In this document: in pieces, positions 1 through 64,000 of the stretch
Layout: each line of letters begins with the position of its first letter
How positions within the stretch are numbered: position 1 is the first letter of the stretch
Origin: Pandoraea thiooxydans
GTDB taxonomy: Bacteria > Pseudomonadota > Gammaproteobacteria > Burkholderiales > Burkholderiaceae
Direction: 5' to 3'
DNA length: 64,000 nucleotides
NCBI RefSeq assembly: GCF_001931675.1
Contig: NZ_CP014839.1
Location: 1 to 64,000 of the forward strand
Position numbers and translations under genes: made by a program
Notes under the pieces: generated by a model
Told to the model about the DNA's origin: nothing
What the model saw: the letters and a program-made list of their open reading frames with translations, nothing else
Databases searched by the model: none

Positions 1-1280
<1,280 letters not shown>

Positions 1281-1405
1281 GAGCATGCGCTTAAAGTTGA
1301 GCGTTCACGCTTATCGGTTGTTTGACTGCATAGAAATGTGAAACGAGAAACGTGAAACGTTTTGGAATGTTTCGCATTTTGCCCGTCACATTTTTAGAGT
1401 GTGAG

Positions 1406-1482
<77 letters not shown>

Positions 1483-1496
1483 TCGAACCCGACATT

Positions 1497-1572
1497 GGGG
1501 GCATAGCTCAGCTGGGAGAGCACCTGCTTTGCAAGCAGGGGGTCGTCGGTTCGATCCCGTCTGCCTCCACCA
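1497..1572 (+). tRNA. tRNA-Ala (TGC)
   Basis: A 76-nt cloverleaf with encoded CCA. The acceptor stem pairs 1497-1503 (GGGGGCA) with 1562-1568 (TGCCTCC, one G-T pair), and the anticodon loop TTTGCAA gives TGC. It is 14 nt after tRNA-Ile, completing the standard Ile-Ala spacer pair. Confidence 0.98.
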
Positions 1573-1581
1573 ATACCTGAG

Positions 1582-1622
1582 TTGCTAGTCGTGAGCGCTT
1601 GCTGAGCGCTCACGACTGGCAA
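1582..1622 (+). other. 17-bp hairpin in the 16S-23S spacer
   Basis: Positions 1582-1598 pair with 1606-1622 (one G-T pair) around a 7-nt loop. The core is GTCGTGAGCGC with GCGCTCACGAC. There is no T-run, so it is probably a processing or folding element of the pre-rRNA between tRNA-Ala and 23S rather than a terminator. Confidence 0.6.
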
Positions 1623-1653
1623 TAGCTAGTGCAGTTAAGCAGTATGGCTGTTC

Positions 1654-1665
1654 GTTCTTTAACAA
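1654..1665 (+). promoter_or_regulatory. rRNA antitermination boxA
   Basis: GTTCTTTAACAA matches the bacterial rrn boxA core (GCTCTTTAACAA) at 11 of 12 positions. In the 16S-23S spacer this RNA site binds NusB-NusE (S10) to renew antitermination before the 23S gene. Confidence 0.75.
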
Positions 1666-1777
1666 TCTGGAAGAAATAGTAGTGCATTGTAAGCGTCCCC
1701 GAGATGAGACGTGAGCAATGCATGGGTTGTGATTGTATCAACCAGTATTTAAGTGATCTTAAAGTCACTTGGAATAC

Positions 1778-1822
1778 GGCACAACGCGAGAACTCAACCT
1801 GTGACGAGACATACTCGTTATA

Positions 1823-1830
<8 letters not shown>
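1778..1830 (+). other. 5' arm of the pre-23S processing stalk
   Basis: This segment pairs with sequence just beyond the 23S gene. Matches are 1778-1786 with 4732-4740, 1796-1801 with 4718-4723, 1809-1815 with 4709-4715, and 1817-1830 with 4694-4707 (one G-T pair). The interrupted stem brings both 23S ends together, as in the RNase III substrate known from other bacteria. It supports placing the mature 5' end near 1823. Confidence 0.7.
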
Positions 1831-4702
<2,872 letters not shown>

Positions 4703-4810
4703 ATAACCAGTATGTTTCAGGTTATTTGCGTCGTTGTGCCTCTGATCACAACCACACTACTAATTCTCCAGATTGGCCAGGCTGACTCACCTCAGCCAGG
4801 CAACAAGTCA

Positions 4811-4927
4811 TGCCTGATGACCATAGCGAGTTGGAACCACCCCTTCCCATCCCGAACAGGACCGTGAAACGACTCCACGCCGATGATAGTGCGGATTGCC
4901 CGTGTGAAAGTAGGTAATCGTCAGGCT
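4811..4927 (+). rRNA. rrf: 5S ribosomal RNA
   Basis: About 117 nt, starting TGCCTGATGACCATAGCGAG and ending ATCGTCAGGCT. The terminal helix pairs GCCTGA with TCAGGC, and the central segment CCCATCCCGAACAG is the typical 5S loop B/C region. It is the last gene of the rrn operon. Confidence 0.97.
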
Positions 4928-4935
4928 TCTACCCT

Positions 4936-4974
4936 GAAACCCCCAGCAACCAACGCTGGGGGTTTCGCTTTTTT
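4936..4974 (+). terminator. Rho-independent terminator of the rRNA operon
   Basis: A perfect 12-bp stem, GAAACCCCCAGC (4936-4947) with GCTGGGGGTTTC (4955-4966), a 7-nt loop, then G C and a run of six T. It lies 9 nt after 5S. Confidence 0.95.
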
Positions 4975-5398
4975 ATCGCGGAATTTATCGAAGTAGCCTC
5001 CGATCAGCCCACAAGATCGTCTCTTCGCACAAGTTACAGAGGTCTTCCGCTTGTTATTTGAAAATGAAGGGGGCAGGTCACCTGACAAGACACAGGCGAA
5101 CTGGATCGCTAAACGTTGGCGGCAAACCTCAAATGAGGGGCAGCCCGAGTGGACCACGCTTGCCGGTTAATCCGGTTGAGCAGTCGAACAACTCACCTCA
5201 GCTTCTTGTCCGCTGCCCTAAGCAGACATTGACCACGAGGGCCGGGCTCTCGACCGCTGCTTGCAAATTCGAGTTGGTATTTGCCCCGAGTTGCGACCGA
5301 GTATGTCCCGACGACCGTCGAATGGCTAACCTGCGCGAATGCATTACGCAGCCGTTGCGCAGTCTGCGTCCAAAAGTCGTCCGGGAAACTGCGTTCGC
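4975..5398. other. Intergenic region after the rrn operon
   Basis: No complete gene is convincing here. One start-less open stretch (4997-5170, listed separately) reads like a protein fragment. Short ORFs on both strands between 5172 and 5440 overlap one another and the 3' end of the M20 gene; none has a good ribosome-binding site or a recognisable family. The region may hold remnants of decayed genes. Confidence 0.4.
4997..5170 (+). pseudogene. Possible C-terminal remnant of an unidentified gene
   Basis: From the TAG at 4994 to the TAA at 5168-5170 there are 57 open codons with no ATG at the front. The translation begins PPISPQDRLFAQVTEVFRLL and ends GQPEWTTLAG. It has a balanced, protein-like composition, unlike the Arg/Ala/Pro-rich shadow frames nearby. 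It begins within 25 bases of the rrn terminator, so an ancestral gene may have been cut by a rearrangement at the operon end. I do not recognise the family, and chance openness is possible. Confidence 0.3.
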
Positions 5399-6592
5399 TC
5401 AGTTTTTGGAAAGATATTTTTCGACCAGCCGGACCCAATAAGTGCCGCCGAGCGGAAGCAAGTCATCATTGAAGTCGTAGCTGGCATTGTGAAGATTGCA
5501 TGGACCAAGGCCGTGCCCGCTATCCCGGTGAGCACCATCGCCGTTACCGATAAAAACATAGCATCCGGGCTTCTCTAAAAGCATAAAAGAGAAGTCTTCC
5601 GCTCCCATCGTCGGTTCGACTTTGGCGTCGACATTTTCCGGCCCGACAATTTCCCGCATGACTTCTGCGCAAAACGCGGCCTGTTTCTCGTCGTTGATCG
5701 TCGGGGGATAATTTCGATTGAAGAGGATTTCGGCATCGCACCCCAACCCGCGCGCAACGTTTGCGGCAATATCCCGCATACGTTGTTCGATCAGGTCAAG
5801 GACTTCCAGGGAGAAAGTCCTGACCGTACCGCCAAGCCAGGCAACATCCGGAACGACATTGGTGGCATCACCGGCATGTATTTGCGTGATCGACAGCACT
5901 GCGGCATCGATCGGCCGCTTGTTGCGGGTAATAATGGTTTGCAGAGCCTGCGCCACCTGAACGGCAGCGATAACTGGGTCAATGCCGTTGTTCGGAATTC
6001 CCGCGTGCGTGCCCTTGCCAGTCAAGGTAATCTTGAATTCGTTGCTGGACGCCATCATCGGACCCGGCGTCAGACCAAACGTACCGACTTTCGAGCCCGG
6101 CCAATTGTGCATGCCGAAAACGGCTTCCATGGGAAACCGCTCGAATAGTCCATCTTTGATCATTTCCCGGGCACCGCCACCGCCTTCTTCGGCCGGCTGA
6201 AAAATGAGGTACACGGTTCCGTCGAAATTGCGATGCTTCTGCAGATATTGCGCCGCCGCCAATAGCATCGCCGTATGGCCGTCATGGCCGCAGGCATGCA
6301 TTTTCCCTGGGTGTTGCGACGCGTGACCGAATGTATTGACTTCCTGAATCGGCAACGCGTCCATATCAGCCCGCAATCCGATTGCACGTTCGCTGTTGCC
6401 GTTTTTTATAATGCCTACCACGCCGGTCTTGCCTAAGCCTCTGTGGATCGGGATATCCCAAGAAGTCAATTTGTTGGCAACCACGTCAGCCGTGCGTTGT
6501 TCCTCAAAGCACAACTCTGGATGGGCGTGAATATCGCGACGTACGGTTTGTATTTCAGCGCGAGCGGCATCAATTTCCGGAATTAATTTCAT
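5399..6592 (-). CDS. M20-family metallo-amidohydrolase (hippurate hydrolase-like)
   Basis: A cytoplasmic zinc or manganese peptidase of the M20/HipO type, expected to remove an acyl group from an N-acyl amino acid such as hippurate; the true substrate cannot be read from sequence. At 397 aa it matches the family. Visible motifs are ADMDALPIQE (about 75-84), HACGHDGHTAML (99-110, metal and catalytic residues) and QPAEEGGGGAREM (132-144, with the catalytic Glu pair), followed by the dimerisation domain and a C-terminal half with GAEDFSFM. Transcription is divergent from the molybdoenzyme gene across a 177-bp gap. The alternatives are N-acetyl-diaminopimelate deacetylase-like or indole-acetyl-amino-acid hydrolase-like members of the same family. 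Confidence 0.9.
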   Translation of the reverse strand: MKLIPEIDAARAEIQTVRRDIHAHPELCFEEQRTADVVANKLTSWDIPIHRGLGKTGVVGIIKNGNSERAIGLRADMDALPIQEVNTFGHASQHPGKMHACGHDGHTAMLLAAAQYLQKHRNFDGTVYLIFQPAEEGGGGAREMIKDGLFERFPMEAVFGMHNWPGSKVGTFGLTPGPMMASSNEFKITLTGKGTHAGIPNNGIDPVIAAVQVAQALQTIITRNKRPIDAAVLSITQIHAGDATNVVPDVAWLGGTVRTFSLEVLDLIEQRMRDIAANVARGLGCDAEILFNRNYPPTINDEKQAAFCAEVMREIVGPENVDAKVEPTMGAEDFSFMLLEKPGCYVFIGNGDGAHRDSGHGLGPCNLHNASYDFNDDLLPLGGTYWVRLVEKYLSKN

Positions 6593-6769
6593 GGGATTCT
6601 AAGCGGCGCAATCGTCAATCGAACAATCATGTTACTCCCAATGCCCATCGTCCGCCTATTTGGAATCATGTCGCATTGCATCAATGTCGGAATCCCGCCG
6701 ATGGCCACTACAATTAGAATATTTGCCAAGCAGCCAACGGGCGGTATCGGTTAATCAAGGAGTCATGCT

Positions 6770-8860
6770 ATGACTGCGTCTACGCAGACCACCGTTCGGG
6801 CAGCGTGTCCACACGACTGCCCTGACACCTGCGCTTTACATGTTACGGTAGAAAACGGCGTGGTCACGCGGGTTCAGGGAGACCCGGAGCATCCGGCTAC
6901 GCACGGGGTTCTGTGCACCAAGGTCTCCCGCTATGCGCAGCGCACTTATCATCCCGACCGCGTGCTGCGCCCGCTCAAACGCATTGGCAAAAAGGGCGAG
7001 GGGCGTTTCCAGGAAATCAGCTGGGATGCCGCGCTCGACGAAATCTCCGGGCGGCTGTGCGAAATCGCTGCTCGCGATCCTCAGGCCATTCTGCCATACA
7101 GTTATGCCGGCACGATGGGCCTGGTCCAAGGCGAAGGCATGGCGGCTCGATTTTTTCATAAGCTGGGTGCTTCCTTCCTCGATCGGACGATCTGTGCCAG
7201 CGCTGGTAGTGCCGCGCTACGCTATACCTACGGCGGTGGTTTCGGGATGCACGTCGAGCATTTCGTCGATAGCAAACTGATCCTGATTTGGGGAAGCAAT
7301 CCGATCACCTCGAGCATTCATTTCTGGGGGCAGGCGCAGGAGGCGAAACGGCGCGGCGCGAAGCTTATCGCCATTGATCCCTATCGCTCATTGACTGCGG
7401 AGAAGTGCCACCAGCACATCGCCCTCCTGCCGGGCACCGACGCTGCGCTCGCACTAGGCATGATGCACGTCCTGCTCCAGGAAAATCTGCTCGATCACGA
7501 ATATATCGCGCGCTATACGCTTGGTTTTGCGCAACTCAAGGAGCGCATTCAAGCCTATCCCCCGGAGCGAGTCGCTGCGATCTGCGGCATTACGGCCCAG
7601 GAAGTCACGCAACTCGCGCGGGATTACGGCATGCTGAAGCCGGCGGCCATCCGTCTGAACTATGGCATGCAGCGCACTCACGGCGGCGGGCAGGCGGTAC
7701 GCGCCATCGCATGCTTGCCGGCATTGATCGGTGCATGGCGTGATGCCGCGGGCGGGATGTTGCTTTCGTCGTCGGGGTTCACGCCCACCGATGTCGCTGC
7801 ACTATCGCGCCCCGATCTGTTACCCGGATGGCCGCAAACGCTGCCGCGCACGATCAATATGTCCACGATCGGCGATGCTCTCGCGCATCCGGGCGACGAT
7901 GCGTTCGGACCGAGGGTCGACGCGGTGATCGTCTACAACAGCAATCCTGTTGCCGTGGCGCCCGAGTCTGTCAAGGTCGCAGCCGGCTTTGCACGCGAAG
8001 ACCTTTACACAGTCGTGCTTGAGCATTTTCTAACCGACACCGCCGACTATGCCGACATCGTGTTGCCTGCTACCACGCAACTCGAACATCTCGATATCCA
8101 CAAAGCTTACGGCCATACCTACGTGATGGCGAATAACCCGGCCATCGAGCCGCTCGGCGAGGCCAAACCGAATTCAGAGATTTTTCGGCTGCTGGCTGAC
8201 CGCATGGGATGGACGGATCCGTGCTTTCGCGACACTGACGACCAACTGGCCGCTCAGGCAATGCGTTGGACCGATCCCAAATTTGGCGGCAGCGACTGGC
8301 AAACTGTGAAGGATGCCGGTTGGGTCAAGCTGGCCGTGCCCGCGGCGCCATTTGCTCAGGGTGGGTTTGCCACACCGTCGGGCAAGTGCGAATTTTGGTC
8401 GGCAGCGATGGAAAAGGACGGACTTGACCCGTTGCCCGACTGGGTGCCGCCGTATGAATCCGTCGCGAGCGCCCCCGCGCTTGCCGAGCGCTTTCCGCTC
8501 GCAATGATCTCGCCTCCGGCGAGGCACTTCCTCAACTCGAGTTTCGTCAATGTCGCCAGTCTGCGATCGGTCGAGGGCGAGCCGTACCTGGACATCAACC
8601 CGGCCGATGCCGCAACGCGTGGCATTGCGCAGCACCAGCAGGTACGCATTTTCAATGACCGTGGCAGTTTCATCGCCAAGGCTCGCGTCACTGAGAAGGC
8701 GCGACCCGGTGTGGTTGTCGGCCTGTCGGTCTGGTGGAAGAAATTCACCTCCGACGGTAAAAATGCGAATGAAGTCACCGGCCAACGACTGACTGACCTC
8801 GGACGTGCCCCAACTTTCTACGATTGCCTGGTCGAGGTCGAAGCGTTGGCCGCCGCATGA
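6770..8860 (+). CDS. Molybdopterin-dependent oxidoreductase (formate dehydrogenase/BisC-like)
   Basis: A DMSO-reductase-superfamily enzyme holding a molybdopterin cofactor and one [4Fe-4S] cluster. The cluster cysteines are C13, C17, C21 and C49 (CPHDCPDTC then GVLCTK). The domain runs to the C-terminal dinucleotide-binding part ending near 690; length (696 aa) suits the family. No twin-arginine signal precedes the cysteines, so the enzyme is probably cytoplasmic. No iron-sulfur or membrane-anchor subunit is encoded beside it, so the electron partner and substrate are unknown. The start follows AAGGAG at 6758-6763. The stop is 10 bp before the next start, implying co-transcription. Confidence 0.88.
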   Translation: MTASTQTTVRAACPHDCPDTCALHVTVENGVVTRVQGDPEHPATHGVLCTKVSRYAQRTYHPDRVLRPLKRIGKKGEGRFQEISWDAALDEISGRLCEIAARDPQAILPYSYAGTMGLVQGEGMAARFFHKLGASFLDRTICASAGSAALRYTYGGGFGMHVEHFVDSKLILIWGSNPITSSIHFWGQAQEAKRRGAKLIAIDPYRSLTAEKCHQHIALLPGTDAALALGMMHVLLQENLLDHEYIARYTLGFAQLKERIQAYPPERVAAICGITAQEVTQLARDYGMLKPAAIRLNYGMQRTHGGGQAVRAIACLPALIGAWRDAAGGMLLSSSGFTPTDVAALSRPDLLPGWPQTLPRTINMSTIGDALAHPGDDAFGPRVDAVIVYNSNPVAVAPESVKVAAGFAREDLYTVVLEHFLTDTADYADIVLPATTQLEHLDIHKAYGHTYVMANNPAIEPLGEAKPNSEIFRLLADRMGWTDPCFRDTDDQLAAQAMRWTDPKFGGSDWQTVKDAGWVKLAVPAAPFAQGGFATPSGKCEFWSAAMEKDGLDPLPDWVPPYESVASAPALAERFPLAMISPPARHFLNSSFVNVASLRSVEGEPYLDINPADAATRGIAQHQQVRIFNDRGSFIAKARVTEKARPGVVVGLSVWWKKFTSDGKNANEVTGQRLTDLGRAPTFYDCLVEVEALAAA

Positions 8861-8870
8861 GCTTGCGGTG

Positions 8871-9965
8871 ATGTCCGCGCGGCCCGGTCGAAGATGGCGA
8901 CAGATACTTGTCTGGTCGATCGTCGCGTCGGTCGCCGCGAGTTTGAGCGGTTGCGGAGAACTAGACTATTACGCGCAGGCTGTTCATGGGCAGTTTGCAT
9001 TGCTCGAAACCGCGCGGCCGGTCGATATTTTATTGCAGGGTGGCAGGGTTGACGAGCGCTTGCGTCGGCGCTTGCGGCTGGCCGAGGAAATTCGGACCTA
9101 CGCGGTCGAACGGCTCGGTTTGCCGAATAACGGCAGCTACAGGAAGTACGCCGATCTGCAGCGCAGCTATGCAGTTTGGAATGTGTTCGCCGCGCGCCCG
9201 CTCTCATTGCAGCTCAAGCAATCCTGTTTCCCGATCGCCGGCTGCGTCGACTATCGTGGCTACTATAAACATGCCGACGCGGAGCAATACGCGCGTGATT
9301 TGCGAAGTCATGGCTGGGAAACCTTCACGGTTGGCGTACCCGCGTACTCGACGCTTGGCTATTTTGACGACCCGCTGTTGAATACCTTTCTCTTCGATCC
9401 CGAGGGCGAATTGGCTCGGATCATATTCCATGAACTTGCCCACCAGGTCGTGTACGTGCGCGGCGATACCATGTTCAACGAGTCCTTTGCAGTCACCGTG
9501 GCCGCGGTGGGCGTGACGCGATGGTTTCGCGCGCACCCCCGTGGAGCCAAAGCCTATGAGCTCGTTGACATGCGTCGGCGCGCATTCCGGGCGCTGGTCA
9601 GGCGCTATCGAGGCCGCTTGGTCGAACTGTATGGAGGCTCGTTACTCCCAGCCCAGAAGGAAATCGAAAAGCGCCGAATCTTTCGAGAGATGCGTGCGAG
9701 TTACCTGCGCTTGCGCTCCTCCTGGGGCGGCTATGCCGGTTTTGACCGGTGGGTCGATAGCGGGCTGAACAACGCCAAATTTGGTGCCTTCGCCGATTAT
9801 TCACATTGGGTGCCAGCGTTCCGGGCGTTGCTCGCGCAGCAGCACGGAAACTTGCCTGCTTTTTACAAAGCGGTCAGGAAATTGGCCGCCCTGCCTGCCG
9901 GCAAGCGTCACGCCGAACTGGACGCCTTGGCCCAGAACGAAGCCGAAAGGCTTGCTCAGCCCTGA
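8871..9965 (+). CDS. Predicted zinc aminopeptidase, lipoprotein
   Basis: A 364-aa protein resembling the uncharacterised 'predicted aminopeptidase' family (COG4324 type). It has an N-terminal lipoprotein signal: basic MSARPGRRWRQ, a hydrophobic stretch and the lipobox LSGC, so it should be anchored in the envelope. The metalloprotease motif HELAHQ lies in the middle, with FNESFA about 15 residues later as a plausible further zinc ligand. An in-frame ATG at 8805 overlaps the upstream gene; 8871 is preferred because it puts the signal peptide at the very N-terminus. The 3' end overlaps the convergent MarR gene by 10 bp. Activity is inferred from the motif only. Confidence 0.8.
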   Translation: MSARPGRRWRQILVWSIVASVAASLSGCGELDYYAQAVHGQFALLETARPVDILLQGGRVDERLRRRLRLAEEIRTYAVERLGLPNNGSYRKYADLQRSYAVWNVFAARPLSLQLKQSCFPIAGCVDYRGYYKHADAEQYARDLRSHGWETFTVGVPAYSTLGYFDDPLLNTFLFDPEGELARIIFHELAHQVVYVRGDTMFNESFAVTVAAVGVTRWFRAHPRGAKAYELVDMRRRAFRALVRRYRGRLVELYGGSLLPAQKEIEKRRIFREMRASYLRLRSSWGGYAGFDRWVDSGLNNAKFGAFADYSHWVPAFRALLAQQHGNLPAFYKAVRKLAALPAGKRHAELDALAQNEAERLAQP

Positions 9966-10444
9966 AACGGGATCGCGGCCTTCAGGCGGCCGAGCAAGTT
10001 AAAGAGTTGCTCCCGCTCGGCTGTGGATAGCTGCCCGATGGTTCGCTCTATCCAGGTTTCGTGGGCCTGGGCCATTTTCGCGAAAGCTTTCTTGCCGCGA
10101 GGCGTCAGCTTAATGAGAAACGCGCGGCGGTCGTGTTCCATCTTTTCGCGAACCACCCAACCTTCGCTTTCCAGCTGGTCCGTGATGCCGGTGACATTGC
10201 CGCCGGTCACCATCATTCTTTTCGAAAGCTCTCCCATTTTCAATCCCTCCGGATGCCGGTCCAGTTGAGCCAGCAAGTCGAAGCGGGGCAGCGTGCAATC
10301 GAAATCCTGCCGTAAGCGCGACCGGATTTCAGTCTCGACCAGATTGGTGCAAGTCAGCAGCCTGAGCCACAAACGCAGTGCTTCGTGGTCGTGCGCGTCG
10401 GCCCGAGTTTCCAGATCCAGCGATGTCGCCTCGACTGTTTGCAT
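9956..10444 (-). CDS. MarR-family transcriptional regulator
   Basis: A winged-helix DNA-binding repressor or activator of 162 aa. The central winged-helix segment includes the recognition region MGELSKRMMVTGGNVTGITD and the wing EHDRRAFLIKLTPRGKKAF, both typical of MarR proteins; flanking helices would form the dimer interface. It is transcribed in the same direction as the porin gene upstream but lies beyond the porin terminator, so it probably has its own promoter in 10445-10530. The ligand and targets are unknown; neighbouring genes are the first candidates. Confidence 0.9.
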   Translation of the reverse strand: MQTVEATSLDLETRADAHDHEALRLWLRLLTCTNLVETEIRSRLRQDFDCTLPRFDLLAQLDRHPEGLKMGELSKRMMVTGGNVTGITDQLESEGWVVREKMEHDRRAFLIKLTPRGKKAFAKMAQAHETWIERTIGQLSTAEREQLFNLLGRLKAAIPFQG

Positions 10445-10534
10445 GAGGAAATGAGCGTGAAAAAGGTTGATGCTGAAAAGTTCAGGTTTAAATTAAATTG
10501 GCGCTCAAGTCAATCCGCAAAAAATTGCGCGAGC

Positions 10535-10562
10535 ATAAAAAAAGGCACCCGAAGGTGCCTTT
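10535..10562 (-). terminator. Rho-independent terminator of the porin gene
   Basis: On the minus strand a stem AAAGGCACC-TTCG-GGTGCCTTT is followed by more T (plus-strand A run 10537-10543). The stable TTCG tetraloop and T-run make this a strong intrinsic terminator about 30 nt after the porin stop codon. Confidence 0.93.
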
Positions 10563-10589
10563 CGATTCAAACCTGACGGTTAAGTCAGA

Positions 10590-11699
10590 TTAGAACTTGT
10601 GACGCAGGCCAACGCGAACAGCGACTTGATGCTTCGTGTCCGACGGGCTCAGCGCGTTGATGTCAGCCACTTGCGCATCGCCAGCGGCTTTTTGGTAGAT
10701 ACCGATCACGTATGCATCGGTCCGCTTGGACAGCCAGTAGTCGGCGCCCAGGTTGACTTGATGGTACTTCGGCTTCAGACCAGCGGCGTCCTTCGCCCAG
10801 GTGTACGTGTAAGCAGCACCCAGTTGCAGGGCCGGGGTCAACATGTACTTGCCGTTCAACTCGACGTTCTGCACGCGCACGTCGGTATCGGTAGCCGTGC
10901 TGCCGTTGTCGTTGGTCAGGCCCGTGCCATTGATCTTGACGTTGGTGTACACCAGGCCAACCGTTGCCGGACCGAACGCGTAGGCGCCGCCCAAGCCCCA
11001 GATTTGCTTGTTGTTTGCGCCGTCGCCGAACGTGCCGTCGGTGTTAGCACCGCCACCGTTGTTGGAGGCGCCCGGGTTTTGACCGTACAAGTATGCCGCG
11101 CCCACAGTCAGAGGACCATTGGCGTAGCCGGCACCGATACTCCACAGACGGTTGTTGGCGAACTGGTTGGAGTTGCTGAAACCGTACAAAGCGTCGAAGC
11201 TGAAGCCGTTGTAGTTGACGCTGCTGTACTTGACGGAGTTGTTGGTTCTGAAGAAGTTATTCAGATTGTCGTTATCGGCCGGGTGAGCACCGATGTAGCC
11301 GGCCCACTGTGCGCCGGAAGCCAACGGACCCAGGTAATCAACCACGGAGTCGTATTGACGACCGATCGTGAACGTACCGGCAGTCGCGCTGCTCAGGCCA
11401 ACCCAAGCTTGACGGCCAAATTCGCGGCCACCTTGGTTCAGCTTACCATTCATCAGGCTGAAACCGTTTTCCAACTGGAACACGGCCTTCAAGCCACCGC
11501 CCAGATCTTCAGCGCCTTTCAAACCCCAACGGCTGCCTTGCATCACGCCGTCAGTCGCGGTCCAAGCCGAATGGCCGCCAACATTGCTGGTGTAGTTGAT
11601 ACCCGCGTCGATAATGCCATACAGGGTCACGCTGCTTTGTGCTTGAGCAGCGCCGGCGAAAGCGCCGAGCACAGCAAGAGCGAGAAGCGACTTTTTCAT
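10590..11699 (-). CDS. Gram-negative porin (OmpC-like)
   Basis: A trimeric outer-membrane beta-barrel for diffusion of small hydrophilic solutes. The 369-aa precursor begins MKKSLLALAVLGAFAGAAQA, a classic signal peptide cleaved after AQA, then SSVTLYGIIDAGINYTSN, the standard start of the Burkholderiales porin barrel. It ends with Phe (GLRHKF), the usual outer-membrane assembly signal. Aromatic and Gly-rich alternating strands run throughout. The ATG at 11699 has GGAG about 8 nt upstream; an earlier in-frame ATG would add 15 residues ahead of the signal peptide and is unlikely. A promoter and a leader hairpin are listed separately. Confidence 0.95.
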   Translation of the reverse strand: MKKSLLALAVLGAFAGAAQAQSSVTLYGIIDAGINYTSNVGGHSAWTATDGVMQGSRWGLKGAEDLGGGLKAVFQLENGFSLMNGKLNQGGREFGRQAWVGLSSATAGTFTIGRQYDSVVDYLGPLASGAQWAGYIGAHPADNDNLNNFFRTNNSVKYSSVNYNGFSFDALYGFSNSNQFANNRLWSIGAGYANGPLTVGAAYLYGQNPGASNNGGGANTDGTFGDGANNKQIWGLGGAYAFGPATVGLVYTNVKINGTGLTNDNGSTATDTDVRVQNVELNGKYMLTPALQLGAAYTYTWAKDAAGLKPKYHQVNLGADYWLSKRTDAYVIGIYQKAAGDAQVADINALSPSDTKHQVAVRVGLRHKF

Positions 11700-11766
11700 T
11701 GAGTGATCTCCAAGAAGATTGTGAGATTTGTTTAACAAGGTCACTAGTGATAACGTCCTTGCTAAT

Positions 11767-11784
11767 CAACTTCGCGAGAAGTTG
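11767..11784 (-). other. Hairpin in the porin 5' leader
   Basis: CAACTTC and GAAGTTG form a 7-bp stem with a 4-nt loop. It lies at the predicted start of the porin mRNA, leaving about 65 nt of leader before the ATG. A 5' stem like this often stabilises abundant outer-membrane-protein mRNAs, but that role is inference. Confidence 0.45.
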
Positions 11785-11789
11785 GACGT

Positions 11790-11817
11790 AATGTAACAAA
11801 TTCACTGGTGCTGGCAA
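11790..11817 (-). promoter_or_regulatory. Predicted sigma-70 promoter of the porin gene
   Basis: On the minus strand TTGCCA (plus 11812-11817) is separated by 16 bp from TACATT (plus 11790-11795). The -35 element matches consensus at 5 of 6 and the -10 at 4 of 6. Transcription would start near 11783, giving a leader of about 84 nt. The rest of 11818-12039 shows no gene; it must also hold the coq7 promoter. Confidence 0.5.
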
Positions 11818-12039
11818 AGGAAAAGGCGCGTTTGCCGTCTGAATCGAGCGATTCATGTTTCTTTTTTGCAACAGCCCCATGGGGTGGGCTTTACGCGTGA
11901 ATCCGAGCGTTTCATCGGTCGCTTCGCCAGCCTCTATTGGGCTTGCATCAGGCTGGTAAATCGGCCCGATGTCCTCCCCCCGCCTTGCCTTCGTCTCATA
12001 TCGTAAAATATAGGCGAACCGTTGTTCGAGAAAGCGATC

Positions 12040-12675
12040 ATGTCATTGGATGCCTGGATTAATGAATTCGACCGCGGCCTGCGCGCCGTCGCCGGCGTGA
12101 CCCGTGCCGGACGCCCTCTGCCGGTACCGGCTGCGCCGGCGCAAACGACGCAGCCGCAACTGAGCGAGCGGGAGCGGCGGCATGTAGCCGGTCTGATGCG
12201 TGTCAATCATGTCGGCGAGGTTTGTGCGCAGGCGCTGTACCAGGCTCAAAAGCTCGCGACGCCGTCCGAGCGGCTGCGTGTGGCGTTTGAGCGCGCGGGG
12301 CTGGAAGAAGAGGATCACCTCGCATGGACCGCCACGCGGCTCAGCGAACTGGGTGCGCGCCCCAGTCTGCTCAATCCGCTCTGGTATACGGGGGCGTTGG
12401 CGATCGGGTTTATTGCCGGCAAGGCCGGCGATCGCATCAGTCTCGGCTTCATGGCTGAAACGGAGCGGCAGGTGGAGCAACACCTGGATGGCCATCTCGA
12501 GCGTCTGCCGGCGCAAGATGCGCGATCCCGGGCCATCCTCGAGCAAATGCGGGCGGACGAAATCGTGCACGGGCAAACCGCGCGCGACGCAGGCGGGGTC
12601 GAGCTGCCTGCACCCGTGCGGCAGGCGATGAAGCTCACATCCAAAATCATGACCACGATTGCCTACGTCATATAG
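12040..12675 (+). CDS. coq7: 2-nonaprenyl-3-methyl-6-methoxy-1,4-benzoquinol hydroxylase (Coq7)
   Basis: A di-iron monooxygenase of ubiquinone synthesis that hydroxylates the demethoxyubiquinol ring; membrane-associated. The 211-aa protein has ferritin-like helices with the paired ligands [24 protein letters not shown], the [10 protein letters not shown] segment and DEIVHGQTA, i.e. the E...ExxH...E...ExxH pattern of Coq7. An upstream in-frame ATG at 12022 would add six residues; 12040 matches how homologues begin ([14 protein letters not shown]). It stands alone, ahead of the dcw promoter region. Confidence 0.93.
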
Positions 12676-12994
12676 GTGCGACTGCCGCCAGGCGCTAGCC
12701 TGGCGCGGCGGTTTCCTGGGCTGAACCGAAACTCCCTGGATTGCCTTGAATATGTGAGCCGCGTGCCAGTCGGCGGTCCCCGTCGCCGACCGGGCGGCGT
12801 GAGTGCCTACTTTTGTCGAACTCTCCATATGCTTGGACGCCGGCTGATTTGGGCGTCCGGTTTCTGATGTAGCACTTTCACAATCTTCCTTATCCCATTA
12901 ATTTTTATCGAAATTTGTCTGATGGCAGCATGAGGAATGTTCGCTAAGTCATTGTTCTGGCAAGAAATTTTCAATCAAAAAACCGCCAAAACGC
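12676..12994. other. Intergenic region between coq7 and the dcw promoter
   Basis: A compact 8-bp stem, CGCCAGGC-GCTA-GCCTGGCG (12686-12705), follows coq7 by about 10 nt but has only three T after it, so it is at best a weak terminator. An ORF at 12676-12867 has no ribosome-binding site and an arginine-rich composition and is not accepted as a gene. The stretch 12850-12990 is notably AT-rich, as expected upstream of a strong promoter. Confidence 0.5.
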
Positions 12995-13023
12995 TTGACC
13001 GCCATAAATGCTTACTCTAAAGT
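12995..13023 (+). promoter_or_regulatory. Predicted promoter of the dcw cluster (Pmra)
   Basis: TTGACC (12995-13000), a 17-bp spacer and TAAAGT (13018-13023). The -35 matches consensus at 5 of 6, the -10 at 4 of 6. The -10 directly abuts the MraZ-type repeats, so bound MraZ would block polymerase. The leader to the mraZ start is about 95 nt. Confidence 0.55.
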
Positions 13024-13060
13024 GGGAAATAGTGTGAGAAAGTGCAATTTCGTGTGAATT
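13021..13060 (+). promoter_or_regulatory. Predicted MraZ operator: four direct repeats at 10-bp spacing
   Basis: The sequence reads AGTGGGAAAT, AGTGTGAGAA, AGTGCAATTT, CGTGTGAATT: GTG recurs at 13022, 13032, 13042 and 13052. MraZ is known to bind tandem TGGGN-type or GTG-containing repeats at 10-bp intervals ahead of its own gene, and mraZ starts 63 bp downstream. Confidence 0.82.
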
Positions 13061-13122
13061 TTTCTCGTTTTGCCGGGTGTTGAGCAGGCTCAGGTGGCCG
13101 CTGATTTTTCAAGGAACTCGCC

Positions 13123-13551
13123 GTGTTTCAAGGGGCTTCGGCACTATCACTGGATGCGAAGGGGCGGATGTCTGTGCCGGCCCGGCATCGTGACGTGCTG
13201 AAGGAACAGGCTGAGGGGCGGGTCACGATTACCAAGCACCCGGATGGGTGCTTGCTGCTTTTCCCTCGCCCGGAGTGGGAAGTTTTTCGCGGCAGGGTCG
13301 CCGCATTGCCAATGGACGCCACCTGGTGGCGTCGTATTTTTTTGGGCAGCGCAGCGGATGTCGAGATGGATGGTACCGGCCGGGTTCTGATCGCCTCCGA
13401 GCTGAGAGTGGCGGCCGGTCTGGACAAGGACGTCATGCTGCTTGGCATGGGCAGCCACTTCGAAATCTGGGATGCCACGACGTATATCGCAAAAGAGCAG
13501 GCGGCGATGGCCCAGGGTATGCCGGATGCGCTGAAGAATTTCACTTTTTGA
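13123..13551 (+). CDS. mraZ: Transcriptional regulator MraZ
   Basis: First gene of the dcw cluster, a ring-forming DNA-binding protein that in other bacteria represses the cluster. The 142-aa protein holds two SpoVT/AbrB-like halves: [23 protein letters not shown] at the start and [20 protein letters not shown] in the second half, each with the DxKGRxxxP-type motif that contacts DNA. It starts with GTG at 13123 after AAGGA (13111-13115). Autoregulation is suggested by the repeats at 13021-13060. It runs up to the rsmH gene with almost no gap. Confidence 0.95.
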
Positions 13552-13572
13552 TTGTTAGGTGGCCTGTCGAGC

Positions 13573-14526
13573 ATGACGCACGCGGTGGAAACGGAAATGC
13601 AGCACCGCACGGTTCTGCTGGATGAGGCCGTGGACGCCCTGCTATGGCGGCTCGATGGTGTGTATGTCGACGGCACGTTCGGCCGCGGTGGCCATAGCCG
13701 CAGGATTTTGAGTCGTCTCGGGCCGCAGGGGCGCTTGATTGCGTTCGACAAGGATCCGCAGGCGATTGCCGAGGCGAGCAAGATCGACGACCCGCGATTC
13801 GCGATCGTGCACGAGAGCTTCGCAGCAATGCGCGAGGTGCTCGCGCAGCTGGGCGTCACGGCGGTGGCCGGCGTGTTGCTGGATCTGGGTGTGTCGTCCC
13901 CGCAAGTGGATGACCCGGCGCGAGGCTTCAGTTTTCGGTTCGACGGGCCGCTCGATATGCGCATGGACCCGAGCCGTGGAGAGTCGGCCGCCGATTGGCT
14001 CGCCAGAGTGTCGCAGGACGAATTGACGGAGGTCATCAGGAATTATGGGGAAGAACGGTTTGCTGTTCAGATTGCAAAGGCGCTTATTGCTCGCCGGGCA
14101 GACGCCGACCGTCTTGGCCCACTCGTCAGCACGCGCGAGCTTGCCGAGATCGTGGCTGGTGCAGTCAAGACCCGCGAAAAGGGCCAGAATCCGGCCACAC
14201 GCACCTTTCAGGCTATACGGATTCACGTCAATCAAGAGCTTGCGGAGTTGCCGTTAGCGCTTGAGACCGCATTGGATGTGCTGGAGCATGGAGGCAAGCT
14301 GGTGGTAATCAGCTTTCATTCGCTGGAGGACCGCATCGTCAAGCGCTTCATGCAGGCGCACGCGAAGCCGCCGGCGATCGATCGGCGCGTGCCGTTGCGA
14401 GCCATTGACATCCCTCGCCCCAAGATGATCCTGCGCGGGCGCGTCAAGCCGAGCGAGGCCGAGACCACAGCCAACCCGCGCGCGAGGTCGGCCATCATGC
14501 GCGTGGCGGAAAGGGCTGCGCCATGA
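13573..14526 (+). CDS. rsmH: 16S rRNA (cytosine(1402)-N4)-methyltransferase RsmH
   Basis: Methylates the N4 of C1402 in 16S rRNA using S-adenosylmethionine. At 317 aa it fits the family. The SAM-binding motif [15 protein letters not shown] follows the N-terminal [13 protein letters not shown]; later motifs are [20 protein letters not shown] and [16 protein letters not shown] near the C-terminus. The ATG at 13573 is preferred; TTG at 13552 and ATG at 13597 are also in frame, so the first few residues are uncertain. The stop overlaps ftsL by 4 bp. Confidence 0.94.
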
Positions 14527-14825
14527 GCCGCCTCAACATCCTGCTGCTTGCCATCCTGCTGCTGTGCGCCCTTTCGCTGGTCAATGCCCAGTATCGTGCC
14601 CGTACGCTTTTTATCGAGCTCGGGCGCGAGCAGGCGCTCGAATATCAGCTGGCGCAAGACTGGGATCGTCTCCAGTACGAGCAAAGCGCTCAAAGCAAGA
14701 GCGCGCGGATTGAGTCGGTGGCGCGCAATCAACTGCACATGATGCCGGCCAACCCTGGTCGAACCCAATATCTGAGCGGCTTGCCCGCCGTCATGCCGCC
14801 TGGCGGGAAAAGGGGCGGCCGATGA
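14523..14825 (+). CDS. ftsL: Cell division protein FtsL
   Basis: A small bitopic inner-membrane protein of the divisome that forms a coiled coil with FtsB and joins FtsQ and FtsWI. The 100-aa product has one membrane segment (about 4-22, [19 protein letters not shown]), then a charged helix with heptad spacing (about 30-70) and the conserved [13 protein letters not shown] segment. Its tail is Gly/Pro-rich. Four-base overlaps with rsmH and ftsI indicate translational coupling. Identification rests on topology, size and position. Confidence 0.93.
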
Positions 14826-16591
14826 AGCGCAACGAATCGCAAAACGTCCAGTTCGCGACCAGCCCGGTACTCGCCGTGGCTGTGCCCGCTTGGCGTTCGC
14901 GATTGGTGATGTTTCTGGTCTTCGTGGTTTTCGCCGCGCTGCTGGTGCGCGCCTTCTGGATTCAAGGTCCCGGCAACGATTTTTATCAGAGGCAGGGGGA
15001 AAGCCGCTACAAGCGCACGCTCGAGCTGCCGGCGACGCGGGGCAAGATCTTCGATCGCAACGGACAGGTGCTTGCCACCAGTCTGCCGGTGCGCGCCGTT
15101 TGGGCTCTTCCAGAGGATGTGCCGCACGATGTGCCGGCCAGCAAGCTCGAGGAGTTGGCCAGATTGCTCGACATGAAGGGCGATGTGCTGCGCGGCAAGC
15201 TGCGCGCCGACCGGAATTTCGTCTACATCAAGCGCCAAGTGCTGCTGGACACGGCCGAGCAAGTCGCCGCGCTCGGAATCCCGGGAATATATCAGCGCAA
15301 GGAATATCGGCGCTTTTATCCCGAAGGCGAAACCGCGGCGCACATTATTGGCTTTACCAATGTCGAGGATGCCGGACAGGAGGGCGTCGAGTTGTCCCGG
15401 CAGGCCGACCTGGCGGGCGCCCCCGGTAGCCGCCAGGTGATCAAGGATCGCCTGGGGCGGATTGTGGAAGATGTCGGCGTGCTGGCCTCGCCCCGGGACG
15501 GCAGCGACATCGCGCTGTCGATCGACAGCAAAATTCAATTCCTTGCCTATCGGGAATTGAAAGACGCCGTCGAGCGTACCGGCGCCCGGGCGGGCAGCGC
15601 GATCGTTCTCGACACGCGCACCGGGGAAGTGCTGGCGCTGGCCAATTTGCCGACCTACAACCCCAATGATCGACTCAGGCTCACGGGCGCCCAACTGCGC
15701 AACCGCGCGTTGACCGATACCTTCGAGCCTGGTTCGATCATGAAGCCGTTCACCATCGGCCTGGCGCTCGAGCACCGGCGCGTCACGCCCGACACCATGA
15801 TCGCAACGTCGCCGGGGCGCATCCGGCTCGATGGCGCGACCATCACCGACACGCGCAATCACGGAACGCTGAGCGTCGCCGGCGTGATTCAGAAGTCCAG
15901 CAACATTGGCACGTTGAAGATCGCATTGATGATGACGCCGCGCGAAATGTGGGAGATGTACACGCAAGCCGGCTTTGGACGGGCGCCGAACGTGGGCTTC
16001 CCGGGGGCGGTAGCCGGCCGGCTGCGCCCCCATCGCAGTTGGCGGCGCATCGAGCAGGCCACCATGAGCTATGGCTATGGAATGTCGGCGTCTTTGCTGC
16101 AATTGGCGCGCGCATACACCGTATTCGCCCACGATGGCGAACTGATCCCCGTTTCCATCTATAAAACCGATGGCGCGCCAGTTCGCGGCGAGCGCGTGTT
16201 CTCTGCGCAAACCGCGCGGCAAGTGCGCCAGATGCTGGAGATCGCAACTTTGCCGGGCGGCACCGCGACTCGGGCCCAAGTCGTCGGTTATCGCGTCGGC
16301 GGCAAGACGGGCACGGCATACAAGCAGTCGGGTAACGGTTATGACCGAACCAAATATCGCGCGTCGTTCGTCGGCCTGGCACCGATGTCCGCGCCGCGCA
16401 TCGTCGTGGCGGTCATGCTGGACGAACCGTCGCGCGGTTCGCATTACGGCGGCATGGCCGCGGCACCGGTCTTCTCGAGCATTGCCGGCGGGGCGTTGCA
16501 GGCGCTGAACGTCGCCCCGGATGCGCCGATCCGCCAATTGGTGTTGAGCGACCCGACCACGGAGAGTGAGCCATGGCCGTCGACCCTATAG
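14822..16591 (+). CDS. ftsI: Peptidoglycan D,D-transpeptidase FtsI (PBP3)
   Basis: The septum-specific class B penicillin-binding protein that cross-links peptidoglycan together with FtsW. At 589 aa it has a membrane anchor at about 27-47, a pedestal domain (RGKIFDRNGQVLATS near 73) and a transpeptidase domain with all three active-site motifs: S305-I-M-K308, S359-S-N361 and K495-T-G-T498. It overlaps ftsL by 4 bp and murE by 19 bp. Confidence 0.97.
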   Translation: MKRNESQNVQFATSPVLAVAVPAWRSRLVMFLVFVVFAALLVRAFWIQGPGNDFYQRQGESRYKRTLELPATRGKIFDRNGQVLATSLPVRAVWALPEDVPHDVPASKLEELARLLDMKGDVLRGKLRADRNFVYIKRQVLLDTAEQVAALGIPGIYQRKEYRRFYPEGETAAHIIGFTNVEDAGQEGVELSRQADLAGAPGSRQVIKDRLGRIVEDVGVLASPRDGSDIALSIDSKIQFLAYRELKDAVERTGARAGSAIVLDTRTGEVLALANLPTYNPNDRLRLTGAQLRNRALTDTFEPGSIMKPFTIGLALEHRRVTPDTMIATSPGRIRLDGATITDTRNHGTLSVAGVIQKSSNIGTLKIALMMTPREMWEMYTQAGFGRAPNVGFPGAVAGRLRPHRSWRRIEQATMSYGYGMSASLLQLARAYTVFAHDGELIPVSIYKTDGAPVRGERVFSAQTARQVRQMLEIATLPGGTATRAQVVGYRVGGKTGTAYKQSGNGYDRTKYRASFVGLAPMSAPRIVVAVMLDEPSRGSHYGGMAAAPVFSSIAGGALQALNVAPDAPIRQLVLSDPTTESEPWPSTL

Positions 16592-18117
16592 CGTTGAGCG
16601 CGCCGATGCGCGCGACGCTGACCAACGCATATGGCTGGCTCACCCGGCACTGCGGCGCCGATGCGCTATTGCAGGCGGACAGCCGTCGCATTCGGCCCGG
16701 CGACGTGTTTGTCGCCTACGCTGTCGAAGGTGCCGACAATCGGCCGTTCATCGCCGATGCCGTGGCGCGCGGTGCTGCCGCGGTGCTGTGGCAAAGCGAC
16801 GCCTGGCACTGGCCCGTCGATGTGGCGGGCGTGGCGCATCTGGGCGTGACGCGGCTCGATGCGCTCGCCGGCGAGTTGGCTTCGCTCTGGTGCGGCGAGC
16901 CAAGCCGCCATATGCTGACGATCGGCACTACCGGAACCAATGGCAAGACGTCGGTCAGCCAGTGGCTGGCAAGGGTTCTGTCGGATGCTGGCCGGCCCTG
17001 CGCGATTATCGGCACCCTCGGCACCGGCTTGCCGGGGCACTTGCAGGCCACCGGATTCACCACGCCCGATGCCGTACAGCTGCAGCAAAACCTGCGCGAT
17101 ATGCAGGCGCTCGGCGCGCGTGCTGTTTCCATGGAAGTATCGTCGCACGGGTTGGCCCAGGGCCGGGTCAACGGCGTGGCGTTCGATATCGCTGTGTTTA
17201 CCAATCTCACCCAGGATCATCTCGATTATCACGGCACGATGGCTGCCTACGAGGCTGCCAAGGCGCGGCTGTTCGCCTGGCCGGGTTTGCAATGCGCGGT
17301 AATCAATCGCGACGATGCCATGGGGCAGCGGCTGTTGACCAAACTGGCTGGCAAACTGCCGGTCATCGAATACGGGTTGGGTGCACCGGCTCCGTCGGCT
17401 CATGGCAACCGTGTCTTGAGCGCCGCCGACATACAGGCGACCGCTTCCGGCACGACGTTCCGGTTGCACGTCGAATCCGCTTCGACAGTCATGCACACGT
17501 CGCTGCTGGGTACCTTCAACATCAGCAATCTGCTGGCCGTGCTAGGTGCGGCGCTTGCCGCGGGCGTGCCGGTTGAGCAGGCGCTGCCTGCGCTGGCGAA
17601 ACTCGAGCCGGTCGACGGCCGCATGCAGCAGTTGGGCGGCTCCGCCGGGGCGCCACTGGTCGTGGTGGATTACGCTCACACGCCGGATGCGCTCGAAAAA
17701 ACGCTCGCCGCGCTGCGCCCGGTCGCGCGCGCGCGCGACGGGCAGTTGATTTGCGTATTCGGCTGCGGCGGCGACCGCGATGCGGCCAAGCGACCGCTCA
17801 TGGGCGCTGCTGCCGAACGACTGGCCGATGCCGTGGTGCTCACCAGCGACAATCCGCGCAGCGAGTCGCCATCCGGCATCATCGCTCAGATCGCCGCCGG
17901 ACTGAGCGCTCCCGAAAAAGTCCGCCAAATCGAGGATCGCGCCAGTGCGATCCTGCAGGCGATCCGGCAGGCCGCCCCGGCCGATGTCATACTGATCGCC
18001 GGCAAGGGGCATGAAAACACGCAGGAAATCATGGGCAAGAAGCGGCCGTTCTCCGATCAGGAGCACGCTCGCCTGGCGCTCGCAGCGCGCGCGACCTCGC
18101 GGGGAGGTGGCGAATGA
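16573..18117 (+). CDS. murE: UDP-N-acetylmuramoyl-tripeptide synthetase MurE (meso-DAP adding)
   Basis: A cytoplasmic Mur ligase that adds meso-diaminopimelate to UDP-MurNAc-L-Ala-D-Glu using ATP. The 514-aa protein has an N-terminal uridine-binding domain, a central ATPase domain with the P-loop GTTGTNGKTS (118-127) and a C-terminal ligand domain. The motif D426-N-P-R429 marks specificity for meso-DAP rather than lysine, consistent with a Gram-negative wall. The start lies inside the ftsI end (19-bp overlap) with GGAGAGTGAGCC just upstream; the stop overlaps murF by 4 bp. Confidence 0.97.
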   Translation: MAVDPIALSAPMRATLTNAYGWLTRHCGADALLQADSRRIRPGDVFVAYAVEGADNRPFIADAVARGAAAVLWQSDAWHWPVDVAGVAHLGVTRLDALAGELASLWCGEPSRHMLTIGTTGTNGKTSVSQWLARVLSDAGRPCAIIGTLGTGLPGHLQATGFTTPDAVQLQQNLRDMQALGARAVSMEVSSHGLAQGRVNGVAFDIAVFTNLTQDHLDYHGTMAAYEAAKARLFAWPGLQCAVINRDDAMGQRLLTKLAGKLPVIEYGLGAPAPSAHGNRVLSAADIQATASGTTFRLHVESASTVMHTSLLGTFNISNLLAVLGAALAAGVPVEQALPALAKLEPVDGRMQQLGGSAGAPLVVVDYAHTPDALEKTLAALRPVARARDGQLICVFGCGGDRDAAKRPLMGAAAERLADAVVLTSDNPRSESPSGIIAQIAAGLSAPEKVRQIEDRASAILQAIRQAAPADVILIAGKGHENTQEIMGKKRPFSDQEHARLALAARATSRGGGE

Positions 18118-19502
18118 TGATGCGCCTGGGCGAGGCCGTTCAATACATGCGCAATAGCCAATGCGTTGGCGACGATCAAGTCGCTTGCGAGCGGATCGTC
18201 ACTGATAGCCGTATCGTGCAGGCTGGCGATCTGTTCGTGGCGCTCAAGGGCGAACGCTTTGACGCGCACGATTTCCTGTCCGACGTGGCGCGCCAGGGTG
18301 CGGCCGCGGTCGTGGTCGAACGCCTCCCGCAAGGTCTCGCGCTGCCCGCCGCGCTGGTGAGCGATACGCGCGTTGCGCTGGGTGAGTTGGCCGCCGGATG
18401 GCGCCGTCGATTCGACCTGCCGGTCGTCGCGGTGACGGGCTCGAACGGCAAGACCACCGTCAAGGAAATGATTGCCGCGATTTTCGCGCGGGCCGTCGGT
18501 GACTCTCATCGTCTTGCGACCACCGGCAACTTCAACAATGACATCGGCGTGCCGCTGACGCTATTTCGCCTGAACGCCCGGCATCGGCTGGCGGTGCTCG
18601 AGCTGGGCATGAATCACCCGGGTGAAACCGCTTACCTGGCGGCCATTGCACAGCCGACCATCGCCCTGATCAATAACGCGCAGCGTGAGCATCAGGAGTT
18701 CATGGTAGACGTCGCCGCAGTCGCGCAAGAGCACCTTTCGGTCATTCTCGCACTGCCCGCCGACGGTACGGCGGTGTTTCCGGCCGACAGCGAGTTTGCC
18801 CCGCTGTGGCGAGCCGCTGCGGGACAACGCCGGATTTTCGACTTTGCGCTGGATGCGCCGGCCGTCGTCAGCGGCCGCTACGATGCGGCTACGCGCGCCT
18901 TGCATGCGGCGACTCCCGCTGGCGACATCGAACTGAATCTGCCGGTGCTCGGAGAGCACAACGCCCGCAACGCGCTCGCCGCCATCGCTTGTACGCTGGC
19001 CGCGGGTGTTGCGCCGGACGCCATCGTGTATGCCCTGTCCCGCTTTGGCGCCGTCAAGGGGCGGCTGCAGGTCACCGCGCTCACGCGCGGTGCGCTGGCT
19101 GGCGCGACACTCGTCGACGATACCTATAACGCGAATCCCGACTCCGTACGTGCCGCGATCGACGTGCTGGCCGCCATGCCGGGTCCGCGCGCGCTGATCC
19201 TTGGCGACATGGGGGAGGTCGGTGACCAGGGGCCCGCGTTTCATCGCGAAGCCGGTGCCTATGCCCACGCACGCGGCATCGACGTACTGCTGGCCACCGG
19301 TGAACTGGCACGCCATGCCTGCGAGGCGTTCGGTACGAGCGCCAGGCATTTCGCCGACGTCGGCGCGCTCAACGCATATATGCAAAGCGCGGCCGGGCCA
19401 CTCGCGTCGATATTGGTGAAGGGTTCACGTTTCATGCGGATGGAGCGCGTTATCGGCGCGCTCGAAAATTCTTATGGCGCAATTGAACAACAAAAGGAAT
19501 AG
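18114..19502 (+). CDS. murF: UDP-N-acetylmuramoyl-tripeptide-D-alanyl-D-alanine ligase MurF
   Basis: Adds the D-Ala-D-Ala dipeptide to complete UDP-MurNAc-pentapeptide. The 462-aa Mur ligase has the P-loop VTGSNGKTTVKEM (from about 107), the TGNFNNDIGVPLTL motif, ELGMNHPGE, and a C-terminal domain with VDDTYNANPDSV. Three consecutive ATG codons open the frame; the first overlaps the murE stop (ATGA). Four bases separate it from mraY, which carries AAAGGAATAG just ahead of its start inside the murF end. Confidence 0.96.
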   Translation: MMMRLGEAVQYMRNSQCVGDDQVACERIVTDSRIVQAGDLFVALKGERFDAHDFLSDVARQGAAAVVVERLPQGLALPAALVSDTRVALGELAAGWRRRFDLPVVAVTGSNGKTTVKEMIAAIFARAVGDSHRLATTGNFNNDIGVPLTLFRLNARHRLAVLELGMNHPGETAYLAAIAQPTIALINNAQREHQEFMVDVAAVAQEHLSVILALPADGTAVFPADSEFAPLWRAAAGQRRIFDFALDAPAVVSGRYDAATRALHAATPAGDIELNLPVLGEHNARNALAAIACTLAAGVAPDAIVYALSRFGAVKGRLQVTALTRGALAGATLVDDTYNANPDSVRAAIDVLAAMPGPRALILGDMGEVGDQGPAFHREAGAYAHARGIDVLLATGELARHACEAFGTSARHFADVGALNAYMQSAAGPLASILVKGSRFMRMERVIGALENSYGAIEQQKE

Positions 19503-19506
19503 CTGA

Positions 19507-20676
19507 ATGCTTTTGACCCTGGCGCAATGGCTGCACAGCGATGCAAGCTTCTTGCGTGTCTTCAATTACCTGACCTTTCGCGCGTTGATGGCCAACCTGA
19601 CCGCGCTGGTGATCGGTCTGTCCTGCGGCCCGTGGGTCATCCGCAAACTGACGGCGATGAAGGTCGGCCAGGCCGTGCGCACCGACGGGCCGCAAACCCA
19701 TTTGGTCAAATCCGGCACGCCGACCATGGGGGGCGTGCTCATCCTGATCGCAATCACCGTCTCGACGCTGTTGTGGGCCAACCTGAGCAACCGGTTCATC
19801 TGGATCGTGCTGCTGGTCACCATCGGCTTCGGCATCATCGGCTGGGTCGACGACTATCGCAAGGTCGTCTACAAGGACCCGCGCGGCATGTCTTCCCGCG
19901 AGAAATATTTCTGGCAATCGGTGATCGGCCTGTTTGCCGCGTTGTACCTTGCCTTCAGCGTCTCCGAAGCCAATAACCTCAAAGTGTTCGAGTTGTTCGT
20001 CAGTTGGGTGCGTAATGGCTTTCCGATGGGCCTGCCGTCCAAGGCCGATCTGTTGCTGCCGTTCCTGAAGTCGGTTCGCTACCCGTTGGGCGTGTTTGGT
20101 TTCATCGCCCTGACGTATTTCGTGATCGTCGGCTCCAGCAACGCTGTCAACCTCACCGACGGATTGGATGGACTGGTCATCATGCCGGTCGTGCTGGTGG
20201 GCGGCGCGTTGGGCATTTTTGCCTACGTCATGGGCAACGCGGTGTACTCGAAATATCTGCTGTTTCCACATATCCCGGGGGCGGGCGAGCTGCTGGTGTT
20301 CTGTTCAGCCATGGGTGGCGCCGGCCTGGCCTTTCTTTGGTACAACACGCACCCGGCTCAGGTCTTTATGGGCGATGTCGGCGCACTGGCCTTGGGCGGC
20401 GCACTGGGCACGGTGGCGGTCATCGTCCGGCAGGAAGTCGTGCTGTTCGTCATGGGCGGCGTGTTCGTGGTCGAAACCATGTCGGTCATGCTCCAGGTGG
20501 CCTGGTTCAAGTTCACCAAACGACGCTATGGCGAGGGGCGCCGCATCTTCAAGATGGCGCCGCTGCATCACCATTTCGAATTGTCCGGCTGGAAAGAAAC
20601 CCAGGTCGTGGTGCGTTTTTGGATCATCACCCTGATGTTGGTGCTGGTGGGGCTGTCCACCCTGAAGTTGCGGTGA
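19507..20676 (+). CDS. mraY: Phospho-N-acetylmuramoyl-pentapeptide transferase MraY
   Basis: An integral membrane enzyme that transfers phospho-MurNAc-pentapeptide from UDP to undecaprenyl phosphate, making lipid I. At 389 aa with about ten membrane segments it has the family length. The catalytic motif D115-D116 (WVDDYRK), the [12 protein letters not shown] motif and the late [11 protein letters not shown] histidine cluster are all present. Also visible is the conserved GTPTMGG early motif, near 72-78. The 24-bp gap to murD carries GAGGAAG. Confidence 0.97.
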
Positions 20677-20700
20677 ATCAGAGTTAATTGAGGAAGCGAC

Positions 20701-22206
20701 GTGTTCAACGAGATGTTCGGCGATCAACCACAACCGCGTGTCCTGGTGCTGGGCCTGGGTGAGTCAGGCTTGGCGATGGCACGCTGGTGCGCGCGCTATG
20801 GTTGCCGCGTGCGGGTTGCCGACACGCGCGACGCTGGCGCGCTCGGCAATTTGCCGATTCTCGAGACGGAAGTGCCGCGAAGTGAGTTCGTCGGCGGCGC
20901 ATTCGCCACCGCACTGCTCGACGATGTCCAGTTGATAGGAATCAGCCCGGGGTTGTCGCCCCGCGATCCGGCCGTGGCGGAATTGCTGGTCGCGGCAAAA
21001 GAGCGCCAAATTCCCGTTTGGGGCGAGATCGAATTCTTTGCCCAGGCGCTGCGCCACCTCGGCGCCGTCAGCGGCTATGCGCCAAAGTTGCTTGCCGTGA
21101 CCGGCACCAACGGCAAAACCACCACCACCAGCCTGACCGGCAAGCTCTGCGCACGTGCCGGCAAGCGGGTCGCCGTGGCGGGCAATATCAGTCCCTCGGT
21201 GCTCGACAAGCTCAGCGAGTGCATCGCCGAGGCGACGCTGCCGGAGATCTGGGTCATCGAATTGTCGAGTTTCCAGCTCGAAACCGTGCACACGCTCGCC
21301 CCGGACGCTGCGACAGTCCTCAACATCACGCAGGATCATCTCGACTGGCATGGCGACATGGCAGCCTATGCCGCAGCCAAGGCACGAATTTTTGGCGCGC
21401 AGACCGTGCGCGTGCTCAATCGTGACGACACGCTGGTGGCCGCGATGGCCGTGCCCGACGCGACCGTCGTGACGTTCGGCGTCGGGTTGCCTGCGGTCGA
21501 TGGCGACTTCGGCCTACAAATCGTCAACGGCATTTGCTGGCTGGTGCAGGCGGAGAACGCCGATGATGCACCCCCGGCGCGACGCCGCAAAGCCGAGCCG
21601 GCGCCGCCGGTCGAGCTGTCAATGAAGCGGTTGATGCCGGCCGATGCGCTGCACATTCGGGGCACCCACAACGCCACCAACGCGCTGGCCGCGCTTGCCC
21701 TGGCCCGCGCCATCGGTTTGCCAATGGCGCAGTTGCTGCACGGCCTGCGCGAGTACCAAGGCGAGCCCCATCGGGTAGAGCTGATCGCCACGCTCAACGA
21801 CGTCGCTTATTTCGACGATAGCAAGGGCACCAACGTCGGGGCCACGGTTGCGGCCATCCGTGGCCTGGATCAGCGAGTCGTTCTGATTGCCGGCGGCGAT
21901 GGCAAGGGGCAGGATTTCTCCCCGTTGGCCGCACCGGTGGCGCAAAGCGCGCGAGCCGTATTCCTGATCGGCCGTGACGCACCGGCGATCCGCGCGGCAC
22001 TGGCCGATGCCGGCGTGCCCCTGCATGATTGCGCCACGCTCGAGGACGCAGTGCAAGCCGCCGCCAAAGTGGCGCAACCGGGCGACGCGGTGCTGTTGTC
22101 GCCGGCCTGCGCCAGTCTCGACATGTTCCGTAATTACGCACATCGGGCCGAGGTGTTTCACGACGCGGTGAGCGCGCTCGCTGCCCAGGCGGGGGTGATG
22201 CTATGA
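20701..22206 (+). CDS. murD: UDP-N-acetylmuramoylalanine-D-glutamate ligase MurD
   Basis: Adds D-glutamate to UDP-MurNAc-L-Ala. The 501-aa Mur ligase begins with a nucleotide-binding-like domain ([16 protein letters not shown]), carries the P-loop [13 protein letters not shown] (from about 133), [21 protein letters not shown] and the C-terminal [16 protein letters not shown] moderately long insertion around 275-310 includes [15 protein letters not shown]. The start is GTG at 20701, supported by GAGGAAG 6 nt upstream. The stop overlaps ftsW by 4 bp. Confidence 0.96.
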
Positions 22207-23459
22207 GCTGGTTCAAGGCGTTATCGAGCAAGAAACGGCAGGCCGGGTATGCCAGCGCCACGATCGGCAAAGCTCGCACCGGCACCGCCAGTGCGCTGGG
22301 CGGCATCAAGCTGACCCGCTCCAGGATGATGGAATACGATCAGCCGCTGCTGTGCGTTGTGATCGCGCTGTTGTCGCTTGGGCTCGTGATGGTCTACTCG
22401 GCGTCGATCGGCCTGTCCGATTCGCCGCAGGTCAGCTATTACAACACCTCTCATTTTCTGGTGCGCCACATCATTGCGTTGGTGGTGGCTTCGATCGCCT
22501 CCATCATTACGTTCAAGATACCCATCAAGGTACTGGACAAGCTGGCGCCAAAGATCCTGCTGCTGGCACTGTTCCTGTTGGTGATCGTGCTGATACCGCA
22601 TATCGGCAAAGGGGTGAACGGCTCACGGCGCTGGATTCCGATCGGTGTGCTCAACCTGCAACCGTCTGAATTCATGAAGCTTGCCGTGACGCTCTATGCG
22701 GCCAATTACACCGTGCGCAAGCAGGACTTCATGCAGAGCTTTCGCAAAGGCTTTTTGCCGATGGGTGTTGCCGTGGCGTTCGTCGGCATGCTGCTGTTGC
22801 TCGAGCCTGACATGGGCGCGTTCATGGTGATTGCGGCAATTGCGATGGGCGTATTGTTTCTCGGCGGCGTCAACGGAAAGTTGTTTGCAGGCTTGACGCT
22901 AACGGCGGTAGCCACGTTTAGTGTGCTCGTCTGGGCCTCCCCCTGGCGGCGGGCGCGGATTTTTGCCTATCTCGATCCCTGGAGCGCGGATCACGCGCTG
23001 GGCAAGGCCTATCAATTGACCCATTCGCTGATTGCCTTCGGCCGTGGCGAATGGTTCGGTGTCGGACTCGGCGCCAGCGTCGAGAAATTGCACTATCTGC
23101 CGGAGGCGCATACCGACTTCATTCTCGCGGTAATCGGCGAAGAACTCGGTTTCGTCGGTGTTCTCACCGTGATCATCCTGTTCTACTGGCTGGTGCGCCG
23201 CACTTTCGACATCGGCCGCCAGGCGCTCGCGCTGGAGAGAACCTTCGCCGGCCTGCTGGCCAAAGGCATCGGCGTATGGTTCGCCGCGCAAACGTTCATC
23301 AACATGGGAGTGAATCTGGGTCTGCTGCCGACCAAGGGCCTGACGTTACCGTTCGTCAGCTATGGCGGCTCCGGGATTCTGCTCAACTGCATCGCCTTCG
23401 CCATGCTGATGCGTGTCGATTACGAAAATCGTGTGCTGATGCGCGGAGGGAAGGTATGA
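22203..23459 (+). CDS. ftsW: Peptidoglycan glycosyltransferase FtsW
   Basis: The SEDS-family septal glycan polymerase that works with FtsI. At 418 aa it has a basic cytoplasmic N-terminus of about 40 residues and roughly ten membrane segments. Family signatures include [30 protein letters not shown] and the C-terminal [18 protein letters not shown]. It ends [12 protein letters not shown]. Its TGA (23457-23459) overlaps the ATG of the 114-bp-repeat ORF, and its last seven codons form one arm of an inverted repeat (see findings). Confidence 0.97.
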
Positions 23460-23485
23460 CCGTAGCGCATCAGCACACGATTTCG
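23423..23485 (+). repeat. Inverted repeat spanning the ftsW stop and the repeat-ORF start
   Basis: The last codons of ftsW (23423-23443) are the reverse complement of 23466-23485, 20 pairs with one bulged base (four T against three). The 22-nt loop holds GGAGGG, the overlapping ATGA of the ftsW stop and next start, and a few codons. In RNA this is a strong hairpin with the ribosome-binding site in its loop. Confidence 0.85.
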
Positions 23486-23911
23486 GCGCAGGCTAACCTG
23501 GCGCGCGCAGCGTGGCAGGTTAAGCGCAGCGGCCGTAGCCAAAATCCCCAATTGATGCGCGGGGAAGATATGACCGCAGCGCATCAGCACACGATTTCGG
23601 CGCAGGCTAACCTGGCGCGCGCAGCGTGGCAGGTTAAGCGCAGCGGCCGTAGCCGAAATCCGCAATTGATGCGCGGGGAAGATATGACCGCAGCGCATCA
23701 GCACACGATTTCGGCGCAGGCTAACCTGACGCGCGCAGCGTGGCAGGTTAAGCGCAGCGGCCGTAGCCAAAATCCGCAATTGATGCGCGGGGAAGATATG
23801 ACCGCAGCGCATCAGCACACGATTTCGGCGCAAGCTAACCTGACGCGCGCAGCGTGGCAGGTTAAGCGCAGCGGCCGTAGCCAAAATCCGCAATTGATGC
23901 GCGGGGAAGGT
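23456..23911 (+). repeat. Four tandem copies of a 114-bp unit between ftsW and murG
   Basis: The unit begins ATGACCG(T/C)AGCGCATCAG and recurs with starts at 23456, 23570, 23684 and 23798, exactly 114 bp apart. A fifth, partial copy starts at 23912 and decays after about 15 bp. Copies differ by only a few substitutions, so the array is recent or kept uniform by recombination. Each unit ends with a short echo of the ftsW 3' end (ATGCGCGGGGAA before the ATG, where ftsW has ATGCGCGGAGGGAAGGT). The length is a multiple of 3, so the frame stays open. Confidence 0.97.
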
Positions 23912-23959
23912 ATGACCGTAGCGCATCGGCACTCGGTGTCGTTGGGAGGGCAGCCATGA
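23456..23959 (+). CDS. Hypothetical 38-residue-repeat protein in the dcw cluster
   Basis: A 167-codon ORF built of four 38-residue repeats, each starting MT(V/A)AHQHTISAQ and ending QLMRGED, plus a 15-residue tail ending SLGGQP. No signal peptide, membrane segment or known domain is visible; the repeats are rich in Arg, Gln and Ala and basic. The start overlaps the ftsW stop and the stop overlaps the murG start, both as ATGA, with GGAGGG ahead of the first ATG. Each repeat also has GGGGAAGAT directly before its Met, so internal initiation is possible. Either this is a real small protein, or the open frame matters mainly because it keeps ribosomes moving from ftsW to murG. The minus strand is also open (23420-23932), which is typical of GC-rich repeats. 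Confidence 0.55.
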
Positions 23960-25065
23960 GCGTGCACCGCACCGCTGTCCCGTCGACCTTGCCTGTCGGA
24001 CCCGAGCGCACGCTGCTGATACTGGCTGGCGGCACGGGCGGGCATGTCTTCCCGGGGCTGGCGGTGGCGAATTTCCTGCGTGTGCAAGGCTGGAAGATCG
24101 TATGGCTGGGCAATCCGGCCGGCATGGAAGCCACTCTGGTGCCGAAATACGACATCCCGATGGAATTTGTGCGATTTGGCGGCGTGCGCGGCAAAGGTCT
24201 GCTGACGAAACTCTGGTTGCCGTTCAATTTGTTGCGGGCGTTCTGGCAAAGCCTGCGCGCGATCCGGCGGGTGCGGCCGAGCGTGGTGCTCGGCATGGGC
24301 GGGTATATCGCTTTTCCGGCGGGAATGATGGCGTCGCTGCTTGGCTATCCGTTGGTGCTTCACGAACAGAACTCGGTGGCCGGCATGGTCAATCGGATTC
24401 TGGCGAAGATCGCCGATTCGGTGCTTGTTGCCTTTCCAAACGCTTTGCCTCGTGCCGAGTGGGTGGGCAACCCGATTCGGGCCGATTTCGCCCGACTGCC
24501 GCCTCCGGAAGAACGCTATGGTGCACGCAGCGGGCCTCTGCGCCTGCTGGTGGTGGGCGGCAGTCTCGGCGCCGCGGCGCTCAACGAGATTGTCCCCAAG
24601 GCGCTGGCGATGCTGCCGCGCGACGCGCGCCCGCACGTGACGCATCAGGCGGGCGTCAAGCACATCGCCACATTGCAGGCGAACTACGCTGCCGCGGCAG
24701 TGTCGGTCGACGCGGTGCCGTTTATCGACGACATGGTGCAAGCCTATGCGGACGCAGATCTGGTGATCTGCCGGGCCGGCGCGATGACGGTGGCCGAAGT
24801 GGCCGCCACCGGCGTCGCCGCGCTGTTTGTGCCATTTCCGCAAGCCGTCGACGATCACCAAACGACCAATGGGGAATTTCTGGCCGGGCAGGGTGCTGCA
24901 GTGCTGATACAGCAGCGCGATTTGACGGCCCGGAAGTTGGCGGACTGGCTGGCCGGGCAAACGCGCGAGGGGTTGATGGCGATGGCGCAAAAGGCTCGCT
25001 CGCTGGCCAAACCCGACGCGGCCGAACAGGTCGCGCGCGTCTGCGTCGCGGTGGCGAGGGACTGA
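23956..25065 (+). CDS. murG: UDP-GlcNAc:undecaprenyl-PP-MurNAc-pentapeptide GlcNAc transferase MurG
   Basis: The peripheral membrane GT28 glycosyltransferase that converts lipid I to lipid II. The 369-aa protein has the N-terminal G-loop [12 protein letters not shown] (about 23-34), a second G-rich loop [24 protein letters not shown] and the C-terminal donor-site [21 protein letters not shown]. The first 18 residues (to PVGPER) are an extension beyond the conserved start. The ATG overlaps the stop of the repeat ORF and is preceded by GGGAGGGCAGCC, a good ribosome-binding site. Confidence 0.96.
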
Positions 25066-25066
25066 C

Positions 25067-26488
25067 ATGAAACATATCGTCAAAAATATTCACTTTGTCG
25101 GCATCGGCGGCGCGGGCATGAGCGGCATCGCCGAGGTGCTGCTCAATCTCGGCTATCGCGTAAGCGGCTCCGATCTCGGCAACAACGCGACGACGCAGCG
25201 GTTGGTGGCACTCGGCGCGCGAGTGATGCAAGGGCATGCGGCCGAAAACGTTCAAGGCGCGGATGCGATCGTGGTGTCTACCGCGATTGCCGCCGACAAC
25301 CCGGAAGTTCTGGCGGGTCGCGCCAAGCGAATTCCGATCGTGCCGCGCGCGGTCATGCTCGCGGAACTGATGCGCCTGAAACAGGGGGTCGCCATTGCGG
25401 GCACCCACGGCAAGACGACCACCACGAGCCTGGTCGCCAGCGTGCTGGCGCAGGGCGGACTCGATCCCACGTTTGTCATCGGCGGGCGCCTGAACAGTGC
25501 CGGTGCCAACGCCAAGCTCGGTACCGGTGACTTTATCGTGGTCGAGGCGGATGAGTCGGATGCCTCGTTCCTCAATCTGTTTCCCGTGATCGAAGTCATC
25601 ACCAACATCGATGCCGATCACATGGACACCTATGGCCACGACTTCGCCCGGCTCAAACAGTCGTTCATCGCCTTTACGCAACGTCTGCCGTTCTATGGCA
25701 TCGCGGTGCTCTGCATCGACGACGCCAACGTGCGCGAAATTCTGCCGTTCGTCTCCAAGCCGATCATCCGATACGGCTTCGCCGAGGACGCTCAAGTGCG
25801 GGCTGTCGACGTGCGAGCGGTAGGCGGGCGCATGGAGTTCACTGTCCTGCGTCACTTCAATCTGAACGGCAACGGACAGTACCCGCCGCTCGACATCGTG
25901 CTGAACCTGCCGGGTCGCCATAACGTGCAGAACGCGCTGGCCGCGATTGCGATCGCGACGGAACTGGAGGTGCCGGACGAGGCGATTCGCACGGCGCTGG
26001 CCGAATTCAACGGCGTCGGGCGGCGCTTCCAGCGCTATGGCGAACTTGAGTTGCCCAAGAGCAGCGGCGGCGGGTACGCGACGCTGGTCGACGATTACGG
26101 GCATCACCCGGTCGAAATGGAGGCAACCCTGGCGGCCGCGCGCGGCGCATTTCCCGACCGGCGCCTGCTGCTGGCATTTCAGCCGCATCGCTATACGCGC
26201 ACACGTGATTGCTTCGAGGATTTCGTGCGCGTGCTGTCGAGCGTCGACGCCCTGATTCTGGCAGAGGTGTACGCCGCGGGGGAGACGCCGATCGTGGCCG
26301 CCGACGGCCGGGCGCTGGCTCGCGCGATACGGGTCGCCGGCAAGGTCGAACCGGTGTTTGTCGAGGATGTTGCGGCATTGCCCGACGCCATACTTTCCAC
26401 GGCGCGCAATGGCGACGTGGTGATTACGATGGGTGCCGGCTCGATCGGCCTGGTGCCCGCCAAATTGATTGAGCAGCAGGGAGTTTGA
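25067..26488 (+). CDS. murC: UDP-N-acetylmuramate-L-alanine ligase MurC
   Basis: Adds the first amino acid, L-alanine, to UDP-MurNAc. At 473 aa it has the N-terminal Rossmann motif [16 protein letters not shown], the P-loop [12 protein letters not shown] (Lys116), [18 protein letters not shown], and the C-terminal DDYGHHPVE and FQPHRYTRT motifs characteristic of MurC. It starts one base after the murG stop; the ribosome-binding site lies inside the murG end. Confidence 0.97.
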
Positions 26489-26489
26489 A

Positions 26490-27473
26490 GTGAGCGCATT
26501 CGATCCAAAGCGATTCGGCAAAGTGGGCGTCCTGATGGGCGGGCGCTCGGCCGAGCGTGAGATCTCGTTGATATCCGGAAAAGGGGTGTTGGACGCGTTG
26601 CGCTCGCGCGGCGTGGACGCTCACGAATTCGATACCGGCACGCGCAGTCTGGCCGAATTGGCAGCCCAGAAATTCGATCGGGTATTCATCGCGCTGCATG
26701 GCCGCTTCGGTGAAGACGGCACGATGCAAGGCGCGTTGGAACATCTGGGAGTGCCCTACACGGGCAGCGGCGTGCTGGCGTCGGCGTTGGCGATGGACAA
26801 GGAAATGACCAAGCGGATCTGGCTGCACGAAGGCCTGTCGACGCCTCGCTTCGTCATGCTCAAGGCCGACAGCGACTGGCAGGCGGTCGGGCGTGATCTG
26901 GGTTTCCCGCTGATCGTCAAACCGTCGCGCGAAGGCTCGACCATTGGCCTGACCAAGGTCACGGACGTTTCGCAATTGCCGGCGGCATATGAGAAGGCGG
27001 CGCGCCTGGACGGCGATGTACTGGCCGAGGAGTTCATCGACGGCGACGAATTGACCGTGCCGGTGCTTGGCATCGGCACGCGCGGGGCGGGCGCAGCGCG
27101 TGCCCTGCCGGTGATTCGCATCGTCGCGCCCGATGCCAATTACGACTACCAGAACAAGTACTTTACCGACGAGACCCGCTACGAGTGCCCACCCGCGTTG
27201 CCAGTCTCGCTCCAGGAGGAAGTGCAGCGGCTGGTGCTGCGCGCCTACCTTGTGCTGGGGTGCCGTGGATGGGGGCGTGCCGATGTGATGCTGCGCAAGC
27301 GCGACAACAAACCCTATTTACTGGAGATCAACACATCACCCGGCATGACCGGGCATTCGCTGGTGCCGATGTCGGCACGAGCAACCGGCCTGAGCTATGA
27401 GGATCTCGTGCTGGAAATATTGAGTACCGCAACCCTGGATCTGCATCCCACCGACCAGTGGAAACCGGAATAA
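26490..27473 (+). CDS. ddlB: D-alanine-D-alanine ligase
   Basis: An ATP-grasp enzyme making the D-Ala-D-Ala dipeptide for MurF. The 327-aa protein has [14 protein letters not shown] near the N-terminus, [10 protein letters not shown] (substrate site), [21 protein letters not shown] and the C-terminal [10 protein letters not shown]. The start is taken as GTG at 26490, two bases after the murC stop and with GGGAG 7 nt upstream; an earlier in-frame codon inside murC is less likely. It sits between murC and ftsQ, hence the ddlB name. Confidence 0.95.
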
Positions 27474-27494
27474 AGAAAGGAACCCGAAGTCGCT

Positions 27495-28259
27495 ATGTGG
27501 CACAACGTCCGCTTGCTCAACATGCTCGCCAATACGCTGATTGCGTTGAGCATGCTGGCTGCGCTCGCGGTAGGCGCGCGCTGGCTGATGCAAAGGCCGA
27601 TGTTTGCGCTGCGCGCGGTAGTGATCGATGGCAATGCCGATCACATCAACGCGGCAACTGTTCGGGCCGATGCGGTGTCGCAACTGCGCGGCAACTTTTT
27701 TACGATCGATTTGGATGCCGCGCAGCGGGCGTTCGAAACGGTGCCATGGGTGCGTCACGCAAGCGTGCGGCGCGTCTGGCCCAACCAGCTTGCGGTGAGC
27801 TTCCAGGAATACCAGCCGCTGGCGACGTGGGGCGATGGCCAACTGGTGAGTGTGGACGGCGAACTGTTCGCGGCCAATCTGGCCGAAGCGGAGGAGCACG
27901 GCAAGCTGCCAGAGTTCTCCGGGCCGCCGGGCAGCGAAAAGGAAGTGACGTCGCGTTATTACGATTTCGTCAAATGGTTCGCGCCGCTCCACATGAAGCC
28001 CGAGTCAGTGACCTTGTCGGCGCGGTACGCGTGGTCGCTGCGGTTGTCGGGCGGCATGCAGGTGCGCCTGGGGCGGGAGCGTGGCGACAACACGCTGGCG
28101 CTGCGTTGCCAGCGGCTGGTCGAAGCGTATCCGCAGGTGGCCGCACGTTGGGGAAATCAGATCGAGTACGTCGATTTGCGTTACCCCAACGGGTTCGCGA
28201 TTCGCGCCGCCGGAATGCAGTTTTTGAATGACAAATCAGCGCAGCAGCAGAGTAATTGA
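27495..28259 (+). CDS. ftsQ: Cell division protein FtsQ
   Basis: A bitopic inner-membrane divisome protein linking FtsK to FtsBL and FtsWI. The 254-aa product has a short cytoplasmic tail, one membrane segment (about 11-30), a POTRA domain starting FALRAVVIDGN, and the FtsQ/DivIB beta domain with PWVRHASVRRVWPNQLAVSF and YYDFVKWFAPLH. The C-terminus ends with a short Ser/Gln-rich tail. Position between ddl and ftsA is canonical. Confidence 0.95.
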   Translation: MWHNVRLLNMLANTLIALSMLAALAVGARWLMQRPMFALRAVVIDGNADHINAATVRADAVSQLRGNFFTIDLDAAQRAFETVPWVRHASVRRVWPNQLAVSFQEYQPLATWGDGQLVSVDGELFAANLAEAEEHGKLPEFSGPPGSEKEVTSRYYDFVKWFAPLHMKPESVTLSARYAWSLRLSGGMQVRLGRERGDNTLALRCQRLVEAYPQVAARWGNQIEYVDLRYPNGFAIRAAGMQFLNDKSAQQQSN

Positions 28260-28281
28260 GACTTCGGGACGTACACACGCT

Positions 28282-29514
28282 ATGAGCAAAGATTACAAGG
28301 ATTTGTTGGTGGCCCTGGACATTGGCACGACGAAGATCGTGGCGGTGGTCGCCGAACTTCAGGCTGAAGGGCACTACGAGGTCATCGGTCTTGGACAGAG
28401 CGAATCCAAGGGGTTGAAAAAAGGCGTGGTCGTCAATATCGAGGCGACCGTGCAATCGATCCAGCGGGCGCTCGAAGAAGCCGAATTGATGGCCGACTGC
28501 AAGATTACCAATGTGTTTACCGGAATCGCCGGCAGCCACATCCGCAGCTTCAATTCGAGCGGCATGGTGGCGATCAAGGACAAGGAGGTCACGCAGCCCG
28601 ACGTGGCTCGCGTCATCGAGACCGCCAAGGCCATCAATATCCCGACCGACCAGCAAGTGCTGCACATCCTGACCCAGGAATTCATCATCGACGGCCAGGA
28701 GGACGTGCGTGAGCCGATCGGCATGAGCGGCATTCGTCTCGAAGTCAAAGTGCATATCGTGACCGGCGCTGTGTCGGCCGCACAGAACATCGTCAAGTGC
28801 GTGCGCCGTTGCGGTCTGGAAGTCAACGACCTGGTGCTGCAGCCGCTGGCATCGAGCATGGCGGTGCTGACCGAGGACGAAAAGGAACTCGGCGTCGTGC
28901 TGATCGACATCGGCGGCGGCACCACCGATATCGCCATTTTTGGCGAAGGCGCGATTCGGCATACCGCGGTGATACCGATCGCCGGCGACCAGATCACCAG
29001 CGATATCGCGATGGCCGTGCGCACACCGACGCCCGACGCCGAAGACATCAAGATCCAGCACGGCATCGCCAAGCAGGCGTTGGCCGATCCGGACGAAATG
29101 ATCGAAGTGCCGGGATTGGGCGAGCGTGGGCCGCGCACACTGTCGCGGCAAGCCCTGGCGGCGGTGATCGAGCCGCGCGTCGAGGAGCTCTTTTCGCTCG
29201 TTCAACAGGTCGTGCGCGAATCCGGCTATGAAGAGTTGCTGTCCTCCGGCGTGGTGCTCACCGGCGGCGCGGCGATGATGCCCGGCATGGTCGAGCTGGG
29301 AGAAGACATTTTCCTGAAGCCGGTGCGCGTCGGCGTGCCGGAGTATTCCGGCGGTCTGGCCGACGTCGTGCGCAGCCCGCGCTATGCGACTGCCATGGGG
29401 CTGCTGCTGGAGGCACGCTCGCAGCGCATGCGCGGACGCAAGGTGTCAGTGCAGTCCGGCAATGCGAAGCAGGTCTGGCAGCGGATGCGGGACTGGTTTT
29501 TCAGCAATTTTTGA
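28282..29514 (+). CDS. ftsA: Cell division protein FtsA
   Basis: An actin-like ATPase that tethers FtsZ to the membrane. The 410-aa protein begins MSKDYKDLLVALDIGTTKI, which holds the phosphate-1 loop. The SHS2/1C domain follows. IDIGGGTTDIAIF is the phosphate-2 loop and GVVLTGGAAMMPGM the adenosine motif. It ends in an amphipathic stretch QVWQRMRDWFFSNF that fits the membrane-targeting helix. An in-frame ATG at 28228 lies inside ftsQ; 28282 matches the conserved N-terminus. Confidence 0.97.
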   Translation: MSKDYKDLLVALDIGTTKIVAVVAELQAEGHYEVIGLGQSESKGLKKGVVVNIEATVQSIQRALEEAELMADCKITNVFTGIAGSHIRSFNSSGMVAIKDKEVTQPDVARVIETAKAINIPTDQQVLHILTQEFIIDGQEDVREPIGMSGIRLEVKVHIVTGAVSAAQNIVKCVRRCGLEVNDLVLQPLASSMAVLTEDEKELGVVLIDIGGGTTDIAIFGEGAIRHTAVIPIAGDQITSDIAMAVRTPTPDAEDIKIQHGIAKQALADPDEMIEVPGLGERGPRTLSRQALAAVIEPRVEELFSLVQQVVRESGYEELLSSGVVLTGGAAMMPGMVELGEDIFLKPVRVGVPEYSGGLADVVRSPRYATAMGLLLEARSQRMRGRKVSVQSGNAKQVWQRMRDWFFSNF

Positions 29515-29615
29515 GTGTTTTTTGTGGAGCGTAGAGAGAGCAACGAGGTTTGCGGCGTAATGCCCGACGCCATAGAGCTTCGATGAGGTATCTACATTTT
29601 TTTACTGGAGGCAGT

Positions 29616-30803
29616 ATGGACTTCGAGATGTTGGAAACTGAAACCAACGGCACCGTGATCAAGGTGGTGGGTGTTGGTGGCGCTGGCGGCAATGCCGTTC
29701 AGCATATGATCAACCGCGGCGTGCAAGGCGTGGAGTTCATCGCGATGAACACTGACGCGCAGGCGCTGGGCCGCTCCAAGGCGGAGATCTGCATTCAGCT
29801 GGGTAAAACCGGCCTGGGTGCGGGCGCCAAACCCGAAATGGGCCGCGCTGCAGCCGAAGAGGCGCGCGAGCGCGTGGCCGACGCGCTGCGTGGCGCGCAC
29901 ATGGTGTTCATCACCGCAGGCATGGGTGGCGGCACCGGCACCGGCGCCGCGCCGGTCGTGGCTCAGGTCGCCAAGGAGATGGGTATCCTGACCGTCGGGG
30001 TGGTTTCCAAGCCGTTCGAATTCGAGGGCGGCAAGCGGATGCGTGTGGCCGAGACCGGTGCGCAGGACCTGGAGAACAGTGTCGACTCCCTGATCGTGGT
30101 TTTGAACGATCGCCTGTTCGACGTGATGGGCGACGACGCGGAAATGGACAAGTGCTTCCAGTGCGCCGACGACGTGTTGCATAACGCGGTAGCCGGCATC
30201 GCTGAGATCATCAATGTCGACGGGTTGGTCAACGTCGACTTTGAAGATGTGAAGACGGTGATGGGCGAGCAAGGCAAGGCCATGATGGGGACCGCCACCG
30301 TTGCTGGTGTCGATCGTGCCCGCCTGGCGGCCGAGCAGGCCGTGGCCAGCCCGCTGCTCGAAGGCGTCGATCTGTCCGGTGCGCGCGGCGTGCTGGTCAA
30401 TATCACCGCTTCGCGTTCGCTGCGTCTGTCCGAAACGCGTGAAGTCATGAACACCATCAAGAGCTATGCGGCCGAAGATGCCACCGTGATCTTCGGTACC
30501 GTGTACGACGACAAGATGGGTGACGCGCTGCGTGTGACCGTGGTGGCGACCGGGTTGGGCCGTGCGGCTTCGAAAAAGGCGGCCGCACCGATGACGCTGC
30601 TCAAAACCGGTACCGACAATATGCCGGTTGCGGCGCACCATGGCACTACCTACGGCGGCAGCACGACCGATTACGGCGCGCTGGATACCCCGGCGGTGTG
30701 GCGTAGTTCGCGCGAAACGGCGTCGGCACATGTGGCGGCGTTGCAGGACAAAGGGGTCGATACTTACGACATCCCGGCGTTTCTGCGCAAGCAGGCGGAC
30801 TGA
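29616..30803 (+). CDS. ftsZ: Cell division protein FtsZ
   Basis: The tubulin-like GTPase that forms the division ring. The 395-aa protein has [12 protein letters not shown] at the start, the tubulin signature GGGTGTG (104-110), [11 protein letters not shown], and the C-terminal conserved peptide [12 protein letters not shown], which binds FtsA and ZipA-type partners. The linker (about 320-380) is short and variable. GGAG sits 6 nt before ATG 29616; earlier in-frame ATGs at 29550 and 29583 are not conserved. The 101-bp gap after ftsA probably carries an extra promoter. Confidence 0.97.
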
Positions 30804-31325
30804 TCCAGCTGCGCGTTGGAGGGCGCTCGCGCGCCATCTGACGGAATGAAGTCGAGTCGGCACCCAGAATGTGCCGTGGCTGAACTGTCTTCGGCAACGC
30901 TTGCCAGCAATGAAGCGGTAGCGCTGAAGAGCGGAGCAGTCGGATTTGCCTATCGCCGTGTCGGTGACCTTGGTTTGCCGTAAGACCAGGCAAGCTGTCT
31001 CACCGGGGAGTCGTCCGCAATGCGCCGGGTACGCAGTGCGGTTTGGCGGTGCTGGGCAGGGCTCGTATTCGTGACGTCATGGGCCGGCGTCAGCCTTGTA
31101 ATGTTGTGTCCGGATGCCCGCAGTGCCGGGGCGTGGTGCATAGCATGATGACCAGCAGCAGCGACATGCCTCCGTCGTTGCTGCTGGTGCACCGTCCCCA
31201 GGATTTGCCTCGGGACGGCGTCAACTTATCGTTACATACGTTGCTTTTGGTAAACCACAACTTGACAAGGATTCTGATATAATCCTATCTATCATACTCA
31301 AATAATAATAGTTTTAATTAATCGA
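30804..31325 (+). other. 522-bp gap between ftsZ and lpxC
   Basis: No convincing gene is present; short ORFs such as 31043-31282 lack ribosome-binding sites and protein-like composition. No strong T-tailed hairpin is visible after ftsZ. The last 70 bp are AT-rich and contain an extended -10 promoter (listed separately), so lpxC can be expressed apart from the dcw transcript. Confidence 0.5.
31275..31283 (+). promoter_or_regulatory. Extended -10 promoter for lpxC
   Basis: TGATATAAT is a perfect TGn-TATAAT extended -10 element 43 bp ahead of the lpxC ATG. The TTGACA at 31262-31267 is only 10 bp upstream and is too close to serve as its -35. No good -35 lies at 17 bp, as is common for extended -10 promoters. 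Confidence 0.6.
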
Positions 31326-32237
31326 ATGTTGAAGCAGCGCACCATTAAATCTATCGCCAAGACGGTCGGCATCGGTTTGCACTCTGGACGCAAAGTGCAG
31401 TTGACCTTGCGTCCGGCAGCGCCGGACACCGGCATCGTGTTTTGCCGCACCGATTTGCCCGAGCCCGTGGAGATCCCGGCAATGGCATCCGCGGTGGGCG
31501 ACACGCGCCTGGCGTCGGTGTTGCAGAAGGATGGCGCGCGCGTCTCGACGGTGGAGCATCTGATGTCGGCCTGCGCCGGTCTTGGCATCGATAATCTCTA
31601 CGTCGATGTCACGGCGGAAGAAATTCCGATCATGGATGGCAGTGCCGCTACATTCGTATTTTTGATTCAGTCCGCTGGTATCGAAGAGCAGAATGCGCTC
31701 AAGAAATTCCTTCGCGTGACCAAGCCGGTCGAAGTGCGAGACGGGGACAAATTTGCCCGGTTCGACCCGTATGCCGGCTTCAAACTCAAATTCACCATCG
31801 ATTTCCGCCACCCCGCCGTCGACCGCACGGGGCAGGAGCTGGAAATTGATTTTGCGAACACTTCCTACGTCAAGGAAATCGCGCGCGCACGCACCTTCGG
31901 CTTTGCCCATGAGGTGGAGATGCTGCGCGAGTTGGGTCTGGCGCGCGGTGGCAGCATGGACAACGCCATCGTGCTGGACGAATACCGCATCCTGAACAAC
32001 GATGGACTGCGCTACGACGACGAATTCGTCAAACATAAGATGCTCGACGCGATTGGCGACCTTTACGTGGTTGGGCATCCGTTGCTGGCCTCTTATACGG
32101 CATACAAGTCAGGGCACGCGCTCAACAATGCGTTGCTCCGCGAGTTGCTCGCACGGCAGGCCTACGAGACGGTAACGTTCGAGCTCAAGGATGCGCCGCG
32201 CGGCTTTCTGTTCGAGCCTCAATCGGCCTTCGCCTGA
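31326..32237 (+). CDS. lpxC: UDP-3-O-acyl-N-acetylglucosamine deacetylase LpxC
   Basis: The zinc amidase that performs the first committed step of lipid A synthesis, so the organism makes lipopolysaccharide. The 303-aa protein has [21 protein letters not shown] at the start, zinc ligands H78 (VEHLMSA), H237 and D241 ([10 protein letters not shown]) and the catalytic His264 (KSGHALNN). Length and residue spacing match E. coli LpxC almost exactly. Confidence 0.97.
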
Positions 32238-32259
32238 ACTCGCTGTCTGTCCGGTGCCG

Positions 32260-32721
32260 CTACTTGCGGTGGCCCGTGGGCGAGTGGTGGGTAACGAGTT
32301 TGTCCAGCGCATCGCGTAGTGGCGAGGCTGGTAGCGTATCTCGCAACGCCCGCAAACTGCTCAACCCCTGCCGGCTCAAATGCGCCTCCTTGACGGGCTT
32401 GGCCGGCTCCTCGATTTTCTTCAGGCTGACTCGAATGCGCACTGCCTCGAGTTGCCAGCCCTTCTGACGCAGCCGATCCAAAAGGCTTGGCGCCTGTTGC
32501 CGCAGGCGGGCCGCCAGCGCGTTATGAGCGACGAGCAAAACCACGGTCCCTTCCCGCGGCGGAACGACGGTCACATTGGCCGCCAGCGCTGGCGGCAGGA
32601 GCCGCCGCAAATCCCGTTCGAGTTGCGCCAGTTGCCGTGCCGTCGCCATCAATGAGCCCGCCGCTTCTGTTTGGGAGAGCAGGTCGGACAGTGGGCGAGC
32701 CCGGGAGCGGGAAGATTTCAT
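32260..32721 (-). CDS. dciA: DUF721 / DciA-like protein
   Basis: A 153-aa protein of the DUF721 family, which includes DciA, the helicase operator needed to load replicative DnaB helicase in bacteria without DnaC or DnaI. Visible are an N-terminal segment with ARPLSDLLSQ and a KH-like core (LRRLLPPALAANVTVV, then LLVAHNALAARLRQQAPSLL, a hydrophobic helix typical of the family), ending in a basic tail. The start at 32721 is chosen over 32784 because it matches family beginnings (MKSSRSRARPLSDLL). It converges on lpxC with a 22-bp gap and diverges from secA. The DciA role is inferred from family membership. Confidence 0.75.
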   Translation of the reverse strand: MKSSRSRARPLSDLLSQTEAAGSLMATARQLAQLERDLRRLLPPALAANVTVVPPREGTVVLLVAHNALAARLRQQAPSLLDRLRQKGWQLEAVRIRVSLKKIEEPAKPVKEAHLSRQGLSSLRALRDTLPASPLRDALDKLVTHHSPTGHRK

Positions 32722-32866
32722 GAGGCGCGGTGGATAGCATTGACCTCGTATTGTAGCGGGGCGACGCTTCACCTGTTGACGCAATCACTCGGAATATTCT
32801 TACGTTTTGCGGGGATTTGTCACCCGGCCTTCGCTGTCTATACGGCGCGGGCGCCACAAGTGCGCA

Positions 32867-32875
32867 TGCTAGAAT
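32867..32875 (+). promoter_or_regulatory. Candidate extended -10 promoter for secA
   Basis: TGCTAGAAT fits the TGn plus TATAAT-like pattern (5 of 6) 86 bp ahead of the secA ATG, in the 239-bp divergent gap between dciA and secA. No matching -35 is evident. Confidence 0.4.
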
Positions 32876-32960
32876 CACTTTTTTCGATGTTGGCATCCTG
32901 CCGGGGCGTGATCAGTGCGCCCGGCGGTGCTGAACGCCGTTTCCTTTATCCTGCGATCCG

Positions 32961-35735
32961 ATGACTTCCGGTCTACTCAAAAAAATATTCGGCAGCCGCA
33001 ACCAGCGGTTGATCAAGCAATATCAGAAAACCGTCGCCGCCATTAATGCGCTCGAACCCGCGATGGCCAAGCTCAGCGACGAGCAATTGCGAGCCAAGAC
33101 TGACGAATTCAAGGGACGCGTGAGTCAGGGCGAGTCACTCGATCAGTTGCTGCCCGAAGCGTTTGCGGTTTGTCGCGAGGCCGGCAAGCGTGTGCTCAAG
33201 ATGCGCCATTTCGACGTCCAGTTGATCGGCGGCATGGTGTTGCATTACGGCAAGATCGCGGAAATGCGTACCGGCGAAGGGAAAACGCTGGTGGCGACTT
33301 TGCCGGCTTACCTCAATGCATTGTCGGGCAAGGGCGTTCACGTGGTTACCGTCAACGACTATCTGGCCCAGCGCGATGCGGAATGGATGGCGCGACTGTA
33401 CAACTTCCTCGGCTTGTCGGTCGGCATCAATTTGTCGCAAATGCCGCACGCGCAAAAGCAGGAGGCCTACGCCGCAGACATCACTTACGGGACCAACAAC
33501 GAATACGGTTTCGATTATCTGCGCGACAACATGGTCTACGAGATCTCGCAGCGAGTTCAGCGCAGCCTGAATTTCGCGATCGTCGACGAGGTCGACTCGA
33601 TTCTGATCGATGAGGCGAGAACGCCGCTTATCATCTCGGGCCAGGCTGAAGACCATACCGATCTGTACGTGAAAATGGATGCGCTGCCGGCTTATCTGGA
33701 GCGCCAGATCGGGGAGGAAAAGGCTGACGGGACCGGTGTCGAAAAACCGGGCGACTACACGCTCGACGAAAAAGCCCGGCAAGTGTTCCTGACCGAAAGC
33801 GGTCACGAAAAGGCTGAGCGGATTCTCGCCGAATGGGGCTTGATCAACGAAGGCGACAGCCTTTACGCGGCACAAAACATCACGCTGATGCATCATGTCT
33901 ATGCGGCGTTGCGCGCGCATACCCTGTTCCATCGCGACCAGCATTATGTGGTGCAAAACGACGAGATCGTCATCGTCGACGAATTCACCGGGCGTCTGAT
34001 GGCCGGGCGGCGCTGGTCGGAAGGGCTGCACCAGGCGGTCGAGGCGAAGGAGCGCGTGACCATCCAGCACGAAAATCAGACGCTCGCGTCGGTGACCTTC
34101 CAGAATTATTTCCGGATGTACAGCAAGCTCGCCGGCATGACCGGCACGGCCGACACCGAGGCATATGAATTCAACGAAATTTACCGGCTGGAAACTGTAG
34201 TCATCCCGACCAACCGGCCGCCACAACGTATCGACCGGCAGGATCAGATCTACAAGACGTCGAAAGAGCGCTACGACGCCGTGATCAAGGATATCCGCGA
34301 TTGCTACGAGCGCGGGCAGCCGGTGCTGGTGGGCACGACATCCATCGAAAGCTCCGAATATCTGTCGGATCTGCTGAACAAAGAAAAGCTGCCGCATCAG
34401 GTTCTCAATGCCAAGCAGCATGCGCGTGAGGCAGAAATCGTCGCGCAGGCAGGGCGTCCCAAAATGGTCACGATCGCCACCAACATGGCGGGTCGGGGTA
34501 CCGATATCGTCCTGGGCGGCAGCGTCGAGCGACAGGCGGCATTGATCGAGGCAGACAGCGCGCTGCCGGAGGACGAAAAGCAGCGCCGCATCCAGCAACT
34601 GCAGGACGAATGGCAAGGGCTGCACGAGCAGGTCAAGGCTGCCGGGGGACTGCACATCATCGGCACCGAGCGGCACGAGTCGCGTCGTATCGACAATCAG
34701 TTGCGTGGCCGCTCGGGACGCCAGGGCGATCCGGGCTCCTCGCGCTTTTACCTGTCGCTGGAAGATCCGCTGTTGCGCATTTTCGCTGGCGACCGCGTGC
34801 GTGCCATCATGGAGCGCCTGAAGATGCCGGAGGGCGAAGCGATCGAGGCCGGCATGGTGACCCGCTCGATCGAGTCGGCGCAACGCAAGGTCGAAGCCCG
34901 CAATTTCGACATTCGCAAGCAATTGCTCGAGTACGATGACGTCGCCAACGATCAGCGCAAGGTGATTTACCAGCAGCGTAATGAGTTGCTGGCTGCGACC
35001 GACATTTCCGAAACCGTTCGGGCAATGCGGCAAAGTGTCTTTCATGACATTGCGCAGACGCACATTCCGGTGGGCAGTGTCGAGGAGCAATGGGACCTGC
35101 CAGGGCTGGAGGCCGTGCTGCGGGACGAATGGCAGGTCGAGCTGCCGATTGCCCAGCGCGTCGAGCAGGCGGACAGTGTCGATGAAGAAGCGTTGCGCCA
35201 GGAGGTCGTGCAAGCGGCCGAAGCCGCCTATCAAGCCAAGGTGGAGCAGGTTGGGCGGGAGGCCTTCTCAGGCTTTGAACGCTCGGTGATGCTGCAGAAC
35301 CTCGATTCGTATTGGCGAGAGCATTTGGCGGCGCTCGATCACTTGCGCCAGGGTATTCATTTGCGCGGCTACGCGCAAAAGGATCCCAAGCAGGAATACA
35401 AGCGCGAAGCGTTCGAACTGTTCTCGCAATTGCTTGAAGGCATCAAGCTCGAAGTCACGCGCATCATCATGAATGTGCGCATCCAGTCGGCTGAAGAGCT
35501 CGAAGAGGCATCCGAGCAGTTCGAGGAGAGTGTCAGCCATCTGGAAAATGTCGAATTCAAGCACGCCGAAGCAGCCGAACTCGAAGGGGCTGACGACGCG
35601 GGCGGTGAAGGATCCGAGCGGCCTCAAGCGGCCGTGCAGCCGATTCGGCATATGGGGCCGAAAGTCGGACGCAACGATCCTTGTCCGTGCGGCAGCGGCA
35701 AGAAATATAAGCATTGCCACGGTAAGTTGGGTTAA
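32961..35735 (+). CDS. secA: Preprotein translocase ATPase SecA
   Basis: The motor that drives preproteins through SecYEG. At 924 aa it is slightly longer than E. coli SecA (901). The Walker A segment [14 protein letters not shown] starts at about 102, the DEVD box at 209-212 ([13 protein letters not shown]), the second helicase half has [14 protein letters not shown] and [12 protein letters not shown], and the C-terminal zinc and SecB-binding tail ends [17 protein letters not shown]. An acidic linker (about 845-900) precedes it. Confidence 0.98.
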
Positions 35736-35806
35736 GCAGGGTTGGGCGCGCGAGATGGCGCGCCTTGTCATTTCCACCGAATTTTCTGCGAGCTATCGAA
35801 ATCACC

Positions 35807-37045
35807 ATGGCCGTCAATTTTCCTACCATCGATCCGGCGCACCTGAGCCCCGTTCCGGGGGTTGAGTTAGGCTGGGCGGAAGCCAACATACGCAAACCCG
35901 GGCGTAAGGATCTGCTGGTCATGCGCCTGGCGCCCGGCAGCCGCGTCGGGGGCGTGTTTACCACCAATCGCTTTTGTGCCGCGCCGGTCACGGTGAGCAA
36001 GGCGCATCTCGCGCAGGCAGCGGCGGGGCAGGGCGTCCGTGCGCTGGTTGTCAACACTGGCAATGCCAACGCCGGTACGGGAGCCGAGGGACTGGCCAAC
36101 GCCCGACGGACGTGCGATGCGCTGTCGCAACTGCTGGGTGTCGCGCCCGAGCAAGTGCTGCCGTTTTCCACTGGCGTGATTCTCGAGCCTCTGCCGATCG
36201 ACCGGTTGGTTGCAGGCTTGCCCCATGCGATCGCGAATCTCGGAGCCGGGCATTGGTATGAGGCCGCACAAGCCATCATGACCACCGATACGCAGCCCAA
36301 GGCTGCGTCGCGCACGGTGACGATCGGAGGACACGCGATTACCCTGACCGGTATCAGCAAGGGCGCGGGCATGATTCGCCCGAATATGGCGACCATGCTG
36401 GGCTTTATGGCTCTCAATGCCAAGGTTGCGCAAGCTGCGCTTGACGCGCTGGTCAAGTATGCCGCCGACCGCTCCTTCAATTCGATTACGATCGATGGCG
36501 ATACCTCGACCAACGACGCCTTCATGGTTGTCGCCACCGGGCAGACCGAATTGCCCGAAATCACCGACGCGACGTCGACCGAATATCTTGCGCTGCGCGA
36601 TGCGGTGACGGCCCTGTCGCAGGAACTCGCGCAGTTGATCGTGCGCGACGGCGAAGGCGCGACCAAATTCATGACCGTCGCTGTCGAGCAGGGGCGCGAC
36701 GTCGAGGAGTGCCGCAAGATTGCCTATGCCATCGGTCATTCGCCGCTGGTGAAAACAGCGTTCTATGCTTCGGATCCCAATCTTGGGCGGATTCTCGCGG
36801 CGATCGGATACGCGGGGGTCGGCGATCTCGATGTCAGCAAAATCGATCTTTACCTGGATGATGTCTGGGTGGCGCGCCAGGGCGGACGACACCCCGACTA
36901 CCGCGAAGAAGACGGACAACGGGTGATGAAGCAAAGCGAGATCAAGGTGCGCGTGGTGCTCGGCCGCGGCTCGGCCGAGGCGACGATCTGGACTTGCGAC
37001 CTTTCGCACGATTACGTGAGCATCAACGCGGACTATCGATCCTGA
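35807..37045 (+). CDS. argJ: Bifunctional ornithine acetyltransferase / N-acetylglutamate synthase ArgJ
   Basis: Recycles the acetyl group between N-acetylornithine and glutamate in arginine synthesis. The 412-aa precursor self-cleaves in the motif [14 protein letters not shown]; by count Thr196 becomes the N-terminal nucleophile of the beta chain. TSTNDAF and the C-terminal NADYRS are also family features. The ATG at 35807 is preferred to 35765, which lies too close after secA and adds a non-conserved leader. Whether it also accepts acetyl-CoA cannot be told from sequence. Confidence 0.95.
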
Positions 37046-37085
37046 GCTTGGCGGCGTCCGACGGATGCCGCATGGGGCACCACAC

Positions 37086-37973
37086 ATGGATAATCTCGAG
37101 CGGTTTTTGGAACGCGCCGATGCGTTGATGGCGCGCCTCGAAGCAATGCTGCCGCCGGCCGTGCCGGAGGTCGACTGGTCACGCGCCGTTGCGTTTCGCT
37201 GGCGCAAGAAGCAGGGGCGCGGCTATTTGCAGCCGGTGATGAACGTCTCGCAGATCGCACTGACCGACCTGCAGAACATCGATCGACAGAAAGAATTGAT
37301 CGAGCAGAACACGCATCAGTTCGTTCGCGGGCAGCCTGCCAATAATGTTTTGCTGACCGGCGCGCGCGGCACAGGCAAGTCCTCGCTCATCAAGGCTTGT
37401 TTGAATGCGCATGCGAGCGAGGGACTGCGCCTGATCGAAGTCGACAAGGACGATCTGGTCGATCTCGGTGATATCGTGGATCTGATCGCGGGGCGGCCGG
37501 AGCGCTTCATCGTATTTTGCGACGATCTGTCGTTCGAAGAGGGCGAGTCCGGCTACAAGGCGCTGAAGACAGCGCTGGACGGGTCGATCTCCGCGCAGTC
37601 GGACAATGTGCTGATCTACGCGACATCCAATCGCCGACATTTGCTTCCCGAATACATGCGTGATAACGAAAGCTATCGCCATACCGACGACGGGGAGATT
37701 CACCCGGGGGAAGTGATCGAGGAAAAGATTTCCCTGTCGGAGCGTTTCGGTCTGTGGGTCAGTTTCTATCCGTTCAAGCAAGACGATTATCTGGCGATCG
37801 TCGCTCATTGGCTGCAGCATTTCGGCTGCCTTGAGGCCGACATACCGGCCGCACGGCATGACGCATTGATTTGGGCGCTCGAGCGCGGGTCGCGCTCCGG
37901 TCGGGTCGCATGGCAGTTCGCGCGTGATTGGGCCGGCAAGCAGCGCGCACTGGTTTCGGCTGTTTCAGAATGA
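37086..37973 (+). CDS. DUF815-family AAA ATPase
   Basis: A 295-aa predicted cytoplasmic P-loop ATPase of the DUF815 family. Walker A is LTGARGTGKSSLI and a Walker-B-like segment is RFIVFCDDLSFEEG; LIYATSNRRHLLPEY resembles the sensor-1 region of AAA proteins. The function of the family is not known to me. The stop overlaps the mutT start (ATGA), so the two are translationally coupled. The start at 37086 is preferred over 37065 because it begins the conserved MDNLERFLERAD segment. Confidence 0.85.
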   Translation: MDNLERFLERADALMARLEAMLPPAVPEVDWSRAVAFRWRKKQGRGYLQPVMNVSQIALTDLQNIDRQKELIEQNTHQFVRGQPANNVLLTGARGTGKSSLIKACLNAHASEGLRLIEVDKDDLVDLGDIVDLIAGRPERFIVFCDDLSFEEGESGYKALKTALDGSISAQSDNVLIYATSNRRHLLPEYMRDNESYRHTDDGEIHPGEVIEEKISLSERFGLWVSFYPFKQDDYLAIVAHWLQHFGCLEADIPAARHDALIWALERGSRSGRVAWQFARDWAGKQRALVSAVSE

Positions 37974-38413
37974 TGAATGCATCCACGCCTTCTGCGGCGT
38001 CAGCGGCGGCGCGCCCGATTACCGAAGTCGCGGTCGGCGTGCTGATCAAGCCCAGCGGCGAAGTTTTGCTCGGCCAGCGTCCGGCCGGCAAGCCATATGC
38101 TGGTTATTGGGAGTTTCCGGGCGGCAAGCTCGAGGCCGGAGAGACCGTCGAGCAAGCGCTCGCGCGGGAGCTGCAGGAGGAATTGGGCGTGACCGTGCAA
38201 GTCAGTGAGCGCTGGCGGGTGTTGGAGCACGATTATCCGCACGCTTATGTTCGCCTGCATTTCTGCAAGGTCACGCAGTGGCACGGCGAGCCGCACGGCC
38301 GAGAAGGTCAGGCGCTGGTTTGGCAGGCGTTGCCGGTTGACCTCGCACCGCTGTTGCCGGCCGCGCTGCCGGCGCTGGGCTGGTTGCAGGACGAGCGCGC
38401 TGCGACAAGCTAG
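37970..38413 (+). CDS. mutT: 8-oxo-dGTP diphosphatase MutT
   Basis: A Nudix hydrolase that removes oxidised guanine nucleotides from the pool. The 147-aa protein carries a complete Nudix box from GGKLEAGETVEQ to RELQEELGV. The fold starts at PITEVAVGVLIKPSGEVLLGQR, typical of MutT, and is preceded by an Ala/Ser-rich tail of about 15 residues. No thiamine-phosphate-synthase-like C-terminal domain is fused. The start overlaps the DUF815 stop by 4 bp. Confidence 0.9.
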   Translation: MMNASTPSAASAAARPITEVAVGVLIKPSGEVLLGQRPAGKPYAGYWEFPGGKLEAGETVEQALARELQEELGVTVQVSERWRVLEHDYPHAYVRLHFCKVTQWHGEPHGREGQALVWQALPVDLAPLLPAALPALGWLQDERAATS

Positions 38414-38437
38414 GCCGCAGCGCCCGGCACCGGCGCT

Positions 38438-38629
38438 TCAGTTCAATGGATTGCGGGATTCGTCTTCCGGTACATCCTCCGGCGCATCGGCCGGGATGCT
38501 GTACTTCTCAGTCGCCCAGGCGCCGAGATCGATTTGCTTGCAGCGTTCTGAACAAAACGGGCGAAAGCGGTTTTCGGCTCGCCACACCACCTTTTTCCCG
38601 CAAGTGGGACAAGCAACAGTCGTGACCAT
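38438..38629 (-). CDS. yacG: DNA gyrase inhibitor YacG
   Basis: A 63-aa zinc-finger protein; in E. coli YacG binds GyrB and inhibits gyrase. The four zinc cysteines are CPTCG near the start and CSERC in the middle, followed by [14 protein letters not shown], a strongly conserved family segment, and an acidic tail. It is the last gene of the minus-strand series pilB to yacG, 22 bp after zapD, the usual coaE-zapD-yacG order. Confidence 0.93.
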
Positions 38630-38651
38630 CGGTTAGCTCAACCGTTAAAAC

Positions 38652-39407
38652 TCAAAGATTACACAAGGTCAGCAAAAATGGCACGTCGCTGTCGACCGGG
38701 CGCGGCTTGAGATCGCCATCCTGGCTCGTGAAGCGTACCCAAAGCATATATTTATTGGCGCTGGCTTCGGGAATCATGCCGAGTTCGGGGCTCACGCGAA
38801 CCTGCATCAGATGATATACACGACCCGTCAGCATTTGCTGGTAACTACCCTGTTGGGCCATCACCTTGCTGGCTTGCCCGGATTCACGAGCCAAGCCAAG
38901 CACCAGCGTGAGCGCGTCGCGCAGCGGCAAGAGTGGCGCCATCCATTTTGCGATATCGGCGCGGCGCTGTTCGGGCACGTTGTGTCGCCAAGCGTAGTAG
39001 GAGGGCAAATCGAACCGACAGGTGCCGCCGGGGATGACTGAGCGGCTTCGGATGCTGGAGAGCCACTCGTTGTCATTCAGATGCTGACCGGGTTTGCCGG
39101 GAATCTGATTCAAGTTGCCAAGCGAGCGCTCGACTTCGCCCAGCAGGGTTTCGAGCGTGTTGGTCTCGATATCCGGATTGCCGCGATAAGCGATCAGCGT
39201 CTGACGCTGCCGTTCGAGCTCTTTCGCAAGCTCCGACTTGAGATCGGAGCGGCCAGCTATGTCGGCGATTTCGAACAGGGTCATCAGCGCGGCATGGTGT
39301 TCCAGCGGATGTTCCTGGTCGAGGAAAAATGCGAATCGCCCGAACAGCTCCTCCAGCCGCAGCAGCGTGCGCATGCGTTCGTTAAGCGGATATTCGTACA
39401 GAATCAA
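38652..39407 (-). CDS. zapD: Cell division protein ZapD
   Basis: A cytoplasmic protein that bundles FtsZ filaments by binding the FtsZ C-terminus. The 251-aa protein has the family start [20 protein letters not shown], an all-helical first domain and a beta-rich second domain ending [26 protein letters not shown] is another conserved stretch. It is linked functionally to the FtsZ encoded 9 kb away. Confidence 0.95.
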
Positions 39408-39507
39408 ACGCGTTGGCCTTTGGGTTATCGCTGCACTTTTATGATGCCGTCATTCTAATGCCGGAATCCTTGCACGTGCAATCCGCATTCGTCGCGACGA
39501 CGACGTA

Positions 39508-40137
39508 TTATCGACCGCCGGCCTGCTCTCGATCCTGCTTGGCGTTTGCGAGGTTGATGTACTGCTCGTGCAGACGGCTCACCTCGCTCTCAAGGTTTGC
39601 CGCAGCGCCATCGTTGAGGATGACGTCATGCGCGGCGGCCAGCCGCGCCTCGCGTGTTGCCTGCTTGGCCATGATGGCCTCGACCTGGTCCCGAGTGAAG
39701 TTGTTGCGTCGCATGACCCGCTCGATCTGCACGGCCTCCGGGCAGTCGACAACCAACACGCGGTCGACGCGCTCGGCCCAGCGGCCGGACTCCACCAATA
39801 GCGGTACCACGAAGATCAGGTACGGACCGACCGCCTCGTTTGCCTCGCGCTCTGCCTCGGCGCGAATCAACGGATGAGTGATGGCTTCCAGGCGGGCTTT
39901 GGCTTCCGGATTGGAGAACACGAGCGTACGCATTCGAGCACGGTCGAGCGAGCCGTCGTTTGCGACGACCGTCGGCCCGAACGCGAGCTGTATCGTCGGC
40001 ATTGCCACGCCGCCGGGCGCGGTGATGAGATGCGCAATTCGATCGGTATCGATGACTGCGACGCCACGCGCTGCAAACAGATCGGCGACGGTCGTTTTGC
40101 CGCTGCCGATGCCGCCCGTCAAGCCGATCGTGAGCAT
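39508..40137 (-). CDS. coaE: Dephospho-CoA kinase
   Basis: Catalyses the last step of coenzyme A synthesis, phosphorylating dephospho-CoA. The 209-aa P-loop kinase has [12 protein letters not shown] (5-16), DTDRIAH and the [23 protein letters not shown] region. An upstream in-frame ATG at 40335 overlaps pilD and is a frame extension, not a real start. It follows pilD by 14 bp. Confidence 0.95.
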
Positions 40138-40151
40138 AAGTATTGAGCCCT

Positions 40152-41048
40152 CTAGATTGTCAGCCAGCGCCAGGCCAGGTTGCCTGTCAGCAGCGTGGTA
40201 ATTCCCGCGGCGGCCAGAAACGGCCCGAACGGTATGGGTTCGTGCCTCGCCTGGCGTCCTGTCAGTACCGCGGCGATGCCAACCGCGGCGCCCGAGATCG
40301 AGGATATCAGCACGATCTGGGGCAGCACGGCCCAACCGAGCCAGGCGCCCAGTGCCGCGAGCAGCTTGAAATCACCGTACCCCATGCCTTCCTTGCCACG
40401 CAACAGGCGGAATGCCCAATAGACCATCCACAAACTCAGATAACCTCCGATCGCGCCGAGTACCGCATCTCGCAGCGGAACGAACAGTCCGGCCAGATTG
40501 CAGAGCAAGCCGGCCCATAGCAGCGGCAGCGTCAGGCAATCGGGCAGCAGTTGCGTGTCGATATCGATAAAGGCCAGGGTGATCAGTGTATAGGTCAGCC
40601 CAAGCGCGGCTACGCTCTGCCAGGTAGCCCCCAACTGCCACGCAACCAGCACGCTGAGGGCGGCGCTGAGCAATTCGACCACTGGATAACGCAAGGTAAT
40701 CGCTTGCCGGCAGGCGCTGCAGCGGCCGCGCAGAACAATGAAGCTGACCAGCGGGATGTTTTCCCACGGCCGCAACCGATGACCGCAGGCGGGGCAGGAC
40801 GAACCTGGGCGCCACAGGTTGTAGGGCGTTTCGGTGTGAACCGGCACGCGCCCGGGCGTGCCGCCGCCGAGTTCCTCGAATTCGGCCTGCCAGGCACGCT
40901 CGAGCATGCGCGGCAGGCGATGAATGATGACGTTCAGAAAACTGCCGATCAGCAGTCCGGCCAATCCGAACAGGCCATAACGCCAGGGCGGCGGCAGCGT
41001 CGACAACCGGTCGATCAGGACGGGTTCAACGATCTCGTGGAGCATCAC
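40152..41048 (-). CDS. pilD: Prepilin peptidase / N-methyltransferase PilD
   Basis: The inner-membrane aspartic protease that cleaves and N-methylates type IV prepilins and type II pseudopilins. The 298-aa protein has the cytoplasmic zinc-binding cysteines C85, C88, C110 and C113 and the two catalytic aspartate regions [10 protein letters not shown] (161-170) and [10 protein letters not shown] (221-230), among about eight membrane segments. It overlaps pilC by 4 bp. Confidence 0.95.
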
Positions 41049-42259
41049 ACGACTTGGCCAAGTTTGAAGATGGGGAGGTACATGGCGATCACCATGCCGC
41101 CGATCAGCACGCCGAGCGTCACGATGATGATCGGCTCGATGAGGGTGGACATGGACGCAACGGCACGGTTGACTTCATCTTCCAGGATGTCCGCGACCTT
41201 GATCAGCATGCGGTCGAGTGTACCCGATTCCTCGCCGATTGCGGCCATTTGCAATACGAGCGGGGAAAAGCAGGTGCTATCGGTCATGGCGCGGGTCAGC
41301 GAGGTGCCACTCTGAATGGCCGTTTGAATTCGTCGGGTGGCATCGGCATAAATTATGTTGCCGCAGACACCGCTGGTCGCTCCGAGCGCGTCGACCAGCG
41401 GTACACCGGATGCAAACAACGTTGCAACGGTACGGCACCAGCGCGCCAATATCGCCCGTCGCACAATCGGGCCGAACAATGGGGCGCGAAGCCAGATGTG
41501 GTCGGCGATCCGGCGCAACGAAGCGTAGCGGCGCCAGCCGATCGACACTCCTGCAACGAGTCCAAGGACGCCGCCGCCGAGCCAGAGCGAGTTGTTGGCG
41601 AGCCCATGCGATGCTGCAATGAGGGTTTTGGTCAAGGCCGGCAGATCGGCCCCGAAGCTGGAGAACATATCTTCGAAGGCCGGGATGACCCACAGCAACA
41701 TGGCGACCGTGATGCCGACAGCCAGCAGCAGCACGGCGGCGGGGTAGGTCGCGGCCGCGCGCAGTTTGCCGCGCAGCGCCAGGCTTTTCTCCTGGTAGAT
41801 CGCCAATTGCTCGAGCATGTCGTCGAGAATGCCGCCATGCTCGCCAGCGGCCAGCATGTGGCAATACAGTGCGTCGAAATGTTTTGGGTGCCGCAAGAAG
41901 GCATCGGCCAGGCCGCAACCGCTTGCGATGTCGTCGTGAATTTGGCCGATCAGGCGGGTGAAGCCCGGATTGTCGTGGCCCCGACCGATGACGCGTAGCG
42001 CGGGCAACAGTGGAATGCCGGCTTTGAGCAGCGTTCCCAACTGGCGTGTGAAGAATGCGATTTCGCGGCGGCGCACGCGCGATTGCCGTGCCTCGCGCGC
42101 CGCTCGCGGCGGCTGCAGCGTAATCGCCTGAATGCCACGCTGGCGCAGCAATACCCGCGCTGCGGCCTCCCCGGCCGCTTCGATTCGACCTTGCGCGACT
42201 TGCCCGGCGGCGTCACGCCCGATCCAGGAAAATTGCTTGAGCGGATGAGTCTCAGGCAT
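41045..42259 (-). CDS. pilC: Type IV pilus / type II secretion inner-membrane protein PilC
   Basis: The polytopic platform protein around which pilus subunits are assembled. The 404-aa protein consists of two homologous F domains, each with a membrane segment: the first around TFLRHPKHFDALY is replaced here by GCGLADAFLRHPKHFDALYC, the second by SLTRAMTDSTCFSPLVLQM; a last membrane segment lies in PIIIVTLGVLIGGMVIAMYLP. It overlaps pilB by 8 bp. Confidence 0.93.
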   Translation of the reverse strand: MPETHPLKQFSWIGRDAAGQVAQGRIEAAGEAAARVLLRQRGIQAITLQPPRAAREARQSRVRRREIAFFTRQLGTLLKAGIPLLPALRVIGRGHDNPGFTRLIGQIHDDIASGCGLADAFLRHPKHFDALYCHMLAAGEHGGILDDMLEQLAIYQEKSLALRGKLRAAATYPAAVLLLAVGITVAMLLWVIPAFEDMFSSFGADLPALTKTLIAASHGLANNSLWLGGGVLGLVAGVSIGWRRYASLRRIADHIWLRAPLFGPIVRRAILARWCRTVATLFASGVPLVDALGATSGVCGNIIYADATRRIQTAIQSGTSLTRAMTDSTCFSPLVLQMAAIGEESGTLDRMLIKVADILEDEVNRAVASMSTLIEPIIIVTLGVLIGGMVIAMYLPIFKLGQVV

Positions 42260-43472
42260 TGGTCGCCGCGATGACTTCCTCGAGGCTGGTCTCGCCGCGC
42301 ATTACCTTTTTCAGGCCTGCCTGGCGTAATGTCTCGACGCCTTCCCGGCAGGCTTGGGCCGCGATTTGCCGAGTGCCGGCTTCGCTGAGCATCGATTGTC
42401 GAATCGCCTCCGAGGCGGGCATCACCTGATAGATGCCTGTGCGGCCGCGGTACCCGGAACCCAGGCAGATGTCACAGCCGACCGGGCGATAGCCATACCC
42501 ATACCCGGATGGGCTGCCTTCGGCAATTGATGACAAACCTGCCGCTCTTAATGCATCCATGCCAAGTTCGGCCGGCGCACGACAGTGTTCGCAAAGCTTG
42601 CGCACCAGGCGCTGCGCCGTGACCAGTAACAGCGCCGAGGCCAGGTTGAAAGGGGCGACGCCCATGTTGAGCAGCCGCGTGACGGCGCCCGGCGCATCAT
42701 TGGTATGCAGGGTCGATAACACCAGATGGCCGGTCTGCGCGGCTTTGACGGCAATATCGGCGGTCTCCGCGTCGCGGATCTCGCCGACCATCAGCACATC
42801 CGGGTCCTGGCGAAGAAACGCGCGCAGCGCCGTGGCGAACGTCAGGCCGGCCTTCTCGTTGATATTCACCTGGTTGATGCCGGGCAGGTGGATTTCGGCG
42901 GGGTCTTCTACCGTGGCGATGTTTCGGTCCGGCGAGTTTAATTGCCGCAGGCAGGCATACAGCGAGACGGTTTTTCCGCTGCCGGTCGGCCCGGTCACCA
43001 GAATCATGCCGTAGGGGCGTTGTATTGCGGCATTCAGGACGTTCAATTGCGAGGGCTCGTAGCCGAGGGCGTCGATTTCCAGTTGCGCGGCGCTGGTGTC
43101 GAGCAGGCGCACGACGATTTTCTCGCCAAACAGAGTTGGCAATGTACTGACCCGGCAGTCTATCGAGCGCCCGGCAGCGGTGAGCGTCATGCGGCCGTCC
43201 TGAGGGAGCCGCCGTTCCGCGATATCCAGCCGGGAGAGTACTTTGAGCCGAGTCGACAGGGCATCGCGCAGCGCATGCGGGGGCGTGGCGATCTCGTGGA
43301 GCACGCCGTCGATCCGCGCGCGGACGCGGTAGGCATGCTCGTATGGCTCGAAGTGGATGTCCGACGCGCCTTGTGTGGCGCAGCGTTGCAACAAATCGTT
43401 GAGCTGGCGCACGGCTGGCGTTTGGGCTCCGTCGTCGGGTGCCGGTCGCGACAGGATTCGCGGGTCACTCAT
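42252..43472 (-). CDS. pilB: Type IV pilus / type II secretion assembly ATPase PilB (short form)
   Basis: The hexameric ATPase that powers pilin polymerisation. The 406-aa protein has the N2 domain start (GASDIHFEPYEHAYRVRARIDG, about 35-56), Walker A TGPTGSGKTVSLY (160-172), EDPAEIHLPGINQVNI, Asp box GEIRDAETADIAVKAAQTGH, His box, and the paired CEHC and CDIC zinc cysteines. It lacks the roughly 150-residue N-terminal N1/MshEN domain of typical PilB (about 560 aa). The 43473-43641 gap does not hide that domain in another frame. An in-frame ATG at 43562 would add only 30 low-complexity residues. Confidence 0.92.
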   Translation of the reverse strand: MSDPRILSRPAPDDGAQTPAVRQLNDLLQRCATQGASDIHFEPYEHAYRVRARIDGVLHEIATPPHALRDALSTRLKVLSRLDIAERRLPQDGRMTLTAAGRSIDCRVSTLPTLFGEKIVVRLLDTSAAQLEIDALGYEPSQLNVLNAAIQRPYGMILVTGPTGSGKTVSLYACLRQLNSPDRNIATVEDPAEIHLPGINQVNINEKAGLTFATALRAFLRQDPDVLMVGEIRDAETADIAVKAAQTGHLVLSTLHTNDAPGAVTRLLNMGVAPFNLASALLLVTAQRLVRKLCEHCRAPAELGMDALRAAGLSSIAEGSPSGYGYGYRPVGCDICLGSGYRGRTGIYQVMPASEAIRQSMLSEAGTRQIAAQACREGVETLRQAGLKKVMRGETSLEEVIAATNA

Positions 43473-43641
43473 GGCGAGAGCCAACCGGGTCGGTCGTGAG
43501 GACAAGCGTTGGGGGCGGCAGCGTCTGGGTGAGGGCGTATGGGGAACGGAATGGCATGGCAATCTGACGGGGAACGCCTGTATATCGACGCGCTCCAGTC
43601 TGGCGTTGGCGACCCGGCATGTAAATCGGGCCGACTCCGAT

Positions 43642-44946
43642 TTATGCCGGATGTCCCGCGGCGCCCGGTGTGCCCTGCTTCGGTTTGAAGAGTCGAACCG
43701 TCTTGATCGCCTGGTTGGCGATTTGCACGATTTCCATCCGGCATCCGTCGATTTCCAGGCAGATACTGGCTTCGGGGATTTCTCGCAGCACTTCCAGAAT
43801 CAGCCCGTTGAGCGTCTTGGGTCCGGTGAGCGGGAAATGCAGGCCGAGACGTCGGTTCAAGTCGCGCAGCGAACTGCCGCCGCCGACCAGGCATTCGGCT
43901 TGATCGCTCCAGCCCGAGCGGCCGCTGGCGAGGCCCGGGATGCTCGTGGTGAATTCGCCAATCAACTCTTCGATGATGTCTTCGGTCGTCAGCAGCCCCT
44001 CGACCTCGCCGTATTCATTGACCACCAGGCCGATGCGCTGATGATTTTCCTGAAAGTACTGCAGCTGGCGGAACGCAGGGGTGTCGCTCGGGATGAAGTA
44101 CGGATCGGTGAGCAGTTCGCGCAGCGTATCGATGCCGAGATCTTCGTGGTGGCGCAAGGCGCTCAGGGTCTTGCGCACATGCAGCACGCCAACGATCCGG
44201 TCGATGTCGCCTTCGTAGACCGGCAATTTATTGTGGTAACAGGTTTCGAGTTGCTGCAGGATCGACTCGAGCGGCGCCGATAGATCAAGCGCCTCGATGC
44301 GGGCGCGGGGGATCATGACGTCATTGACCGAGATATTCTCCAGGTCGAACAGATTCAGCAGGATGCTGCGGTGCTTGGTGGGCATGTAATTGCCCGCCTC
44401 CAGCACCAGGGTGCGCAACTCCTCCGTGCTCATGCGCTGCTCGGCGGCTGCCTTGCGCGTGTCGATGCCGATCAGGCGCAGCAACGCCCTGACCAACACG
44501 TTGACAGCCCAGACGAACGGCTGAGTGATGCGCATCAGCGGCTTGATCGCCAGGCTGGCCGGCAGTGCGATGCGCTCCGGATAGGTTGCGCCGACCACTT
44601 TGGGGCCGATCTCGCAAAACACGATGATCAGAGCCGCGATGAGCGCGGTGGCGATCGACAGCACGACGCCGTCGTTGCCGAAGTAGCGCAGCGCGATCGA
44701 GGCCGTGAGCACGGGCAGCACCGTGTTGATCACGTTGTTGCCGATCAGGATCACGCTGAGCAACTCCTCGGTTTGCTGCAGCAGCCCCTGCGTGGTGCGG
44801 GCACCACGTCGCCCCGTCTTGACCAGATGCTTGAGACGGTGGCGGTTGAGCGCCATCATGCTGGTTTCCGATATGGAAAAGAAGCCTGATACGCAAAGCA
44901 GCAGGACAATGGCGCCGAGTTGCGCCCATAGTGGAAGGGATTCCAA
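43642..44946 (-). CDS. CBS-domain membrane protein (CorC/HlyC family, DUF21)
   Basis: A 434-aa inner-membrane protein with an N-terminal CNNM/DUF21 membrane domain (about four membrane segments, including GAIVLLLCVSGFFSISETSMMALNRHR), a CBS pair (about 210-330, with VNDVMIPRARIEALD) and a C-terminal CorC_HlyC domain ending in the NQAIKTVRLFKP segment. The family is linked to magnesium or cobalt transport and tolerance. The start is taken as TTG at 44946 (LESLPLWAQL), where homologues begin; the reading frame stays open upstream to 45081, through the tRNA-Pro terminator, which cannot be coding. Confidence 0.88.
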   Translation of the reverse strand: MESLPLWAQLGAIVLLLCVSGFFSISETSMMALNRHRLKHLVKTGRRGARTTQGLLQQTEELLSVILIGNNVINTVLPVLTASIALRYFGNDGVVLSIATALIAALIIVFCEIGPKVVGATYPERIALPASLAIKPLMRITQPFVWAVNVLVRALLRLIGIDTRKAAAEQRMSTEELRTLVLEAGNYMPTKHRSILLNLFDLENISVNDVMIPRARIEALDLSAPLESILQQLETCYHNKLPVYEGDIDRIVGVLHVRKTLSALRHHEDLGIDTLRELLTDPYFIPSDTPAFRQLQYFQENHQRIGLVVNEYGEVEGLLTTEDIIEELIGEFTTSIPGLASGRSGWSDQAECLVGGGSSLRDLNRRLGLHFPLTGPKTLNGLILEVLREIPEASICLEIDGCRMEIVQIANQAIKTVRLFKPKQGTPGAAGHPA

Positions 44947-45003
44947 GCGACGTGTTGCGCCCCGAGGCGCTGAAGTTGTATTGGCTAAAACTATAGCAGA
45001 CGC

Positions 45004-45046
45004 GAAAAAGCAAAACGGCCTGGGATGCACATACCCAAGCCGTTTT
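45004..45046 (-). terminator. Rho-independent terminator after tRNA-Pro
   Basis: On the minus strand AAAACGGCTTGGG pairs with CCCAGGCCGTTTT (one G-T pair) around a 9-nt loop, then GCTTTTTCGC. It lies about 55 nt beyond the tRNA 3' end. Confidence 0.9.
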
Positions 45047-45099
45047 ACGGAATTCGCCGAGCAAACAACCGACGTCGGCAAATCAAAACACAGGAAATC

Positions 45100-45176
45100 T
45101 GGTCGGGGTGAGAGGATTCGAACCTCCGGCCTCTACGTCCCGAACGTAGCGCTCTACCAGGCTAAGCTACACCCCG
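45100..45176 (-). tRNA. tRNA-Pro (CGG)
   Basis: A 77-nt cloverleaf with encoded CCA. The acceptor pairs CGGGGTG with CACCCCG; the anticodon arm CTACG-TTCGGGA-CGTAG gives anticodon CGG. It is flanked by an ispB terminator-like hairpin upstream and its own terminator downstream. The promoter would have to lie in the ispB 3' end. Confidence 0.97.
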
Positions 45177-45210
45177 AAAACAACGGCGCGCTCAAGATCG
45201 GCGCGCCGTT
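45177..45210 (-). terminator. Terminator-like hairpin overlapping the ispB stop codon
   Basis: AACGGCGCGC (45182-45191) and GCGCGCCGTT (45201-45210) form a perfect 10-bp stem; on the minus strand GTTTT follows. The stem contains the last codons of ispB and ends 1 nt before tRNA-Pro begins. The short T-run makes termination likely to be partial. Confidence 0.6.
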
Positions 45211-46172
45211 GAAGAAGAACATAATTCTAGCAAAGTTTCTTTGTAAGGGGAACTAGGGAGAAAAGAAATTGCGGCGGCAGCGGCAGCGGCCTCCTGTTCG
45301 GCCCGGCGCAGTGTGTAATCGAGCGCGCCCGTGTGCATTACGGCGTCGAGGATGGCCTGGAAATTCTCGGTGCCGCCATGCTCGATTGCAGCCTTGGCCA
45401 TGGCTTGCTGCTCGGAAGTGCCATGCCGGATCACGTGGATCAGCGGCAGCGTCGGCTTGCCCTCGCGCAGATCGTCGCCGGCGTTCTTGCCCATCGCATC
45501 ACTGCTGCCGGCATAATCGAGCCAATCGTCCATCAATTGGAACGCCGTACCCAGGCGACCGCCGAACTCGGCCATGGCAGCTTCGGTTGCGGTGTCGGTG
45601 CCGGCCAGCACGGCGGCAATCTGCGTCGCGGCTTCGAACAGTTTGGCCGTTTTGTAGCGGATGACCTGCAGATAGCGGATCTCGTCGACGTCCGGGTCGT
45701 GCATATTGAGCAGTTGCAGCACCTCCCCCTCGGCGATCACGTTGGTGGCGTTCGACAGGATCTGCATGATGCGCATGTTGTCGACCCCAACCATCATCTG
45801 GAAGGCGCGGGAATACAGGAAATCACCCACCAGCACCGAGGCCGCGTTACCGAACAGGGCGTTGGCTGTTTTCTTGCCGCGCCGCAGATCCGACTCGTCG
45901 ACCACATCGTCGTGCAGCAGCGTCGCGGTGTGAATGAATTCGATGACTGCGGCGAGTTCATGGCGGTGCGCCGTCCTGACGTCCAGCGCGCCGGCTGCCA
46001 GCAACAATAGAGCCGGCCGCAGGCGCTTGCCGCCGGCGCTGATGATGTATTCGGAAATCTGATTGATCAGGACGACTTGCGAGGCCAGGCGGTCGCGGAT
46101 CACATGATCCACTCGACGCATGTCATCGGCAATGATAGCCAGCGGATTCTGTGAGGGGGTCGGAGCAGTCAA
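45192..46172 (-). CDS. ispB: Octaprenyl diphosphate synthase
   Basis: Makes the C40 side chain of ubiquinone-8 by adding isopentenyl diphosphate to farnesyl diphosphate. The 326-aa trans-prenyltransferase has both aspartate-rich motifs, D88-D-V-V-D92 and D215-D-W-L-D219, and GGKRLRP (47-53). It is divergent from rplU, the common arrangement in proteobacteria. The chain-length assignment (octaprenyl) follows from the lineage, not from a residue I can point to. Confidence 0.95.
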   Translation of the reverse strand: MTAPTPSQNPLAIIADDMRRVDHVIRDRLASQVVLINQISEYIISAGGKRLRPALLLLAAGALDVRTAHRHELAAVIEFIHTATLLHDDVVDESDLRRGKKTANALFGNAASVLVGDFLYSRAFQMMVGVDNMRIMQILSNATNVIAEGEVLQLLNMHDPDVDEIRYLQVIRYKTAKLFEAATQIAAVLAGTDTATEAAMAEFGGRLGTAFQLMDDWLDYAGSSDAMGKNAGDDLREGKPTLPLIHVIRHGTSEQQAMAKAAIEHGGTENFQAILDAVMHTGALDYTLRRAEQEAAAAAAAISFLPSSPYKETLLELCSSSTARRS

Positions 46173-46272
46173 GATCGGAAGTCAGGGAGAGCGAAAAAAC
46201 GTCCAAATTATATAGTGGAGCGGCGTCTCTTGGCGCGCCCCGGCGAGAGGCAAGGGGAATCAATGGAAGTCT

Positions 46273-46301
46273 TTGACGGTAAAGGGGAATCTCTGTATAA
46301 T
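46273..46301 (+). promoter_or_regulatory. Strong sigma-70 promoter of rplU-rpmA
   Basis: TTGACG (46273-46278), exactly 17 bp, then a perfect TATAAT (46296-46301). Transcription would start near 46308, giving a leader of about 48 nt before rplU. The rest of the 183-bp divergent gap must hold the ispB promoter. Confidence 0.85.
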
Positions 46302-46355
46302 CACGCGTTTTCGTGCGTTCGCGCGAAAAATTCTTGTTTATGAGTGAGGTTCGCA

Positions 46356-46667
46356 ATGTACGCAGTCATAAAAACTGGCGGCAAGCAGTATAAGGTTGCC
46401 GCCGGCGAAAAACTGAAAGTAGAACAGATACTGGCAGACATTGGCGCTGAAATCACGCTCGACCAAGTGCTCGCAGTGGGCGAAGGTGAATCGATTCAGT
46501 TCGGCGCACCCTTGGTGAGTGGGGCTTCCGTCAAGGCAACCGTGGTTGCCCAAGGCCGCCATCCGAAGGTGAAGATTTTCAAGATGCGCCGTCGCAAGCA
46601 CTACCAGAAGCATCAGGGTCATCGCCAGAACTACACCGAGCTGCGCATCGACAGCATCGTGGCTTAA
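46356..46667 (+). CDS. rplU: 50S ribosomal protein L21
   Basis: The 103-aa L21 protein, which binds 23S rRNA and neighbours L20. It starts [20 protein letters not shown] and carries the conserved [20 protein letters not shown] basic segment. GTGAGG lies 8 nt ahead of the ATG at 46356; the in-frame ATG at 46344 is not conserved. It is followed by rpmA after 31 bp with AAGGAAAGGAG as ribosome-binding site. Confidence 0.97.
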
Positions 46668-46698
46668 TCGATACGCGTGCAAGGAAAGGAGTCAAACC

Positions 46699-46959
46699 AT
46701 GGCACACAAAAAAGCAGGCGGTTCGTCCCGTAACGGCCGCGATTCCGAGTCCAAGCGGCTCGGCGTGAAGGTATATGGCGGTCAGGCGATCAACGCTGGC
46801 GGCATCATCGTGCGGCAGCGCGGTACGCGCATGCATGCCGGTGAGAACGTCGGCATTGGCAAGGACCATACGCTTTATGCATTGACCGATGGGCACGTGC
46901 AGTTCGCCGTCAAAGGCGCAGCCAAGAAGCACGTAGTCACGGTGGTCCCGGCAGCGTAA
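46699..46959 (+). CDS. rpmA: 50S ribosomal protein L27
   Basis: The 86-aa L27 protein, whose N-terminal tail reaches the peptidyl transferase centre. It begins [20 protein letters not shown], with no cleavable leader of the Firmicutes type, and contains [20 protein letters not shown]. It is the second gene of the rplU operon and is followed by a terminator. Confidence 0.97.
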
Positions 46960-46977
46960 TACCGCCTTTTGCCGACC

Positions 46978-47010
46978 AAAAGGCTCCGCATCGCTGCGGG
47001 GCCTTTTTTC
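46978..47010 (+). terminator. Rho-independent terminator after rpmA
   Basis: AAAAGGCTCCGCA and TGCGGGGCCTTTTTT form a GC-rich stem with a 4-nt loop and one mispair, followed by T. It separates rplU-rpmA from obgE, which starts 86 bp further on and so needs its own promoter or read-through. Confidence 0.9.
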
Positions 47011-47083
47011 GTTTGGCCGGTCGGTTTCGGCGCGTCATGGCCGTGCGGCCGCACAGTTTGGAAAATTTTGAAACGGATTTTAG

Positions 47084-48193
<1,110 letters not shown>

Positions 48194-48216
48194 CTCCTAT
48201 CGAAGAGAGTAATACC

Positions 48217-49350
48217 ATGCGTTCTGTCATCGCTGATGCCAAACGGCTCGTGGTGAAAGTTGGCTCGAGCCTGGTGACCAACGACGGGCGAGGGCTCGAC
48301 GACGTTGCCATCGCGCGCTGGGCCGAACAGATCGCGGCGCTGCGCAAGGGCGGCGACGGCAGACCGGGCAAGGAAGTGGTTCTGGTGAGCTCCGGTGCGA
48401 TCGCCGAGGGGATGCAGCGCCTCGGCTGGAGCCGCCGGCCGCGCGAATTGCCTGAGCTGCAAGCCGCCGCCGCGGTGGGGCAAATGGGATTGGCGCAGGT
48501 TTATGAAACGCGGTTTGCCGAACACGGCATCCGGACCGCGCAGATTCTGCTGACTCACGGCGATTTGGCCGACCGGGAACGTTACCTGAATGCGCGCTCG
48601 ACGTTGCTGACGCTGCTGGATCTGGGCGTTGTGCCGATCATCAACGAAAACGATACCGTGGTCACCGACGAAATCAAGTTCGGTGACAACGATACGCTTG
48701 GCGCACTGGTGGCGAATCTCATCGAGGGCGACGCCCTGATCATCCTGACTGATCAGGCCGGTCTATACACCGCGGATCCCCGGAAGAATCCTGCCGCTGA
48801 GTTGGTCAAGGAGGCCGTGGCCGGCGACGAGGCACTTGAAGCAATGGCTGGAGGTGCCGGCACGAGCATCGGGCGCGGCGGCATGTTGACCAAAATCCTT
48901 GCCGCCAAACGCAGCGCAAAGAGCGGTGCCCACACGGTGATCGCCTCCGGCCGTGAACCCAATGTCTTGGCGCGACTAGCCGCAGGTGAGGCGGTGGGTA
49001 CCCAGTTACTGGCCAGGACGGCCCGGTTGACGGCTCGCAAGCAATGGTTGGCTGATCACCTGCAAGTGCGGGGCCGCGTCGTGATCGATGCCGGCGCAAG
49101 CAAGAAATTGACCGAGGAAGGAAAGAGCCTGCTGCCGATCGGGGTGGTCAGCGTCGAGGGCAATTTCGCGCGCGGCGAAGTAATTGCCTGCGTCGACGAG
49201 GCGGGCCACGAAATTGCGCGGGGCTTGAGCAATTACAGCAGCTCGGAAGCGCGTCTGATTCGCCGGCGCGCGAGCAGCGAGATCGAGTCGATCCTGGGAT
49301 TCGTTCACGCAGCCGAACTGATCCATCGGGACAACCTGGTACTGCTGTAG
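48217..49350 (+). CDS. proB: Glutamate 5-kinase ProB
   Basis: Phosphorylates glutamate in the first step of proline synthesis. The 377-aa protein has the amino-acid kinase domain ([11 protein letters not shown] at the start, [18 protein letters not shown] in the middle, [12 protein letters not shown]) and a C-terminal PUA domain from about 285 ([20 protein letters not shown]). It lies 23 bp after obgE and is preceded by CGAAGAGAG, so it probably shares its transcript. proA is not in the window. Confidence 0.96.
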
Positions 49351-49399
49351 GAATTGCGCCGCTGGCACCCGGCGGGCAGCCGGCGACGCACAGGCCCGG

Positions 49400-49987
49400 T
49401 TACTCCGGCTTTTTGATTCTGTCCGGGTAGCGCATGTTCTGCACGATATCCGCAGCTGATCCGGTCACCATCTTGTTGTCGCAAAAATAGTCGTTATAGA
49501 GCGCGCTTTGGTAGGCCGTTGGGCCATAGCCGTTGATGACCTGCCAGTGGCTGCCTCGTGCGTTCGACCAGGTGCCGTCGGGCTGGCCGATGGCGTATAT
49601 CCGGTACTCGAAGGTATTGCAATGGATGCCCTCGAATGTCACGTTGCGTGCGCCTTGCGTGCTGCGGATGACGGAGGTAAAGCGCACCACGCCGTCTTTG
49701 CCGACCGACACTGATTTGGCGTCGATTGCGTAATTCAGGTCGCGCGATCCGTTGGGCACTGTGTAGGTGAGGAGGTCGCTGTCCTTGGGCGCCGCGGGCA
49801 AGGTGTAGGGACTCTCTTTCCATTTGTCGGTGGCCGCCTTCTTGGCCATGTACTCGTCGTAGCCGGGGCCCGGACCAGGGCTGGGTTGTGCCAGCGCGGC
49901 ACAGGAAGCGGTCATGGCAATGCCGAGCCAAAGCAATGCAGGCAAGGGGCGCGCGGTTTGGATGAGGCGAGCGGAGCGAATTTTCAT
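49400..49987 (-). CDS. CNP1-like exported protein
   Basis: A 195-aa protein resembling the CNP1 family, named from a Neisseria gene of unknown function. It has a signal peptide (MKIRSARLIQTARPLPALLW then an A-rich region ending AALA). The mature part has YDEYMAKKAATDKWKESPY and a beta-rich domain with NGSRDLNYAIDAKSVSVG, VIRSTQGARNVTFEG and GIHCNTFEYRIYAIG. The start at 49987 follows family practice; an ATG at 50086 adds a non-conserved leader and overlaps the rppH 3' region. It converges with proB. Confidence 0.8.
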   Translation of the reverse strand: MKIRSARLIQTARPLPALLWLGIAMTASCAALAQPSPGPGPGYDEYMAKKAATDKWKESPYTLPAAPKDSDLLTYTVPNGSRDLNYAIDAKSVSVGKDGVVRFTSVIRSTQGARNVTFEGIHCNTFEYRIYAIGQPDGTWSNARGSHWQVINGYGPTAYQSALYNDYFCDNKMVTGSAADIVQNMRYPDRIKKPE

Positions 49988-50033
49988 GAATCGACTGGGC
50001 GGGATCGGGGAAACGGGCTGGTGCCTGACGGCA

Positions 50034-50576
50034 TCAGCCCTCGTGAGTGGTTTTACCGTGCACGCGGGGCGAGCGGTGTCGGTCATACTGATGATGGGTC
50101 GGATTGCGGCGCAGATAGCGTGACAGCTCGTTGAGCGCCATCTGGTAGACTTCGCGCTTGAACTCGATCACGGCGTCCAGCGGCACCCAGTACTCGTTCC
50201 ATCGCCAGGCGTCGAATTCCGGATGAGCGGTTGCGCGCAGACAGATATCGCAGTCCCGCCCGACCATGCGGAGCAAAAACCAGATCTGCTTTTGTCCGCG
50301 ATAATGGCCGCGTACTTCTCGCTTGATAAATTTGTCGGGCACCTCGTAACGCAACCAGTCGCGAGTACGACCGATGATCTTGACGTGCTCTGGTTTTAGG
50401 CCGGTTTCCTCGTGCAGTTCTCGATACATGGCCTGTTCTGGCGTTTCGCCATACTTGATGCCGCCTTGCGGGAACTGCCAGGAATGCTCGCCCAGCCGCT
50501 TGCCCCAGAATACCTCATTATGTGCGTTCAAGAGGATGATGCCGACGTTAGGCCGAAAGCCTTCACGGTCCAGCAT
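50034..50576 (-). CDS. rppH: RNA pyrophosphohydrolase RppH
   Basis: Removes pyrophosphate from 5'-triphosphate mRNA, starting 5'-end-dependent decay. The 180-aa protein begins [20 protein letters not shown] and has a complete Nudix box from [11 protein letters not shown] (38-48) to RELHEETGL (52-60). The ATG at 50576 has AGGTGG upstream; the in-frame start at 50798 is inside the proS region and is rejected. It diverges from proS. Confidence 0.95.
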
Positions 50577-50682
50577 ACAACCACCTTTTAATCCTTTAAA
50601 ATTGCTTCGATTATAAACAGATAATAGCGGTGGCGGCGCTAGTCTTGGCCCTTGCCGCTTATTTTCGCCCTGGAAACCTTGC

Positions 50683-52416
50683 ATGAAAGCCTCTCGATTC
50701 TTTATCGCCACGCTCAAAGAAGCTCCCGCCGATGCGGAAATCGTCAGCCACAAGCTGATGATCCGATCTGGCATGATCCGGCGCGCGGCCGGCGGCATTT
50801 ACAGCTACATGCCGTTGGGCCTGCGCTCGATCCGAAAGGTGGAGGCGATCGTGCGCGAGGAGATGAACCGGGCCGGTGCGATCGAACTTCTGATGCCGGC
50901 GGTGCAGCCCGGCGAACTCTGGCAGGAGTCGGGCCGCTGGGAGCAGTACGGACCCGAGCTGCTGCGCCTCAAGGACCGGAATGACCGGGATTTCGTCGTC
51001 GGGCCGACGCACGAGGAAGTCGTGACCGATATCGCGCGCCGCGAGATCAAGAGCTATCGCCAACTGCCGGTCAACTTCTATCAGATCCAAACGAAATTCC
51101 GCGACGAAATCCGGCCGCGTTTCGGTGTGATGCGAGGGCGTGAGTTCATTATGAAAGACGCCTATTCGTTCGATAAGGATGCGGCCGGCCTGCAGGTTTC
51201 CTACCAAAAAATGTACGACGCCTACGTGCGGATCTTCACCCGGCTCGGCCTGCATTTTCGCGCCGTGGCGGCCGACAACGGCTCGATCGGCGGATCGGGT
51301 TCGCACGAGTTCCATGTGATTGCGGAAACGGGCGAGGACGACATTGCCTATTGCGCCGACTCCAGCTATGCCGCCAACGTCGAGCAGGCCGAGGCGCTGC
51401 CGCTGCTGGCCGGCCGCGCTGCCCCGGCCGAGGCGTTGCACAAGACGCCCACGCCGGGCAAGGCCAAGTGCGAGGCGGTGGCCGAGCTGTTGGGCATTCC
51501 ACTGCAACGCACCGTCAAGTCGATCGTGCTTGCGGTTGATCGCGACGACGGCACGGACGTCTGGCTGCTGCTGGTGCGCGGCGATCATGCACTCAATGAA
51601 GTCAAGGCCAGCAAGGTGCCGGGTCTGGCTGGATTCCGCTTTGCCACCGAAGCCGAGATCGTCGAGTGGTTCGGCACGCCCCCCGGCTATCTGGGGCCGA
51701 TCCAGACCAAGAAACCGGTCAGGCTCGTGGTCGATCGCACGGTAGCGAATATGAGCGATTTCGTTTGCGGGGCCAACGAGGTGGATTTCCACTATACCGG
51801 CGTGAATTGGGGACGCGACCTGCCGGAGCCCGAGGTGGCCGATTTGCGCAACGTGGTGCCGGGTGACCCGTCGCCCGACGGCCGGGGCGTGTTGAGCATG
51901 TGCCGCGGCATCGAGGTCGGCCATGTATTTCAGCTGGGCACCAAATACTCCGACGCGATGAACGCGACTTTCCTCGGCGAAAACGGCAAGCCGCAGCCGA
52001 TCGTGATGGGCTGCTACGGCATCGGCGTCACGCGTATTCTCGGCGCGGCGATCGAGCAGAATTTCGACGAGCGGGGCATTATCTGGCCGGAGTCGATCGC
52101 ACCGTTCGAAGTGGTGTTGTGCCCGATGGGATATGACCGTAGCGAGACTGTGCGCGCGCAGACCGATCGTCTTTACGAGGCGCTGCTGGCCGAAGATATC
52201 GACGTCATCCTCGATGACCGCGGCGAGCGCCCGGGCGTCATGTTCGCGGACTGGGAGCTGATCGGGGTGCCGCACCGGCTGGTGATCGGCGAGCGCGGCC
52301 TGAAAGAAGGCAAGATCGAATACCAGGGCCGGCGCGATACGCAGGCGGAATTGTTGACGATCGAGCAGGTGGTGTCGGTGGTGACCGGCAAAATCCGCGC
52401 GGCCAAGGCTGTCTGA
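50683..52416 (+). CDS. proS: Prolyl-tRNA synthetase (bacterial type with editing domain)
   Basis: Charges tRNA-Pro; the window also encodes a tRNA-Pro. The 577-aa class II enzyme has motif 1 at [22 protein letters not shown], motif 2 at [25 protein letters not shown], an INS editing domain (about 230-390, YbaK-like, with [12 protein letters not shown]) that removes mis-charged alanine, motif 3 at [18 protein letters not shown] and a C-terminal anticodon-binding domain. Length matches the proteobacterial form. Confidence 0.97.
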
Positions 52417-52476
52417 GGCCCATTATCGCCGCCGTAGCCGCTGACGCCTGTACGCGTCGGCGGGGGCAGGCGCGCA

Positions 52477-53016
52477 TCAGCTCAGGGCGCGAATCGTCGG
52501 CAGGTTTCGCCAATAGCCTTTCGCATCCATCCCGCATCCGAATACGTAGCGGTCCGGCACGGTGAACCCGCAGAAATCGGGGTGAATCGGCTTCGGCTTG
52601 TTCAGCACTTTCTCGCAAAGCACCGCACAATAGAACGCCGTGGCGCCCATGTCCAGGATGCGCTCGCGGATGGCGGCCATCGTGGCGCCTTCGTCGAGGA
52701 TATCGTCCAGCACCAGCACGGCGCGACCGCGTACCGATTCGCGCGGCGCCACGCGCCATTGCATCGCTCCGCCCGTGGTGGTGTTGTTGTAGCGGCTTAA
52801 GTGGATGTAGTCGAACTCGAGCGGGAAATCGAGTCTCGGCAAGAGCATGCCGGTGAATACCACGGCGCCGCCCATGACCGACAAGACCAGCGGAAACTCT
52901 TCTCCAATGGCGCTTTTGATGGCGTTTGCCATGCGCTCGACCGAGGTCAAGACCTCCCCGGCGGTAACGATTTCTTCAGAGTTGCGAAAAATGTCCTGAG
53001 CTTCGTCTCGGTTCAT
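52477..53016 (-). CDS. Hypoxanthine-guanine phosphoribosyltransferase
   Basis: A purine salvage enzyme of 179 aa. The PRPP-binding motif is VLVLDDILDEGAT. The loop LVLSVMGGAVVFTGMLL and the tail FGCGMDAKGYWRNLPTIRAL also match the family. It converges on proS with a 60-bp gap and lies 31 bp after ffh on the same strand, so the two may be co-transcribed. Preference for hypoxanthine over guanine is not resolved. Confidence 0.9.
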   Translation of the reverse strand: MNRDEAQDIFRNSEEIVTAGEVLTSVERMANAIKSAIGEEFPLVLSVMGGAVVFTGMLLPRLDFPLEFDYIHLSRYNNTTTGGAMQWRVAPRESVRGRAVLVLDDILDEGATMAAIRERILDMGATAFYCAVLCEKVLNKPKPIHPDFCGFTVPDRYVFGCGMDAKGYWRNLPTIRALS

Positions 53017-53047
53017 TGGGGGCGGGCGTGAGTTGTGGGAGGATGTC

Positions 53048-54412
53048 TTAGCGCATGCCGGGCAGCATGCCTTTCATGCCCCGCATCATTTTCATCATAC
53101 CGCCACCCTTGAGTTTTTTCATCATGCCGCGCATTTGCTCGTATTGCCCCAGCATGCGGTTGACGTCCTGAACCTGAACCCCGGCGCCCGCCGCGATGCG
53201 CCGTTTGCGGCTGGCCTTGATGATTTCCGGCTTGGCCCGCTCGGCGGGCGTCATGGCATTGATGATGCCCTCCATGCGGCGCACCTGCTTCTCGGCCTGA
53301 TCCATATTGGCCTGACTTGCCGCAGCCTGATATTGTGCCGGCAGCTTGTCCATCAGATTGGACAGGCCGCCCATTTTCTTCATTTGGGAGATCTGGGATT
53401 TGAAATCGTTCAGATCGAAGTCGCCGCCTTTTTTGACTTTCTCGGCGAGCTTCTGTGCGACTTGAACGTCAACCCCCTTTTGCGCGCCCTCGACCAGGGC
53501 AAGGATGTCGCCCATACCGAGAATCCGGCTGGCCATGCGTGCCGGATAAAACACCTCGAGACCATCGAGCTTCTCGCCAACGCCGACGAACTTGACCGGC
53601 TTGCCGGTAACGTGGCGCACCGACAGCGCCGCGCCGCCGCGCGCGTCGCCGTCGAGCTTGGTCAGCACCACGCCGGTCAGCGGGAGCGCTTCATTGAATG
53701 CGCGCGCGGTATTCACCGCATCCTGGCCGAGCATCGCATCGACCACAAAAAGCGTTTCGATCGGCTTGAGCGCGGCGTGCAGCGCGCTGATCTCCTGCAT
53801 CATCGCCTCGTCGATGCCAAGCCGGCCGGCGGTATCGACCAGCACGACATCGTGAAAATGCTTTTTGGCCCAATCGACGGCAGCCAGCGCAATATCGACC
53901 GGCTTCTGGTCAGGCTCGGACGGGAAGAAATCGGCGCCGACCTGCTCGGTGACCGTTTTGAGCTGCGCGATCGCGGCCGGGCGGTAGACGTCGCACGAAA
54001 CGGTGAGCACCTTCTTCTTCTGCTCGCGCAGCAGCCTGGCCAGCTTGCCGACCGTGGTGGTCTTGCCCGCACCCTGCAAACCCGCCATCAGGATGATCGC
54101 CGGCGGCTGGGTCGCGAAATTGAGCTCGGCGGCCTTGCCTTCGTAATCCCCGCCCATAATGGCGGTGAGCTCGCGCTGCACCACGCCCACCAGCGCCTGC
54201 CCGGGCGAGAGGCTGGCGAGCACTTCCTCGCCGAGCGCTTTTTCCTTGACCTTTGCGATAAATTCGCGCACTACGGGCAGTGCGACGTCCGCCTCGAGTA
54301 ATGCCAGCCTTACTTCGCGCAGCATTTCCTGGGTGTTGGCTTCGGTCAGGCGGGCCTCGCCGCGCAACGTCTTGACGACGCGCGCCATCCGTTGGGTAAG
54401 ATTGTCGAGCAT
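53048..54412 (-). CDS. ffh: Signal recognition particle protein Ffh
   Basis: The SRP GTPase that targets membrane proteins to SecYEG with 4.5S RNA. The 454-aa protein has the N domain (MLDNLTQRMARVVKTLRGEA), the G domain with MAGLQGAGKTTTVGKLA (G1 from 111) and DTAGRLGIDEAMM (G3), and the methionine-rich M domain, here ending QMRGMMKKLKGGGMMKMM and so on to GMR. The start at 54412 is preferred over 54442, which adds ten non-conserved residues. Confidence 0.97.
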   Translation of the reverse strand: MLDNLTQRMARVVKTLRGEARLTEANTQEMLREVRLALLEADVALPVVREFIAKVKEKALGEEVLASLSPGQALVGVVQRELTAIMGGDYEGKAAELNFATQPPAIILMAGLQGAGKTTTVGKLARLLREQKKKVLTVSCDVYRPAAIAQLKTVTEQVGADFFPSEPDQKPVDIALAAVDWAKKHFHDVVLVDTAGRLGIDEAMMQEISALHAALKPIETLFVVDAMLGQDAVNTARAFNEALPLTGVVLTKLDGDARGGAALSVRHVTGKPVKFVGVGEKLDGLEVFYPARMASRILGMGDILALVEGAQKGVDVQVAQKLAEKVKKGGDFDLNDFKSQISQMKKMGGLSNLMDKLPAQYQAAASQANMDQAEKQVRRMEGIINAMTPAERAKPEIIKASRKRRIAAGAGVQVQDVNRMLGQYEQMRGMMKKLKGGGMMKMMRGMKGMLPGMR

Positions 54413-54466
54413 GAAAAGTTCCTGTGTCCCGGGCGCGGCCACGAAGGCCTAGTGTAAACTCCGAAT

Positions 54467-55345
54467 ATGACTATTTTACTGTATGCGTTGACGGCGGTTC
54501 TGTACGGCGGCCTCGCGCTCGTCTCGTGGCACCGTTATTGCCGCGAGGCGGCGTCCACCGGCGGTGGAACCCTCACGCGCGCGGCGCACGCCAGTGCCGA
54601 CGGGGTAATCCGCGTCGCGTTGCTCGCTGCGCTGGTGACCCACGGCGTGTTGCTGCATCAAACGATTTTTCGCGCCGACAGCATGCATTTTGGCTTCGCC
54701 TATGCGTTATCCGCAATGCTTTGGCTATCCGCGGGCATTTATTGGATCGAGAGTTACTTCTTCCGCATCGACAGTGTGCGCCTGATGGTGACGCCGGCGG
54801 CTTGCCTGGCGAGTGTGATGCCGCTGATTTTTCATGACAACCGGATTTTGCCGTTTGCTGCCAATCCGATGTTCAAGTTGCACTTCGTAATCGCCAACAT
54901 GGCCTACGGGTTGTTCGCGCTGGCCGCCTTGCATGCATTGTTGATGATCTCCGCCGAGCGCCATCTGCATCCCGTGCAAGGCAGCGAGCCGCCGTCGAGT
55001 TGGCTGTCGCACTGGTTCGACACGCTGCCGCCGTTGCTGACGATGGAAAAGCTGCTGTTTCGCATGATCACCGCCGGCTTCGTGCTGCTGACCTTGACGC
55101 TGGTTTCGGGAGCAATATTCTCGGAGGAACTCTTCGGCGAGCCGGCCAAGTTCGATCACAAGAATGTATTCGCGGTGATCTCCTGGCTGATGTTCGGCGC
55201 GGTGCTGGCTGGGCGGCGCTGGTATGGATGGCGCGGCAAAACGGCGCTGCGCTGGGTGCTGGTCTCGTTTGTGTCGTTGCTGTTGGCTTATATCGGCACT
55301 CGCTTCGTGCTCGAGGTTCTGCTGAACCGGGCCGCGGGAGGGTAA
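54467..55345 (+). CDS. CcsA/HemX-like cytochrome c assembly membrane protein (YpjD-like)
   Basis: A 292-aa inner-membrane protein with about eight membrane segments, of the CcsA/YpjD type found next to ffh in many proteobacteria. The family includes haem-handling cytochrome c assembly proteins, but the role of the ffh-linked member is uncertain. Conserved-looking stretches are ALLAALVTHGVLLHQ, MFKLHFVIANMAYGLFALAALHALLM and WLMFGAVLAGRRWYGWRGKTAL; histidines in these segments could contact haem. It is divergent from ffh and 6 bp ahead of the next gene. Confidence 0.82.
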   Translation: MTILLYALTAVLYGGLALVSWHRYCREAASTGGGTLTRAAHASADGVIRVALLAALVTHGVLLHQTIFRADSMHFGFAYALSAMLWLSAGIYWIESYFFRIDSVRLMVTPAACLASVMPLIFHDNRILPFAANPMFKLHFVIANMAYGLFALAALHALLMISAERHLHPVQGSEPPSSWLSHWFDTLPPLLTMEKLLFRMITAGFVLLTLTLVSGAIFSEELFGEPAKFDHKNVFAVISWLMFGAVLAGRRWYGWRGKTALRWVLVSFVSLLLAYIGTRFVLEVLLNRAAGG

Positions 55346-55351
55346 GGGACA

Positions 55352-55612
55352 ATGCGCACGATATTGATCGTATTGCTGATACTGATTCTGGGCTCTTGGT
55401 ATTTGCGCCGCAACGAAAGTCGCCCGGAGACAAATCGCCCGCAGCAGCGCACCCCGTTGCCGCCAGCGGAAAAAATGGTGCGGTGCGCCGAATGCGGCAT
55501 CTATTTGCCGGCCAGCGAGGCACGGTCGATTGCGCAAACGGGAACCACCGGCACACCGCTCTATTTCTGTTGCGACGCGCACCACAACGCGTTCCAGAAG
55601 CGCCACGTTTGA
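55352..55612 (+). CDS. PP0621-like small membrane protein
   Basis: An 86-aa protein with one N-terminal membrane segment (about 3-18, TILIVLLILILGSWYL), a polar linker and a small zinc-finger-like end with CAECGIYLPASEA and FCCDAHHNAFQKRHV (CxxC plus CC). This pattern matches the family annotated as PP0621 after a Pseudomonas gene; function unknown. It is 6 bp after the CcsA-like gene and probably co-transcribed. Confidence 0.8.
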   Translation: MRTILIVLLILILGSWYLRRNESRPETNRPQQRTPLPPAEKMVRCAECGIYLPASEARSIAQTGTTGTPLYFCCDAHHNAFQKRHV

Positions 55613-55756
55613 GGCGGCGCCGCAGTTCCCTGGCGTGGTTTATGCTAAGCTCGCCGCGCCTGCCGGCGGCGCTTGCGCTGAGGTCCTGGATGGTCTAAAA
55701 CTCAAGTAACGAAAAATAAAAACAGCTTTTGGCGACCCGGGGTAGGAGGAAGCGCC

Positions 55757-56269
55757 ATGCGCAAGCGAATATATTTTCTGTTACCCGATCTCACCTGCGC
55801 CCAGCAGACGATGCGTGATCTGTTGCTGGCGCGCGTCGAGGTCAAGCATATTCATTTCCTTGCCAAGGAAGGGGCCGATTTGAGCGGTCTGCATGAGGCC
55901 AATTTGCTGCAGACGTCGGATATCGTTCACGCCGCCGAAGCCGGTCTCGTGATCGGTGGATTGTGCGGGCTTGCCGTGGGCGCGGTCGCGGCACTCTATC
56001 CAATTGTCGGCACCGGGCCGCAGTGGGAGACCGTGATCATCACCGGGCCGCTTGGGTCGCTGTTCGGCGCCTGGGTATCGAGCATGATCGGCAGTTCGGT
56101 GCCCAACTCACGGCTCAAGCAGTTTCAGCCGGCGCTCGCGCGCGGCATGATTTTATTGATGGTCGATGTGCCAACCGGGCGCGTGCGGGAGATCAGCGAG
56201 ATGCTGCGCGACCATCATCCGGAAGCCGATATGGAAGGCGTCGAGCCAGCCATTCCGGCATTTCCGTGA
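55757..56269 (+). CDS. DUF1269-like membrane protein
   Basis: A 170-aa protein of a DUF1269-like family. A cytoplasmic N-terminal part (MRKRIYFLLPDLTCAQQTMR, ending near LHEANL) is followed by a glycine-rich double membrane hairpin (about 62-115, LVIGGLCGLAVGAVAALYPI, then GPLGSLFGAWVSSMIG) and a ferredoxin-like C-terminal part (ILLMVDVPTGRVREISEML). The ribosome-binding site AGGAGG is 8 nt upstream. Function unknown. It ends ahead of a strong hairpin. Confidence 0.75.
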   Translation: MRKRIYFLLPDLTCAQQTMRDLLLARVEVKHIHFLAKEGADLSGLHEANLLQTSDIVHAAEAGLVIGGLCGLAVGAVAALYPIVGTGPQWETVIITGPLGSLFGAWVSSMIGSSVPNSRLKQFQPALARGMILLMVDVPTGRVREISEMLRDHHPEADMEGVEPAIPAFP

Positions 56270-56378
56270 ACGGTTCAGGTCGGAAGACCTGAATGCGTCG
56301 CACCTGTGAGCGACGCGGGGTGGATCGCCCGCTGGTGAGGCCGGCAACGATACCACGCCTGGGCTTATGTGGAGCCTG

Positions 56379-56414
56379 TGGAAGCCTTCCGGCAGTGTTT
56401 GCGGAAGGCTTCCA
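56379..56414 (+). terminator. Perfect 13-bp hairpin after the DUF1269 gene
   Basis: TGGAAGCCTTCCG (56379-56391) pairs with CGGAAGGCTTCCA (56402-56414) over a 10-nt loop, followed by TTTATC. The T-run is short but the stem is long, so it is a probable terminator 110 nt after the gene. It argues against an ampD start near 56369. Confidence 0.65.
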
Positions 56415-56521
56415 TTTATCGAGCCACGCCACTTGCCCGCCCGAGCGGGGCGCGGTATCTTCCCTGGGGTCCGCGATCGCTTTGGTGCACCGCGATTTTT
56501 CAATCGACTCGACGACCTGTT

Positions 56522-57154
56522 TTGATTCCCTTCCAAATCGATCCGGCTGGCTGGGCCCATGGCGCTACGCGTGTGGCATCGCCCAACTTCGACGCCCGCC
56601 CGCCGGGCGTGGAAGTCGATTTGCTGGTGGTGCACAACATGAGTTTGCCGCCGGGGCAGTTCGGCGGTCCGGCAATTGCCGCATTCTTCACCAATACGCT
56701 GGACCATGACAGCCACCCGTTTTTTGAGCAAATTCGCGGTGTGCGCGTGTCTGCTCATTTCCTGATTCGGCGTAACGGGGAGGTCGTGCAATTCGTCTCG
56801 TGCGATGCACGTGCCTGGCATGCGGGACTGTCGGAATTTTTCGGACGCGAGCGCTGCAACGATTTTTCGCTTGGCGTGGAACTCGAGGGGGCCGATGACG
56901 TGCCGTTCGATGCGGCGCAATATCGCGCGCTTGGCCAATTGATTGCTGCGCTGATGGCGCGTTATCCGATCAAGGCGATTGCCGGCCACGCGGATATCGC
57001 GCCGCACCGCAAGACCGACCCGGGCCCTTGTTTTGACTGGCTCGCACTGCAACAAGCTTGTCGACTTCCAGGGCGCTACTTTCCTTACCAGGCCGGCATG
57101 CCAGACGCTGCGGCGGCAAGCGACGCTGATCCCGGCGCATCGCGTCAACCATAA
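56522..57154 (+). CDS. ampD: 1,6-anhydro-N-acetylmuramyl-L-alanine amidase AmpD
   Basis: A cytoplasmic zinc amidase that removes the peptide from anhydro-muropeptides in wall recycling; loss often raises beta-lactamase. Family features are VDLLVVHNMSLPPGQFGG (first zinc His), SAHFLIRRNGEVVQFV, NDFSLGVELEGAD and GHADIAPHRKTDPGPCFDW (later zinc His and Asp region). The start is uncertain: TTG at 56522 gives 210 aa and matches the conserved beginning (IPFQIDPAGW) but has no clear Shine-Dalgarno; GTG at 56369 lies in a hairpin. It completes the murein cycle fed by the dcw genes. Confidence 0.9.
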   Translation: MIPFQIDPAGWAHGATRVASPNFDARPPGVEVDLLVVHNMSLPPGQFGGPAIAAFFTNTLDHDSHPFFEQIRGVRVSAHFLIRRNGEVVQFVSCDARAWHAGLSEFFGRERCNDFSLGVELEGADDVPFDAAQYRALGQLIAALMARYPIKAIAGHADIAPHRKTDPGPCFDWLALQQACRLPGRYFPYQAGMPDAAAASDADPGASRQP

Positions 57155-57258
57155 ATCTACTGCGCGACCACCGGGTTTTCCCGGACGCGAAAACGACTTG
57201 TGGCGCGGTTTTCAGGCAAGAAATTTCAAAAATTTTCTTTGGAGAACCACGACGGTAT
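57155..57258. other. Intergenic region ahead of the NrdR boxes
   Basis: An AT-rich stretch (57210-57240, rich in A and T runs) without a gene. It probably contains the -35 region of the nrdA promoter; TATACT at 57263-57268, inside the first NrdR box, is the best -10 candidate. Confidence 0.45.
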
Positions 57259-57305
57259 CCACTATACTTAGTGGGAAATAGCAACGCCACCACTATATAT
57301 AGTGG
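57259..57305 (+). promoter_or_regulatory. Tandem NrdR boxes ahead of nrdA
   Basis: Two 16-bp near-perfect palindromes, CCACTATACTTAGTGG (57259-57274) and CCACTATATATAGTGG (57290-57305), start 31 bp apart. NrdR boxes are known as AC-rich/TA-rich 16-bp palindromes in pairs spaced by three helical turns, repressing ribonucleotide reductase genes when dATP and ATP bind NrdR. Box 1 overlaps the probable -10. nrdR itself is outside the window. Confidence 0.9.
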
Positions 57306-57516
57306 TTATGCGCAGGTCGATCTGTCCGGCTCGATGAGCTCGGCAACACGCGGCAACCTCGCGCAACGGCGGGCCGCCGACGCGATGAGGCTCACATTAA
57401 GCGTCTCTTTCGTTGGCGGTGAACCTGACTGTGCCGATAGTACGGCACCCCAAGCGTCACCGGATCTTCGGCAAGAAGACTCGATGACGAAAGCACAATG
57501 ACCCGGGAGTTTTTAC
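57306..57516 (+). other. 211-nt leader of nrdA
   Basis: The stretch between the NrdR boxes and the nrdA ATG is unusually long for a simple leader. It contains a 38-codon open frame at 57385-57501 (MRLTLSVSFVGGEPDCADST, ending SMTKAQ) with no clear ribosome-binding site. GGGAG sits 8 nt ahead of ATG 57517. I see no known riboswitch pattern. Confidence 0.4.
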
Positions 57517-60462
<2,946 letters not shown>

Positions 60463-60551
60463 GTTCGCTGCAATGGCGGCGCCCCGGGGCCAGCCCCGCG
60501 GCGAGCCTCCGTGCGCTCTGATCCGACGGCGCCGCGCAATTGCAGACAAGA

Positions 60552-60581
60552 CCGTTGCCGCCTCGAGCGAGGTGGCAACGG
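60552..60581 (+). other. Stable hairpin between nrdA and nrdB
   Basis: CCGTTGCC-G-CCTC / GAGG-T-GGCAACGG forms a 12-pair stem with one mismatch and a 4-nt loop, about 33 nt before the nrdB start. No T-run follows, so it is not an intrinsic terminator. The rest of 60463-60614 shows no gene. Confidence 0.6.
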
Positions 60582-60614
60582 CTGGTGTAAATCAATGCAT
60601 AGAGGAAGATAACC

Positions 60615-61826
60615 ATGCTGACTTGGGAAGATGATCTCGCCCCTGCCGCTCAACCGGGTGCCCAGGCGTTGGCTCAAGGCCGTCCGGCACTGCAGGCTGC
60701 CGTCGCGCCGCGCGCCGACGAACAGGCGCTGCCGCCGAGCGCTGTGCACGGCAACATTCTCGGGACCGACGCCGGGAACAACCCGAACACGATTTCGGCC
60801 GCGTCGAACCGCCGCGTCAACGCCGCCGACAAGCGCGTCATCAACGGGGCAACCGACGTCAACCAGCTTGTCCCGTTCAAATATAAGTGGGCGTGGGAGA
60901 AATATCTGGCGGGTTGCGCGAATCACTGGATGCCGCAGGAAATCAACATGTCCCGTGACATCGCGCTATGGAAGGATCCCAATGGCCTGACCGAAGACGA
61001 GCGGCGCATCATCAAGCGCAATCTCGGTTTCTTTGTCACCGCCGATTCGCTGGCCGCCAACAACATCGTGCTGGGCACCTATCGTCACATCACGGCGCCG
61101 GAGTGCCGGCAGTTTCTGTTGCGGCAGGCCTTCGAGGAAGCGATCCATACTCACGCCTACCAATACATCGTGGAGAGCCTGGGGCTCGACGAAGGCGAGA
61201 TCTTCAACGCCTATCATGAAGTCGCCGCCATTCGTGCCAAGGACGAATTCCTGATTCCGTTCATCGACACACTGACCGACCCCGCCTTCAAGACCGGGAC
61301 GCTGGAGACGGATCAGAAGTTGCTCAAATCGCTGATCGTGTTCGCCTGCATCATGGAGGGTCTGTTCTTCTATGTCGGCTTCACGCAGATTCTGGCGCTC
61401 GGTCGCCAGAACAAGATGACGGGCGCTGCCGAGCAGTATCAATACATCCTGCGCGACGAGTCGATGCACTGCAATTTCGGTATCGACCTCATTAACCAGA
61501 TCAAGCTGGAAAATCCGCACCTGTGGACGTCCGAGTTCCGCGACGAACTGCGCGAGCTGTTCAAGCACGCCGTCGATCTCGAGTATCGCTACGCCGAAGA
61601 CACCATGCCGCGTGGCGTGCTGGGCCTGAATGCGGGCATGTTCAAGAGCTATCTGCGCTTCATCTGCAACCGCCGCTGCACGCAGATCGGACTCGAGCCG
61701 CTATTCCCCAATGAAGAGAATCCGTTCCCCTGGATGAGCGAGATGATCGATTTGAAGAAGGAAAGAAATTTCTTCGAGACGCGTGTCATCGAATATCAAA
61801 CCGGTGGTGCGTTGAGTTGGGATTGA
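60615..61826 (+). CDS. nrdB: Class Ia ribonucleotide reductase, beta subunit
   Basis: The di-iron tyrosyl-radical subunit that starts catalysis in NrdA. The 403-aa protein has a variable tail of about 85 residues, then the ferritin-like core. Ligands by count include D144 (VTADSL), E175 and H178 (FEEAIHTH), with the radical tyrosine Y182 (HAYQY); later ligands are in DESMHCNFG. It ends TGGALSWD, the family's conserved C-terminal peptide that docks on NrdA. AGGAAGATAACC lies just before the ATG. Confidence 0.97.
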
Positions 61827-62375
61827 TGTCTGGCGATGCATGCTGTGTTCAGCAGTGTGCATCAAATACAACACATTGGATTCGTGATGCGGTGTCGTGC
61901 GCGTTTTTCGTGTCGAAAGTATTAACATCGCATCACAAAAGAATTATTATTCGCTCAATTAAATGCAGTCTCGATAACCAGAAAGCAAATCGCTTTCCTC
62001 TCAATGCAGAGAACTGGTAGATAAGGAGCGTCAAAACCTTGGTGCATAGCAGGCAGTCGTCACGCTTATCCGCTATCGCAGTCTCCCTCCTCCCGATGAC
62101 GGGACAGGCAAGCTACCCTCCCAAAAAACTGACGCTTCACCAACATCACTACAACCGAATTGCTGGCGGCGAAGTCGCCGGCAATTTTTTTGCGCGCTGG
62201 CCGGCGACGTCACGCCTGCCCGCGCGCAATGCCGAATTCATTAGCGTAAGCAGCCATAGCTTGATGCGTACGCCGATGAATAGCCCGCTCGCTGCGCGCC
62301 TGTTGGCGCACTGGTCGGGTTTCCTTCTCAGGTGGTTTGTTTGATTCTATCGATTCTCAAGTCAAGGAGAGCATG
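61827..62375 (+). other. 549-bp gap between nrdB and the H1-like gene
   Basis: No convincing protein gene. The first 230 bp are AT-richer than the flanks. A folded element at 61837-61865 (GATGCA with TGCATC, inner TGCTG with CAGCA) follows nrdB. A strong intrinsic terminator (listed next) lies 330 nt after nrdB. An ORF at 62039-62344 runs through that terminator and is rejected. The last 180 bp should carry the promoter of the H1-like gene. Confidence 0.5.
62158..62191 (+). terminator. Rho-independent terminator, possibly of a small RNA
   Basis: AATTGCTGGCG pairs with CGCCGGCAATT (one G-T pair) around a 7-nt loop, then a run of T to 62191. It is 332 nt beyond the nrdB stop, so it ends either a long nrdB trailer or a separate transcript. 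Confidence 0.88.
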
Positions 62376-62918
62376 ATGGCTACTGCTAAGAAAAAACCTG
62401 TTGCTGCGAAAAAACCTGCTGCCAAAAAACCGGTAGCGAAGAAGGCTCCGGCCGCCAAGAAGCCCGCCGCCAAGAAAGCGGTTGCTGCCAAAAAAGCACC
62501 GGCCAAGAAAGCCGCAGTGAAGAAAGTGGCTGCCAAGAAGGCACCGGCCAAGAAAGCGGTCGTGAAGAAAGTGGCTGCCAAGAAGGCACCGGCCAAGAAA
62601 GCGGTCGTGAAGAAAGTCGCCGCCAAGAAGGCACCGGCCAAGAAAGCGGCAGTGAAGAAAGTCGCCGCCAAGAAGGCACCGGCCAAGAAAGCCGCAGTGA
62701 AGAAAGTCGCCGCGAAAAAAGCGCCGGCGAAAAAAGCTGCTGCCAAGAAGCCCGCTGCGAAGAAACCGGCCGCCAAGAAGCCCGCTGCCAAGAAACCCGC
62801 TGCGAAGAAGCCGGCCGCTAAGCCTGCTGCGACCGCCGCTGCCCCTGCAGCTGCGCCCGCCAAGACGGTGCTCAATCCGGCGGCGGCGTGGCCGTTCCCG
62901 ACTGGCAGCCGTCCGTAA
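62376..62918 (+). CDS. Histone H1-like, lysine/alanine/proline-rich DNA-binding protein
   Basis: A 180-aa, strongly basic, low-complexity protein: [19 protein letters not shown], then repeats of the type [15 protein letters not shown], then a PAAKK-rich stretch, an Ala-rich linker and the conserved tail [15 protein letters not shown]. It resembles eukaryotic H1 tails and the AlgP/HctB-type nucleoid proteins; binding to DNA is expected from charge. The middle is a tandem array with a 45-bp period (about 62480-62720). ATG 62376 is preferred over 62373 because AAGGAGAG gives better spacing. Confidence 0.9.
62480..62725 (+). repeat. 45-bp tandem repeats inside the H1-like gene
   Basis: About five copies of a 45-bp unit encoding KKAPAKKA(V/A)VKKVAA follow one another, with several copies nearly identical at DNA level (for example from 62528 and 62573). 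Such arrays change copy number by slippage, so length should vary among strains. Confidence 0.8.
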
Positions 62919-62983
62919 GCAGAGTGCCGAGGCAACACACAAGACACTTCGGTGTCTCTTGATCGAGTAGTGCTACTCGGTCG

Positions 62984-63021
62984 AAAACCCGCTGCGGTGA
63001 ATGCGCCGTAGCGGGTTTTTC
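62984..63021 (+). terminator. Rho-independent terminator after the H1-like gene
   Basis: AACCCGCTGCGG (62986-62997) pairs with CCGTAGCGGGTT (63006-63017, one G-T pair) and is followed by TTTTTC... A smaller hairpin with a TTCG loop (AGACAC/GTGTCT, 62942-62957) precedes it. The rest of 62919-63159 shows no gene. Confidence 0.9.
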
Positions 63022-63159
63022 TTTGGTCGTGCAAGATGCCGGCACGGATCACATGATGAAGAATCTGCGCCAGTGCACGGATCGCGAAGGGATAAAAAAA
63101 CGCATGGCGAACCATGCGTTGCTTGTGGCGGCGAGGCACCGCACTTATTGACGTGTCTA

Positions 63160-63639
63160 CTAATGCGTGACCCGTGTGATGCCACCGCTCGTGAGCAGGC
63201 GGACGCGATCTCCAGGGCGGAACGATTCATCGGCGCTTTGGGTTACCGCGCGTAACTCGCCATTGTCCAGACGTACCGTGATCTCCAGCCCCGGGCGCTG
63301 ACTGGCGCGGTTCTCGATTGCCTGACCGGCCACCACGCCGGCGATGCCGCCGAGAATGCCGGTAATGATCGAGCCTCGGCCACCGCCGATCGCACTGCCG
63401 CCGATTGCGCCAAGTGCGCCGCCGCCCACCGTGCCCAACACCCCGGGCTGTCCGTTGCTGGCGTCTATGGTGACGGGGCGCACCGATTCCACTGTGCCCA
63501 TGCGAACGATTTGTTCGCGTTGCGCCTGGCTGCTTTGGTAGACGCTGGCCGAATCGCTGTTGCCGATGGCCGCGCATCCCGGCAACACCAGGATGGCCGC
63601 CAGACTGAACCCGATCAGCGGCGTGGTGAGCTTACTCAT
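63160..63639 (-). CDS. Glycine-zipper outer-membrane lipoprotein (SlyB/PcP-like)
   Basis: A 159-aa predicted lipoprotein: [20 protein letters not shown] followed by GC, with lipobox LPGC, so it is lipidated and probably in the outer membrane. A glycine-zipper double segment (about 72-115, [19 protein letters not shown] through [13 protein letters not shown]) is followed by a small beta domain with [16 protein letters not shown] and [10 protein letters not shown]. This is the SlyB/PcP layout. GGGAGAAA precedes the ATG at 63639. It is 20 bp after the kinase gene on the same strand. Confidence 0.88.
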
Positions 63640-63659
63640 TCGTGTTTCTCCCGACTCTT

Positions 63660-64000
63660 TCAATGCCAAACATAGCCGAAAGCATCTTTGAAGCGCTCCC
63701 GGATTTCTTCGTGTGTGAGGACATGGTTTTGCGGACCTTGATGCGCGATTTTGAGCGAGCCCATCAAGCTTCCGATGCGACCGGATGTTTCCCAGTCCAG
63801 GCCGTTTTCGATGCCGTACAGGAGGCCGCCGCGGAAAGCGTCGCCGCATCCGGTCGGGTCGACCACGCGTTCGGCCTTGACCACGGGGATCGCGTATTGC
63901 TTCTTTTGGCTGTAAATGACGGCACCCTGCGCACCTCGCGTTACGACAAACGCCTGGACCCGATCGGCGATATCCTCGGCAGACCAGTCCGTACGCAGGC
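63660..64000 (-). CDS. PfkB-family carbohydrate/adenosine kinase, 5' part outside the window
   Basis: The C-terminal 113 residues or so of a ribokinase-type kinase; the gene continues past the window edge. The PfkB signature DPTGCGDAFRGGLLYGI, with the catalytic Asp in GCGDAF, is complete. It is preceded by a segment reading AFVVTRGAQGAVIYS, the family's pre-motif strand, and followed by LMGSLKIAHQGPQNH. The C-terminal half resembles bacterial adenosine-kinase-like members; the substrate is not certain. Confidence 0.9.
   Translation of the reverse strand, partial: LRTDWSAEDIADRVQAFVVTRGAQGAVIYSQKKQYAIPVVKAERVVDPTGCGDAFRGGLLYGIENGLDWETSGRIGSLMGSLKIAHQGPQNHVLTHEEIRERFKDAFGYVWH

Follow-up and report, generated by a model that had tools for sequence, protein, structure and literature searches.

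Short, hairpin-forming repeats with dispersed, intergenic copies are represented in bacteria by REP/BIME, ERIC, Correia/NEMIS, BOX and RUP, while the palindromic elements of Rickettsia are palindromes which keep coding frames open and are inserted inside proteins. A survey of stem-loop families lists Bordetella and Neisseria, and Burkholderia, Ralstonia and Nitrosomonas are absent from the portion of it that was available (PMC2267715). Concerning translational coupling, the accessible part of PMC12548453 describes the opening of structures over downstream start regions by the upstream ribosome as well as re-initiation. The dcw operon of B. cenocepacia is covered by PMC7761207, the available main text of which does not mention murG.

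The element analyzed here, which lies between ftsW and murG, resembles REP/BIME, ERIC, Correia/NEMIS, BOX and RUP in being short, hairpin-forming and seemingly non-autonomous and in having dispersed, intergenic copies. It differs from them in that it often stands in sense orientation at the 3′ end of a gene, carries an arm complementary to that gene end as well as a direct copy of it, forms tandem arrays and is restricted to one order in the samples searched. Open frames are shared with the Rickettsia palindromic elements, a likeness drawn by description only; unlike in these, the element adds a new coupled ORF that stands between two genes. In common with the translational coupling hairpins treated in the available part of PMC12548453 are the structure over the downstream start, openable by an upstream ribosome, and the 4-nt overlaps, whereas here the hairpin is part of a dispersed element that brings an additional frame and varies in unit number, and the coupling is a predicted one.

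The window, i.e. the whole stretch of DNA that was analyzed, comprises 64,000 nucleotides of Pandoraea thiooxydans (contig NZ_CP014839.1, positions 1 to 64,000). Between ftsW and murG, both products of which match their Pfam families, TRF reported a tandem array with a period of 114, 4.3 copies and 96% matches at 23437-23932. The array consists of four head-to-tail 114-bp units (23443-23898) followed by a 43-nt remnant (23899-23941), and the features of the junction are the following:

22203..23459, + strand: ftsW, 418 aa, the last codons of which are the 5′ side of the first hairpin (PF01098, 346 bits; sequence)
23429..23449, + strand: 5′ side of the stem between ftsW end and arm, 19 of 21 positions pairing, G-U included
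23443..23556, + strand: unit 1, its first 17 nt still ftsW end (self-comparison)
23450..23459, + strand: 10-nt loop GAAGGTATGA holding the stop of ftsW and the start codon that follows (fold)
23456..23959, + strand: 167-codon array frame with an ATGA overlap at both ends (sequence)
23460..23480, + strand: arm complementary to the ftsW end (pairing)
23478..23545, + strand: core hairpin, copy 1 (model R1, 88.2 bits)
23557..23670, + strand: unit 2 (self-comparison)
23592..23659, + strand: core hairpin, copy 2 (model R1, 84.1 bits)
23671..23784, + strand: unit 3 (self-comparison)
23706..23773, + strand: core hairpin, copy 3 (model R1, 87 bits)
23785..23898, + strand: unit 4 (self-comparison)
23820..23887, + strand: core hairpin, copy 4 (model R1, 83.2 bits)
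23899..23941, + strand: partial fifth unit, the remnant before murG (86% to unit 1 over 43 nt)
23956..25065, + strand: murG, 369 aa (PF04101 and PF03033 above cut-off)

The identity of unit 1 is 94.7% with unit 2, 94.7% with unit 3 and 93.9% with unit 4, three of its differences being located within its first 17 nt, and units 2-4 are mutually 97.4-99.1% identical. Self-identity at a lag of 114 amounted to 0.96, while in 200 shuffles no lag from 30 to 249 exceeded 0.38. The ATGA at the start of the 167-codon frame overlaps the ftsW stop and the one at its end the murG start. An earlier note on this DNA had described four 114-bp copies forming this frame and ATGA coupling on both the ftsW and the murG side; TRF and the lag self-identity bear out the former, and the overlaps are present as claimed. 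The palindromic nature of the unit and a 19-nt inverted copy of the ftsW end are features beyond that description. A Pfam search with the 167-codon frame yielded six whole-sequence matches and no single stretch that passes, and these matches are therefore sums over the repeats. Elsewhere in the window, a 193-codon frame at 62337-62918 (+) is rich in Lys, Ala and Pro and contains 15- and 45-bp repeats, which we take to be of the kind found in histone H1-like proteins.

The sequence AAATCGTGTGCTGATGCGC in the ftsW end has a perfect 19-nt inverted copy 20 nt downstream, which is the first arm of the unit. Each unit leads from this arm, complementary to the ftsW end, through the core hairpin (GGCTAAC ... 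GTTAAGC, then GCAGCGGCCGTAGCC) to a direct repeat of the ftsW end that carries an ATG of its own; this second direct copy, with which each unit closes, has by now diverged (17/36 positions in unit 1). The first 150 nt have a fold z of -6.6, the loop enclosing both the stop of ftsW and the start that follows it, and the whole junction of the window reaches -7.1. Five junctions with the element ranged from -6.0 to -8.0 and three bare junctions from -1.0 to 0.6. In units 2-4 of the window the arm and the preceding ftsW-end copy pair at just 5 of 21 positions, so that a strong hairpin is found at the first unit only. Since the window lineage has repeats of the ftsW end that are shorter by 2 nt, the frame runs past the internal ATGs from unit to unit, and one open frame therefore results at any unit number in this lineage.

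For comparison of the same junction in relatives, the best 80 of 569 confirmed FtsW loci were used. Among these 80, the element was present between ftsW and murG in one copy at 11 loci, including L020 and L035 with a partly or mostly deleted core, while L029 has a divergent form, L073 a short insert and the remaining 66 no insert. At ftsW-murG of L070 (about 4237-4364), an unrelated palindrome of the CCCCGCGCAGGCGGGG type is followed by an ftsW-end copy, coupled by 4-nt overlaps. The bare murG starts of L006 (near 4270-4290), L009 and L057 have first codons that resemble the element arm, with 20 nt identical between the L020 arm and the L006 murG start; such arm-like starts are possible excision scars. 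In the family sample R1 matched 36 of 299 genomes at E ≤ 0.001, and the 25 genomes with at least 78 bits all have the element at ftsW-murG. The earlier suggestion of a tandem amplification of the module was strengthened by G024 and G029, the closest relatives among those found, which have one unit plus remnant; a similar remnant also trails the single units of L085 and L086. Two units are present in G170 and G225, and two were deduced from the core positions in G129, where the adjacent stretch reads N. Moreover, two or three units occur at the junction in three other families, namely in L088 (f6), in L157 and L170 (f26) and in L154 (f43). Across four families the element recurs at the ftsW-murG junction, with between 1 and 4 units.

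All 43 of 43 insert-bearing junctions, including the deleted-core forms and L070, are linked to murG by 4-nt overlaps, 38 of them chained by script and 5 by reading, with about eight organisms counted twice. The five settled by reading are L033, L058, L127 and L151, where the frame that ends the chain is murG as judged by its length, and L088, where the overlap is TTGA. A single run-through frame of 88, 93, 97, 109 or 167 codons is found in the window lineage and in the arrays of other families, while the two units of G170 and of G225 form coupled ORFs that stay separate. The earlier note had proposed that copy number could tune how many ribosomes reach murG; as the four units form one reading frame here, extra units would lengthen one ORF and add no re-initiation steps. 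The operon had been called normally gap-free, which at this junction does not agree with inserts of some kind in 43 of 109 junction rows, these rows being partly gathered via the element search. A 100-row tree, in which 39 rows have the element and 61 lack it, was built by a quick method with a long-branch warning, with some organisms twice and no shuffle control; along it, presence of the element changes at least 17 times. These changes and the absence of the element from most junctions mean that it is dispensable. Of the 39 rows with the element, 35 have the loop GGGAAGGTATGA at the ftsW end, as do 17 of the 61 without it; the rows are related, and the association could reflect either a preferred target or a constraint.

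The 68-nt core of the unit is a member of a dispersed, structured palindrome family. In the order sample R1 matched 86 of 399 genomes (E ≤ 1e-4), one of which is the window genome, and in the class sample 2 of 274 at E ≤ 1e-5, namely the window genome and one of the same order; since A1 includes nine ftsW-murG cores, R1 is biased toward the ftsW-murG type. Two genomes contain 44 and 36 copies at E ≤ 0.01, and the window genome has no R1 match at E ≤ 1 beyond the four array copies. Single units in relatives and dispersed cores elsewhere rule out a private repeat gene. Literature searches aimed at the element, including a text search for four 16-nt core strings, returned no description, in agreement with the earlier note; as to a new gene, the unit is more than that, being a copy of a dispersed palindrome with a conservation that looks nucleic-acid-like. 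No match at E ≤ 1 was obtained with Rfam 15 in 23300-24100, and on eight dispersed loci it gave five matches, none of which covers the core. The plasmid collection contained only partial ftsW/murG matches in 23 records.

At 33 dispersed loci, hand-picked with exclusion of ftsW loci, repeat copies of one site, nested copies and the weakest hits, a sense frame of at least 250 codons ends at the 5′ side of the core in 22 cases and an antisense frame in 4 (Fisher p 1e-5), as compared to 186 of 3300 random positions. When the upstream frames were compared to NCBIfam, 15 of 20 were above the curated cut-off, two (transketolase, LivH) were below it and three had no match. The genes above the cut-off encode ornithine carbamoyltransferase, acetate-CoA ligase (twice), alanine transaminase (three times), GAPDH, pyruvate kinase, ribonucleotide reductase alpha, FolE2, serine-tRNA ligase, argininosuccinate synthase, GlmS, SmpB and QueE. 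At 24 of 58 loci the left flank recurs in direct orientation behind the core with a score above the 95th percentile of the control, which is not so at the other 34, and an inverted arm exceeded this percentile at 20 of 58; the remaining loci showed neither feature in this test. The 58 were the loci scored out of 76 (18 were missed by the regular expression), and among them are two ftsW loci, repeated entries from a single site or array, and copies that lie inside another repeat. At many sites the copied segment starts with GAAAAY, as seen by eye and without a control. In G340 and G445 (L164, L190, L192, L194 and similar) many copies are nested in a longer dispersed repeat with the flank GAGGGAGCGAAAACG...GCCAACACCGCGCAACGC, and their minimal inverted target is AAAACG-nn-GTTTC. 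Another gene-end tandem array was seen in L197 (922-1565, G056), where five cores spaced 144-145 bp stand behind a frame, the C-terminus of which resembles the C-terminus of the FolE2 frame of L179.

Further readings of the element were rejected. An arm that copies the murG start does not agree with the 20 nt after the ftsW stop, which differ from the murG start of the nearest bare relative at 7-15 of 20 positions in 32 comparisons. Replacement of the native ftsW end by one carried on the element finds no support, the second copy being nearer to the bare relative in 8 of 32 junctions, the first in 12 and a tie in 12. This 32-junction comparison omits the window, L005 and L113, which have no second copy under the rule applied, and rows less than 85% identical to a bare relative; the second ftsW-end copy was undetected for L109, L111, L119, L125 and L152. 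A REP element with RAYT transposase was dismissed, as Y1_Tnp was found in only 2 of 5 element-bearing genomes.

Pairing between the ftsW end and the arm was analyzed in 21 distinct junctions by comparison to shuffles which ignore kinship. Paired cells amounted to 91.4% vs 82.4% in the shuffles, both-side changes to 48 vs 13.2 and covariation to 0.382 vs 0.194, and 0 of 500 shuffles reached any of these three values; the 6 pairs that changed on both sides and the 22 further pair types were not unusual, such counts being reached in 150 and 176 of 500 shuffles, respectively. In slid registers pairing was at most 46.5%. A close-relative pair is given by TCGTGTG with the arm ACACGA in the window and TCGAGTG with ACTCGA in L005. 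Structure over the downstream start and compensatory change, which characterize coupling hairpins, are thus both found at ftsW-murG. The stem cells outside Watson-Crick pairing comprise 37 G-U, 0 C-A and 38 purine-purine, the purine-purine mismatches occurring at 4 of 21 stem columns in 5 to 11 of 21 sequences. In the core, G-U to C-A was 26 to 1 at ftsW-murG and 23 to 4 in a mainly dispersed set. The core hairpin was paired at 97.8% vs 83.5% in shuffles, with a covariation of 0.317 vs 0.102 (0 of 500; 46 distinct rows), in an alignment that was fitted to the structure. The G-U excess over C-A together with the covariation points to a hairpin that is conserved at the level of the sense mRNA.

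A dispersed, structured palindrome in four tandem copies makes up the array, and its anatomy, recurrence, overlaps and covariation were observed directly. We favor, at a probability of roughly 0.55, a hairpin-closed translational coupler which gains and loses units via its direct repeats. Against this coupler weigh the absence of the element from most junctions and its many changes of presence on the tree, the four stem columns with purine-purine mismatches, and the poor pairing of the arms in units 2-4 of the window. It is possible, if doubtful, that the palindrome is instead neutral or selfish, inserting together with copies of its target in both inverted and direct orientation, persisting at ftsW-murG only where the frame is kept and having its arms matched by template switching. 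Replication template switching in imperfect palindromes is a process that keeps arms matched, and near-perfect arms at several dispersed sites (by eye), tandem copies at other gene ends (e.g. L155, L162, L167, L173 and L197) and the patchy presence all agree with such an element. The 37 G-U vs 0 C-A cells argue against it, as the arm-side opportunity for G-U and C-A is 261 to 105, giving p 0.012 for 13 column-states and, at the same ratio, p 1.5e-4 for 26 parsimony toggles of G-U, counted into and out of G-U. That the frames of 38 to 42 codons, here fused to 167, encode a useful micro-protein is improbable. They are open and coupled in every insert-bearing junction read, and in the right half of the core entropy is highest at codon position 3 (0.53 vs 0.10 and 0.03), as expected under this reading; in the left half it is highest at codon position 1 (0.48, then 0.20 and 0.07), the same core lies in other frames or outside frames at other sites, and no Pfam stretch passes. 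The variation by codon position carries no consistent protein signal.

An artefact of assembly in the copy number is very improbable: near-identical tandem repeats are easily mis-counted, but the window genome is one contig of 4,464,185 bases, the units differ among themselves, and arrays of two and three units are found at this junction in other genomes. Equally improbable is a core that is an integron attC-like site with the units as minimal cassettes. The boxes of attC are GTTRRRY and RYYYAAC, of which the first is fitted by GTTAAGC of the core and the second is not fitted by GGCTAAC. Sense placement at gene 3′ ends resembles cassettes, and an integron integrase was found in 56 of 86 element-bearing genomes vs 87 of 313 others, in hand-typed lists with the families pooled. 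However, beside nine integrases (ten stretches) R1 found one strong core, of the nested kind, and one weak match, so that the core is not the array repeat at these nine loci, and the window genome has no integrase above the cut-off. A crude attC pattern had no match in four integrase regions and hence provided no positive control.

For the translational coupler, hairpin opening by the ftsW ribosome, re-initiation, an effect on MurG and the mode of insertion are what we infer from these observations. The mRNA hairpin over the ftsW stop and the next start would hinder fresh initiation at the inserted frame, and a ribosome ending ftsW would open the hairpin and re-initiate at the overlapping ATGA. 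It would then traverse the inserted frame and re-initiate again on murG, and by this hand-over murG would still depend on ftsW translation despite about 500 bp added. Recombination or replication slippage between the direct ftsW-end copies that flank each core could add or remove whole units, which would give 1, 2, 3 or 4 units by species as well as clean losses. More tentatively, the element may belong to a new, mobile class of RNA-structured palindromes which target gene 3′ ends (the target often being GAAAAY...) and gain a complementary arm and a second copy of the last codons, hence a ready-made coupler or 3′-end hairpin, and which would have been kept, amplified and adjusted at ftsW-murG in several betaproteobacterial families.

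The architecture would point to a mode of insertion that copies the target in both orientations, for which the literature searches returned no description. If the coupler reading is true, a dispersed repeat is tolerated in a very tight essential operon without cutting translation, because the repeat supplies a duplicate of the gene's end as well as a hairpin built from it. The natural series of 0, 1, 2, 3 and 4 units would then offer a handle on the FtsW:MurG ratio via termination-re-initiation and mRNA hairpins.
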